Assembly (NCBI GenBank): GCA_017992055.1
Contig: JAGOPK010000010.1
Coordinates: 44,559 to 108,558, forward strand
Origin: Burkholderiaceae bacterium
GTDB lineage: Bacteria; Pseudomonadota; Gammaproteobacteria; Burkholderiales; Burkholderiaceae_C
DNA length: 64,000 nucleotides
Reading direction: 5' to 3'
The position numbers were made by a program, and so were the translations under genes. This document shows, piece after piece, positions 1-64,000 of the stretch. The first letter of the stretch is position 1. Every line of letters starts with the position of its first letter. The notes under the pieces are model-generated. The model worked only from the letters and a program-made list of their open reading frames with translations. It did no database searches and had not been told where the DNA came from.

Positions 1-663
1 CAGGATCACCTCGCCGGGGATCCAGCGGCGCTGGCCGCCCTCGGCCACCACCATGCCGCCAAAGCCCACCGGAAAGCGCAGCTCGGGCCGCAGCAGCTCC
101 CAGGGGTTGCCGTTGCGCAGCCATTCGTCGGGCAGCTCGACCTGGCGGCCGTCCTGGATGACCTGGGCGAACATGCCGTGCTCATAGCGCAGGCCGTAGC
201 CGAAGCTGGGCAGGCCCAGCGTGGCAAAGGCATCCAGAAAGCAGGCCGCCAGCCGGCCCAGGCCGCCATTGCCCAGCGCCGCGTCGGGCTCGTGGTGCAC
301 CAGGGCCTGCAGGCTGGGCGCGGCCTTGCCCAGGGCCGCGGGCAGGTCGCCGTCCAGGCCCAGCGCGGCCAGCGCGTTGTGCATGGCCCGGCCCATCAGA
401 AACTCCATCGACAGGTAGTGCACGCGCCGCGCCGGCGCCTTGGCCTTCAGCCGCTTGGCATCGGCGGCCTGGGTGTCGGCCCAGCGCTCGGCCAGCAGCG
501 TGCGCGCGGCCTCGGCGGCGGCGGCCGACAGCGCGCCTTCGGCCGGTGCATCGCTGCGCTGCGCCAGCGCACGCGCATAGACGCGGCGGAAGTCGTTGGC
601 CAGCGCCGCCGGCGTGGCGGCCGGTGCTTGTGGGGCGGTGGCGGAGGTCGTGGTCTTGGGCAT
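1..663 (-). CDS. glgP: glycogen/maltodextrin phosphorylase, N-terminal part (cut by window edge)
   Basis: Alpha-glucan phosphorylase releases glucose-1-phosphate from glycogen or maltodextrin with phosphate and PLP in the cytoplasm. The 221 visible residues contain the family signatures VHYLSMEFLMGR (about residue 81) and DAALGNGGLGRLAACFLDA (about residue 126). The catalytic C-terminal half with the PLP lysine lies outside the window. The ATG at 663 has an AGGAG eight bases upstream, which fixes the start. It is divergent from malK and shares a 335-bp control region with it that holds two HexR-like dyads, so it probably belongs to the maltodextrin regulon. Whether it prefers glycogen (GlgP) or maltodextrin (MalP) cannot be decided from this part. 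Confidence 0.93.
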   Translation of the reverse strand, partial: MPKTTTSATAPQAPAATPAALANDFRRVYARALAQRSDAPAEGALSAAAAEAARTLLAERWADTQAADAKRLKAKAPARRVHYLSMEFLMGRAMHNALAALGLDGDLPAALGKAAPSLQALVHHEPDAALGNGGLGRLAACFLDAFATLGLPSFGYGLRYEHGMFAQVIQDGRQVELPDEWLRNGNPWELLRPELRFPVGFGGMVVAEGGQRRWIPGEVIL

Positions 664-690
664 GGCGGGACTCCTGGCAGACCGCAGTAT

Positions 691-707
691 CGACCAGACG
701 CTGGTCG
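691..707. promoter_or_regulatory. 17-bp dyad in the glgP leader
   Basis: CGACCAG, three bases, CTGGTCG forms a perfect inverted repeat 28 bases upstream of the glgP ATG. It could be an operator or a short mRNA hairpin. No second copy was noticed in the window, so no regulator is proposed. Confidence 0.4.
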
Positions 708-722
708 CTCGGCGGTTGATTG

Positions 723-737
723 TGTAGTTATCCTACA
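723..737. promoter_or_regulatory. HexR-like operator 1 (glgP side)
   Basis: TGTAGTTATCCTACA is a perfect TGTAG-N5-CTACA dyad. The same pattern occurs at 13951-13965 and 15369-15383. It resembles the TGTAA-N5-TTACA palindrome known for HexR-type RpiR regulators. It lies about 60 bases upstream of the glgP start, where a glgP promoter would be expected. Confidence 0.65.
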
Positions 738-812
738 TCGGGAAAGCCCGGGTAGGCGTCTAAGTTGTTGTTTTAATTGATTTACATTGCTTGTACCCAG
801 GTCTACCGCGCA

Positions 813-841
813 TTGTCACGCGACGGCATGGCCTGTATATT
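813..841 (+). promoter_or_regulatory. malK operon promoter
   Basis: The -35 box is TTGTCA (813-818) and the -10 box is TATATT (836-841), with a 17-bp spacer. This is a good sigma-70 match in a GC-rich genome. Transcription would start near 848 and give a leader of about 150 bases before malK, then probably the whole malK-malE-malF-malG-amylase series. Confidence 0.7.
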
Positions 842-848
842 CTCTACA
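834..848. promoter_or_regulatory. HexR-like operator 2 on the malK -10 box
   Basis: TGTATATTCTCTACA has the TGTA-N7-TACA spacing of the HexR-like dyads but differs at the fifth base of the left arm. It covers the malK -10 hexamer, a position where a bound repressor would block RNA polymerase. Confidence 0.5.
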
Positions 849-998
849 ACACGCCGGTTGCAACGCGGCGCAAACACGCAACACACGAGGACGACAAGGC
901 CGGTGGCTGCCGGCAGGCTGGGCTTGATGCGGCTGGGCGCAATGCTCGCCCGCCTGAAAGATCCGTGCCTGACCGCCCGCACGCCCCGGAAGCAGACC

Positions 999-2125
<1,127 letters not shown>

Positions 2126-2129
<4 letters not shown>

Positions 2130-3355
2130 CGGGCCGCAGCATGCGCGGCCTGCCGGGCCTGCGGGCCGCTGTCGCCACGGCCGCGCTGGCCGCAACGGCC
2201 CTGACCAGCCTGACGCCCCTGACGGCCGCCGCCACGCCGGAACCACCCCAGCGCCTGCTGGTCTGGATCAACGGCGACAAGGGCTACAACGGCCTGCAGC
2301 GCATCGGCGATGCCTTCAGCCGCGTTTCCGGCGTGCCGGTGGTGGTGCAGCATCCCGAGGGTGCGCCGGACAAGTTCCAGGCCGCCGCCGGCGCCGGCAA
2401 GGGGCCGGACATCTTCTGCTGGCCGCACGACCGTGTCGGCGAGTGGGCCAAGTCGGGCCTGATCGTGCCGCTGCGGCCGTCGAAGGCGGTGCGCGAGGCC
2501 ATCGAGCCGGCGGCCTGGCAGGCCTTCAGCTGGCGCGGCAAGGTCTGGGGCTATCCGCTGTCCTTCGAGGCCATCGGCCTGATCGTCAACCGCAGGCTGG
2601 TCGAGGTGCCGCCGGCACGCTTCGAGGACCTGCCGGCGCTGGACGCCCAGCTCAAGGCCCGCGGCGCCCGCGCCATCCTGTGGGACTACAACAAGAGCTT
2701 CTTCAGCTGGCCGATGCTGGCCGCGGCCGGCGGCCAGATCTTCGGCCAGGGCGCCGGCGGCGAGTACGACACGTCCCAGGTCGGCGTCAACAATGACGGC
2801 GCGCTGGCCGGCGCCACGCTGCTGCGCCAGCTGATCGACGGCGGCACGCTGCCACGCGGCGCGCGCTATTCCGACATGGAATCGCAGTTCGCCGCCGGCA
2901 AGGTGGCGATGATGATCTCCGGCCCCTGGGCCTGGGACAACGCGCGCAAGAGCGGCATCGACTTCATGGTCGCGCCCATCCCGTCGGTGCAGGGCCGGCC
3001 GGCCCAGCCCTTCGTCGGCGTGCTGGGCTGCATGGTCACCGCGCCCAGCCGGCAGAAGGACATCGCGCGCGAGTTCCTGGAGCAGCATGTGCTGAGCCTG
3101 CAGGGCCTGAAGACCATCGCCGCCGACGTGCCGCTGGGCACGCCGGCCAACAAGGCCTATTACGCCGAGCTGGCGGCCGACCCGCTGATCCGCGCCACCA
3201 TGGCCAATGTGCGCGCCGGACGCGCCATTCCCAACATCCCCGAGGTCGGCCGCTTCTGGCCGGCGCTGGATGCCGCGCTGGAAGCCCTGACCCAGGGCCG
3301 GCAGACGCCCAAGGAGGCGCTGGACGGCGCCGCCGCACGGATGCTGGCCAAATGA
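2126..3355 (+). CDS. malE: periplasmic maltose/maltodextrin-binding protein MalE
   Basis: This 409-residue periplasmic protein binds maltose and maltodextrins and delivers them to MalFG. After a signal peptide (hydrophobic [14 protein letters not shown] region, cleavage probably near residues 33-37) the mature protein shows [12 protein letters not shown] and [11 protein letters not shown], both close to the enterobacterial MalE sequence. No lipobox cysteine is present, so it should be soluble and not a lipoprotein. The ATG at 2126 overlaps the malK stop (ATGA); a second in-frame ATG at 2141 is possible. The end overlaps malF by four bases. Confidence 0.95.
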
Positions 3356-4878
3356 AGCCCGTGCTGCACTGGGGCCTCACCGGCCTGGCCACGCTGGGCC
3401 TGCTGTGGACGGTGATGCGCACCCACGCCGCCGGCCAGCCGCTGTGGGCCGTGGCCCTGCTGGCCTTTGGCGCGCTGGCGATCTGGATCTATGCCAGCGC
3501 GCGCAGCCTGGCCTGGAAGTACCTGCTGCCCGGCGTGGCCGGCATGCTGGTGTTCGTGGCCTTTCCGCTGCTGTACACGGTGCAGATCGGCTTCAGCAAC
3601 TACTCGTCGGCCCATCTGCTCAGCGAGGACCGCGCCCGCGCCTACCTGCTGGAGCAGACCGAGGTCGACGAGGCCAGCCTGCGCGGCTTTGCCCTGCACC
3701 GCGACGGCGCCGCGCTGCGCCTGGTGCTGGCGCCGCCGGCCGAAGGCCCGGACAGCGCCGGCCCGGCCCTGGTGTCGCCGCCGCTGGACCTGGCACGCGG
3801 CGCGCCCGCCACGCCGGTGGCGATGGCCGCCGGCAGCGCGCCGGCCGGCCCGGTGCTGACGCTGCGCGAGGTGATCGCGCTGCGGCCAGCGCTGCAGGCC
3901 CTGGTGCTGCAGCTGCCCGAGGGCAAGCCGCTGGCCTATGCCGGCCTGCGCGAGTTCGGCCGCGTGCAGCCGCTGTGGACGGCCCAGGCCGACGGCAGCC
4001 TGGTGCAGGCCGCCACCGCCGAGCGTTATGCGCCCGACCACCAGCGCGGCTTCTTCGCCAATGCCCGCGGCGAGGCGCTGACGCCCGGCTTCAAGGTTGG
4101 CGTGGGCTGGGCCAACTACCAGCGCATGCTGTTCGATGCCGACTTCCGCGGCCCCTTCGTCAGCATCTTCGTCTGGACCGTCAGCTTCGCGGCGCTGACG
4201 GTGCTGTTCTCCACCGCGCTGGGCCTGGCGCTGGCGGTGGCGCTGAACTGGGAGGGCCTGCGCTACCGCACGCTGTACCGCACGCTGCTGTTCCTGCCCT
4301 ATGCGGTGCCGGGCTTCATCTCCATCCTGGTGTTCAAGGGCCTGTTCAACCAGAACTTCGGCGAGATCAATGCCATCCTCGATGCGCTGTTCGGCATCCG
4401 CCCGGCCTGGTTTGCCGATCCGCTGCTGGCCAAGGCCATGCTGCTGATCGTCAACACCTGGCTGGGCTATCCGTACATCATGGTGCTGGCCACCGGCCTG
4501 ATCAAGGCCATCCCGGCCGACCTGTACGAGGCCTCGGCCATCGCCGGCGCCGGCCCCTGGACCAACTTCCGCCGCATCACCGCGCCGCTGATCGCCAAGC
4601 CGCTGGCGCCGCTGCTGATCAGCGCCTTCGCCTTCAACTTCAACAACTTCGTGCTCATCAGCCTGCTCACCGACGGCCGGCCCGACTACCTGAACACCAA
4701 GCTGCCGGCGGGCACCACCGACATCCTGGTCAGCTACACCTACCGCATCGCCTTCACCGACGCCGGCCAGAACTTCGGCCTGGCGGCGGCGATCTCGACG
4801 CTGATCTTCGGCATGGTGGCGCTGATGGCGCTGCTGCAGCTGCGCTTCATGCGTGGCTCGGAACAAGGCAAAACCTGA
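3352..4878 (+). CDS. malF: maltodextrin ABC permease MalF
   Basis: This inner-membrane permease subunit has 508 residues, near the 514 of E. coli MalF. It keeps the MalF-specific large periplasmic P2 domain (roughly residues 90-260) between the early and core membrane segments. The EAA coupling loop that contacts MalK is seen at [16 protein letters not shown], starting at residue 393. The C-terminal part has the conserved [10 protein letters not shown] region. The ATG overlaps the malE stop. Presence of P2, which docks MalE in E. coli, argues for an enteric-type maltose system and not the generic two-permease sugar type. Confidence 0.95.
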
Positions 4879-4879
4879 C

Positions 4880-5770
4880 ATGGCCCTGGTCACCGGCAAG
4901 AACCAGCGCTGGCGCGTGCTGGCCCTGCACCTGGCGCTGTGGGCGCTGATCGCGGTCACGCTGTTTCCGCTGCTGGCGGTGCTGTCGATCTCGCTGCGGC
5001 CCGGCAACTTCGCCACCGGCTCGCTGATCCCCACGCAGATCAGCTGGGAGCACTGGCAGCTGGCGCTGGGCTTCACGGTCACGCGGCCCGACGGCACGCT
5101 GGTGCCGCCGCCGTTTCCGGTGCTGCTGTGGCTGTGGAACTCGATCAAGATCGCCACCGCCAGCGCGCTGCTGATCGTGGCCATCTCCACCACCGCGGCC
5201 TATGCCTTTGCGCGGCTGAAGTTCGCGCGCAAGCAGAGCATCCTGAACAGCCTGCTGCTGCTGCAGATGTTTCCGGTGGCGGTGGCCCTGGTGGCGGTGT
5301 ATGCCATCTTCGAGACCCTGGGCCAGGCCGTGCCGGCGCTGGGCGTCGAGACCCATGCCGGCCTGGTGCTGGCCTATTGCGGCGGCGTGGCCACCCACAT
5401 CTGGACCATCAAGGGCTACTTCGACACCATCCCGGTGGAGATCGAGGAGAACGCCAAGGTCGACGGCGCCACGCACTGGCAGGCCTTCCGCCGCGTGCTG
5501 CTGCCGATGGCCCTGCCCATCCTGGTGGTGGTGTTCGTGCTGGCCTTCATCGGCACCATCATCGAGTACCCGATCGCCAGCGTGCTGCTGCGCGAGGAGC
5601 CCAATCTGACGCTGGCCGTGGGCAGCAAGTTCTACCTCTACGAGCAGAAGTACCTGTGGGGCGACTTCGCCGCCGCGGCGGTGCTGTCGGGCCTGCCGAT
5701 CACGCTGGTGTTCCTGGCCGCGCAGCGCTGGATCGTCTCCGGGCTGACCGCCGGCGGCGTCAAGGGATGA
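4880..5770 (+). CDS. malG: maltodextrin ABC permease MalG
   Basis: This is the second inner-membrane permease, 296 residues from the ATG at 4880, exactly the length of E. coli MalG. It contains [12 protein letters not shown], the EAA loop [17 protein letters not shown] (about 190-206) and the C-terminal [10 protein letters not shown]-like ending ([10 protein letters not shown]) that in E. coli reaches the MalK Q-loop. An in-frame ATG at 4853 lies inside malF, but the 4880 start gives MALVTGKNQ, which aligns with the E. coli N-terminus. One base separates it from the malF stop. Confidence 0.95.
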
Positions 5771-5774
5771 GGCG

Positions 5775-7373
5775 ATGAAGCTGCGCACCCTGCTGGCCGC
5801 TCTGGCCGCCGCCACCGGCCTGACCGCCACCGCCCAACCCGTCGCGACCCCCATGCCTCTTGCCAACCGACACGACCAGGCCGTCGCCGGCCGCTATGCC
5901 CAGCGCGAGGCCGACTGGCGCAACGGCGCCGTGGTCTACCAGGTGCTGGTCGACCGCTTCGCGCCCAGCGCCGACCTGCCGGCCAAGCGCCACCTGTACC
6001 CGGCGCCCAAGACCCTGCGCGCCTGGACCGACGAGCCGCGCCAGGGCCGCTACCTGGAGCGCGAAAAGCTCTGGAGCCACGAGATCGACTTTTGGGGCGG
6101 CGACCTGGCCAGCACCGCGTCCCGGCTCGACCATGTGCAGCAGCTGGGCGCCGACGTGCTGTACCTGAACCCCATCGTGCTGGCCACCACCAACCACAAG
6201 TACGACGCGCTGGACTATCTGCAGATCTCGCCCGAATACGGCACGCGCGAGGACCTGCGGCGCCTGGGTGCCGCGGCCAGGGCGCGTGGCCTGAAGCTGG
6301 TGCTGGACGGCGTGTTCAACCACATGGGCCGCAACTCGCCCAAGTACCGCGCGGCCGAGGCCGGCGACGCCACCTACAAGGACTGGTTCGTCTTCGGCCC
6401 GCAGTACCAGGGCGGCACGCGCACCTGGTGGAATGCGCAGAACCTGCCCGAGCTGAACCTGGAGAACCCGGCCGTGCGCCAGCACCTCTGGGAAGCGCCC
6501 GACTCAGTGGTGCGCAGCTATCTGCGCGACGGCGCCGACGGCTGGCGCCTGGACGTGGCCTTCGACATCGGCTTCAAGCACCTGCAGGCGCTGACCGACG
6601 CCGTCCATGCCGAGAAGCCCGGCTCGCTGGTGGTGGGCGAGATCCCCAACTACCCGCGCGAGTGGTTTCCGTCGGTGGATGGCGTGATGCACTTCGGCCT
6701 GCGCAAGCTGCTGATCGCGCTGGCCCGCGGCGAGCTGGACGGCGCCAGCTTCCAGCGCCTGGTGTCGCGCATGATCGGCGATGCCGACTACGAGCACCTG
6801 CTCAAGAGCTGGGTCTACCTCGACAACCACGACACGCCGCGGCTGGCCACGGCGATCCCCCAGCCGGCCGCGCGCCGCCTGGCCCAGGTGCTGCAGTTCA
6901 CCCTGCCCGGCAGCGTCAACCTGTACTACGGCAGCGAGGTCGGCATGGAGGGCGACGACGACCCCGAGATGCGCGGGGCCATGCGCTGGGACCGCGTGGC
7001 CGCCGGCCATCCCGAGCTGGCCTGGACCCAGCAGCTGGTGGCGCTGCGCAAGAAGCATCGCGCGCTGCGCGTGGGCGACTTCCGCACGCTGGAGGCCAGC
7101 GGCAACGTCATCGCCTTCCAGCGCCACACCGACCGCGTGGCCGACTCGGTGCTGGTGCTGGTCAACCCGTCCGGCAGCGAGCAGCGCAGCACGGTGCTGG
7201 TCACCGATTCCAAGCTGATGGATGGCGAGACCCTGGTCGACGTGCTCGGCGGCCGCGCCTTCAGCCTGCAGGGCGCGCTGCTGCAGACCACGCTGCCGCC
7301 GCAGTCGGCCTTTGTGCTGACGCCGCGGCTGGCCACGCCGGGCGGCTACAGCAACTTCAAGCGCGTGCAGTGA
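5775..7373 (+). CDS. exported GH13 alpha-amylase family enzyme
   Basis: This 532-residue glycoside hydrolase of family 13 probably hydrolyses alpha-1,4-glucan oligosaccharides in the periplasm or outside. A signal peptide (MKLRTLLAALAAATGLTATA) is followed by the GH13 barrel. Catalytic regions are DGVFNH (178-183), nucleophile Asp260 in GWRLD, acid/base Glu289 in VGEI and Asp353 in LDNHD. It starts four bases after malG and is probably co-transcribed with the transporter. The exact product pattern (maltose, glucose or transglycosylation) cannot be read from the sequence. Confidence 0.9.
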   Translation: MKLRTLLAALAAATGLTATAQPVATPMPLANRHDQAVAGRYAQREADWRNGAVVYQVLVDRFAPSADLPAKRHLYPAPKTLRAWTDEPRQGRYLEREKLWSHEIDFWGGDLASTASRLDHVQQLGADVLYLNPIVLATTNHKYDALDYLQISPEYGTREDLRRLGAAARARGLKLVLDGVFNHMGRNSPKYRAAEAGDATYKDWFVFGPQYQGGTRTWWNAQNLPELNLENPAVRQHLWEAPDSVVRSYLRDGADGWRLDVAFDIGFKHLQALTDAVHAEKPGSLVVGEIPNYPREWFPSVDGVMHFGLRKLLIALARGELDGASFQRLVSRMIGDADYEHLLKSWVYLDNHDTPRLATAIPQPAARRLAQVLQFTLPGSVNLYYGSEVGMEGDDDPEMRGAMRWDRVAAGHPELAWTQQLVALRKKHRALRVGDFRTLEASGNVIAFQRHTDRVADSVLVLVNPSGSEQRSTVLVTDSKLMDGETLVDVLGGRAFSLQGALLQTTLPPQSAFVLTPRLATPGGYSNFKRVQ

Positions 7374-10075
7374 GCCTCGCCACCCGCCTGCCGGCCCTGG
7401 CCGTGCTGCTGGCCGCGCTGTTGGCGGCGTCGGCGGCATCCGGCGCACCGGCGGCCTGCCGCGACGATCCGCTGCAGGGCCGCGCCCTGTACTGGCGCGG
7501 CAGCGTCAACGGCTGGACCGCCGACGAGCGCCAGCGCCTGCGCTGGGCCTGCGACCGCTGGAGCGGCGTGTTTGCGCTGGCCGGCGAGCAGCGCTTCAAG
7601 ATCGGCGACGAGGCCTGGAGCGCCGATGCCAACTTCGGCGAAGGCACGGCACCCGACCGTCTCGCAGCCCAGGGCCGCGACCTGCTGCGGCAGCTGCCGG
7701 CCGCCACCTACCGCGTCAGCCTGCAGCCCCAGGCCCAGGGCGGCCCGCAGCTGAGCCTCCAGGCCTGCCCCGAAGCGCCCCGGCCCTGGGACCGCCAGCC
7801 GCCACGGCTGCGCGTCGATGGCGATGCCGCCACGCCGCGCAGCTTTCTGCTGCAGTGCGACGCGTTCTACCTGAACCTGCGCAGCGAACGGCCGCAGACG
7901 GTGCAGGCCACCGACGCCCAGGGCCAGCCCCTGCCCGGCCTGGCGCCGCTGGCCGTGCCGGCCGGCGAGCACACGCTGCGCCTGGCGCGCGGCGAGCAGG
8001 GGCGCTGGCACCTGCAGGCCGGCCCGCTGAACTTTGCCGATCCGCGCGAACCCAGCGTGCGCGATCCGGTGGCCGCCGGCCTGCGCTACGACTCGCGCGA
8101 TGTGGCCCACCGCTCGCCATTCGGCGCCGTGCCCGCCGGCAGCACGCTGCGTTTTGCCGTTGGCGCACCGCCGGGTGTTGAGTCGCTGACCCTGGTGGTC
8201 GAGCGCCGCGTGCTCGAAGGCAACCAGGAGCGCCTGCACTACGAGCCGCTGGCGCGCGTGGCCATGGTGCGCGAGCCCGCTGCCGACGGTGGCGAGCGCT
8301 TCGTCGCCCAGCATCGCTTCGATGCGGTGGGTGTGCACGGCCACTGGTTCGAGGCCCAGATCGGCGGCCAGCGCTATGCGCTGCACAACAACGCCGACGC
8401 CGTGGCCTGGACGCGCGAAAAAGGCAGCGGCGGCCTGGCCACGGTCGATCCGCTGCCCGCCGACCCGGCCCGCGTGCGGCGCATGCGCATCAGCGTGCAC
8501 CAGCCGGGGTTTGCCGTGCCGTCCTGGGCCGCCGATGCCATCTGGTACCAGGTCTTCCCCGAGCGCTTCCGCAATGGCGATGCGTCCAACGATCCCCAGC
8601 CCGGCCACCAGCGCTACCAGCGCCATGGCATCGAGCGCCATGCGCGCTGGCTGGAACTGCCCTACAAGCCCGGCAGCGGCGATGGCAGCGACGGCGTCTA
8701 CAACAACGACTTCTTCGGCGGCGACCTGGCCGGCCTGACCGACAAGCTGCCGCACCTGCAGCGCCTGGGCGTGACCACGATCTACAGCACGCCGCTGTTC
8801 AAGGCCGCCAGCAACCACAAGTACGACCATGCCGACTACCGGCAGATCGACCCCGGCTTCGGCCGCAATGCCGACTTCGAGCGCCTGACGCGCGAGGCGG
8901 CGCGGCGCGGCATGCGCATCGTGCCCGACGCCTCGTTCAACCACACCGGCAGCGACTCGGTCTACTTCGACCGCTACGGCAACCATGGCGGCGCCGATTC
9001 GCCCGGCGCCTTTGCCAACGGCCGGCCCAACCCGGCCTCGCCCTGGGCGCGCTGGTACCGCTTCGACCTGGCGCAGACCGAGCCGGACAAGCAGTACCAG
9101 GGCTGGCTGAACGTGCCCGACCTGCCCGAGGTCGACAAGGCCGATGCCGGCTGGCGCGACTTTGCCTTCCGCGCGCCCGACTCCATCACCCGGCTGTGGC
9201 TGGGGCGCGGCGCGGCCGGCTGGCGCATGGACGTGGCGCCCTATGTGGCCGATGACTTCTGGCGCGAGTGGCGGGCCGTGGTCAAGGCCAGCAATCCCGA
9301 GGCCATCACCGTGGCCGAGACCTGGTTCGAGCCGGCCAAGCACCTGCTGGGCGACATGTTCGACGCCAGCATGAACTACGTCTTCCGCAATGCCGTGCTC
9401 GACTGGGCGCGTGGCGGCAGCGCACGCGAGATGACCGCCCAGCTGGAGCTGCTGCGCGAGCAGCTGCCGGCGCCGGCCCTGCATGCGATGCTGAACCTGC
9501 TGTCCAGCCACGATGTGCCACGCGCGCTGACCGTGCTGGGCGACGAGGGCCCGGCCACGCCGGCCGCCCAGCGTGCGCTGGCACGGCAGCGCTTTGTGCT
9601 GGCCACGCGGCTGCAGATGGCCTGGCCCGGCGCGCCCATGGTCTATTACGGCGACGAGGTCGGCATGACCGGCGGCGACGACCCCTACAACCGCGGCCCC
9701 TATCCCTGGGCCGACCAGGGCGGTGCGCCCGACACCGCGCTGGAGGACGAACTGCGCCGGCTGATCGCGCTGCGCCGGGCGCACCCGGTGCTGTCGCGCG
9801 GCACGCTGCTGGCGCCGCTGTGGGTGGACGACGAGGTGCTGGTGGTGGCGCGCCGGCTGGACGACGGCCAGGCCGCCGGCCCACGCTGGGCCATCACCGC
9901 CTTCAGCAATGCCGACGGGCCGCGCCGGCTGCGTGTGCGCCTGCCCGAAGGCGCGCCGGCCAGCGGCTGGCGCGACCTGCTGGCACCTGCGGCACCTGCG
10001 GCGCCACGCTCGGCCGCGCAAGGTGAACTGCCGATCGAGCTGCCGGCCCGTGGCGCGGCCTGGCTGCTGCCCTGA
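7370..10075 (+). CDS. exported multi-domain GH13 neopullulanase/cyclomaltodextrinase-like enzyme
   Basis: The 901-residue product starts at a GTG that overlaps the stop of the preceding amylase (GTGA). The start is supported by the signal peptide that follows (LPALAVLLAALLAASAASGAPA). About 390 residues precede the catalytic barrel; they look like beta-rich carbohydrate-binding modules (VNGW near the start, a CBM34-like segment around 230-370). The barrel begins at AIWYQVFPERF (about 390). Catalytic residues are Asp621 (GWRMD), Glu650 (AETW) and Asp715 (SSHD). Neopullulanase or cyclomaltodextrinase activity is inferred from the QVFPERFRNGD motif. It closes the mal operon and faces the next gene tail to tail. 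Confidence 0.85.
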   Translation: MSLATRLPALAVLLAALLAASAASGAPAACRDDPLQGRALYWRGSVNGWTADERQRLRWACDRWSGVFALAGEQRFKIGDEAWSADANFGEGTAPDRLAAQGRDLLRQLPAATYRVSLQPQAQGGPQLSLQACPEAPRPWDRQPPRLRVDGDAATPRSFLLQCDAFYLNLRSERPQTVQATDAQGQPLPGLAPLAVPAGEHTLRLARGEQGRWHLQAGPLNFADPREPSVRDPVAAGLRYDSRDVAHRSPFGAVPAGSTLRFAVGAPPGVESLTLVVERRVLEGNQERLHYEPLARVAMVREPAADGGERFVAQHRFDAVGVHGHWFEAQIGGQRYALHNNADAVAWTREKGSGGLATVDPLPADPARVRRMRISVHQPGFAVPSWAADAIWYQVFPERFRNGDASNDPQPGHQRYQRHGIERHARWLELPYKPGSGDGSDGVYNNDFFGGDLAGLTDKLPHLQRLGVTTIYSTPLFKAASNHKYDHADYRQIDPGFGRNADFERLTREAARRGMRIVPDASFNHTGSDSVYFDRYGNHGGADSPGAFANGRPNPASPWARWYRFDLAQTEPDKQYQGWLNVPDLPEVDKADAGWRDFAFRAPDSITRLWLGRGAAGWRMDVAPYVADDFWREWRAVVKASNPEAITVAETWFEPAKHLLGDMFDASMNYVFRNAVLDWARGGSAREMTAQLELLREQLPAPALHAMLNLLSSHDVPRALTVLGDEGPATPAAQRALARQRFVLATRLQMAWPGAPMVYYGDEVGMTGGDDPYNRGPYPWADQGGAPDTALEDELRRLIALRRAHPVLSRGTLLAPLWVDDEVLVVARRLDDGQAAGPRWAITAFSNADGPRRLRVRLPEGAPASGWRDLLAPAAPAAPRSAAQGELPIELPARGAAWLLP

Positions 10076-10102
10076 GCCCGGCCGAGGGCGCCCTCTGGCT
10101 GG

Positions 10103-10921
10103 CTAGCGGAAGGGCTCGATGTCGGTCTGGCGGCCCGACCACAGGTCGAACATGGCCACCACCCGCGCCAGGTTGGACAGGCGGTGCTTGTCGGCCGTGC
10201 CGTAGCGCAGCTTCTTCAGGCCCAGCAGGCTGCGGTAGCCATAGCGTGTGCCGCCCAGGCGTTCGAGCATCACGCCCCACTGCATCTCGCCCGGGGCCAC
10301 CACGCTCAGGCCCATGAAGCGGATGTCGCCATGGTTCTCGATGCGCAGGTGCACGCGGTCGGCATCCTGGTGCACCAGGCGGATGGCATAAGGCACCAGG
10401 GCCGACGAGCGGTTGTCGCTGTGCACGAAGAACAGGTCGCGGCCGCGCTGCAGGTCGGCCAGCGTGTAGTCGGGCCGCGGCGTGGTGCTGCCCGGCGTCT
10501 CCACCGCATACGAGTCGCGGATCAGCACCTGGCGCTTGCGGTCGGTGTAGCTCCAGTACGGCAGGCCCTTGAGCTGGGACACGGCACCGAAGCGCGCCAG
10601 CTGCTCATCCAGCCCGCCGGGCAGCACGGCGCTGGCCGTCAGGCGGATCAGCAGGCCATGGTCGGTCTGGCGCAGCAGGCTGCAATCGGGCCGCGGGCCG
10701 TCCTGGCGGTCGGCATCGATCCAGCACTGCAGCAGCGGCGGCCGGTCCACCGGCGGAAAGGCCGGCGGCGGTGCACTGCCGCACTGCGGCGTGGCATCAC
10801 CCCAGGCCCGGACGGCCGGGGCGGCCAGCCCCAGGGCGCCGGCCCCCAGCAGCCCGGCCCAGCCCAGCAGCCGACGGCGCAGCGGGCAGGCCGGTTGGGC
10901 GGCGGTATCGGACGCGGGCAT
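10103..10921 (-). CDS. exported protein of unknown function, downstream of the TonB receptor
   Basis: I do not recognise this 272-residue protein. The N-terminus has twin arginines ahead of a hydrophobic stretch (RRRLLGWAGLLGAGALGLAA), suggesting Tat or Sec export. The mature part has four or more cysteines early (QCG, LQCW, PDCS), compatible with disulfides, then a mixed region with LPYWSYTD, FFVHSDNRSS and RYGYRSLLGLKKLRYG. No membrane segment other than the signal is seen. It follows the receptor by 47 bases on the same strand, so both are probably one transcript. A role in maltodextrin handling is inferred only from position. Confidence 0.7.
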   Translation of the reverse strand: MPASDTAAQPACPLRRRLLGWAGLLGAGALGLAAPAVRAWGDATPQCGSAPPPAFPPVDRPPLLQCWIDADRQDGPRPDCSLLRQTDHGLLIRLTASAVLPGGLDEQLARFGAVSQLKGLPYWSYTDRKRQVLIRDSYAVETPGSTTPRPDYTLADLQRGRDLFFVHSDNRSSALVPYAIRLVHQDADRVHLRIENHGDIRFMGLSVVAPGEMQWGVMLERLGGTRYGYRSLLGLKKLRYGTADKHRLSNLARVVAMFDLWSGRQTDIEPFR

Positions 10922-10968
10922 CCGGCAATGCTAATCGCAGCGCCGGCTGCAGCGCCGGATGACCGGCA

Positions 10969-13695
10969 TCAGAAGCGGTAGCTGGCCTGCAGCGCGTAGT
11001 TCTTGCCGTACTTGGCCGACGACGAGATCTCCTGCGCACCGTCGGCATTCAGGCGGTACTTCTGGAAGGTGGCGTCGGTCAGGTTGTTGACCTGGAACAC
11101 CAGCGACAGGCCGGCCACCGGACCGGACCTGAACTCGTAGCCCATCTGGAAGTCGACGATGGTCTCGCCCTTGATGTAGGTGAGCTTGCGTTCGTACTCG
11201 TTGGTGGTGAACTCGCCGATGAAGTCGGAGCGGTCACGCACGCCGACGCGGGCCGAGAAGCCGTCCTTCTCGTAGTAGGCGCTGAGGTTGGTGACGCGCT
11301 TGGACAGGCCGGGCAGGCCCATGCGCGTGGCGCCGCCGCCGATGGAGTTGGGAATGTCCACCGAGCTGTGCGTGTCGGAGTAGTTCACGTACAGGCCAAA
11401 GCCGGCCAGGCTGGGCGACAGCAGGTCCAGCGGCACATTGGCGGTCAGCTCGAAGCCCGAGATGTTGCCGCCCTTGCCGTTTTTCGGGCCCGAGTAGTCC
11501 AGCGTCGGATAGCCGCTCAGGCCGTACTTGCTGGACAGGATGTCGCTCTTGAACGACTCCTGGTAGATGAAGGTGTCGAGCTTGCGGTAGAAGCCGGCCG
11601 CGCCCACGTAGGCACGCTTGCCGAAGTACTTCTCGTAGCCCAGGTCCAGCGTGGTGGCGCGGAACGGGTCCAGCTGCGGATTGCCGCCGCTGCCGCTGTG
11701 GTTGCCGCTGCAGCTCTTGGGGTTGCTGGCCGGCGACCAGCATTCGTAGATGGCATTGGCGCGCATGTCGCGCATGGTCGGCCGGGCCAGCATCTTGCCC
11801 ATGCCGAAGCGCGCGATCTGGTCGTTGCCCAGTTCGAAGGTCAGGTTCAGGCTGGGCAGCACGTCGTTGTAGGACTTGCTGCCGCTCTGCTGCACCGTCT
11901 CCTTGACCACGTAGACATTGGGGCCGCCGTTGACGTCGTCCCAGGTGGCCACGGTGGCGTCGTTGAGGCCGCGCGAGCTCTGCTCGGTCTTGACGAACTG
12001 CACGCCCAGGTTGCCGCGCACCGGCACGCCGGCCAGCTTGCTGTCGATGTCGAGCTTGGCAAAGGTGTTCAGCACCTTCTCCTCGACCTTCCAGTTCTTC
12101 ATGATCGCCCAGGTCTGGTCGCCCATGTCGGTGTACTGGTAGACGGTGTCGATCAGCGCCAGCGAATCCCAGCCCAGGATCTGGATGTCCGACAGGCCGG
12201 CACGGATCGGCGAGGCATTGGGCAGCTTGGCGCTGTTGGCACCCGACTTGAAGCTCAGCGAGCCCTCGGTCATGCCCAGGGTCTTGCTGCGGTTGGAGTA
12301 GTGCGCGCCAACGGTGAAGCCGTTGAAGTAGGCGTTGTCCAGGCCGCGGCTCAGGCTCAGGCGCAGCGTGTCCATCTTGTCGTCGATGCTGGGCTTCTTC
12401 AGCCAGCCCTTGCCCCAGGGCGTGTCGCCCAGCAGCAGGGTGTTGGCATCGGTCAGGTTGCCGCTGAACGAGAAGGCCGGGATGCTGCCGCGGCTGTCGA
12501 AGCTCAGCGAGCCGGTGCTGCCGGTGACGGCATTGGAGTCGATCGCCGTTTCCTTGCGCTTGCTCTTGGAATGCGCCAGGTCGACGATGGCCGACCAGCC
12601 GTCGGCCAGCGTGAAGCGGTTGTTCCAGCCCAGCGCCAGGTTCTCGTCCTCCTGGCGGTTGCCGATGGTCTGCACGATGCCGGTGACGCCGGAGATGGTG
12701 CCGGCCACGGCCACGCCGTTGACGAGGGTGGCGTTGCTCAGCGTGCCGTTGTTGAAGTTGGGGAAGGCCACCTGGTGCTTCAGCGAGGTGCGCTCGGTGG
12801 TCGAGGCCAGCAGGTCCAGCGTGGTGCTGTAGCTCTTGCTGGGCTTGATCTCGACCACGGCCATCACGCCGTCGCGGGTGTATTCGCTGCGGCTGGTGGC
12901 CTGGGTCACGCTCTTCTGGAACGGCAGCTTGGTGCCGTCGGAGAAGGTGCCGCTGTCGTCGAAGCTGTTGACCTCGCGCCCGGTGTTGTCACCGGTCTTG
13001 CGCGACACGCCCAGGGCCACGCCGATGGTCTTGTTGAACTGGTCGATGTACGAGAAGCTGAAGTTGTCGCCCTTGCCGCGCGGCGGCTGGCCCACGTTGT
13101 TGACCTGGCGGCCATAGCCCAGCATCAGCTTACGGCCATCGAAGCTCAGCGGACGCACGGTCTGCAGGTCGATGGTGCCCGAGATGCCCTGGCCCATCAG
13201 GCTGGCGTCGGGGGTCTTGTACAGCACCACGCCGCTGAGCAGCTCGGACGGGTAGGCGTCGAACTCCACGCCGCGGCCATCGCCCGGGTTGACCTGCTCG
13301 CGGCCGTTGAGCAGCGTGGTCGCAAAGTCCGGCGGCATGCCGCGCACGCTGACCTGGCTGGCGCGGCCGTCGCCGCTGCGCTGCGCGGCCACGCCGGGCA
13401 GGCGGGCGATCGAGTCGGCGATGCTCACGTCGGGCAGCTTGCCCAGGTCTTCGGCCGAGATGGCCTCGACCACGCCGTCGGCGTTTTTCTTCACCGAGAT
13501 GGCGCTCTCGATGGCGCGGCGGATGCCGGTGACCACCACCTCCTGCGCCGGCGCTGCGGCCTGCTGGGCCAGGGCCAGCTCGCTGGCGCCAGCGCCCAGC
13601 AGCAGCACGCAGCCCACGGCCACCGGCCGCAGCCCGCAACGGAGAGGGGAAACGCGGCCGGCGGACCGCGCACGCTGGATGGATCGGCTCTTCAT
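10969..13695 (-). CDS. TonB-dependent outer-membrane receptor (maltodextrin uptake candidate)
   Basis: The product has 908 residues. A signal peptide ending near ALAQQ precedes a TonB-box-like EVVVTGIR (about 52-59), a plug domain (KLPDVSIADSIARLPGV, GMPPDF, NGREQ) and a long beta-barrel ending in the terminal Phe of ASYRF. The plug wording matches the TonB-Xanth-Caul subfamily, which includes Caulobacter MalA for maltodextrins. The ATG at 13695 has GAGGAGA seven bases upstream; the longer frame to 13932 lacks support. A HexR-like dyad lies 256 bases upstream. Substrate assignment rests on neighbours and family and has not been tested. Confidence 0.9.
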   Translation of the reverse strand: MKSRSIQRARSAGRVSPLRCGLRPVAVGCVLLLGAGASELALAQQAAAPAQEVVVTGIRRAIESAISVKKNADGVVEAISAEDLGKLPDVSIADSIARLPGVAAQRSGDGRASQVSVRGMPPDFATTLLNGREQVNPGDGRGVEFDAYPSELLSGVVLYKTPDASLMGQGISGTIDLQTVRPLSFDGRKLMLGYGRQVNNVGQPPRGKGDNFSFSYIDQFNKTIGVALGVSRKTGDNTGREVNSFDDSGTFSDGTKLPFQKSVTQATSRSEYTRDGVMAVVEIKPSKSYSTTLDLLASTTERTSLKHQVAFPNFNNGTLSNATLVNGVAVAGTISGVTGIVQTIGNRQEDENLALGWNNRFTLADGWSAIVDLAHSKSKRKETAIDSNAVTGSTGSLSFDSRGSIPAFSFSGNLTDANTLLLGDTPWGKGWLKKPSIDDKMDTLRLSLSRGLDNAYFNGFTVGAHYSNRSKTLGMTEGSLSFKSGANSAKLPNASPIRAGLSDIQILGWDSLALIDTVYQYTDMGDQTWAIMKNWKVEEKVLNTFAKLDIDSKLAGVPVRGNLGVQFVKTEQSSRGLNDATVATWDDVNGGPNVYVVKETVQQSGSKSYNDVLPSLNLTFELGNDQIARFGMGKMLARPTMRDMRANAIYECWSPASNPKSCSGNHSGSGGNPQLDPFRATTLDLGYEKYFGKRAYVGAAGFYRKLDTFIYQESFKSDILSSKYGLSGYPTLDYSGPKNGKGGNISGFELTANVPLDLLSPSLAGFGLYVNYSDTHSSVDIPNSIGGGATRMGLPGLSKRVTNLSAYYEKDGFSARVGVRDRSDFIGEFTTNEYERKLTYIKGETIVDFQMGYEFRSGPVAGLSLVFQVNNLTDATFQKYRLNADGAQEISSSAKYGKNYALQASYRF

Positions 13696-14072
13696 GTGTA
13701 TCTCCTCGTGCCCAAGAAACCCCTTGTGCACCCGCTGGGCAACGTGGGCCCGGCAGCGTCGGCACAAGGACTGCAAAAAACTGCAACGCCGCCATCTTGT
13801 ACTAAAACTAGATGGATTGCCAAGCCTGCGCCCGAGCGTCAACGGGGCCGAAATCCTCGCTCCCCTGCGTGAAACGCCATGTAACTCACTATCAACTAGG
13901 GAAAGCACGGGGTTTGAGTTGCACAAAGGCAACGCCGTGGTTTTGATCGATGTAGGCGTACTACATGATCGACGGATCCATTGCCCTGTCCTGGGGCCAG
14001 AACGACGCCCAGGCTGGCGCCGGCCCGGCGATCGGGCCCTGCGAGAGGCGAGGGAGGGACGGGAGCGGACGC
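13696..14072. other. intergenic region upstream of the TonB receptor
   Basis: This 377-base gene-free region lies between the receptor start and the stop of the glucokinase gene on the same strand. It holds the perfect HexR-like dyad 13951-13965. A TTGACG hexamer on the minus strand (13837-13842) might be a -35 box, but no convincing -10 box follows. No small reading frame with a good ribosome site was seen. Confidence 0.6.
13951..13965. promoter_or_regulatory. HexR-like operator 3 (TonB receptor)
   Basis: TGTAGGCGTACTACA is a perfect TGTAG-N5-CTACA dyad, extended by one base pair on each side (ATGTAG...CTACAT). It lies 256-270 bases upstream of the receptor ATG and downstream of the glucokinase stop, so the receptor is its only sensible target. 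Confidence 0.65.
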
Positions 14073-15134
14073 TCAGGCCGTGGCGGCCAGGTGCTGCTCG
14101 ATGGCCAGCGCAGCGCCGTCCAGCGCCACCAGGGTGTCGGTGATCAGCGCCGTGGGCACGGCGGCCAGGTAGTCGCGGAAGCGCCCCTTGGCCTCGAAGC
14201 GCTCGCGGAAGGCCGAGGCGAAGAAGCGATCGGCAAAGCGCGGCACGATGCCGCCGCCGATGTACAGGCCGCCACGGGCACCGACGGTGAGCACCACATT
14301 GCCGGCGAAGCTGCCCAGCAGCGCGCAGAACAGGTCCAGCGTCTGCCCGGCCAGCGCGTCGCTGCCGTCCAGGGCCGCGGCGACGATGGCCTCGGTGCTG
14401 GCCGCAGCGCCGGCCGACGGCGGGTGTCCCTGCACCTCACCCAGGGCCGCATGCAGCAGCGGCAGGCCGATGCCCGACAGCAGGCGCTCGGCCGAGACAT
14501 GGGCGTACTGCCGGCGCACCACGGCAATCACCGCGGCCTCCAGCGCGTCGCCGGCGGCCAGCGTGGCATGCCCACCCTCGCCGGGCAGGGCCACCCAGCG
14601 CCCGCCGGCCGGCACCACCGCGCCCACGCCCAGGCCGGTGCCGGGGCCGACCACGGCCAGCGGCGCGTCGCTGCGCGGCGGCTGGCCATGGGCACGCCGC
14701 TGCGCGCCGCTCAGGCGCGGCAGCGACAAGGCCAGCGCCTCGAAGTCGTTGAGCAGCAGCAGCGACTCCAGGCCCAGCGCGCGACGCACCGCCTCGCGCG
14801 AAAAGTCCCAGTGGCTGTTGGTGAAGGCCACGCGATCGCCGCCCACCGCGGTGGCCACGGCAAAGGCCGCATGCCGCGGCGCGCAGTCGGTCACGCCCCG
14901 CGAGGCCAGCGTGGCCAGGTAGGCCTGGGTCGCCTCGGCCGGGCCGGCATGGGCAGGCACCGGCAGGGTGCACAGCTGCGCCACCTTGGCGCCCGGCTGC
15001 GCGATCCAGCCGAAGCGCGCATTGGTGCCACCGATGTCGGCCACCAGCCGCGGATGGCCGCCCTGCCCCGCCACAAGCGGGGACGGGCCCTGGGCGCCGG
15101 GCGAAGGCAGGGAATGAGCGGTCGTCAAGGCCAC
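14073..15134 (-). CDS. glk: glucokinase (first of two)
   Basis: Glucokinase phosphorylates glucose with ATP in the cytoplasm. The 353-residue frame shows the phosphate-1 loop ADIGGTNARFG (about residue 33), LLNDFEALA with the catalytic Asp, VGPGTGLGVG, and EGGHA. E. coli Glk has 321 residues; here there is an N-terminal tail. The start is uncertain: the GTG at 15134 is chosen because the frame further upstream looks non-coding, but no clear ribosome site precedes it. It is divergent from the glucokinase-HexR gene and both share a region with HexR-like dyads. A second glucokinase 300 bases away is unusual. Confidence 0.88.
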   Translation of the reverse strand: MALTTAHSLPSPGAQGPSPLVAGQGGHPRLVADIGGTNARFGWIAQPGAKVAQLCTLPVPAHAGPAEATQAYLATLASRGVTDCAPRHAAFAVATAVGGDRVAFTNSHWDFSREAVRRALGLESLLLLNDFEALALSLPRLSGAQRRAHGQPPRSDAPLAVVGPGTGLGVGAVVPAGGRWVALPGEGGHATLAAGDALEAAVIAVVRRQYAHVSAERLLSGIGLPLLHAALGEVQGHPPSAGAAASTEAIVAAALDGSDALAGQTLDLFCALLGSFAGNVVLTVGARGGLYIGGGIVPRFADRFFASAFRERFEAKGRFRDYLAAVPTALITDTLVALDGAALAIEQHLAATA

Positions 15135-15252
15135 GTTGGATGCGTCTCGAGGGCAAGGAGAAGGCAGGGCCGGCCCGCCGATGGGCCAGGCCAGCAACCC
15201 CCGGGCCAGCTTGGCATGGGCCATGCCAACAGCCCGGCCGGGGCGCGCGGAA

Positions 15253-15267
15253 GGTAGCAAAACTACA
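15253..15267. promoter_or_regulatory. HexR-like operator 4 (one mismatch)
   Basis: GGTAGCAAAACTACA differs from the perfect TGTAG-N5-CTACA dyad only at its first base. It sits in the divergent region between the two glucokinase genes, about 120 bases upstream of the first glk start. Confidence 0.5.
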
Positions 15268-15368
15268 GCGCGCCGTCCAGCCGCAGCTTCCCCAATGCGG
15301 TGCGCTGGGGCTTCGCCCTTCCCTCGTGTGGGGCGGGCCGCAGCCGCGCATCCAAGGGGAAGCGCCGA

Positions 15369-15383
15369 TGTAGTCAGGCTACA
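15369..15383. promoter_or_regulatory. HexR-like operator 5 (glk-hexR, probable autoregulation)
   Basis: TGTAGTCAGGCTACA is a perfect dyad 50 bases upstream of the chosen start of the glucokinase-HexR gene. The position fits autoregulation of the regulator that probably binds it. Confidence 0.65.
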
Positions 15384-15432
15384 GCATATGACATACTGCC
15401 CGGCGCCTGATCGGCAGGCCGCACCGCAGCAC

Positions 15433-17325
15433 ATGGCCCCCTTCGACAGCCCCCGGCTCATCGCCGACATCGGCGGCACCTACGCCCGCTTTGCCCTGGA
15501 GACCGCGCCTGGCGAGTTCAGCCGCCAGGCCTCGCTGCGCTGTGCCGACCATGCTGACTTCCATGCGGCGGTGCGCGCCTACCTGGACCGACTGCCGGCC
15601 GGACTGTACGTCAACCATGCGGCGGTGGCGATTGCCAACCCGGTGGAAGGCGACCAGGTGCGCATGACCAACTACACCTGGGAGTTTTCGATCGAGGCCA
15701 TGCGCCAGCGCCTGGGCTTCGACACCCTGCTGGTGGTCAACGACTTCACCGCGCTGGCGATGTCGCTGCCGCGCCTGGGCAGCGACGGCGTGCGCCAGGT
15801 CGGCGGCGGCCAGGCCCGGCCGCGCAGCGTGATGGGCCTGCTGGGCTCGGGCAGCGGCCTGGGTGTGTCGGCCCTGATCCCGGCCGGCGACGGCTGGGTC
15901 TCGCTGGGCTCGGAAGGCGGCCACACGGCGTTTTCGCCACGCAACGAGCGCGAGGTGGCCGTGCTGCGCCATGCCTGGCAGCACTACGACCATGTGTCGT
16001 TCGAGCGCCTGCTGTCCGGCCCCGGCCTGGAGCTGATCTACCGCGCCCTGGCCGAGCGCGCCGGCAGCCCGGTGGCCGTGGAGCAGACGCCGGCGGCCAC
16101 CGAGATCACGCGCCGAGCGCTCGAAGGCGGCGACGACATCGCCGCCGAGACCCTGGAAGCCTTTTGCAGCATGCTGGCCACCACCGCGGCCAACCTGGCG
16201 GTGACCCTGGGCGCCTTTGGCGGCATCTACATCGGCGGCGCCATCGTGCCGCGGCTGGGCGAGTACTTCGACCGCTCGGGCTTTCGCGCCCGCTTCGAGG
16301 ACAAGGGCCGCTTCGGACGCTATGTGGCGGCAATCCCGACCTATGTGGTGACCGCGCCCGAGGCCACCTTCATCGGCGTGTCGGCGATCCTCGATTCGCA
16401 GCTCAAGGCGATGCAGAGCGCACCGGGCGCCACCATCCTGGCGCAGATCCGCCGTGCCTGCAGCGAGCTGTCGCCGGCCGAGCTGCGCGTGGCCGAGCAT
16501 GTGCTGGCCCAGCCGCGCACCGTGCTCAACCAGCCGATCGCCGACATCGCCAAGGCCGCCCAGGTCAGCCAGCCGACGGTGATCCGCTTCTGCCGCAGCC
16601 TGGGCTGCGAGGGCCTGTCGGACTTCAAGCTGCGCCTGGCCTCGGGCCTGACCGGCACGCTGCCGATCACCCATGTGCAGGTGACCAACGACGACTCCAC
16701 GGTCGAGCTGGGCACCAAGGTGCTGGGCAACAGCGCCAGCGCCATCCTGCAGATGCGCAGCCAGCTCAACCGCGAGATGATCGACCGCGCCATCGAGCTG
16801 CTGGTGAGCGCCAACCGGGTGGAGTTCTGCACCGTGGGCCAGTACGGCGCGGTGGCCATCGATGCGCAGTTCAAGTTCCTGCGCTTCGGCATCCCGGCCG
16901 GCGCCTACACCGATCCGCGCATGCAGCTGCTGGCCGTGGGCGTGCTGAAAGCCGGCGACGTGGCCGTGGTCATCAGCGCCAGCGGCCGCCTGCCCGAGCT
17001 GCTGGAGGTGGCCGACCGTGCCCATGAACGTGGCGCCAAGGTCATCGCCATCACCAGCAGCCAGAGCCCGCTGGCGCGCAAGGCCGACACGGTGCTGGCG
17101 GTCGACCATGTGGAAGACGCCGCCACCCAGGTGCCGATGATCGGCCGCATCCTGCAGCTGCTGGTGATCGACATCCTGACCGTGGGCGTGGCCATGCGCC
17201 GCCAGCCGGCCGGTGGCCTGGCCCTGCCAGTGCCGGCCGAGCCGGCCCATGCCGGCCTGCCCACGCTCAGCGAGGAGGCCAGCCTGCCGGCCTCGCTGGC
17301 GCACATGACGCTGCACAGCCGTTGA
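15433..17325 (+). CDS. glk-hexR: bifunctional glucokinase / RpiR-family (HexR-type) regulator
   Basis: The 630-residue fusion joins two proteins. Residues 1 to about 325 form a glucokinase (ADIGGTYARF at 12-21, VVNDFTALA near 100, SEGGH). From about 332 an RpiR-type winged helix follows (helix-turn-helix near 367-391, with AQVSQPTVIRFCRSLG), then a SIS sugar-phosphate domain (about 455-590; VISASGRLPELLEVA). Such fusions are known in Burkholderiales. HexR proteins respond to 2-keto-3-deoxy-6-phosphogluconate and control central sugar metabolism. The ATG at 15433 leaves room for the dyad at 15369-15383; an ATG at 15388 is also possible and would add 15 residues. Confidence 0.93.
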   Translation: MAPFDSPRLIADIGGTYARFALETAPGEFSRQASLRCADHADFHAAVRAYLDRLPAGLYVNHAAVAIANPVEGDQVRMTNYTWEFSIEAMRQRLGFDTLLVVNDFTALAMSLPRLGSDGVRQVGGGQARPRSVMGLLGSGSGLGVSALIPAGDGWVSLGSEGGHTAFSPRNEREVAVLRHAWQHYDHVSFERLLSGPGLELIYRALAERAGSPVAVEQTPAATEITRRALEGGDDIAAETLEAFCSMLATTAANLAVTLGAFGGIYIGGAIVPRLGEYFDRSGFRARFEDKGRFGRYVAAIPTYVVTAPEATFIGVSAILDSQLKAMQSAPGATILAQIRRACSELSPAELRVAEHVLAQPRTVLNQPIADIAKAAQVSQPTVIRFCRSLGCEGLSDFKLRLASGLTGTLPITHVQVTNDDSTVELGTKVLGNSASAILQMRSQLNREMIDRAIELLVSANRVEFCTVGQYGAVAIDAQFKFLRFGIPAGAYTDPRMQLLAVGVLKAGDVAVVISASGRLPELLEVADRAHERGAKVIAITSSQSPLARKADTVLAVDHVEDAATQVPMIGRILQLLVIDILTVGVAMRRQPAGGLALPVPAEPAHAGLPTLSEEASLPASLAHMTLHSR

Positions 17326-17357
17326 GGCGCGGGCGCCGCCGGCGGCGGCCGCCACCG

Positions 17358-17369
17358 TCAGCATGCTGA
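17358..17369. promoter_or_regulatory. palindrome at the marR start, possible MarR operator
   Basis: TCAGCATGCTGA is a perfect 12-bp palindrome, followed within ten bases by GTGCTAGCATGC, which repeats the GCATGC core. Paired AGCATGCT-like elements are common MarR-family targets, so autoregulation is likely. Confidence 0.4.
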
Positions 17370-17382
17370 TCATGGTGCTAGC

Positions 17383-17874
17383 ATGCGCCGCGCCGCCATG
17401 AGCCCCGACACGCCCGACCACATCGCCCTGGACCAACTGCCCGGTCACCACATCCGCCGGTTGCAGCAGATCGCCGTGGCCATCTTCCTGCAGGAGACCG
17501 AGGCCCATGGCATCACGCCGGTGCAGTTTGGTGCGCTGCAGGCGGTGCACGACCTGCCGGGGCTGGACCAGCGCTCGCTGGCGCGCAGCGTGGGCCTGGA
17601 CACCTCGACCATCGCCGGCGTGGTCGACCGGCTGGAGGCCCGCGGCTGGCTGCAGCGCAATGCCTCGCCCAGCGACCGCCGCGTGCGGCTGCTGAGCATC
17701 ACCGAGGCCGGCGCGCGGCTGCTGGCCGAGGTGCAGCCGGCCATGCTGCGCGCCCAGCAGCGCATGCTGGAACCGCTGGAACCCGCCGAGCGGGCCGAGT
17801 TCATGCGCATGCTGCAGCGCCTGGTGACGGCCAACAACGAACTCAGCCGCGCCCCGAGCGAGCCGCAGTCCTGA
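17383..17874 (+). CDS. MarR-family transcriptional regulator
   Basis: The 163-residue winged-helix regulator has the MarR core. QFGALQAVHDLPGLDQRSLA leads into the recognition helix region LDTSTIAGVVDRLEARGWL, and the DRR of the wing (SPSDRRVRLL) is present. Its ligand is unknown. The frame can start at 17383 or at the second ATG, 17398; neither has a clear ribosome site, and the likely operator at 17358-17386 favours 17398. It is followed 44 bases later by the beta-glucosidase gene, which it may control, or it may act on distant genes. Confidence 0.88.
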   Translation: MRRAAMSPDTPDHIALDQLPGHHIRRLQQIAVAIFLQETEAHGITPVQFGALQAVHDLPGLDQRSLARSVGLDTSTIAGVVDRLEARGWLQRNASPSDRRVRLLSITEAGARLLAEVQPAMLRAQQRMLEPLEPAERAEFMRMLQRLVTANNELSRAPSEPQS

Positions 17875-17918
17875 GCAGGCCAGGCCAGGCAGCGGCGGGC
17901 GCCGCTACCATCGCCGCC

Positions 17919-19265
17919 ATGCCCGTCCAAGACCCCAACCCCACCCACTTCCCGCCCGGCTTTCGCTGGGGCGTGGCCACCAGTTCGTTCCAGATCGAGG
18001 GCGCGGCCCGCGACGACGGCAAGGGCGAGTCGATCTGGGACCGCTTCTGCCGCCAGCCCGGCGCCATCCTCGATGCCAGCAACGGCGACATCGCCTGCGA
18101 CCACTACCACCGCCTGGAGGCCGATCTCGACCTGATCGCCAGCCTGGGCGTGGACTGCTACCGCTTCAGCATCAGCTGGCCGCGCGTGCAGCCCGACGGC
18201 CAGGGTGCATGGAACGAGGCCGGCCTGGCCTTCTACGACCGCCTGGTCGACGGCCTGGCCGCACGGGGCATCCAGGCCTTTGTCACGCTGTACCACTGGG
18301 ATCTGCCGCAGGCCCTGCAGGACCGCGGCGGCTGGGCGCACCGCGACACCGTGCACCACTTCGTCGAGTACGCCCGTGTCATGCAGCGCCGCCTGGGCGA
18401 CCGCGTGGCGGCCATCACCACGCACAACGAGCCCTGGGTCATCGCCACGCTGGGCCACGAGGTCGGCCAGCTGGCGCCGGGCCTGCGCAACCGCGCCATC
18501 GCCGCCCAGGTCTCGCACCACCTGCTGCTCAGCCACGGCCTGGCCCAGCAGGCGCTGCGCGCCGACGGCTGCCAGCTGCCACTGGGCATCGTGCTGAACC
18601 TGTCGCCCACCGAGGCCGCCAGCGCCGACGCCGCCGACCAGGCCCGCGCGCGGCTGGAAGACGGCAAGCTGCTGCGCTGGTATGCCGATCCGCTGTTCGG
18701 CCGCGGCTATCCGCAGGATGTGTGGGACGACCTGGGCGCCGACGCACCGCGCATCGAGTCCGGCGACCTCCAGGCCATCGCCTCGCCACTGGACTATCTG
18801 GGCATCAACTACTACACACGCAACGTGTTCAACGCCCAGGGACCGGTGGATGCCGCGGCCCAGGGCAAACCGGTCAGCGAGATGGGCTGGGAGATCCATG
18901 CGCCCAGCCTGACCGCGTTGCTGACCCGGCTGCACCACGACTACCCGCTGCCGCCGGTCTACATCACCGAGAACGGTGGCGCTTTCGCCGACCCGGTGCA
19001 GGCCGACGGCCGCGTGCACGACGCAGACCGCAGCGACTATCTGCGCGGCCACATCGCCGCCGTGACCGACGCGCTGCGCCAGGGCGTGCCCATGGCCGGC
19101 TACATGGTGTGGAGCCTGATGGACAACTTCGAGTGGTCCTTCGGCTATGCCAAGCGCTTTGGCATCGTGCACGTCGACTATGCAACGCTGGAACGCACGC
19201 CCAAGCACAGCGCGCTGTGGTACCGCGACTTCGTCGCCCGCTGCCGCGCGGCACGGCAGTCTTGA
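17919..19265 (+). CDS. bgl: GH1 beta-glucosidase
   Basis: The 448-residue enzyme hydrolyses beta-glucosides such as cellobiose and has no signal peptide, so it acts in the cytoplasm. Family 1 features are the N-terminal FRWGVATSSFQIEGA, the acid/base Glu171 in HNEPW, and the nucleophile Glu351 in YITENGG. Also visible are SWPR (86-89) and the aglycone/glucose-binding LMDNFEWSFGY. Length matches family members of 440-460 residues. It would feed free glucose to the adjacent glucokinases. No beta-glucoside transporter is seen in the window. Confidence 0.93.
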   Translation: MPVQDPNPTHFPPGFRWGVATSSFQIEGAARDDGKGESIWDRFCRQPGAILDASNGDIACDHYHRLEADLDLIASLGVDCYRFSISWPRVQPDGQGAWNEAGLAFYDRLVDGLAARGIQAFVTLYHWDLPQALQDRGGWAHRDTVHHFVEYARVMQRRLGDRVAAITTHNEPWVIATLGHEVGQLAPGLRNRAIAAQVSHHLLLSHGLAQQALRADGCQLPLGIVLNLSPTEAASADAADQARARLEDGKLLRWYADPLFGRGYPQDVWDDLGADAPRIESGDLQAIASPLDYLGINYYTRNVFNAQGPVDAAAQGKPVSEMGWEIHAPSLTALLTRLHHDYPLPPVYITENGGAFADPVQADGRVHDADRSDYLRGHIAAVTDALRQGVPMAGYMVWSLMDNFEWSFGYAKRFGIVHVDYATLERTPKHSALWYRDFVARCRAARQS

Positions 19266-19299
19266 GCGCAGGCCCGGGATTCCCTGGGCCCGGAAAGCG

Positions 19300-19326
19300 A
19301 AAGGCCCGCACGAGGCGGGCCTTTCA
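19300..19326. terminator. bidirectional terminator between bgl and tRNA-fMet
   Basis: AAAGGCCCGC, a five-base loop, GCGGGCCTTT forms a ten-pair hairpin with A and T flanks on opposite sides. It can therefore end the beta-glucosidase transcript on the plus strand and the tRNA transcript on the minus strand. Confidence 0.8.
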
Positions 19327-19334
19327 TTCGATCT

Positions 19335-19411
<77 letters not shown>

Positions 19412-19423
19412 ACTGAAGCTAGC

Positions 19424-19452
19424 AGTATAGCAAGGAATTGCTCAACTGCCAA
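19424..19452 (-). promoter_or_regulatory. tRNA-fMet promoter
   Basis: On the minus strand TTGGCA (19452-19447), a 17-bp spacer and TATACT (19429-19424) form a near-consensus sigma-70 promoter about 13 bases upstream of the tRNA. Confidence 0.8.
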
Positions 19453-19479
19453 GGCGCGTTGCAAAAACTTCGCTTGGGA

Positions 19480-21315
19480 TCACAGGCCGGCCTGGCCCAG
19501 GGTGCGCGCAAAGCGGCGGGCGTCCTGGAAACCGATGACGCGGGCCTGGGCGATCTCCTGCGAGCGGGCATCGAAGAACAGCGTGCCCGGCGGCCCGAAC
19601 AACTGGAAGCGGCGCAGCAGCGCGCGCTGGTCCTCGGTGTTGGCCGTGACGTCGGCCTTGATCAGCACCGCGGCCTGCAGGCGTGCCGCGATCTCCGGAT
19701 CGCTGAAGGTGAAGCGCTCCATCTCCTTGCAGGACACGCACCAATCGGCATAGAAGTCGAGCATCAGCGGCCGGCCGGCGGCGCTGCGCAAGGCCTCGTC
19801 GAACTCGGCGCTGCTGTGCACGACGCGAAAGTTGGCGGCGCCCTGCCCGGCCTGCGCCGCATCGGCGGCCACCAGATGCGCCAGCGGCTTGAGCGGATCA
19901 CGCCCGCCGGAACCGGCCGCCACCATCAGCATCGCCCCCCAGACCAGGGCGGCCAGGCCCAGTGCGCGGCCCAGGCCGTCGCGCAGCGCATGGCGGTGCA
20001 TGGGCTGGCCGGAGAAGGGCCGCAGCATGAAGCCGGCCAGCAGCAGCAGCAGGCCCCAGCCGGCCATGCTAAGGGCCACCGGCAGCACCGGCTGGGCCAC
20101 CCACAGGGCCACGGCCAGCATCAGCACGCCGAACAGGCGCTTGATGCCCTGCATCCACACGCCGGCCCGCGGCAGCCAGCGTCCGGCCGAAGCCCCCAGC
20201 AGCAGCAGCGGCACGCTCATGCCGACCGACAGCGCAAACAGGGCCGCCCCGCCCAGCACCACATCACGGCTCTGGCTGATGAACAACAGCGCGCCGGCCA
20301 GCGGTGCGCTGACGCAGGGGCTGACGATCAGCGCCGACACGCCGCCCATCATGAACACGCCCAGCAGCCGCCCGGCACGCTGGCGATTGCACTGTTCCGA
20401 CAGTCGCGTGGTCAGGCCCGACGGCAGGCGCAGGTCGTAGACATCGAACATGGCCAGCGACAGCAGCACCAGCATGGCGGCAAAGGCGAACAGCACGGCC
20501 GGCGTCTGCAGCGCGGCGCCCAGGCCCTCGCCGGCCAGTCCGGCGGCCACGCCCAGCACCGTGTACACCAGGGCCATGCCCAGCGAATAACTGCCGGCCA
20601 GCGCCAGGCCGCGCAGGCGCGAGCCGCCGCCGCCCTCGTCCTGGGCGCCCACGATCAGCGACGACAGAATCGGCAGCATCGGCAGCACGCAGGGCGTCAG
20701 GCTCAGCAACAGGCCCAGCCCAAGGAACACGCCGATCACCGGCAGCAGGCGGCCGTCCTGCAGCACCTGGCCGATGCGCCCGCTGTCCAGCCACGAGCCG
20801 CCCGCTTCGCCGCCGGCCCGGCCCGGCGCTGCAGCCGCCGCAGCGGATACGGGCATTGCCCCCGTCTGCGACGGGTCCAGCTTCAGCGCCGTGGTCATCG
20901 GCGGATAGCACAGGCCGGCATCGGCGCAGCCCTGGGTCACGATCCGCAGCGTGAACGGCCCGGCCAGCTGGCTGACCGGCAGGCCCATGCGCAGTTCACC
21001 GCGGTAGGTCTCGACGTTCTTGCCGAAGTTCTCGTCGTACTTGACGGTGCCGGCAGGCACCTCGGCCGAGCCCACGCTGGCGCCCTGGGCGCTGAAGTTC
21101 AGCGGCTCGCGGTACAGGTAGTAGTTGGGTGCGATGCGCACCAGCACTTCCACGCGGTCTGGCGTGGCCATGCGCGCCGAGACCTGGAAGGCCTGCTCCG
21201 GCGGCAGAAAGTCCTCGGCCGCCTGGGCCAGCCGCAGCATCAGCAGGCCGCAGAGCAGCAGGCCGCACACCAGCCAGCGCTGGAGGCAGGAGAGGTTGGG
21301 GCGGCGTGAGGTCAT
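19480..21315 (-). CDS. dsbD: thiol:disulfide interchange protein DsbD
   Basis: DsbD passes electrons from cytoplasmic thioredoxin across the inner membrane to periplasmic DsbC and CcmG. The 611-residue product has a signal sequence and an N-terminal immunoglobulin-like domain with the cysteine pair CADAGLC. Eight or so membrane segments follow, with the two transport cysteines in SLTPCVLP and SPCVSAP, then a C-terminal thioredoxin-like domain with ADWCVSCKEME. The ATG at 21315 gives a normal signal peptide; the frame extending to 21453 crosses the rplQ terminator. It is slightly longer than E. coli DsbD. Confidence 0.94.
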   Translation of the reverse strand: MTSRRPNLSCLQRWLVCGLLLCGLLMLRLAQAAEDFLPPEQAFQVSARMATPDRVEVLVRIAPNYYLYREPLNFSAQGASVGSAEVPAGTVKYDENFGKNVETYRGELRMGLPVSQLAGPFTLRIVTQGCADAGLCYPPMTTALKLDPSQTGAMPVSAAAAAAPGRAGGEAGGSWLDSGRIGQVLQDGRLLPVIGVFLGLGLLLSLTPCVLPMLPILSSLIVGAQDEGGGGSRLRGLALAGSYSLGMALVYTVLGVAAGLAGEGLGAALQTPAVLFAFAAMLVLLSLAMFDVYDLRLPSGLTTRLSEQCNRQRAGRLLGVFMMGGVSALIVSPCVSAPLAGALLFISQSRDVVLGGAALFALSVGMSVPLLLLGASAGRWLPRAGVWMQGIKRLFGVLMLAVALWVAQPVLPVALSMAGWGLLLLLAGFMLRPFSGQPMHRHALRDGLGRALGLAALVWGAMLMVAAGSGGRDPLKPLAHLVAADAAQAGQGAANFRVVHSSAEFDEALRSAAGRPLMLDFYADWCVSCKEMERFTFSDPEIAARLQAAVLIKADVTANTEDQRALLRRFQLFGPPGTLFFDARSQEIAQARVIGFQDARRFARTLGQAGL

Positions 21316-21393
21316 CGGGGGTGGATTCTCACGCGGATACCGAGGTTCCAGGGCGGCTGAGGTCAAGGCCGCCGCGAAACCGCGGCGGCCATG

Positions 21394-21421
21394 AAAAAAG
21401 GCCAGCGCATGGCTGGCCTTT
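21394..21421 (-). terminator. rplQ (alpha operon) terminator
   Basis: On the minus strand AAAGGCCAGC, five bases, GCTGGCCTTT is followed by a run of T. This is an intrinsic terminator 39 bases after the rplQ stop and marks the end of the ribosomal block. Confidence 0.9.
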
Positions 21422-21459
21422 CTGCTGCGGGCGGGCGGCATGGGCCGACCCACCGGGCA

Positions 21460-21858
21460 TCACTCGCCCTGGGCTTCGCCGGCGTCGGCCGCGGCCGGCT
21501 CGGCGCGGTCGACCAGCTCGACAAAGGCCATCGGCGCGTTGTCGCCGACGCGGAAGCCCATCTTCAGGATGCGCGTGTAGCCGCCCGGACGGGTGGCGAA
21601 GCGCGGGCCCAGGTCGCCGAACAGCTTGACCACGGCATCGCGGTCGCGCAGGCGCGAGAAGGCCAGGCGCTTGTTGGCCAGCGTGGGCTCCTTGCCCAGC
21701 GTGATCAGCGGCTCGACGACGCGGCGCAGTTCCTTGGCCTTGGGCACGGTGGTCTTGATCGCCTCGTGGGTGATCAGCGACACACACATGTTGCGCAGCA
21801 TCGCCTGGCGGTGCTCGCTGGTGCGGTTGAGTTTGCGAAGACCGTGACGGTGACGCAT
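21460..21858 (-). CDS. rplQ: 50S ribosomal protein L17
   Basis: L17 sits near the peptide exit tunnel of the large subunit. The 132 residues begin [20 protein letters not shown], the invariant family start, and include [15 protein letters not shown]. The last 15 residues form an acidic Ala/Glu tail beyond the E. coli end. It is the last gene of the alpha operon, directly behind rpoA and followed by a strong terminator. Confidence 0.97.
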
Positions 21859-21960
21859 GGTGCTTTCCTTTCGTTATCGAACCCCGGCCGGATCAGGTAC
21901 CGGGGCGTGCACACGGGCGCTTCTGACGAGCGCCCTTCGGGGAAGGACGGCGCTGAAGGA

Positions 21961-22956
21961 TCAGCGCTTGTCCAGGTTCTGCGGCGGCCAGTTTTCCAGA
22001 CGCGAGCCCAGGGTCAGGCCGCGCGAAGCCAGCACTTCCTTGATCTCGTTGAGCGACTTGCGGCCCAGGTTCGGGGTCTTCAGCAGCTCGGTCTCGGTGC
22101 GCTGGATCAGGTCGCCGATGTAGTAGATGTTCTCGGCCTTCAGGCAGTTGGCCGAGCGCACCGTCAGCTCCAGCTCGTCCACCGGACGCAGCAGGATCGG
22201 ATCGACATGCGTGTCCTTGCCGGCGGCCATGCTGCCGCGCTCGCCCACCGGCAGATCGCCCGGCTCGATGCCGGTGAACACCACCAGCTGGTCGACCAGG
22301 ATCTTGGCCGAGGCGCGGATGGCTTCTTCAGGCGTCACCGCACCGTTGGTCTCGATCTCCATGACCAGCTTGTCCAGGTCGGTGCGCTGCTCGACGCGGG
22401 CGTTCTCGACCGCGTAGCTGACGCGCTTGACCGGCGAGAACGAGGCATCCAGCACGATGCGGCCGATGGACTTGGTCGGCTCGTCGCCATAGCGGCGCAG
22501 GTTGCCCGGCACATAGCCGCGGCCCTTCTCGACCTTGATCTGCATGTCCAGCTTGCCACCCTGGGCCAGGTGGGCGATGACATGCTCGGGATTGATGATC
22601 TCGACGTCGTGCGGGACCTGGATGTCGCCGGCCGTGACCGGGCCTTCGCCTTCCTTGCGCACCACCAGCGTGACTTCGTCGCGGTTGTGCAGGCGGAACA
22701 CCACGCCCTTCAGGTTCAGCAGGATGTGCACCACGTCTTCGGCCACGCCGTCGACGGTGGAGTACTCATGCAGCACGCCGGCGATCGTGACCTCGGTCGG
22801 CGCGTAACCCACCATCGACGACAGCAGCACGCGCCGCAGCGCATTGCCCAGCGTGTGGCCGTAGCCCCGCTCGAACGGCTCGAGGGTGACCTTGGCGCGG
22901 TGGTTGCCCAGGGGCTCCACATTGATGGCTTTGGGTTTCAGCAGATTGGTTTGCAT
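21961..22956 (-). CDS. rpoA: RNA polymerase alpha subunit
   Basis: The 331-residue alpha subunit forms the dimer on which beta and beta-prime assemble, and its C-terminal domain contacts UP elements and activators. The N-terminal domain shows [18 protein letters not shown] (about 36-53). The C-terminal domain carries the two helix-hairpin-helix parts, with [18 protein letters not shown] and [16 protein letters not shown]. It lies between rpsD and rplQ as usual, with about 100 bases to rplQ and 161 to rpsD, the latter GC-rich with small hairpins. Confidence 0.98.
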
Positions 22957-23117
22957 CGAGTCCTGTTCCTCTCAATACCCTCGGCTCGTTACACCGATAA
23001 GGCTGGCGGACCATGCCGGGCAGCTTTGTGGCGCGCACCAGGCCCGGCGGCCGGAACGCGTCTGGCCGGGCCACGGCACCGGCGCGATGCGCCGGGCGCC
23101 CTGGCCCGTCCATTGGC

Positions 23118-23741
23118 TTAGCGCGAGTACAACTCGACGATCAGCGATTCGTTGATCTCGGCGCCGAACTGGTCGCGGTCAGGAACCTTCTTGAAGGTGC
23201 CTTCCAGCTTGGTGGCGTCCACCGCCACCCAGTCGGGCATGCCGATCGACTCGGCCAGCTTCACCGCATCGGTGATGCGCAGCTGCTTCTTGGCCTTTTC
23301 GCGCACGGCCACCACGTCGCCGGCCTTGACCAGGTAGGACGGGATGTTGACCGACTTGCCGTTGACCAGGATGGCCTGGTGCGACACCAGCTGGCGCGCC
23401 TCGGCACGGGTGGAACCGAAGCCCATGCGATAGACCACGTTGTCCAGGCGCGATTCCAGCAGCGACAGCAGGTTGGCGCCGGTGTTGCCCTTGCGGCGCT
23501 CGGCCTCGGCGAAGTAGCGGCGGAACTGGCGCTCCAGCACGCCGTACATGCGCTTGACCTTCTGCTTCTCGCGCAGCTGGATGCCGAAGTCGGAGGTGCG
23601 CGAGCCGGAGGTGCGGCCATGCTGGCCGGGCTTGCTGTCGAACTTGGCCTTGTCGCTGATGGCGCGGCGGGCGCTCTTCAGGAACAGGTCGGTGCCTTCA
23701 CGGCGGGACAGTTTGGCCTTGGGGCCGAGGTAACGTGCCAC
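23118..23741 (-). CDS. rpsD: 30S ribosomal protein S4
   Basis: S4 starts assembly of the small subunit body and represses its own operon in E. coli. The 207 residues match E. coli length (206). They start [19 protein letters not shown] and contain the S4 RNA-binding domain ([28 protein letters not shown]). Cysteines of the zinc form are absent from the N-terminus. It is preceded by an unusually long 231-base gap with its own TATAAT box and a large hairpin. Confidence 0.97.
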
Positions 23742-23870
23742 GTTGAGTCCTTGTGGAATGTCTGACGCGAGGCGGTGTCGCGCGAGTCTGGTTCGGTGCC
23801 GGAAGAAACTCCGGCCGATCCGGCCCAGACGGTGGGCTTGAACGGGGGAAACGCATCCCCCAACAAAATC

Positions 23871-23898
23871 GCCGGCAGGTGCAGCAGCACCCGCCGGC
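23871..23898 (-). terminator. attenuator-like hairpin in the rpsD leader
   Basis: On the minus strand GCCGGC-G-GGTGC, a four-base loop, GCACC-T-GCCGGC is followed by GATTTTGTT. The T-rich tail after a stable stem resembles a terminator placed between a promoter and rpsD. It may attenuate rpsD-rpoA-rplQ or end an upstream transcript. Confidence 0.5.
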
Positions 23899-23914
23899 AG
23901 CAGGAAAACTCGCG

Positions 23915-23920
23915 ATTATA
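23915..23920 (-). promoter_or_regulatory. -10 box for rpsD-rpoA-rplQ
   Basis: A perfect TATAAT lies on the minus strand in the rpsK-rpsD gap. No good TTGACA-like hexamer is found at 16-18 bases, so the promoter call rests on the -10 box and the context. Confidence 0.45.
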
Positions 23921-23972
23921 GCGACTCAGGAACCATGCCCTGCGCCGCCCACGCCGAGCCGAGCAAGCAGGC

Positions 23973-24377
23973 TCAGATGCGGCGGCGCTTCTGCGGCCGG
24001 CAGCCGTTGTGCGGCACGGGCGTCACGTCGCTGATCGAGTTGATGCGGATGCCCAGCGCGGCCAGGGCGCGCACCGAGGATTCGCGGCCGGGGCCCGGGC
24101 CCTTGATGCGCACGTCCAGGTTCTTGATGCCCTGTTCCTGCGCGGCGCGGCCGGCCACTTCGGCGGCCACCTGGGCGGCAAACGGCGTCGACTTGCGCGA
24201 ACCCTTGAAGCCCTGGCCACCCGACGAGGCCCAGGACAGCGCGCCGCCCTGGCGATCGGTGATGGTGATGATGGTGTTGTTGAACGAGGCATGCACGTGA
24301 GCGATGCCGTCCGCGACGTTCTTGCGGACCTTCTTGCTCACGCGGCGTGCCGCGTTGTTGGCAGGTGCTTTGGCCAT
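23973..24377 (-). CDS. rpsK: 30S ribosomal protein S11
   Basis: S11 lies on the small-subunit platform near the E site. The product has 134 residues against 129 in E. coli and shows [21 protein letters not shown] and the terminal [15 protein letters not shown]. It follows rpsM by 26 bases in the alpha operon. Confidence 0.97.
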
Positions 24378-24403
24378 GTCGTGTCTCGATCAGATTGCGG
24401 GGC

Positions 24404-24769
24404 TTACTTCTTCAGCGCAGCGGCGCCCTTGCGCGGACCCTTGCGGGTGCGGGCATTGGTGCGGGTGCGCTGGCCGCGCACCGGCAGGCCGCGGCGATGA
24501 CGGAAGCCGCGATAGCAGCCGAGGTCCATCAGCCGCTTGATGTTCATCGTGGTTTCGCGACGCAGGTCGCCCTCGATGGTCATCTTGTTGATCTCGTCGC
24601 GGATCTTCTCGAGTTCCGCGTCGCTCAGGTCCTTGACCTTCTTGGAGTAGGCCACGCCCACCGCGTCGCAGATCTTCTGCGCGGTCGAGCGACCGATGCC
24701 GTAGATCGAGGTCAGACCGATCTCGGTGTGCTTGTGCGGCGGGACGTTAATGCCGGCGATACGTGCCAT
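24404..24769 (-). CDS. rpsM: 30S ribosomal protein S13
   Basis: S13 contacts the large subunit and the P-site tRNA from the head of the 30S particle. The 121 residues start [14 protein letters not shown] and end with the basic tail [18 protein letters not shown]. It opens the alpha operon proper, 55 bases after rpmJ. Confidence 0.97.
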
Positions 24770-24824
24770 GGTGCTTCTATCCTTGGGTTGCGTTCAACGC
24801 GTGTGTTTCAGGCCACGCGAGGCA

Positions 24825-24938
24825 TCAGCCCTGGCGCTGCTTGTGGCGCGGATCGGTACAGATCACGCGCACCACACCCTTGCGGCGGATGATCTTGCAG
24901 TTGCGGCACATCTTCTTGACCGATGCAGAGACTTTCAT
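24825..24938 (-). CDS. rpmJ: 50S ribosomal protein L36
   Basis: This 37-residue protein is too short for many gene finders. Translation of the minus strand gives [20 protein letters not shown] and then [17 protein letters not shown]. Cys11, Cys14, Cys27 and His32 form the zinc-binding set, so it is the zinc-containing C+ form. AGGAGA lies just upstream of the ATG. It stands between secY and rpsM with no infA gene in between. Confidence 0.96.
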
Positions 24939-25028
24939 CGTCTTCTCCTAAAGCGCCTGTACCGCATCCGGCATCGCAGGCGCGACTCTCGTCGCAGGCA
25001 GCGGGGCGGTCAGACCCCGTCCACCCGA

Positions 25029-26351
25029 TTAACTTGCCTTGAAGTTGGCCTTCTTCAGCAGGGATTCGTATTGCTGGCTCATCACGTAGCTCTGAACCTG
25101 GGCCCAGAAGTCCATCGTGACCACCACGATGATCAGCAGCGAGGTGCCGCCGAAATAGAACGGCACGTTGTACTTGAGCACCAGGAACTCGGGCAGCAGA
25201 CACACGGCGGTGATGTACACGGCGCCGGCCAGCGTCAAGCGACCGAGGATGCGGTCGATGTGCTTGGCGGTCTGCTCGCCCGGGCGGATGCCGGGGATGA
25301 AGGCGCCGCTCTTCTTCAGGTTGTCCGCGGTCTCACGGCTGTTGAACACCAGGGCCGTGTAGAAGAAGCAGAAGAACACGATCATCGCGGCATACAGCAT
25401 CACGTAGATCGGCTGACCCGGCGACAGCGCCGCCGAGGCGTCCTTCAACGCGCGGGTGAACCAGCCGTCGCCTTGACCCGTGGCGAACCAACCCACCACC
25501 GTGGCCGGCAGCAGGATGATCGACGAGGCGAAGATCGGCGGGATCACGCCAGACATGTTCAGCTTCAGCGGCAGGTGCGACGATTGACCGCCGTAGACCT
25601 TGTTGCCGACCTGGCGCTTGGCATAGTTGACCAGGATCTTGCGCTGACCGCGCTCGACGAACACCACCGCGAAGGTCACCAGCACCACCAGGGCGATGAT
25701 GAAGATCGACGCGAACGGGCTCATCGCACCGGTGCGCACCAGCTCGAACAGGCCGCCGATGGCACTCGGCAGGCCGGCGGCGATGCCGGCGAAGATCAGA
25801 ATCGAGATGCCGTTGCCCAGGCCACGCTCGGTGATCTGCTCACCCAGCCACATCAGGAACATCGTGCCAGCCGTCAGGCTGACCACGGTGGTGACGCGAA
25901 AGCCCACGCCCGGGTTCAGCACCAGGCCGGCCGAGCCTTCCAGCGCCAGCGCGATGCCCAGCGACTGGAAGATGGCCAGGCCCAGCGTGCCGTAGCGCGT
26001 GTACTGGGTGATCTTGCGACGACCGGCCTCGCCTTCCTTCTTCAGCGACTCCAGCGTGGGCACGACGTAGGTCATCAACTGCATGATGATCGACGCCGAG
26101 ATGTACGGCATGATGCCCAACGCGAACACGGTGAAGCGCGACAGTGCACCGCCCGAGAACATGTTGAACAGGCTCAGGATGCCGCCCTGCTGCCCCTTGA
26201 AGAGCTGCTGCAGCTGCGCCGGATCGATGCCCGGCACCGGGATGTGTGCCCCGATGCGGTAGACCACCAGCGCCAGCAGCAGAAAGACCAGCCGACGACG
26301 CAGGTCGCCGAACTTGCCGCTCTTGGCCAGCTGGTTTGCCGAAGTTGCCAA
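25029..26351 (-). CDS. secY: protein translocase channel subunit SecY
   Basis: SecY forms the ten-helix Sec channel in the inner membrane with SecE and SecG. The 440 residues match the 443 of E. coli. Visible are the first helix with [21 protein letters not shown], the plug region [18 protein letters not shown] and the YYTALVF-like helix region [20 protein letters not shown]. It is the usual last large gene of the spc operon, 32 bases after rplO. Confidence 0.98.
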
Positions 26352-26383
26352 AGCTCGCGCCCTTGAAGCTGGAAGCGTTGGAA

Positions 26384-26815
26384 TCAGGCCAGCGAGCCGC
26401 CGGCGGCTTCGATCGCCGCCTTGGCTGCCGCCGTCGCGCCGATGCCCTTGAGCACCACCTTGCGCGTCAGTTCGCCGGTCTTGATGACCTTGACGTTCTT
26501 GATCAGCTCACCCACCAGGCCGGCGGCCTTCAGCGTCAGCAGATCAACCTCGTCCTGGCCCAGCTTCTCCAGGTCGCCCAGGGTCACTTCGCTGTTGAAC
26601 TTCAGCGACTGCGACTTGAAGCCACGCTTGGGCAGGCGACGCTGCAGCGGCATCTGGCCGCCTTCGAAGCCCACCTTGTGGTAGCCACCGGCGCGCGACT
26701 TCTGGCCCTTGTGGCCACGGCCGGCGGTCTTGCCCAGACCCGAGCCGATGCCACGACCGACGCGGCGACGCGCCTTCTTGGCGCCGTCGTTCGGCTTGAT
26801 GGTATTGAGTTGCAT
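26384..26815 (-). CDS. rplO: 50S ribosomal protein L15
   Basis: L15 is a late-assembly large-subunit protein. The product has 143 residues (E. coli 144), beginning [20 protein letters not shown] and including the glycine-rich [20 protein letters not shown] typical of the family. Confidence 0.97.
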
Positions 26816-26843
26816 GTTTTCGGTCCTCGCGATGCGACGGTGC

Positions 26844-27026
26844 TTACAGCACCTGCACCAGGTACGAGATCTTGTTGATCATGCCGCGCACTGCGGGCGT
26901 GTCTTCCAGCTCGCTGACGCTGTTCATGCGGCGCAGGCCCAGGCCACGCACGGTGTCGCGGTGGGACTGCTTGCAGCCGATCGGGCTCTTGACGAGCTTG
27001 ACCTTCACGGTCTTCTTGTCCGACAT
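26844..27026 (-). CDS. rpmD: 50S ribosomal protein L30
   Basis: The 60-residue L30 shows [20 protein letters not shown] and [20 protein letters not shown], which are the family core. It lies between rpsE and rplO in the spc operon, with a 25-base gap after rpsE. Confidence 0.96.
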
Positions 27027-27051
27027 GGGGTTCTCCGTCGTCTCGTGCCGT

Positions 27052-27570
27052 TCAGTTGAACAGCTCTTCGACCGTCTTGCCGCGCTTGGCGGCCACTTCG
27101 GCCGGGGTGGTCGAGCGCTTCAGTGCGTCCAGCGTGGCACGCACCATGTTGTACGGGTTGGTCGAACCCAGGCTCTTGGCGACGATGTCGGTGACACCCA
27201 TCACTTCGAACACCGCGCGCATCGGGCCGCCGGCGATGATGCCGGTACCGGCGGGCGCCGGAGCCAGCAGCACACGCGCCGCGCCATGCTGGCCGGTGAC
27301 GTTGTGATGCACGCTGCCATTGCGCAGCGCCACCTTGAACATGTTGCGGCGGGCCGACTCCATGGCCTTCTGCACCGACACCGGCACTTCCTTGGCCTTG
27401 CCCTTGCCCATGCCGATGCGGCCGTCGCCGTCACCCACCACCGTCAGCGCCGCGAAGCTGAGCGTGCGACCGCCCTTCACGACCTTGGTGACGCGGTTGA
27501 CCGCGATCATCTTTTCCTTCAGGCCGTCATCATTGGCTTCGGCCTGGGCGCGAGGTTGAAACTTTGCCAT
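27052..27570 (-). CDS. rpsE: 30S ribosomal protein S5
   Basis: S5 helps maintain decoding accuracy. The 172 residues contain the double-stranded RNA-binding part ([20 protein letters not shown]) and the loop [19 protein letters not shown]. coli S5 has 167 residues. It follows rplR by 20 bases. Confidence 0.97.
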
Positions 27571-27590
27571 TTCAGTCTTCCTGTCTGCGC

Positions 27591-27953
27591 TCAGAACTGC
27601 AGGCCGGCTTCACGCGCGGCGTCTGCCAGTGCCTTGATGCGGCCGTGGTAGGCGAAGCCCGAGCGATCGAAGGCCACCTTCTCGATGCCGGCGGCCTTGG
27701 CCTTCTCGGCGATGCGCTTGCCCACCAGCGTGGCGGCGGCGACATTGCCACCCTTGTCCTTGCCGATCTGCTCGCGCACTTCCTTCTCGGCGGTCGAGGC
27801 CGAGGCCAGCACTTGCGTGCCGTCGCCGGACACCACGCTGGCGTAGATGTGCAGGTTCGAGCGGAAGACCGACAGACGCACCGCGCCTTGGTCGGCGATG
27901 CGGGCCCGGGTCTGGCGGGCGCGACGAATGCGCTGCTCTTTCTTGTTCAGCAT
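27591..27953 (-). CDS. rplR: 50S ribosomal protein L18
   Basis: L18 binds 5S rRNA in the central protuberance. The product has 120 residues, begins [19 protein letters not shown] and contains [16 protein letters not shown] and the terminal [20 protein letters not shown]. It sits nine bases behind rplF. Confidence 0.97.
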
Positions 27954-27962
27954 GATCGCCCC

Positions 27963-28496
27963 TTACTTCTTCTTGGTTTCCTTGAGCACCACGCGCTCGT
28001 CGGCGTAGCGGATGCCCTTGCCCTTGTAAGGCTCGGGCGGCCGGATCGCGCGCACTTCGGCCGCCACCTGGCCGACGACCTGACGGTCGGCGCCCTTGAT
28101 GACGATCTCGGTCTGCGTCGGGCATTCCACCTTGATGCCGGTGGGCATGTCCTTGGCAACCGGGTGCGAGAAACCGATCTGCAGGTTCAGCTTGGTGCCG
28201 GCCGCCTGGGCCCGGAAACCCACGCCAACCAGGGTCAGCTTTTTCTCGAAACCCTTGCTCACGCCGTTGACCATGTTGGCCAACAGGGCGCGCATCGTGC
28301 CGCTCATGGCATTGGCTTCGGCGCTTTCATTGGCCGGAGCCAGCTTCAGCACGGCACCATCCTTGACGACGGTGACCAGGGGGCTGACCGGGCGCGCCAG
28401 AGTGCCGTTGGCACCCTTGACGGTGATCTGATCGGCCGAAATCTGCACGTCCACACCCTGCGGGACGGCGATCGGCATCTTTCCAACGCGGGACAT
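27963..28496 (-). CDS. rplF: 50S ribosomal protein L6
   Basis: L6 lies near the factor-binding site of the large subunit. From the ATG at 28496 the product has 177 residues, identical in length to E. coli, starting [18 protein letters not shown]. The frame runs on upstream to 28532, but that part overlaps the rpsH stop and is not conserved. The C-terminus ends [14 protein letters not shown]. Confidence 0.97.
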
Positions 28497-28516
28497 TCTT
28501 GCCTCTCCTTGCCCGA

Positions 28517-28912
28517 TCAGGCCACGTAGCACAGGACTTCGCCACCGACACCGGTCTGGCGAGCCTTGCGGTCGGTCATCACACCCTTGGGCGTGGTGAC
28601 GATGGCGACACCCAGGCCGTTCATGACCTGCGGGATCTCGTCACGGCCCTTGTAGATGCGCAGACCGGGACGGCTGACGCGCTCGATGCGCTCGATCACC
28701 GGACGGCCGGCGTAGTACTTCAGCGCGACCTCGAGTTCGCTCTTGGCGCCTTCGCTCTTCACCTGGAAACCGTCGATGTAGCCTTCGTCCTTCAGGACTT
28801 GGGCGATCGCGATCTTCAGCTTCGACGAGGGCATCGTCACGACCGACTTGTTGACCATCTGCGCATTGCGGATGCGCGTCAGCATGTCGGCAATGGGATC
28901 ACTCATGCTCAT
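28517..28912 (-). CDS. rpsH: 30S ribosomal protein S8
   Basis: S8 binds the central domain of 16S rRNA and in E. coli represses the spc operon. The 131 residues include [18 protein letters not shown] and the end [16 protein letters not shown] lies eight bases upstream of the ATG at 28912; a second ATG two codons later gives the canonical MSDPIAD start. Confidence 0.97.
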
Positions 28913-28939
28913 TGCAATATCTCCTGCTCGACCCGCGGC

Positions 28940-29245
28940 TTACCAGCTGGCCTTGGTCACGCCCGGGATGTCGCCCTTGAAGGCGAGCTCGCGGATCTTG
29001 CTGCGGCCCAGGCCGAAGGTGCGGAACACACCATTGGGACGGCCGGTCAGGTTGCAGCGGTTGCGCAGGCGCATCGGGTTGGCGTTGCGCGGCAGCTTCT
29101 GCAGTTCGAGGCGCGCCAGATAGCGCTCTTCGTCCGACTTCTTGGCGTCGTCGATGACGGCCTTCAGCTCCGAGTACTTCTTCGAGAACTTGGCCACCAG
29201 CTTTTCACGCTTGGCTTCACGCTGCTTGAGGGAAAGTTTTGCCAC
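28940..29245 (-). CDS. rpsN: 30S ribosomal protein S14
   Basis: The 101-residue form (same length as E. coli) lacks the CxxC zinc motif of the short S14 type. It begins [20 protein letters not shown] and ends [17 protein letters not shown]. It follows rplE by eight bases. Confidence 0.97.
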
Positions 29246-29253
29246 CGGGCACC

Positions 29254-29793
29254 TCAGTTCTTGAACGGGAAGCGGAAGGCCGCCAGCAGCGCCTTGGCCT
29301 CGTCGTCGGTCTTGGCCGTCGTGGTGAAGCTGATGTTCAGGCCACGCAGCGCGTCGATCTTGTCGTACTCGATCTCGGGGAAGATGATCTGTTCCTTGAC
29401 GCCGACGTTGTAGTTGCCGCGGCCATCGAACGAACGACCCGAGATGCCGCGGAAGTCGCGCACGCGCGGCAGCGCGATGGTGACGAAGCGGTCGAGGAAT
29501 TCATACATGCGCACACCGCGCAGCGTGACCATGCAGCCGATGGGCAGGTTCTCGCGGATCTTGAAGCCCGCGATGGCCTTGCGGCTCTTGGTCACCACCG
29601 GCTTCTGGCCGGCGATCTTGGTCAGGTCGCCAACGGCGTGATCCATGACCTTCTTGTCGGCCACCGCCTCGCTCACACCCATGTTGAGCGTGATCTTGGT
29701 CAGGCGCGGCACTTCCATCACCGACTTGTAGCCGAACTTCGCCATCAGGTCGGAGACGACCTTCTCGCGGTAAAACTGTTGCAGACGAGCCAT
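29254..29793 (-). CDS. rplE: 50S ribosomal protein L5
   Basis: L5 binds 5S rRNA and contacts the P-site tRNA. It has 179 residues, the same as E. coli, with [16 protein letters not shown] and FSTHRDF-region equivalent [20 protein letters not shown]. It is 23 bases behind rplX. Confidence 0.97.
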
Positions 29794-29816
29794 GGGAACC
29801 TCTGTCTTCCTCGGCC

Positions 29817-30134
29817 TCAGGCCTTGATCTCTTCGCCGTTGGACTTGAAGACGCGGACCTTCTTGCCATCGGCCAGCAGCTTCACGCCCACGCGATCACC
29901 CTTGCCCGTGGCCGGGTTGAAGATCGCGACGTTCGATTGGTGGATGGGCATGGTCTTGTCCACCACACCACCGGTCGTGCCCTTCATCGGGTTGGGCTTG
30001 ACGTGCTTCTTCACCACGTTGACACCCTCGACGACGATTCGCTCGTCATCGACGCGCAGCGACACGGTGCCGCGCTTGCCCTTGTCGCGACCGGTGGTCA
30101 CGATGACCTGGTCGCCTTTGCGAATCTTGTTCAT
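29817..30134 (-). CDS. rplX: 50S ribosomal protein L24
   Basis: L24 initiates large-subunit assembly. The 105 residues carry the KOW motif near the start ([19 protein letters not shown]) and [20 protein letters not shown]. It lies 46 bases behind rplN in the spc operon. Confidence 0.97.
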
Positions 30135-30180
30135 GGCTTGTCCTTTGCCTTGCCAGCCGGTATCGGTGCGCCGAAGCGGC

Positions 30181-30549
30181 TTACAGCACTTCCGGCGCCA
30201 GCGACACGATCTTCATGAAGCGCTCGGTGCGCAGCTCGCGCGTCACCGGGCCGAAGATGCGGGTGCCGATGGGCTCGAGCTTGGCGTTCAGCAGCACGGC
30301 GGCATTGCCGTCGAACTTCACCAGCGAGCCATCCTGGCGGCGCACGCCCTTGGCGGTGCGCACGACGACAGCGCTGTAGACCTCGCCCTTCTTGACGCGG
30401 CCACGCGGAGCGGCTTCCTTGATCGACACCTTGATGATGTCGCCGATGCCGGCATAACGGCGCTTGGAACCACCGAGCACCTTGATGCACATGACGGACT
30501 TCGCGCCCGTGTTGTCAGCGACGTCGAGTCGCGATTGCATTTGGATCAT
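30181..30549 (-). CDS. rplN: 50S ribosomal protein L14
   Basis: L14 forms an intersubunit bridge. From the ATG at 30549 the product has 122 residues starting [20 protein letters not shown], which matches the family; upstream codons in frame are leader. It is the first gene of the spc operon here and has its own promoter at 30727-30756, because a peroxiredoxin gene and terminator separate it from rpsQ. Confidence 0.97.
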
Positions 30550-30726
30550 GTGTGTCCCCAACTTGATCGATCAACAACCCACCCCGCTTGGCGCGGCGGC
30601 GCGGCAGATCAATCAGTCTTGGGCCCGTCATCGCCTTCTGGCAGAACGCCATTGGGCTTTGGTTGGGCGGATCCGGCGGCGTCTTGGTGCGTGATGCACA
30701 AAGGCACTTGGCCGGCGAAGCTGCGG

Positions 30727-30756
30727 ATTATGGCAGCAGTGAATTTTCGCTGTCAA
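30727..30756 (-). promoter_or_regulatory. promoter of the rplN (spc) operon
   Basis: On the minus strand a perfect TTGACA (30756-30751), an 18-bp spacer and CATAAT (30732-30727) are seen. Transcription would start near 30720 and give a leader of about 170 bases before rplN. Confidence 0.8.
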
Positions 30757-30765
30757 GGGCCCCCA

Positions 30766-30791
30766 AGCAAAAACCCCGGGAGAACCCGGGG
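30766..30791 (-). terminator. terminator after the peroxiredoxin gene
   Basis: On the minus strand CCCCGGG, four bases, CCCGGGG is followed by TTTTTG. It lies about 30 bases after the peroxiredoxin stop and just upstream of the rplN promoter. Confidence 0.85.
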
Positions 30792-30821
30792 CCGGTCGGG
30801 GACCGCGAGACCAGAAGTCGA

Positions 30822-31337
30822 TCAGGCCTTCAGCTGCCGGGCCTGGGCCAGCAGCGTGTCGGCATCGGAGACCTCGAACTTGCCCGGACCTTCGACGTTC
30901 AGCGCCTTCACCACGCCGTCGACGACCAGCATCGAATAGCGGTTGCTGCGCAGACCCAGGCCCTTGGCGGCCAGGTCCAGCGTCAGACCGGTGGCACGGG
31001 CAAAGTCGGCGCTGCCGTCGGCCATCATGCGCAACTTGCCGGCGGTGTGCTGTTCGCGTCCCCAGGCGCCCATGACGAAGGCGTCGTTGACGCTGACGCA
31101 CCAGATCTCGTCGACACCGGCGGCCTTCAGCGCCTCGGCCTTTTCCACATAACCCGGCACATGCTTGGCCGAGCAGGTGGGCGTGAAGGCGCCCGGCAGC
31201 GCAAACAGCGCGATGGTCTTGCCGGCGGTGGCCTTCTGCGTATCGAAGGCGTTCGGGCCGATGGAGCAGCCCTCGCCCTCGACTTCGATGAACTCGAACA
31301 GCGTGCTGGCGGGCAGCTTGTCACCAACCTGGATCAT
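30822..31337 (-). CDS. peroxiredoxin of the Prx5 type
   Basis: The 171-residue thiol peroxidase reduces hydroperoxides. The peroxidatic cysteine lies in PGAFTPTCSAKHVPGY, the Prx5/PMP20 signature, and a second cysteine is in DEIWCVSVND. The C-terminal part has LGLRSNRYSMLVVDG. Glutathione or glutaredoxin is the usual reductant of this class. The gene lies between rpsQ and rplN with terminators on both sides, so it is its own transcription unit inside the ribosomal block. Confidence 0.93.
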   Translation of the reverse strand: MIQVGDKLPASTLFEFIEVEGEGCSIGPNAFDTQKATAGKTIALFALPGAFTPTCSAKHVPGYVEKAEALKAAGVDEIWCVSVNDAFVMGAWGREQHTAGKLRMMADGSADFARATGLTLDLAAKGLGLRSNRYSMLVVDGVVKALNVEGPGKFEVSDADTLLAQARQLKA

Positions 31338-31380
31338 GGGGGTCTCCTCTTGGACGGGGTCGTCGCCGTGGACGGGAATG

Positions 31381-31419
31381 AAAAACGGCCGGGCGCCAGT
31401 ATTCCAGCGTTCCGGCCGT
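31381..31419 (-). terminator. terminator after rpsQ (S10 operon end)
   Basis: On the minus strand ACGGCCGG and CCGGCCGT pair around a 19-base loop and are followed by TTTTT. It lies 52 bases after rpsQ and ends the S10 operon before the peroxiredoxin gene. Confidence 0.75.
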
Positions 31420-31470
31420 GGCGCCGCGGTCGGGGTGCAAGACCCCGCCAGGGCGTTCAGCGTTGCGATC

Positions 31471-31758
31471 TCAGACCAGGCCGGCCTTCTTGACCAGGCG
31501 GGTCACGACCCAGCTCTTGGTCTTGCTGTAGGGACGGGTCTCGGCGATCTCGACCTCGTCGCCCATCTTGTACTCGCCGTTCTCGTCGTGGGCGTGGTAC
31601 TTGCGCGACTGGCCGACGATCTTGCCGTACAGCTCGTGCGTGGTGCGGGTCTCGACCAGCACGGTGACGGTCTTGGAGCGCTTGTCGCTGACCACGCGAC
31701 CGACCAGGGTGCGCGTGTTCTTCTGCGGCGCGGCCACAGCGGCTTGGGCTTCGCTCAT
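31471..31758 (-). CDS. rpsQ: 30S ribosomal protein S17
   Basis: S17 is a primary 16S rRNA-binding protein. The 95 residues contain [20 protein letters not shown] and [17 protein letters not shown], with a ten-residue N-terminal tail beyond E. coli S17 (84). Its ATG overlaps the rpmC stop by four bases. It is the last S10-operon gene. Confidence 0.97.
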
Positions 31759-31958
31759 TGCGCAGCTCCCTTCTTCTTCTCGGCCAGGATGGTCTTGGCG
31801 CGAGCGATGTCACGGCGGGTCTTGCCCAGCTGCGACGTATTGGTCAGCTGCTGGGTGCCCTTTTGCATGCGCAGGCCGAAGTGGGCCTTCAGGAGGTCCA
31901 GGACCTCCTTTTCGAGGCCGGCAACGTCCTTGGCGCGGAGCTCGGATGCTTTGCTCAT
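31755..31958 (-). CDS. rpmC: 50S ribosomal protein L29
   Basis: L29 lies near the exit tunnel and takes part in the trigger-factor docking area. The 67 residues begin [20 protein letters not shown] and include ARAKTIL. It is 18 bases behind rplP. Confidence 0.96.
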
Positions 31959-31976
31959 GGTGGTATGCCTTTCAGG

Positions 31977-32393
31977 TCAGGTGCCGACCTGGCGCGACAC
32001 GAAGGTGCAGCGCAGGGGCAGCTTGGCGGCGGCCAGGGTGAAGGCCTCGCGGGCCAGCTCCTCGGGAACGCCGTTCAGCTCGTAGAGCACCTTGCCGGGC
32101 ACGATCTCGGCCACGTAGTACTCGGGGTTGCCCTTGCCGTTACCCATCCGGACTTCGGCCGGCTTCTGCGAAATCGGCTTGTCCGGGAAGATGCGGATGA
32201 AGATGCGACCACCGCGCTTGATGTGGCGCGAGATCGCACGACGGGCGGCCTCGATCTGGCGGGCCGTGATGCGGCCGCGCTCGGTGGCCTTCAGGCCGAA
32301 ATCGCCGAACGACACGTTGGCGCCACGGGTGGCGACGCCGGTGTTGCGGCCCTTCTGTTCCTTGCGGTACTTGCGACGTGCTGGTTGCAGCAT
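31977..32393 (-). CDS. rplP: 50S ribosomal protein L16
   Basis: L16 contacts the A-site tRNA elbow. It has 138 residues, starting [19 protein letters not shown] and containing [20 protein letters not shown]. coli L16 has 136 residues. It lies 11 bases after rpsC. Confidence 0.97.
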
Positions 32394-32404
32394 GCTGTCA
32401 CTCC

Positions 32405-33271
<867 letters not shown>

Positions 33272-33288
33272 GTCGTTTCCTTCTGGCC

Positions 33289-33618
33289 TCAGTTGCCGAC
33301 CGTCACAAAGATGTGACAGGTGGGCTTGCTGATGCGGTTGCCGCGACCCTTGGCCCGGGCGCTGAAGCGCTTCAGCGTGGCGCCCTGCTCGACGTAGATG
33401 GTCTTGACCTTCAGTTCGTCGATGTCGGCGCCGTCGTTGTGCTCGGCGTTCGCGATCGCGGACTCCAGCGCCTTCTTGACGATGCCGGCGGCCTTCTTCT
33501 GCGTGAAGGTCAGGATGTTCAGGGCCTGGTCCACCTTCTTGCCGCGGATCAGGTCCGCCACCAGGCGGCCCTTGTCCACGGAGAGGCGAACGCCACGAAC
33601 GATTGCTTTCGTTTCCAT
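33289..33618 (-). CDS. rplV: 50S ribosomal protein L22
   Basis: L22 lines the exit tunnel and carries the beta-hairpin linked to macrolide response. The 109 residues begin [20 protein letters not shown] and contain the hairpin sequence [19 protein letters not shown]. coli length is 110. Confidence 0.97.
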
Positions 33619-33630
33619 CGCCGTGCTCCC

Positions 33631-33906
33631 TTACTTCTTGGCCTTCTTGTCCGCGGGGTGACCCTTGAACGTGCGGGTCAGCGCGAACTCGCCGAGCTTG
33701 TGGCCAACCATCTGGTCGGACACGTACACGGGCACATGTTGCTTGCCGTTGTGCACGGCAATCGTCAGGCCGATGAACTCGGGCAGGATCGTCGAACGGC
33801 GCGACCAGGTCTTGATCGGCTTCTTGTCCTTGATGGCCACAGCCTTGTCGACCTTGGCCATCAGGTGGTGGTCCACGAACGGACCCTTCTTGAGCGAACG
33901 AGTCAT
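33631..33906 (-). CDS. rpsS: 30S ribosomal protein S19
   Basis: S19 forms a head complex with S13. It has 91 residues, with [19 protein letters not shown] and [20 protein letters not shown]. It is 12 bases behind rplB. Confidence 0.97.
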
Positions 33907-33918
33907 GTTCAGTGCCCC

Positions 33919-34743
33919 TTACTTCTTGCGACGCGAGACGATCATGCCCTGCGTGCGCTTGTTGTTGCGGGTGCGGTAGCCCTTGGTCAGCGTGTTCCAC
34001 GGCGACACCTGGGCGCGACCCTCGCCGGTGCGGCCTTCGCCGCCGCCGTGCGGGTGGTCCACCGGGTTCATCGCCACACCCCGCACGGTCGGGCGGATGC
34101 CCTTCCAGCGGATGGCGCCGGCCTTGCCGTACTGGCGCAGGTTGTGCTCTTCGTTCGACACCTCGCCGATGGTGGCGCGGCAGTCGATGTGGATCTTGCG
34201 CACTTCACCCGAGCGCAGCCGCACCTGGGCGTACACACCTTCGCGAGCCATCAGCGTCACCGAAGTGCCGGCCGAACGGGCGATCTGCGCACCCTTACCC
34301 GGCAGCATCTCGACCGCGTGGATCGTCGAACCCACCGGGATGTTGCGGATGGGCAGGGTGTTGCCAGCCTTGATCGGCGCTTCCGAGCCGCTCATCAGCG
34401 TGGCGCCGACTTCCACACCGCGCGGGGCGATGATGTAGCGGCGCTCGCCATCGGCGTAGCACACCAGGGCGATGTGGGCGGTGCGGTTCGGGTCGTACTC
34501 GATGCGCTCGACCTTGGCCGGAATGCCGTCCTTGTTGCGCACGAAATCGACCACGCGGTAGTGGTGCTTGTGGCCACCACCCTTGTGCCGCATCGTGATG
34601 TGGCCATTGTTGTTGCGGCCGGACTTCTGCTTCTGGGGCTCCAGCAGCGAGGCCTCGGGCGCGCCCTTGTGCAGGTGCTTGTGCACCACCTTCACCACGC
34701 CACGGCGACCGGGCGAGGTGGGCTTGACTTTGACGACGGCCAT
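33919..34743 (-). CDS. rplB: 50S ribosomal protein L2
   Basis: L2 is needed for subunit association and peptidyl transferase function. The product has 274 residues and contains the conserved [16 protein letters not shown] with the key histidine, and [16 protein letters not shown] at the end. Its ATG abuts the rplW stop. Confidence 0.98.
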
Positions 34744-35058
34744 TTACGCAGCCTCCCCGGAGAAGTTGAGCTCCTGGCCCGGCTTCAGAGCGACATACGC
34801 CTTCTTGACGTGGTCGCGGCGGCCGATGCGGCCACCGAAGCGCTTGACCTTGCCCTTCAGCACCGACGTGCGCACGTCCTGGACCTCGACCTTGAACAGC
34901 AGCTCAACGGCCGCCTTGATCTCGGGCTTGGTGGCGTCGCGCAGCACCTTGAACAGCACCTGGTTGTGCTTCTCGGCAACCGTCGTGGCCTTCTCGGACA
35001 CGATCGGGGCGATCAGCACCTGGGCCAGACGGCCCTCGGCAAACTTGGGGGCGCTCAT
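34744..35058 (-). CDS. rplW: 50S ribosomal protein L23
   Basis: L23 at the tunnel exit docks trigger factor and SRP. The 104 residues include [20 protein letters not shown] and [20 protein letters not shown]. The start overlaps the rplD stop by four bases. Confidence 0.97.
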
Positions 35059-35681
35059 GCGAACATCTCCTTGAGCTGCTCGATCGCGCCCTTGGTCACC
35101 AGCACCTTCTTGTAAAAGAGCAGCGACAGCGGATCGGCATAACGCGGCTCGACCACCAGCACATTGGGCAGGTTGCGCGAGGCCAGCGCCAGGTTCTCGT
35201 CGACGGTGTCGGCGATGACCAGCACCGATTCCAGGCCCATGGCCTTGAACTTGGCGGCCAGCAGCTTGGTCTTGGGCGCCTCGACCGACAGCGAATCGAC
35301 CACCGCCAGGCGGCCGTCGCGGGCCAGCTGGGACAGGATGGAGGCCATGCCGGCGCGGTACATCTTCTTGTTGACCTTCTGCGAGAAGTTCTCGTCAGGC
35401 AGGTTCGGGAAGATGCGGCCGCCGCCACGCCACAGCGGCGAGCTGGACATACCGGCACGGGCGCGGCCGGTGCCCTTCTGGCGCCACGGCTTCTTGGTCG
35501 TGTGGCGGACCTGGGCACGCGTCAGCTGGGCACGGGTGCCCTGGCGAGCGTTGGCCTGGTAGGCCACGACGACCTGGTGCACCAGGGCCTCGTTGTAGTC
35601 GCGGGCGAACACGGTGTCCGGCGCATCCACCTTGGCGGCGGCCTGGCCCTGCTCGTTCAACAGTTCGAGTTGCATGCTCAT
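35055..35681 (-). CDS. rplD: 50S ribosomal protein L4
   Basis: L4 lines the tunnel and in E. coli represses the S10 operon. It has 208 residues. The basic loop [20 protein letters not shown] is present, with the final [20 protein letters not shown] region. The ATG overlaps the rplC stop (ATGA); a second ATG two codons later is possible. Confidence 0.97.
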
Positions 35682-36361
35682 GCCCCCTTCGTGCTCTTGG
35701 CCTTGGCCTTGATCGCGGGACGCACGGTCACGAAACCGGTCTTGGCACCCGGCACCGCGCCACGCACCAGCAGCAGCTGGCGGGCTTCATCGATGCGCAC
35801 CACGTCGAGGTTCTGCACCGACACGGTCTCGTCGCCCAGGTGGCCCGACATCTTCTTGCCCGGGAACACGCGGCCCGGATCCTGCGCCATCGAGATCGAG
35901 CCCGGCACGTTGTGCGAACGGCTGTTGCCGTGCGACGCGCGCTGCGAGCCGAAGTTGTGGCGCTTGATCGTGCCCGTGAAGCCCTTGCCGATCGAGGTGC
36001 CCTGCACGTCGACCTTCTGGCCGGCGGCAAACAGGGTCACCGGGATCGTCGCGCCGGCCGCGTACTGGCCGACCACGTCCGCGGGGACACGGAATTCCTG
36101 GAGGATCTCACCGGCTTCCACGCCCGCTTTCGCGAAGTGGCCGGCTTGCGGCTTGGTCACGCGCGATGCTTTGCGCGCGCCGAACGCCACCTGGAGGGCG
36201 TTGTAGCCGTCGGTGGCCTCGGTCTTGACCTGGGCGACGCGGTTGTTCGACACGTCGAGCACGGTCACGGGGATGGCGTCGCCATCGTCCGTGAAGATGC
36301 GCATCATGCCGACCTTGCGGCCCAGCAAACCGAGGCGATAGCCTGCAGCGGCTGTCGTCAT
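35678..36361 (-). CDS. rplC: 50S ribosomal protein L3
   Basis: L3 starts large-subunit assembly. From the ATG at 36361, preceded by GGAG, the product has 227 residues. It contains [18 protein letters not shown] and the loop [20 protein letters not shown] whose glutamine is methylated in E. coli. A 201-base gap with a promoter and a hairpin separates it from rpsJ. Confidence 0.97.
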
Positions 36362-36475
36362 GGCTCTTCTCCAGCCCGTTCGTCGAAGCTCTCGACTCGG
36401 GGCCTTTGTTTCATACACCCGACATCGATTGGTCGGGGGCGGTGGTGTGTGCCTGAGTAGACCTCAGACACGAAT

Positions 36476-36502
36476 CCGCCAGAGCCGGACCGGCGCTGGC
36501 GG
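36476..36502 (-). other. long hairpin in the rplC leader
   Basis: CCGCCAG-A-GCCGG-A-CCGGC-G-CTGGCGG (plus-strand reading) is an almost perfect 12-pair stem. It would form just downstream of the predicted rplC transcription start. No T-run follows, so it is more likely a leader structure or regulatory site than a terminator. Confidence 0.5.
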
Positions 36503-36513
36503 AAAAGCTTGCG

Positions 36514-36543
36514 ATTCTAGCCTGACCGCGGGCAGAGCCGCAA
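36514..36543 (-). promoter_or_regulatory. promoter of the rplC part of the S10 operon
   Basis: On the minus strand TTGCGG (36543-36538), an 18-bp spacer and TAGAAT (36519-36514) form a fair sigma-70 promoter just downstream of rpsJ. Confidence 0.6.
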
Positions 36544-36562
36544 GCCAGGCCGAATCAGTGCA

Positions 36563-36874
36563 TCACTGCAGCTTGATCTCGACGTCCACGCCGGCCGGCA
36601 GGTCCAGCTTCATCAGCGCGTCGACGGTCTTGTCGGTGGGATCGACGATATCCATCAGGCGCTGGTGGGTGCGGATCTCGAACTGGTCGCGCGAGGTCTT
36701 GTTGACGTGCGGCGAACGCAGGATGTCGAAGCGCTGCATGCGCGTCGGCAGGGGCACCGGGCCCTTGACGATGGCGCCGGTGCGCTTGGCAGTGTCGACG
36801 ATTTCCAGAGCCGACTGGTCGATCAGCTTGTAGTCGAAGGCCTTCAGGCGGATGCGGATCTTTTGCTTTTGCAT
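36563..36874 (-). CDS. rpsJ: 30S ribosomal protein S10 (NusE)
   Basis: S10 acts in the ribosome and, as NusE, in antitermination with NusB and NusG. From the ATG at 36874 the product has 103 residues (same as E. coli), starting [20 protein letters not shown] and containing KGPVPLPTR. It follows tuf and stands apart from rplC, so it may be read mainly with the str operon. Confidence 0.97.
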
Positions 36875-36943
36875 GACGTTTCCTTGTAAAGAGCGATGAG
36901 GCCGGACTGCCTGTCTCGGGCTGCCCGGCCGGTCATGCAAGAG

Positions 36944-38134
<1,191 letters not shown>

Positions 38135-38214
38135 TTCAGTTCTCCATCAGGAAAGAGCGCTTCCCGTGCGGTTTAAGGTCTCCAGCGGGCGGCCAGCCAC
38201 GGGCAGCTGACACA

Positions 38215-38236
38215 CGCCGGGAGCAGGCTCCCGGCG
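38215..38236 (-). other. hairpin between fusA and tuf
   Basis: CGCCGGGAG, four bases, CTCCCGGCG is a perfect nine-pair stem 18 bases after the fusA stop. No T-run follows, so it may be a processing or stability element, or may tune tuf read-through. Confidence 0.5.
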
Positions 38237-38253
38237 GCCGAAGACCGGCTTGA

Positions 38254-40356
<2,103 letters not shown>

Positions 40357-40452
40357 GGTCTTGCTCCAAATACAGGGGCCGCCCACGGGTTGGTATTAAC
40401 CCGTTGTTGGGCGGCCGTAGGGCTTGCTGTGAGGGGCGACTGGGGGAGTGCC

Positions 40453-40923
40453 TTAGAAGCGGAAGTGCGAGAACGCCTTGTTCGCCTCGGCCATGCGGTG
40501 CACTTCGTCGCGCTTCTTCATCGCGCCGCCGCGGCCTTCGCTGGCTTCCAGCAGCTCGTTGGCCAGGCGCGCGGCCATCGACTTCTCGCCACGCTTGCGC
40601 GCCGATTCCTTCAGCCAGCGCATGGCCAGAGCCATCCGGCGGACGGGACGAACTTCCACGGGAACTTGGTAGTTCGCACCGCCCACACGGCGGGACTTCA
40701 CTTCGACCATGGGCTTCACGTTGTTCAGCGCGACCATGAAGATCTCCAGCGGATCCTTGCCGGCCTTCTTCTCGACCTGCTCGAGGGCACCGTAGATGAT
40801 GCGCTCGGCCACGGCCTTCTTGCCGGACTCCATGATGACGTTCATGAACTTGGACAGGTCCACCGAGCCGAACTTCGGGTCGGGGAGGATCTCGCGCTTC
40901 GGTACTTCGCGACGACGTGGCAT
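40453..40923 (-). CDS. rpsG: 30S ribosomal protein S7
   Basis: S7 organises the head domain and E site. The 156 residues start [20 protein letters not shown] and end [15 protein letters not shown]. It lies 174 bases after rpsL; that gap is GC-rich and no clear promoter was seen. In E. coli S7 represses the str operon through the S12-S7 spacer, so the gap may hold a similar site. Confidence 0.97.
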
Positions 40924-41097
40924 GTCAATTCCTTCTTCAGTGCTTCAGCTGGTGCCGCGGCCGGCTTGACAGGTTCAGGGCCCGCACCCAGGGGATCACG
41001 CAACGATCCACCCGCTTACTCGGATCACCGCCACCGGCGGGTCCGCAACGATCACGGCCTGAGTTTCGCAACCCGGCGTGACACGAATCTCTCAGAC

Positions 41098-41475
41098 TCA
41101 GGCCTTCTTCGGACGCTTGGCGCCGTACTTGGAGCGCGACTGCTTGCGATCCTTGACGCCCTGCAGGTCCAGCGAGCCGCGCACGATGTGGTAGCGCACG
41201 CCCGGCAGGTCCTTGACCCGGCCGCCGCGCACCAGCACCACGCTGTGCTCTTGCAGGTTGTGGCCTTCACCGCCGATGTAGGAGATGACCTCGAAGCCGT
41301 TGGTCAGGCGCACCTTGGCGACCTTGCGCAGCGCCGAGTTCGGCTTCTTGGGGGTGGTGGTGTACACGCGGGTGCACACACCGCGACGCTGCGGGCAGTT
41401 CTGCATCGCAGGCGACTTGCTCTTGGTGGCTTCGACCTCACGGCCGAAACGCACGAGCTGGTTGATGGTTGGCAT
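41098..41475 (-). CDS. rpsL: 30S ribosomal protein S12
   Basis: S12 sets decoding accuracy. The 125 residues begin [20 protein letters not shown]. The streptomycin-related lysines are wild type in [11 protein letters not shown] and [13 protein letters not shown]. It opens the str operon from a promoter at 41625-41653. The upstream in-frame ATG at 41523 would be in the leader and is rejected. Confidence 0.98.
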
Positions 41476-41624
41476 AGAAGTAACTTGTTCCCGTTTGAAG
41501 TCACATGCTTTTCCCGAGCCCACGCCCCATCACGGCACTCACGTCATGACAAGAAGCGCAAACGGCGCCAGCCCGTGCGCAACGAAGCACAACGGAGCTG
41601 ACGCCAGATTCGGGAAAGCCCGCG

Positions 41625-41653
41625 AGTATAGTCGGGCGCCGAGTTATCCACAA
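41625..41653 (-). promoter_or_regulatory. str operon (rpsL) promoter
   Basis: On the minus strand TTGTGG (41653-41648), a 17-bp spacer and TATACT (41630-41625) form a good sigma-70 promoter about 145 bases upstream of rpsL. Confidence 0.75.
41644..41652 (+). promoter_or_regulatory. consensus DnaA box on the str promoter
   Basis: TTATCCACA matches the strict DnaA box and overlaps the -35 hexamer of the rpsL promoter. Only one box is seen, so it is not an origin. It may be chance or a DnaA control site. Confidence 0.4.
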
Positions 41654-41672
41654 GGCCTGTGGGCATGACCGC

Positions 41673-42110
41673 ATGAGCTGTTCCGAGACGCCCATTCCCA
41701 GCGTGGTGCTGGACAGCAATGTCGTGCTGGACCTGTGGCTGTTCAACGAGCCCGGCGTGCAACCTCTGCGGCAGGCGCTGGACCAGGGCCGGCTGCACTG
41801 GATCGGCACCGAGGCCATGCTGGCCGAGCTGGCCTGGGTGCTGGCGCGGCCATTTGCACTGGCGCGCCAGCCCCAGGCCGGCCTGCTGCTGGACGGCTGG
41901 CGCACGCGGGTCCGGCTGCTGCCGGTGGCGCCCGACTGCGGCCTGCGCTGCCGCGATCCCGAAGACCAGAAGTTCATCGACCTGGCCATCGCCGCCGGTG
42001 CGCGCTGGCTGCTGAGCAAGGACCGCGCGCTGCTGGACCTGCGGCGCCGCGCCGCCCGGCAGGGCCTGGCGGTGCTGACTCCCGCGGCCTGGACCACCCC
42101 GACAAGCTGA
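41673..42110 (+). CDS. PIN-domain protein, putative toxin-like RNase
   Basis: The 145-residue protein has a PIN nuclease fold of the COG1569 kind: the first acidic site in VVLDSNVVLDLWL, a middle Glu in EAMLAELAWVL, and DPEDQKFIDLAIAAGARWLLSKD near the C-terminus with the remaining acidic residues. Such proteins are often called toxin-like, but no antitoxin gene is next to it. It is divergent from rpsL with the start only about 20 bases from the rpsL -35 box, and converges on rpoC. No clear ribosome site is seen. Confidence 0.82.
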   Translation: MSCSETPIPSVVLDSNVVLDLWLFNEPGVQPLRQALDQGRLHWIGTEAMLAELAWVLARPFALARQPQAGLLLDGWRTRVRLLPVAPDCGLRCRDPEDQKFIDLAIAAGARWLLSKDRALLDLRRRAARQGLAVLTPAAWTTPTS

Positions 42111-42122
42111 GCTGAAACGAAC

Positions 42123-42144
42123 AGGGGCGGCCGAAGCCGCCCCT
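42123..42144 (-). terminator. rpoC terminator with TTCG loop
   Basis: On the minus strand AGGGGCGGC, TTCG, GCCGCCCCT forms a nine-pair stem with the very stable UUCG tetraloop, followed by GTTCGTTTC. It lies about 50 bases after the rpoC stop and also ends the convergent PIN gene region. Confidence 0.7.
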
Positions 42145-42191
42145 GGGGGTCATGGCGCTCCGGCCGCAGCCGGAGCCATGCCGGACCGCCC

Positions 42192-46424
<4,233 letters not shown>

Positions 46425-46453
46425 GTGATTTCTCCTGTGTTCCTGTCAGCCGA

Positions 46454-50575
<4,122 letters not shown>

Positions 50576-50897
50576 GGAAACTCCGTGTCGACGACACGCA
50601 CCGGGGCCGAAGGTGCGCGGCTCGCAGGCGACTGGCTCTCGCGGGACGGCATCGCGTTGAATAGGCGACGGCCCGAAAGCTTGGTGGCTGGCCACTACCA
50701 GCCGCTGGCGGACAACCCCGGCATTGCACCGGAGCCCGACCAAACCGGTTCTCTGCAGTCGGATCAGAGAACACTTGAAAAAGCCCGACAGGATAACCGG
50801 TCAGGCGTTTCCAGGTGCTCTCCAGGGGTAAACCCGGAAAGCGCGAAAAGCCGGCCCGGGTCGCCCCGGGGCCAGCCTTTCGACGGACAGGCCGTGA
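50576..50897. other. rplL-rpoB intergenic leader
   Basis: This 322-base gap lies inside the rplKAJL-rpoBC transcript. Apart from the hairpin at 50846-50880 I see no gene. In E. coli the same place holds an attenuator and an RNase III site that reduce rpoB expression relative to L7/L12. Confidence 0.6.
50846..50880 (-). terminator. attenuator between rplL and rpoB
   Basis: On the minus strand AAAGGCTGGCCCCGGG and CCCGGGCCGGCTTTT pair almost completely around four bases and end in TTTT. The site lies 18 bases after the rplL stop and fits partial termination. Confidence 0.65.
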
Positions 50898-51275
50898 TTA
50901 CTTCACTTCGGCCTTGGCGCCGGCTTCCACCAGCTTCTTCACAGCGGCTTCGGCGTCGGCCTTCGGCACGGCTTCCTTGACGTTCTTCGGAGCGCCGTCC
51001 ACCAGGTCCTTGGCTTCCTTCAGGCCCAGGCCCGTCAGTTCGCGCACGGCCTTGATGACCGACACCTTGTTGGCGCCGGCTTCCAGCAGCACCACGTTGA
51101 ATTCGGTCTTCTCTTCCACCGCAGCGGCGGCAGCACCACCACCACCGGCGGCCGGGGCGGCCATGGCGGCGGCGGACACGCCGAACTTCTCTTCAATGGC
51201 CTTGACCAGGTCATTGAGTTCCATGACGGTCATGCTGTCCATCGCGGCCAGGAAAGCGTCTTTGTCGAATGCCAT
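50898..51275 (-). CDS. rplL: 50S ribosomal protein L7/L12
   Basis: L7/L12 forms the mobile stalk that recruits translation factors. The 125 residues show the N-terminal dimerisation part ([20 protein letters not shown]), an Ala/Gly hinge ([13 protein letters not shown]) and the C-terminal domain with [20 protein letters not shown]. It follows rplJ by 52 bases. Confidence 0.98.
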
Positions 51276-51327
51276 TTGGGATTCCTCGATTGGGAAAAAT
51301 TGAAAGGTTCAGTCAGCGCGGCGCGAA

Positions 51328-51852
51328 TCAGGCAGCAGGGGCTGCTTCGGCTGCGGCTTCGGCGCCGCCGCCCTGCTTCTCGGCCACGGCGGCGAGCACG
51401 CCGGCCATGCGCTGGATCGGCGACTTGAGCAAGCCAGCCACCTGGGCGATCAGCACTTCGCGGCTGGGGATGGAGGCCAGGGACTTGATCCCGTCGGCAT
51501 CCAGCGCCTTGCCGGCGTATGCGCCGCCCTTGATGACGAGCTTGTCATTGCCCTTGGCGAAGTCGGCGATGACTTTCGCCGCGGCCACCGGATCTGCGGA
51601 AAAACCGTAGATCAGGGGGCCGGCCATGGTCTCCGCAGCCACCTCGAACGGGGTGCCGGCGACGGCGCGGCGGGCCAGCGTGTTCTTCAGCACGTGAAGA
51701 TACACACCCTTGGCCCGCGCATCGACGCGCAGCTTGTTCAGGTGTTCAACGGTGAGGCCACGGTACTCGGCCAACGCCAGGGTCTGGGACTGGGCGGCTT
51801 GCGCCGACACGTCCGCGACCACGGCCGCCTTCTCGTTGCGATTGAGACTCAA
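51328..51852 (-). CDS. rplJ: 50S ribosomal protein L10, TTG start
   Basis: L10 anchors L7/L12 dimers. The frame has no internal ATG at the right place. TTG at 51852 is preceded by GAGGAG at normal distance and gives [16 protein letters not shown], the known N-terminus in this order, so translation starts at TTG. The 174 residues contain [20 protein letters not shown] and an Ala/Glu-rich end. A 308-base leader separates it from rplA. Confidence 0.96.
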
Positions 51853-52160
51853 AGGTCTGCTCCTCACTAAAACGCACCGGTCGATGCCGTTGCCGGCATC
51901 CCCCGGCGCACCCGGGTTGCAGCGACCAAACCTTCCGGCATCCGACATCCGACGCGCACGAAGCACGCCGGACATCCAATTCCTTCGGGCGGGACCGCCA
52001 TCTGCGCTGGCCCGCCGCAACCTGGCTGCGACGGATTACGGAGCCGAGGCCGGCCCCACCAGCGGTCTTGGATGGCCCGCCACCGGCATTGCTGCCGGCA
52101 GCGGCCCACCAAACTTGCATCAACCGGCGCGCAAGACCTTCGCGCCGGCCGAAATCAGAC
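51853..52160 (-). promoter_or_regulatory. rplJ leader, probable L10 autoregulatory region
   Basis: The 308-base gap between rplA and rplJ on the minus strand is the position of the L10(L12)4-binding leader in other bacteria. An eight-pair hairpin (52124-52148) lies next to the rplA stop. Several further GC-rich stems can be drawn. No gene is seen. The L10 role is inferred from position; the fold was not computed. Confidence 0.5.
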
Positions 52161-52856
52161 TCAGCCGGCCAGCGACTGCAGGTCCACGCGCACGCCGACA
52201 CCCATGGTCGACGACACGGCCAGCTTGCGCAGGTAGACACCCTTGCTGGACGCCGGCTTGGACTTGTTCAGGGCTTCCAGCAGCGCGGCCAGGTTGCCCT
52301 TGAGCTTGTCGGTGTCGAACGAGCGACGGCCGATGGTGCCGTGGATGATGCCGGCCTTGTCGACGCGGAACTGCACCTGGCCGGCCTTGGCGTTCTTCAC
52401 CGCGGTGGCCACGTCGGGCGTGACCGTGCCGACCTTGGGGTTGGGCATCAGGCCGCGCGGACCCAGGATCTGGCCCAGCGTACCGACCACGCGCATGGCG
52501 TCCGGCGAGGCGATGACCACGTCGAAGTTCAGGTTGCCGGCCTTGATCTCGGCGGCCAGGTCGTCGAAGCCGACCACGTCGGCGCCGGCGGCCTTGGCTT
52601 CTTCGGCCTTGGCGCCCTGGGCGAACACGGCCACGCGCTTGGTCTTGCCGGTGCCGTTGGGCATCACGACGGCGCCACGCACCACCTGGTCGGACTTCTT
52701 GGCATCCACGCCCAGTTGCACGGCCACGTCGATGGACTCGTCGAACTTGGCGACCGCGCATTCCTTGATGATGGCCACGGCCTCATCAAAGGCATACAGC
52801 TTCAGGCTGTCGACCTTGCCGACGTAGGTCTTTTCACGCTTGGTGAGCTTGGCCAT
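52161..52856 (-). CDS. rplA: 50S ribosomal protein L1
   Basis: L1 forms the mobile stalk near the E site and represses the L11 operon in E. coli. The 231 residues start [20 protein letters not shown] at 52856, one base after the rplK stop; an ATG three codons earlier overlaps rplK and is less likely. [15 protein letters not shown] is the RNA-binding signature. Confidence 0.97.
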
Positions 52857-52857
52857 G

Positions 52858-53289
52858 TCAGACACCCTCCACGATCAGGCCCATCGAACGGGCCGAGCCC
52901 GCAATCGTCTTCACCGCGGCGTCCATGTCGGCGGCGGTCAGGTCCTTCATCTTGACCTTGGCGATTTCTTCCAGCTGGGCGCGGTTGATCTTGCCCACCT
53001 TCTCCAGGTGCGCACGACCCGAGCCCTTCTCGATCTTCGCGGCCTTCTTCAGCAGCACGGTCGCCGGGGGCGACTTCATGATGAAGGTGAAGGACTTGTC
53101 GGCGTAGGCGGTGATCACCACGGGCAGCTTCAGACCGGGCTCCATGCCCTGGGTCTGGGCGTTGAACGCCTTGCAGAACTCCATGATGTTCAGGCCGCGC
53201 TGGCCGAGCGCCGGGCCGATCGGGGGCGAAGGATTGGCCTTGCCCGCCGGGACTTGCAGCTTGATGAAGCCGACGATCTTCTTTGCCAT
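52858..53289 (-). CDS. rplK: 50S ribosomal protein L11
   Basis: L11 lies at the GTPase centre and is needed for RelA activation. It has 143 residues, with [20 protein letters not shown] (the thiostrepton-region prolines) and [17 protein letters not shown]. It follows nusG by 119 bases that contain a long hairpin. Confidence 0.98.
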
Positions 53290-53364
53290 GAATGGCTCCT
53301 TGCGAGTTCAAACGCCTGCCGCGAACGGCCGGCTCCTCGTGCCTGCGACCCTGTTGCAGTGACG

Positions 53365-53401
53365 GGTGGGCGGCGCCGGGTCGCGCCGCATCGCCCACCC
53401 C
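53365..53401 (-). other. hairpin between nusG and rplK
   Basis: GGGTGG...CCACCC with an inner GCGGCGC/GCGCCGC stem and a six-base loop lies in the rplK leader. No T-run follows on the transcribed strand. It might contribute to L1 autoregulation of rplK-rplA, known from E. coli. Confidence 0.4.
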
Positions 53402-53408
53402 GAAAAAC

Positions 53409-53996
53409 TCAGACCTTCTCGACCTGCGAGAAGTCCAGCTCCACCGGCGTGGCCCGGCCGAAGATGGTGACCGACACGCGGACCTTGGACTTCTCGTAGT
53501 TGACTTCCTCGACCGCGCCGTTGAAGTCGGTGAACGGGCCTTCCTTGACGCGCACCAGCTCGCCCACCTGCCACTCGACCTTGGGCCGCGGCTTCTCCAG
53601 ACCTTCCTGCATCTGGTTGACGATCTTCATGACCTCGGATTCCGAGATCGGCGCCGGCTTGTTCTTGGCACCACCGACAAAGCCGGTGACCTTGCTGGTG
53701 TGCTTGACCAGGTGCCAGGACTCGTCGTCCATCAGCATCTCGACCAGCACATAGCCGGGGAAGAAGCGGCGCTCGGTGACCGACTTCTTGCCGTTCTTCA
53801 GCTCCACCACTTCTTCGGTGGGCACCAGGATGCGGCCGAACTTGGCCTGCATGCCGGCGCGCTCGATGCGCTCGCGGATGTTGCGCTCGACGGCCTTTTC
53901 CATGCCCGAATAGGCATGCACCACATACCAGCGCATGGCCGAGGCGGGGGCAGCGTCAGCCGCCACGGCGTCGGCCTGGGGGGTCAGTTCACTCAT
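53409..53996 (-). CDS. nusG: transcription antitermination factor NusG
   Basis: NusG links RNA polymerase to Rho, S10 and the leading ribosome. The 195 residues carry the NGN domain ([37 protein letters not shown]) and the C-terminal KOW domain ([19 protein letters not shown]). A 15-residue N-terminal tail precedes the usual start. It is 16 bases behind secE. Confidence 0.98.
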
Positions 53997-54012
53997 GGCT
54001 CGTCAACCTCTT

Positions 54013-54399
54013 TCAGCGCTTCCAGCCCAGGACCAGGTCGTACAACACCCACTCGAGCGTCTTGTCGGTGAGAAACAGGAACAGCGCCATCACCACGACG
54101 AAGGCGAACACATAGCCGGTCATCTGCATGGCTTCCTTGCGCGCCGGCCAGACGACCTTCTTGGTCTCCTTGACCGAGTCGCGGCCGAAGGCGATCAGCT
54201 GCTTGCCAGCCTCGGCGGTGAAGAAGGTGGCCACGGCACCCGCCGCCAGCACCAACAGCACCAGCACACGCAGCCACAGGTCCTGCTTGCCCAGCAGGTA
54301 GTACGCCACGACGCCACCCACAAGCAGCACGACGGCCGCGGCGAGCTTGGCCTTGTCAGCGCCAGTGGAGACGGTTTCGACGGGAGTGCTGGTGGCCAT
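54013..54399 (-). CDS. secE: protein translocase subunit SecE
   Basis: SecE clamps the SecY channel. The 128 residues from the ATG at 54399 show three membrane helices as in E. coli. The conserved amphipathic hinge RDSVKETKKVVWPARKEAMQ comes before the last helix. A longer frame to 54552 is leader. No obvious ribosome site precedes the ATG. It follows tRNA-Trp by 162 bases. Confidence 0.96.
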   Translation of the reverse strand: MATSTPVETVSTGADKAKLAAAVVLLVGGVVAYYLLGKQDLWLRVLVLLVLAAGAVATFFTAEAGKQLIAFGRDSVKETKKVVWPARKEAMQMTGYVFAFVVVMALFLFLTDKTLEWVLYDLVLGWKR

Positions 54400-54561
54400 G
54401 GATGGTTGTGAGGGGCGCGAGGCGGTGGCCGCAAGCCCTGTGGCATGCGCCATTCCCAACAGCAGCAAGGCCCGCCGGGCTGTGTGAGCCTGCGGGCCGC
54501 GCCGTGTTGGACTGTGGTGTTCGCGTTTTGGGTCGGACGCGCCTTCAGTCAAGCGCCTGGG

Positions 54562-54637
54562 TGGCAGGGGCGGAGGGAATCGAACCCCCGACCTTCGGTT
54601 TTGGAAACCGGCGCTCTACCAATTGAGCTACACCCCT
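54562..54637 (-). tRNA. tRNA-Trp, anticodon CCA
   Basis: The 76-nt tRNA reads AGGGGTGTAGCTCAATTGG at the 5' end, has CCA in the anticodon loop (TTTCCAAAA), a GTTCGAT T-loop and an encoded 3' CCA. It lies between tuf and secE, as in many proteobacteria. Confidence 0.96.
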
Positions 54638-54654
54638 GCAGAAGCGAACGCTGT

Positions 54655-55845
<1,191 letters not shown>

Positions 55846-55895
55846 GTTGCGCGCTCCTCGCGGTCAAACAGGTAGTGAGAGAAAACGAATAGGTT

Positions 55896-55970
<75 letters not shown>

Positions 55971-56058
55971 AGTCGACACTGGATTGACACCGAAACCACC
56001 ATCGGAGTCAAACCGGTATCGACCGATCACCTCGAAAGACACACCTCAAAGAACACGC

Positions 56059-56132
56059 TGGAGCGGGAAACGGGAATCGAACCCGTGTCATTAGCTTGGA
56101 AGGCTAAGGTTCTACCATTGAACTACTCCCGC
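56059..56132 (-). tRNA. tRNA-Gly, anticodon TCC
   Basis: The 74-nt tRNA begins GCGGGAGTAGTTCAATGG, has the anticodon loop CTTCCAAG and ends TCCCGCTCCA. It is the second gene of the tRNA-tuf transcript. Confidence 0.95.
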
Positions 56133-56191
56133 CTTGCCAAGCCCCGCAGCGCAGAGCGCATCAAGGCCAGACCTTCAAAACTTTCTTCGCT

Positions 56192-56277
56192 TGGTGGAGG
56201 AGGCTGGATTCGAACCAGCGTAGGCGTAAGCCAACAGATTTACAGTCTGCCCCCTTTAGCCACTCGGGCACCCCTCC
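56192..56277 (-). tRNA. tRNA-Tyr, anticodon GTA
   Basis: This 86-nt class II tRNA has the long variable arm, begins GGAGGGGTGCCCGAGTGGC and has GTA in the anticodon loop CTGTAAATC. It is the first gene of the tRNA-tuf-secE transcript. Confidence 0.96.
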
Positions 56278-56294
56278 GCGGCGAAGAACGCAGG

Positions 56295-56323
56295 ACTATA
56301 GCAGTCTTTGCATGACCTGGCAA
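56295..56323 (-). promoter_or_regulatory. promoter of the tRNA-tuf transcript
   Basis: On the minus strand TTGCCA (56323-56318), a 17-bp spacer and TATAGT (56300-56295) form a strong sigma-70 promoter 18 bases upstream of tRNA-Tyr. Confidence 0.8.
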
Positions 56324-56368
56324 TGACAGCGAGCGAATGCTTGTTTGCGCGGTCCGTGGCCCGGCGCT

Positions 56369-57121
56369 TCAGCGCCACCAGTCCAGCACCGGGGCCGCCG
56401 GGTGGCGCTGGGCCGCGAAGGCCGCCGCCTGCGAGAAATGCCCGCAACCGATGAAGGGCAGCGGCGGCCGGCGTGCCGACAGCGGCGACGGATGGTTGGC
56501 CTGCAGCACCAGATGACGCCCACCGCCATCGGCGGCCCGGATCAGCGGCGCCTTGGCCTGGGCATGGGCGCCCCACAGCAGAAAGGCCTTGTCGCCGGGA
56601 TCGGCGGCCACGGCGGCGATCAGCGCGTCGCTCAGCGCCTCCCAGCCGCGCCTGGCATGGCTGGCCGGCTGGCCGTCCTCGACGGTCAGCGTGGTGTTGA
56701 GCAGCAGCACGCCCTGGCGCGCCCAGGCGGCCAGGTGGCCGTGCGCCGGCAGGGCCAGGCCCAGGTCACGCTGCAGCTCGACGTCGATGTTGCGCAGGCT
56801 GGGCGGGATGCGCTGGCCGGCCGGCACCGAGAAGGCCAGGCCCTCGGCCTGGCCGGGGCCGTGGTACGGGTCCTGGCCCAGGATGACCACGCGCACGGCC
56901 TGGCGCGGCGTCAGCGCCAGGGCCTGGAACACCGCCGCCGGATAGACCGTGGCGCCGGCGGCCTGGCGTGCCGTCACATGGGCCAGCAGGGCCCGGCCCG
57001 CGTCGCACGCGGCCCAGGCCGCGACCAGCGGCGCCCAGCCGTCACCGACTGCGACGGCCCGGGCCACGACCTCGGCCAGCGGTTCGAGCAGGCGGTTGTC
57101 CGCCGTCGTCGCGGCCGTCAC
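56369..57121 (-). CDS. ung: uracil-DNA glycosylase
   Basis: Ung removes uracil from DNA in base-excision repair. The GTG at 57121 overlaps the trpC stop (GTGA). The 250 residues hold the catalytic water-activating loop [18 protein letters not shown] and the leucine-loop motif [10 protein letters not shown]. Family length is about 225-250. It is the last gene of the trp transcript, translationally coupled to trpC, an unusual neighbour for a repair enzyme. Confidence 0.94.
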
Positions 57122-57906
57122 GCGAACAGCCGCGCCAGCTCGGCACCCGGGTCGTCGGCGCGCATGAAGGCCTCGCCGACCAGGAAGGCATGCACGCTGG
57201 CCGCGCGCATGGTCTGCACGTCGGCCGGGCCCAGGATGCCCGATTCGGTGACCAGCAGGCGATCCGCCGGCACCCGCGGCAGCAGGCCCAGCGTGGTGTC
57301 CAGCGTGACCTCGAAGGTCCGCAGGTTGCGGTTGTTGATGCCCAGCAGCGGCGTCTTCAGGCGCAGCGCACGCTCCAGTTCGTCGCCGTCGTGCACCTCG
57401 ACCAGCACGTCCAGGCCCAGCTCGTGGGCGCAGGCCTCCAGCTCGGCCATCTGGCCGTCGCCCAGGCAGGCGGCGATCAGCAGGATGCAGTCGGCGGCCA
57501 TGGCCCGGGCCTCGGCCACCTGGTAGGGATCGACGATGAAGTCCTTGCGGATCACCGGCAGGCTGCAGGCCTCCCTGGCCTGCTGCAGATAGGCCGCGCT
57601 GCCCTGGAAAAAGCGCTGGTCGGTGAGCACGCTGAGGCAGGCCGCGCCGCCGCGCTGGTAGCTGGCGGCGATGTCGTCGGGCCGGAAGTCGGCGCGGATC
57701 ACGCCCTTGCTGGGGCTGGCCTTCTTGGCCTCGGCGATCACCGCGGCCTGGCCGGCGGCGATCTTGGCGCGCAGGGCCGCGGCAAAGCCGCGGGGCGCGT
57801 CGGCGGCCGCGGCCTGCTGGCGCAGCGTGGCCTCGCTGATGGCGGCGCGGCCGGCGGCGATCTCTTCGCGCTTGACGGCGACGATCTGGTTCAGGATGTC
57901 GGACAT
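57118..57906 (-). CDS. trpC: indole-3-glycerol phosphate synthase
   Basis: TrpC closes the indole ring in tryptophan synthesis. The 262-residue barrel shows [19 protein letters not shown] near the start, [15 protein letters not shown] and [13 protein letters not shown], with VTESGI near the end. It is the single-function form and not fused to TrpF. It follows trpD by eight bases. Confidence 0.97.
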
Positions 57907-57914
57907 GGGGCGGC

Positions 57915-58949
57915 TCAGGCGGTCTTGAAGCGCTGGGTGACGGCAACGAACTGGCTGAGCTTGGCCGCCGCCGCGCCCGAGGCCACGGCCTCGCGGGCGC
58001 GCTTCACGCCCTCGGCGATGCTGGCCGCCACGCCGGCGGTGTACAGCGCGGCGCCGGCGTTGAGCAGCACGATGTCGCGCACCGGGCCATCTTCATTCGC
58101 CAGCACGCGCTGGATGCACTGCACCGACTCGTCGCGGTTGGCCACGCGCAGCACGCGGCTGTCGTAGACCGGCAGGCCGAAGTCGCTGGGATGCACCACG
58201 TATTCCTTGACCTCGCCGTTGACCAGCTCGCCCACCGCGGTTTCGCCGGACAGCGAGATCTCGTCCATGCCGTTCATGCCGTAGACCACCAGCACATGCT
58301 CGCTGCCCAGGCGCTGCAGCACGCGCACCTGGATGCCCACCAGATCGGGGTGGAACACGCCCATCAGCTGGTTGGGCGCGCCGGCCGGGTTGGTCAGCGG
58401 GCCCAGGATGTTGAAGATGGTGCGCACGCCCAGCTCCTTGCGCACCGGCGCCGCATGCTTCATCGACGCATGGTGGTTGGGCGCGAACATGAAGCCGATG
58501 CCGGTCTCGGCGATGCACTCGGCCACCTGGGCGGGCGTGAGCATGATGTTGGCGCCCAGCGCCTCCATCACGTCGGCCGAGCCCGAGGTGGACGAGACGC
58601 TGCGCCCGCCATGCTTGGCCACGCGCGCACCGGCCGCCGCGGCGACGAAGGTGGACGCGGTGGAGATGTTGAAGGTGTGCGAGCTGTCACCGCCGGTGCC
58701 GACGATGTCGACCAGGTGCGTGCGGTCGGCCACCGCCACCGGCGTGGCGAACTCGCGCATCACCGTGGCCGCGGCGGCGATCTCGCCGATGGTCTCCTTC
58801 TTGACGCGCAGGCCGATGGCGAAGGCGGCGATCATCACCGGCGACATCTCGCCGCTCATGATGCGGCGCATCAGCGCCAGCATCTCGTCGTGGAAGATCT
58901 CGCGGTGCTCGATGACGCGGGTCAGGGCTTCGGTGTTGGTGATCGGCAT
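57915..58949 (-). CDS. trpD: anthranilate phosphoribosyltransferase
   Basis: TrpD adds phosphoribose to anthranilate. From the ATG at 58949, 344 residues contain the PRPP-binding [37 protein letters not shown] and [17 protein letters not shown] lies upstream of the ATG. A longer frame upstream is a shadow of the aldolase gene. It follows that gene by 29 bases. Confidence 0.97.
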
Positions 58950-58978
58950 CGCAGGCCTCCGGTGTGTGTTCGGGTCGT

Positions 58979-60049
58979 TCAGGACAGCAGGAAGCCGCGC
59001 ACCGCGGCAATGGCGCGATCGATGCCGGCATCGTCCACGTCGAGGTGGGTGACGAAGCGCAGGCCGATCAGGCCGGTGGCCAGCACGCCCTGGCCGGCCA
59101 GGTGCTCCAGCAGCGCCGGGCCGCGGCCCTCGGCCGGACCGTGCAGCTGGGCGAAGACGATGTTGGTCTGCGGCGGCGTCACCGTCAGGCCCGGCAGGCC
59201 GGCCAGGCCCTCGGCCAGGCGGCGGGCACGGCCATGGTCGTCGGCCAAGCGGTCCACATGGTGGTCCAGCGCATGCTGGGCCGCGGCGGCCAGCAGGCCG
59301 ACCTGGCGCATGCCGCCGCCCACCACCTTGCGCCAGCGCCTGGCCCGCGCGATGAAGTCGGCCGGGCCGACCAGGGCCGAGCCGACCGGCGCGCCCAGGC
59401 CCTTGCTGAAGCAGACGCTGACCGTGTCGAAGCCCGCCGCCAGCTCGGCCACCGTCCGGCCCGAGGCCACGGCGGCATTGAACAGGCGTGCGCCGTCCAG
59501 GTGGGTGGCCAGGCCGCGGCCGTGGGCCAGGGCCGTGGCCGCGGCCACGTAGTCGGCCGGCAGCACCTGGCCGTTCCAGGTGTTCTCCAGGCACAGCAAG
59601 CGGGTGCGCGCGAAGTGCTCGTCGTCGGGCTTGATGGCCGCGGCGATCTCGGCCAGGTCCATCGTGCCGTCGGGCCCCATCGCCAGCGGCTGCGGCTGCA
59701 GGCCGCCCAGCACCGCGCCGCCACCGCCCTCGTAGCGATAGCAATGTGCCAGCTGGCCGACGATGTACTCGTCGCCGCGCGTGCCATGGGTCAGCAGCGC
59801 GCAGAGGTTGCTGGCCGTGCCGCTGGGCATGAACAACGCGGCCTGCTTGCCCAGCTTGCGGGCGATGCGCTGCTGCAGCGCATTCACGGTCGGGTCGTCG
59901 CCGAACACGTCGTCGCCGACCTCGGCCGCGACGATGGCCGCGCGCATCGCCGGCGTGGGCCGGGTCACGGTGTCGCTGCGCAGGTCGACGAGCGGGCCGT
60001 CGAAACCTGCGGCAGCGCTGGAGCCATAGGCCACGGTGCTGGCACTCAT
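58979..60049 (-). CDS. ltaE: low-specificity L-threonine aldolase
   Basis: The PLP enzyme splits L-threonine or allo-threonine to glycine and acetaldehyde. The 356 residues show [17 protein letters not shown] at the start, [15 protein letters not shown], the [11 protein letters not shown] region and the PLP lysine in [12 protein letters not shown]. It starts one base after the trpG stop and ends 29 bases before trpD, so it is inside the trp operon, although it has no known step in tryptophan synthesis. Confidence 0.93.
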
Positions 60050-60050
60050 C

Positions 60051-60635
60051 TCAGCGCCCCAGGTTCAGGAAGTTGCGCAGCATCGCGTGGCCATGCTCGG
60101 ACAGGATGCTCTCCGGGTGGAACTGCACGCCTTCCAGCGGGTTGTCGGTGCCGGCCAGCTCGCGGTGGCGAACGCCCATGATCTCGCCGTCCTGGCTGGT
60201 CGAGGTGACGACCAGTTCCTCGGGGCAGCTGGCCTGCTCGATCACCAGCGAGTGGTAGCGGATCACGTTGAAGTTTTTCGGCAGGCCCAGGTACACGCCC
60301 TGCTGGTCGGTGCTGAGCACATCGGACTTGCCGTGCATCTGCGTCTTGGCGCGCACGATGTGGCCGCCGAGTGCCGCGCCGATGGCCTGGTGGCCCAGGC
60401 ACACGCCCAGGATGGGCAGCTTGCCCACATAGGCCTGGATGGCCGGCACGCACACGCCGGCCTCGGCCGGCGAGCAGGGGCCGGGCGACAGCACCAGGTA
60501 GTCGGGCTTCAGCGCCCCGATCTGGTCGACCGTGATTTCGTCGTTGCGGATCACCTTGACGTCCTGGCCCAGTTCACCGAAGTACTGCACCAGGTTGAAG
60601 GTGAACGAGTCGTAGTTGTCGATCATCAACAGCAT
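60051..60635 (-). CDS. trpG: anthranilate synthase glutamine amidotransferase subunit
   Basis: TrpG supplies ammonia from glutamine to TrpE. The 194 residues begin [19 protein letters not shown]. The catalytic cysteine is in [11 protein letters not shown], and the His/Glu pair is in [18 protein letters not shown] precedes the ATG. The desaturase gene separates it from trpE. Confidence 0.97.
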
Positions 60636-60665
60636 TGCTTGCTCCGTCGTTGCGGATGGATGGGG

Positions 60666-61622
60666 TCAGGGTTTCACGTCGGTGATGTGTCGCCAATAGG
60701 CGCCATAACCTCGAAACACATGCCGTTGGTCGATCAGGCCCTCGCGCTCGTAGATCGCATGCACACGGGGCAGTTGCGAGAACGCGATGCCGGGAAAGTA
60801 GTGGTGGTACGGGTGCATCGCGAAGTTCAGGTTCGGCAGCAGCAGGCGCTCCCACCAGCGCTGCACGATCAGCGGCGTGGACTCGGCAACGCCGGCACCG
60901 GCCAGGTTGTACTTGTGCTCGCACAGCGCGCCCCAGCGCACGATCAGCTGGAACACGGTCAGCAGCGGCAGCAGCCAGAACAGCAGGAACAGGGTCCAGG
61001 TGCCGGTGGCGGTCAGCAGCGCCACCAGCGCCAGCAGATAGGCCGGCCGCACCCAGCGCGGGATGCGGTGGCGCCGCGCAAAGGCCGGGCTCTCCTGGGC
61101 CATGCGCTTGCCGCGCACCAGGCGGATGACGTTCAGGCCGAACAGGTCGCGCACAAAGATCTTCAGCCAGACCGAGGCCGGTTGCGGGATGCTCCACTCC
61201 GGGCCGCTCTTGCGCTGGAAGTCGGGGTCGCTGGGCTCGAAATAGTCGCGGTGATGGGCCAGGTGCACCTGGGCATAACCTTCGACGGTCAGCACCAGCA
61301 GCGGATAGGCCGCAAACAGGTTGACCAGCAGGTCGCCGAAGCGGCCGCGAAAGCCCAGCAGGTGCGCCTGGTCGTGCACCAGCAGGCCCAGCACGTTCTG
61401 CCGCGTGGCCACGACCAGGATGGCCAGCAGCGCCGCCCACCAGGTGCCGACCTGCACCGCCAGCGCCACCGCCGCGATGATCACCACCCAGGCCCACAGC
61501 AGGGTGCCCGTGAACGCCCAGGGCCGCGGCCCGTTCAAGGCCATCACCTCGTCCCGGACGGAGGCCGGCAAGGCCGCCTTGTCGACACGGATGGCGGCCG
61601 GCAACGGCGTGACATCAACCAT
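60666..61622 (-). CDS. membrane fatty acid desaturase family protein
   Basis: The 318-residue integral membrane protein has the three histidine boxes of the di-iron desaturase/hydroxylase family: HDQAH (about 104-108), HLAHHRD (about 130-136) and MHPYHHYFPG (about 278-287). About four to six hydrophobic segments surround them. AAGGAG lies upstream of the ATG. Substrate is unknown; fatty acids, sphingolipid-like acyl chains or carotenoid-type compounds are all possible. It sits between trpE and trpG in the same direction with gaps of about 25-30 bases, so it should be co-transcribed with them. Confidence 0.88.
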   Translation of the reverse strand: MVDVTPLPAAIRVDKAALPASVRDEVMALNGPRPWAFTGTLLWAWVVIIAAVALAVQVGTWWAALLAILVVATRQNVLGLLVHDQAHLLGFRGRFGDLLVNLFAAYPLLVLTVEGYAQVHLAHHRDYFEPSDPDFQRKSGPEWSIPQPASVWLKIFVRDLFGLNVIRLVRGKRMAQESPAFARRHRIPRWVRPAYLLALVALLTATGTWTLFLLFWLLPLLTVFQLIVRWGALCEHKYNLAGAGVAESTPLIVQRWWERLLLPNLNFAMHPYHHYFPGIAFSQLPRVHAIYEREGLIDQRHVFRGYGAYWRHITDVKP

Positions 61623-61647
61623 GGCAAGCTCCTTCGCAGCTGCGGCT

Positions 61648-63123
61648 TCAGAACCCTTCCTCGACCAGCTCGGCGGCGCGGATCAGCGCCCGCGCCTTGT
61701 GCTCGGTCTCTTTCCATTCCAGCTCGGGCACCGAGTCGGCCACCACGCCGGCGGCGGCCTGCACATACAGCGTGTTGTTCTGCACGATGCCGGTGCGGAT
61801 GGCAATCGCCAGGTCCATGTCGCCGGCAAAGCTCAGGTAGCCGCAGGCGCCGCCGTAGATGCCGCGCTTGACCGGCTCCAGCTCGTCGATGATTTCCATC
61901 GCGCGGATCTTGGGCGCGCCGGTCAGCGTGCCGGCCGGGAAGGTGGCCTTGAGCACATCCATGTTGCTCATGCCGTCCTTCAGCAGGCCTTCGACATTGC
62001 TGACGATGTGCATCACATGCGAGTAGCGCTCGACCACGAAGGCCTCGCTGACCTTGACCGAGCCGGTCTTGGCGATGCGGCCGATGTCGTTGCGCGCCAG
62101 GTCGATCAGCATCAGGTGCTCGGCGCGCTCCTTCGGGTCGGCCAGCAGCTCGGCCTCGGTGGCCTTGTCGGTCTCGGGCGTGGCGCCGCGCGGGCGCGTG
62201 CCGGCCAGCGGCCGGATGGTGACCTTGTCGCCGTCGGGCGTGTGCTCGTGCCGCACCAGGATCTCGGGGCTGGCGCCGACGATCTGGAAGCCGCCCATGT
62301 CGTAGAAGTACATGTAGGGGCTGGGGTTCAGCGAGCGCAGCGCGCGGTACAGGCTGAGCGGGCTCTCGGTGTAGCGCTTCTTCAGGCGCTGGCCGATCTG
62401 CACCTGCATCATGTCGCCGGCGGCGATGTAGTCCTTGCTCTTGTGCACCGCGGCCAGGTAGTCGGCCTTGTCGAACTCGCGCTCCACCGAGTGCGAGGCG
62501 CCGCGCTTGACCGCCGGCGCGGTGACCGAATAGCGCAGCTTGTCGGCCAGTTCGGCCAGGCGGCGCTTGGCCTTGAAATAGGCCTCGGGCTGGCCGGGGT
62601 CGGCATAGACGATCAGGTACAGCCGGCCCGACAGGTTGTCGATGACCGCCAGCTCCTCGGTCTGCAGCAGCAGGATGTCGGGCGTGTCCAGGCCACCGGG
62701 CTTGGCGGTCTTGGCCAGCTTGGGCTCCATGTAGCGCACCGCGTCGTAGCCGAAGTAGCCGGCCAGGCCGCCGCAAAAGCGCGGCAGGCCGGGCCGCAGC
62801 GCCACCTTGAAGCGGGCCTGGTAGGCCTCGACGAAGTCCAGCGGGTTGCCCTCGTGGCGCTCGACCACCTCGCCGTCGGTCACCACCTCGGTGACGAAGC
62901 CGGTGGCGCGCAGCAGGCTGCGCGCCGGCAGGCCGATGAAGGAATAGCGACCGAAGCGCTCGCCGCCGACGACGGACTCCAGCAGAAAGCTGTGCTTGGC
63001 GCCGCCGGCCAGCTTCAGGTACAGCGACAGCGGCGTTTCCAGATCCGCGAAGGCCTCGCTGAGCAGCGGGATGCGGTTGTAGCCCTGGGCGGCCAGGCTC
63101 TTGAATTCGAGTTCGGTGATCAC
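61648..63123 (-). CDS. trpE: anthranilate synthase component I
   Basis: TrpE makes anthranilate from chorismate. The GTG at 63123, with GAGG upstream, starts the conserved (M)[19 protein letters not shown]; 491 residues follow. The feedback site region LLES and the catalytic parts [31 protein letters not shown] and [16 protein letters not shown] are present. A Trp-rich leader peptide about 125 bases upstream suggests attenuation. Longer in-frame start at 63159 is not conserved. Confidence 0.97.
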
Positions 63124-63159
63124 GATGGGGCCTCGATCAGGCACCCGCGGCGCGCGCAC

Positions 63160-63185
63160 CCTGGCTCATCTGGGCCAGGCACGGC
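63160..63185 (-). promoter_or_regulatory. hairpin in the trpE leader
   Basis: On the minus strand CCTGGC, eight bases, GCCAGG forms a stem between the leader peptide and trpE. The CCTGGC arm is repeated within the Trp-codon region of the leader peptide, so the downstream GCCAGG arm has alternative partners, a requirement for attenuation. No long T-run follows. Confidence 0.4.
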
Positions 63186-63248
63186 AACGCGGGACGGGAT
63201 GGGGAAGGGCACGGGCGCGGTCAGGACAGACCGGCCGGCACGCGGAAA

Positions 63249-63329
63249 TCAGACCGACGGATGCCAGGGTCGCCAGGGCCAGGCCCCCCGGTCGGCGGAC
63301 CCTTCAGTCAGTTTGCGTGCGGTGAACAT
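63249..63329 (-). CDS. trpL: trp operon leader peptide
   Basis: Reading the minus strand from ATG 63329 gives 26 residues and a TGA. The first part is MFTARKLTEGSADRG and the second AWPWRPWHPSV, with tryptophan at 17, 19 and 22 and the stop four codons after the last Trp. Trp is the rarest codon, so three in six residues just upstream of trpE is hard to explain by chance. The peptide would let ribosome stalling at Trp codons report tryptophan level. CGGTC/GACCG and CCTGGC/GCCAGG segments downstream allow alternative pairings. No clear ribosome site precedes the ATG, which is close to a TACACT -10 box. Confidence 0.72.
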   Translation of the reverse strand: MFTARKLTEGSADRGAWPWRPWHPSV

Positions 63330-63339
63330 CGTGCCGGGC

Positions 63340-63345
63340 AGTGTA
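63340..63345 (-). promoter_or_regulatory. possible -10 box for trpL-trpE
   Basis: TACACT on the minus strand lies 11 bases upstream of the leader-peptide ATG. It forms one end of the palindrome at 63342-63363. A -35 match 17 bases upstream is weak, so the call is tentative. Confidence 0.4.
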
Positions 63346-63363
63346 GCAGCGCGCGCTGCTACA
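63342..63363. promoter_or_regulatory. 22-bp perfect palindrome between trpL and the next gene
   Basis: The left arm TGTAGCAGCGC and right arm GCGCTGCTACA are exact complements with no spacer. The ends give a TACACT box on the minus strand and a TACAGT box on the plus strand, so the element may serve divergent promoters or bind a dimeric repressor. Spacing differs from the HexR-like dyads. Confidence 0.5.
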
Positions 63364-63397
63364 GTCGGCGCCCGCCCTGCATCCGAAAGAGCACGCC

Positions 63398-64000
63398 ATG
63401 CACCGTCGTCTGCCGTCGCTTGCGATCTTCCTGCTTGCGCTGTGGGCGGGCGGCGCCGCGATGCCGGTGGCGGCCCAGGCCTTCGACACCGCCGGCGTGC
63501 GCTACGAGCCCCAGGTCAGCGTGGGCGGCACGCCGCTGCTGCTGAACGGCGCCGGCGTGCGCTACAAGCTGGTGATCAAGGTCTACACCGCCGGCCTGTA
63601 CCTGACGGCCAAGGCTGCCAGCACCGAGGCCGTGCTGGCCGCGCCCGGGCCCAAGCGCATCCATGTGGTGATGCTGCGCGAGATCGATGCCAACGAGCTG
63701 GGCAAGCTGTTCACCCGCGGCATGCAGGACAACGCGCCGCGCGAGGAGTTCGTCAAGTCCATCCCCGGCACCATCCGCATGGGCGAGATCTTCGCGGCCA
63801 AGAAGAAGCTGCTGCCCGGCGAGAGCTTCAGCGTCGACTGGACGCCCGGCAGCGGCACCGTGGTGCGCGTCAACGGCAAGCCCATGCACGACCCCATCCC
63901 CGAGCCCGAGTTCTTCAACGGCCTGCTGCGCATCTGGCTGGGCAAGTCGCCGGCCGACCACCTGCTGAAGGATGCGCTGCTGGGCAAGCCTCCCAAGAGC
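63398..64000 (+). CDS. chalcone isomerase-like exported protein (cut by window edge)
   Basis: The 201 visible residues start with a signal peptide (LAIFLLALWAGGAAMPVAAQA). Then comes the chalcone isomerase-like fold seen in bacterial periplasmic proteins: GVRYEPQVSVGGTPLLLNGA, YKLVIKVYTAGLYL, and a C-terminal IPEPEFFNGLLRIWLGKSPA. Bacterial members have no proven isomerase activity, so function is open. It is divergent from the trp operon and has no stop inside the window; family size suggests that few residues are missing. Confidence 0.85.
   Translation, partial: MHRRLPSLAIFLLALWAGGAAMPVAAQAFDTAGVRYEPQVSVGGTPLLLNGAGVRYKLVIKVYTAGLYLTAKAASTEAVLAAPGPKRIHVVMLREIDANELGKLFTRGMQDNAPREEFVKSIPGTIRMGEIFAAKKKLLPGESFSVDWTPGSGTVVRVNGKPMHDPIPEPEFFNGLLRIWLGKSPADHLLKDALLGKPPKS

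Follow-up and report, generated by a model that had tools for sequence, protein, structure and literature searches.

A tryptophan-codon leader ORF upstream of trpE in Burkholderiaceae as a candidate attenuator with a Shine-Dalgarno-like tract before its Trp codons

The trp attenuator is, as a kind, classical: the trpL leader of Escherichia coli carries an intrinsic terminator, and a leaderless trpL is already known in Sinorhizobium meliloti. For the latter, the excerpted text of PMC7298713 describes a trpL attenuator (rnTrpL/peTrpL) whose RNA has its 5' end at the leader ATG. A short upstream ORF that acts through Rho has been reported for CruR of Bordetella pertussis, where, in the excerpted text of PMC9426467, a stalled ribosome keeps Rho off the transcript and its release permits Rho termination.

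The locus analyzed here lies in the window, i.e., the whole stretch of 64,000 nucleotides, where a conserved short ORF with regulatory Trp codons was found upstream of a trp gene. The reading that we favor, with a probability of roughly 0.6, is that this ORF encodes a real trp leader peptide controlling trpE by ribosome-mediated attenuation, with a near-leaderless start, a Shine-Dalgarno (SD)-like tract and an output through Rho in the clade of the window. The features to which the text refers are as follows.

63340..63345, minus strand: putative -10 box TACACT, with TGC before it at 63348-63346 (from the sequence); predicted transcription start at about 63333
63249..63329, minus strand: trp leader peptide ORF running from 63329 to 63249, 26 codons with a TGA stop, translated as MFTARKLTEGSADRGAWPWRPWHPSV (from the sequence and comparison with relatives)
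63284..63289, minus strand: SD-like purine tract GGGGGG in codons 14-16, separated by 2 nt from the first Trp codon (from a synonymous-site test and anti-SD energy)
63279..63281, minus strand: Trp codon 17, conserved
63273..63275, minus strand: Trp codon 19, followed by Arg20, conserved
63264..63266, minus strand: Trp codon 22, not conserved
63124..63248, minus strand: spacer from the leader stop to trpE, without a T-run, C-rich and G-poor at about 63222-63180 (by eye), a candidate Rho-loading region
61648..63123, minus strand: trpE, anthranilate synthase component I, GTG start (from a domain match and the trpE search)

A preliminary description of this DNA had noted, just before trpE, a 26-codon frame with Trp at codons 17, 19 and 22, and its coordinates, its codons and the identity of trpE were all confirmed. 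The trpE product matched the domains Anth_synt_I_N and Chorismate_bind, the GTG at 63123 that starts the gene is conserved, and 125 nt separate it from the leader stop. On the same strand, trpE is followed in order by a fatty acid desaturase gene (PF00487, 60666-61622, minus strand), a class-I glutamine amidotransferase gene that by its position is trpG, and a beta-eliminating-lyase gene (PF01212, 58979-60049, minus strand). The desaturase gene sits between trpE and trpG within the trp cluster, and the lyase gene lies before a trpD-like frame; the frames beyond it, recognized by eye, are presumably trpD and trpC. A chalcone-isomerase-like gene at 63398 is divergent from the leader.

Conservation of the leader was followed by a trpE search of the window's own genome and 35 genomes of the same family, with 24 more of the order. 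In two of the own and family genomes the contig lacked the 5' end of trpE, which left 34 trpE-anchored family loci, and W17 and W19 are kept within G-A-W-x-W-R upstream of trpE in all of these except L034 (33/34). The exact 20-nt core CGGGGNGCNTGGCCNTGGCG was present in 224 of 299 family genomes (207 of the 267 good ones), and a reversed control pattern in none. These two results together argue that the leader frame did not arise by chance. Amongst the 75 family genomes without the exact core, 72 were put through the trpE search and trpE was obtained in 64; a variant core was present in 36 of the 54 newly readable upstream regions and the W-x-W core was absent in the other 18, three of which (L213, L257 and L265) have shortened upstream DNA, so that the system appears to be dispensable in some lineages.

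Beyond the family but within the order, 3 of 23 loci (L035, L038 and L049) have a related core, and the exact core was found in 14 of 300 genomes sampled over the order, i.e., 8 of 9 from the window's family and 6 of 291 others, the latter by string only. A collection of named genomes held, among the matches listed, at least 118 exact-core loci, with trpE within 1.5 kb downstream in at least 70 and not in at least 48. The loci with both core and trpE include, among the matches listed, Burkholderia, Paraburkholderia, Caballeronia, Pandoraea, Variovorax, Acidovorax, Rubrivivax and Rhodoferax; records of other phyla in this collection carried the core string without trpE, again among the matches listed. 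The window's own genome has the exact core once and three places with one mismatch, and a two-mismatch pattern is unspecific there (62 matches in all against 10 for the control). A plasmid search gave no match.

The analyses that follow use three sets of leaders. The 136 leaders comprise 100 selected by pattern with trpE (30 from the scan of family genomes and 70 from the named collection) and 36 that are trpE-anchored; the 172 leaders add the 36 variant cores. The 69 family leaders (33 and 36) were located starting at trpE; the search expression fixed W-x-W and restricted codons 15, 16 and 20, and any third base was allowed at codons 14 and 15. The sets of 136 and 172 include a few duplicates of one genome or sequence and their members are related, and the counts are accordingly not of independent events. 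With these sets, the three Trp codons first pointed out fared differently: W17 and W19 are conserved, and W22 is found in only 24 of 172 leaders, those of the Burkholderia type among them. The expectation of conserved Trp codons with variable flanks was borne out, with a conserved part (RGAWPWR) that is wider than the Trp codons. The conserved W17 and W19 upstream of trpE support the design of ribosome-mediated attenuation that had been proposed. The predicted near-leaderless start, the SD-like tract and the intrinsic terminator of Burkholderia-type relatives go beyond that proposal.

Some loci depart from this pattern in other ways. L220 has Cys in place of Trp19, and L261 and L262, of one genus of the same family, have a differently built Trp-rich leader with a GWWRVSFWWC end ahead of trpE. 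Loci from other Burkholderiales families (L036, L039, L042, L043, L044, L052 and L055) have short leaders of a W-R-W-R-like kind that end about 60-90 nt before trpE.

By usual -10 geometry, an ATG that lies 6-11 nt from the box falls at roughly +1 to +6. Of the 136 leaders, 115 have a box of the form TA[ACG][AG]CT upstream of the core; the next ATG follows within 6-11 nt in 111 of the 115 boxed leaders (111 of all 136), and in 113 of the 115 the first ATG after the box shares the frame of the Trp codons. This spacing predicts a leaderless or near-leaderless start. The window has a gap of 10 nt, which would place the ATG at about +5 as predicted from the box spacing, and we take the TGC before TACACT to be of the extended -10 type. 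The box is absent in 21 of the 136 leaders, including all 13 of the Burkholderia type, for which no start is predicted, and a consensus promoter scan requiring both hexamers found no promoter at the leader. A trp transcription start downstream of 63329, which had been named as the finding that would speak against the leader, is made unlikely by the -10 box directly 5' of the ATG, together with core-less loci that keep TACACT near trpE. In five such loci from three genera (L234, L236, L240, L243 and L244) the leader core is gone and the box still lies close to trpE; these appear to be natural losses of the attenuator.

Synonymous choice just ahead of the Trp codons is strongly skewed. Codon 14 in the 69 family leaders is CGG (46), CGA (6), CAG (15), CAA (1) or TGG (1), never CGC or CGT, and codon 15 is GGA (54), GGG (11) or GAG (4), never GGC or GGT. 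Pyrimidine-ending codons are found for 0 of 52 Arg14 and 0 of 65 Gly15, against 84% and 89% in the background of 58 trpE genes from these loci (CGR is 16% of CGN and GGR 11% of GGN in this background). This absence points to an SD-like purine tract just 5' of the Trp codons; L035, outside the family, has CCT at codon 14 and is an exception to the purine rule.

Pairing energies were calculated with an assumed anti-SD sequence, as two patterns searched for the 16S tail found none in the window's assembly. Codons 14-16 of the 69 leaders have a mean energy of -7.5 kcal/mol against -3.4 kcal/mol for random synonymous versions, 5% of which are as strong. Over the 172 leaders, which are mostly pattern-selected so that the tract is partly set by the way they were picked, the minimum lies 5-6 nt before W17 with a mean of -7.3. 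In the same set the mean is -0.27 upstream of the leader ATG, with 2% at or below -5, indicating a leader ATG without an SD, and -6.1 upstream of the trpE start. The SD of trpE itself (median spacing 6 nt, 152 leaders) served as a ruler for the tract, which sits 0 nt before W17 in 142 of 172 leaders; the best fit has the P site on codon 19, with codon 18 at the short end. By this ruler a ribosome held here would have Trp19 in its P or A site. Across the family, the choice of synonymous codons at positions 14-15 is constrained, and we infer that ribosomes pause at the Trp codons. The generality of pausing at internal SD sites is disputed. Such pausing has been reported for Caulobacter in the excerpted text of PMC4117421, and PMC6107199 reports SD-like motifs to be little depleted in coding regions.

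The ending of the leader differs amongst relatives. In 20 of 20 leaders from the window's genus the longest T-run is 2-3, four Ts in a row occur in 0/20, and no intrinsic terminator was found between leader ORF and trpE in this genus by the T-run criterion; the initial remark that a clear T-run is absent thus holds in the window and throughout these 20 leaders. A six-T run was present in 11 of the 13 Burkholderia-type leaders (two of the 13, L174 and L188, were assigned to the type by sequence), with a hairpin GCTGAAG...CTTCGGC or CTTCAGC before the T-run, and five or more Ts were found in 19 of the 139 leaders that belong neither to the window's genus nor to the Burkholderia type.

These terminators in Burkholderia-type relatives would fit a classical trp attenuator in the window as well, one with alternative stems and a weak or unusual intrinsic terminator such as a GC-rich hairpin without a U-tract. 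Single folds of Acidovorax/Variovorax-type leaders (L060, L061, L062, L063, L116, L148 and L190) gave a GC-rich hairpin right after the leader stop, and in the window a single terminator-like site (63267-63254, 5 pairs) overlaps the leader stop, against an expectation of 0.1. Against this reading stand the lack of four Ts in a row in the genus, a post-stop region with neither a conserved stem nor covariation support (12 of the 20 genus regions aligned), and the fold of the whole leader. Stems sought in 63124-63330, as first recommended, were no better than those of shuffled sequences (z -0.13; 83 of 200 shuffles fold as well). The leaders are GC-rich and poorly alignable beyond the stop, which limits the search for alternative stems, and we regard the classical arrangement as unlikely here. 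Separately, a candidate hairpin in the core (CCGGGG/CCCTGG) was rejected, with 92.3% of cells paired against a shuffled mean of 92.3% and a covariation score of 0.264 against 0.261. Pairing of the purine tract with the C-rich spacer was rejected too (mean z 0.08, 54% of shuffles as strong).

The spacers are C-rich. Their (C-G)/n averages 0.082 in the 136 leaders and 0.129 in a group of 23 made up of 20 genus leaders and 3 from near relatives, and is 0.104 in the window, compared with a mean of 0.001 in 118 control intergenic regions, all from named relatives, none from the window's genome, and with relatedness ignored. The YC value of the window spacer is 0.272 against a mean of 0.139 for these controls, and the share of the 118 relatives' regions that reach the window value, kinship ignored, is 1% for YC, 3% for C fraction, 3% for the best 60-nt C-G and 9% for (C-G)/n. 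A C-rich, G-poor candidate rut region was found by composition near the end of the uORF, and Rho is encoded. TrpR was found in 0 of 60 genomes in a search that included an E. coli control. From composition and by analogy, termination in the window's clade is probably carried out by Rho. In folding calculations for the 20 genus leaders, setting a ribosome on W17, on W19 or on the stop altered the accessibility of spacer Cs no more than it did in shuffles.

The same kind of calculation bears on translational attenuation, in which the position of the ribosome on the leader would open or close the trpE start site. With the ribosome stalled, openness of the trpE SD rises slightly on average (mean +0.028), by more than 0.1 in 20 of 136 leaders, and falls by as much in 8 of 136. 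The mean effect is near zero and the window gives -0.06; accessibility of the trpE start is barely altered by ribosome position in the 136 leaders, and the 125 nt between leader stop and trpE also speak against this mechanism, which is quite improbable. Of the earlier suggestion of Rho-dependent or translational control, the Rho part accordingly gains support from the spacer's C-richness relative to the 118 controls, and the translational part, in which ribosome position would control the trpE start, does not. A frameshift carrying translation through the spacer was rejected, as the +1 and +2 frames run for 104 and 101 nt, against 120 and 114 nt in shuffled sequences, which makes them shorter if they differ at all.

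The core itself is constrained as protein. Ala16 is present in 69 of 69 family leaders with four codons in use (GCC 41, GCT 19, GCG 5, GCA 4), and Arg20 is found in 68 of the 69, encoded by any of the four CGN codons. Conserved residues with free third bases indicate that A-W-x-W-R is kept as amino acids. Such conservation next to the Trps could also point to a nascent peptide, R-G-A-W-P-W-R, that arrests the ribosome, with Trp supply setting the arrest, and for CruR of Bordetella the excerpted text of PMC9426467 describes the use of a conserved arrest motif that precedes a Rho-dependent terminator. Position 14 holds R or Q, and position 18 varies between P, L, S and others, which would be loose for an arrest motif. 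Induction by Trp, as for TnaC, would work in the wrong direction in a biosynthetic gene; we consider an arrest peptide highly doubtful. That the core is a protein-binding site in DNA or RNA with an incidental reading frame deserves next to no credence in spite of the very high nucleotide conservation of the 20-nt core, given the free third positions of Ala16 and Arg20, the in-frame first ATG after the box in 113 of 115 leaders, and Phe at codon 2 in 88 of 89 distinct leaders with an ATG exactly 48 nt before W17, with both codons used (TTC 68, TTT 20).

In the ribosome-mediated attenuation that we favor, transcription would start at or a few bases before the ATG, as the -10 box suggests, and the ribosome would begin on a leaderless or near-leaderless 5' end. 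On reaching Ala-Trp-x-Trp-Arg, it may be slowed at the Trp codons by the SD-like tract behind it pairing with the 16S anti-SD. With ample Trp-tRNA, the ribosome would run to the stop and leave, and the untranslated C-rich spacer would let Rho terminate before trpE; with scarce Trp-tRNA, it would stay on W17 or W19 close behind RNA polymerase, and trpE would be transcribed. The role of the leader as a Trp sensor is well supported by the comparison of sequences, and in Burkholderia-type relatives the same sensor is seen to be followed by an intrinsic terminator. More tentatively, and as a possibility that we hold at clearly less than even odds, the SD-like tract in an otherwise SD-less, near-leaderless ORF may be a selected, built-in mRNA-rRNA brake that parks the ribosome on the Trp codons and sets the sensitivity, with the output exchanged in evolution (an intrinsic terminator in the Burkholderia type and Rho in the clade of the window).

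Searches of databases and literature gave no description of this leader. None of the 4227 Rfam families reached its gathering score in 62900-63600 of the window (the six matches up to E 10 scored far lower), only tRNAs were matched by Rfam in 15 relatives, and Pfam and NCBIfam HMMs gave 0 families for three leader peptides, which at this length are hard for HMMs. Such leaders may be mentioned in older comparative surveys of attenuators by Vitreschak (2004) and Merino (2008). A full-text literature search gave no description of a betaproteobacterial trp leader in the titles and abstract starts among the matches listed, and the strings 'RGAWPWR' and 'GAWPWR' do not occur in the full-text literature searched. 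The excerpted texts of PMC2965389 and PMC4833913 make no mention of a betaproteobacterial trp leader. Within the literature searched, neither the betaproteobacterial RGAWPWR leader, nor its SD-like tract, nor a change of terminator type behind one sensor was found described.

The leader is a concrete candidate for Trp control of trpE in betaproteobacteria in which TrpR was not detected (0/60 genomes). Since synonymous choice before the regulatory codons is constrained across a family, the leader could also serve as a natural test of the importance of internal SD-like sequences for ribosome pausing. Whether a single sensor can work with two kinds of terminator would emerge from a comparison of Burkholderia-type with window-type leaders.

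Amongst known and related systems, the short W-R-W-R-type leaders of other Burkholderiales families are likewise Trp-rich short ORFs upstream of trpE. Their Trp codons lie about 60-90 nt from trpE, compared with about 95-260 nt in the window's family, they have no RGAWPWR core, and anti-SD energy falls below -5 near the Trp codons in 1 of 8 examined (L043). With E. coli trpL, whose frame has an exact match annotated trpL, the leader shares a short ORF with Trp codons followed by Arg. E. coli also has TrpR, which was found in none of the 60 genomes searched here, and in its trpL the strongest anti-SD pairing falls on the Trp codons (-7.9 at +1), with only 0.4 to -3.8 at -8 to -3. The S. meliloti trpL, in the excerpted text of PMC7298713, similarly has clustered Trp codons ahead of trpE and is leaderless, where a near-leaderless start is predicted here; it differs in having consecutive Trp codons and a terminator, whereas the present leader has W-x-W, an SD-like tract and a C-rich spacer, with no T-run in the window's genus. 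CruR, like this leader, is a betaproteobacterial uORF. According to the excerpted text of PMC9426467, it detects copper, unlike a Trp leader, by way of a nascent protein that carries CXXC and RAPP motifs, and Rho action has been demonstrated for it; the leader described here may work likewise through Rho.
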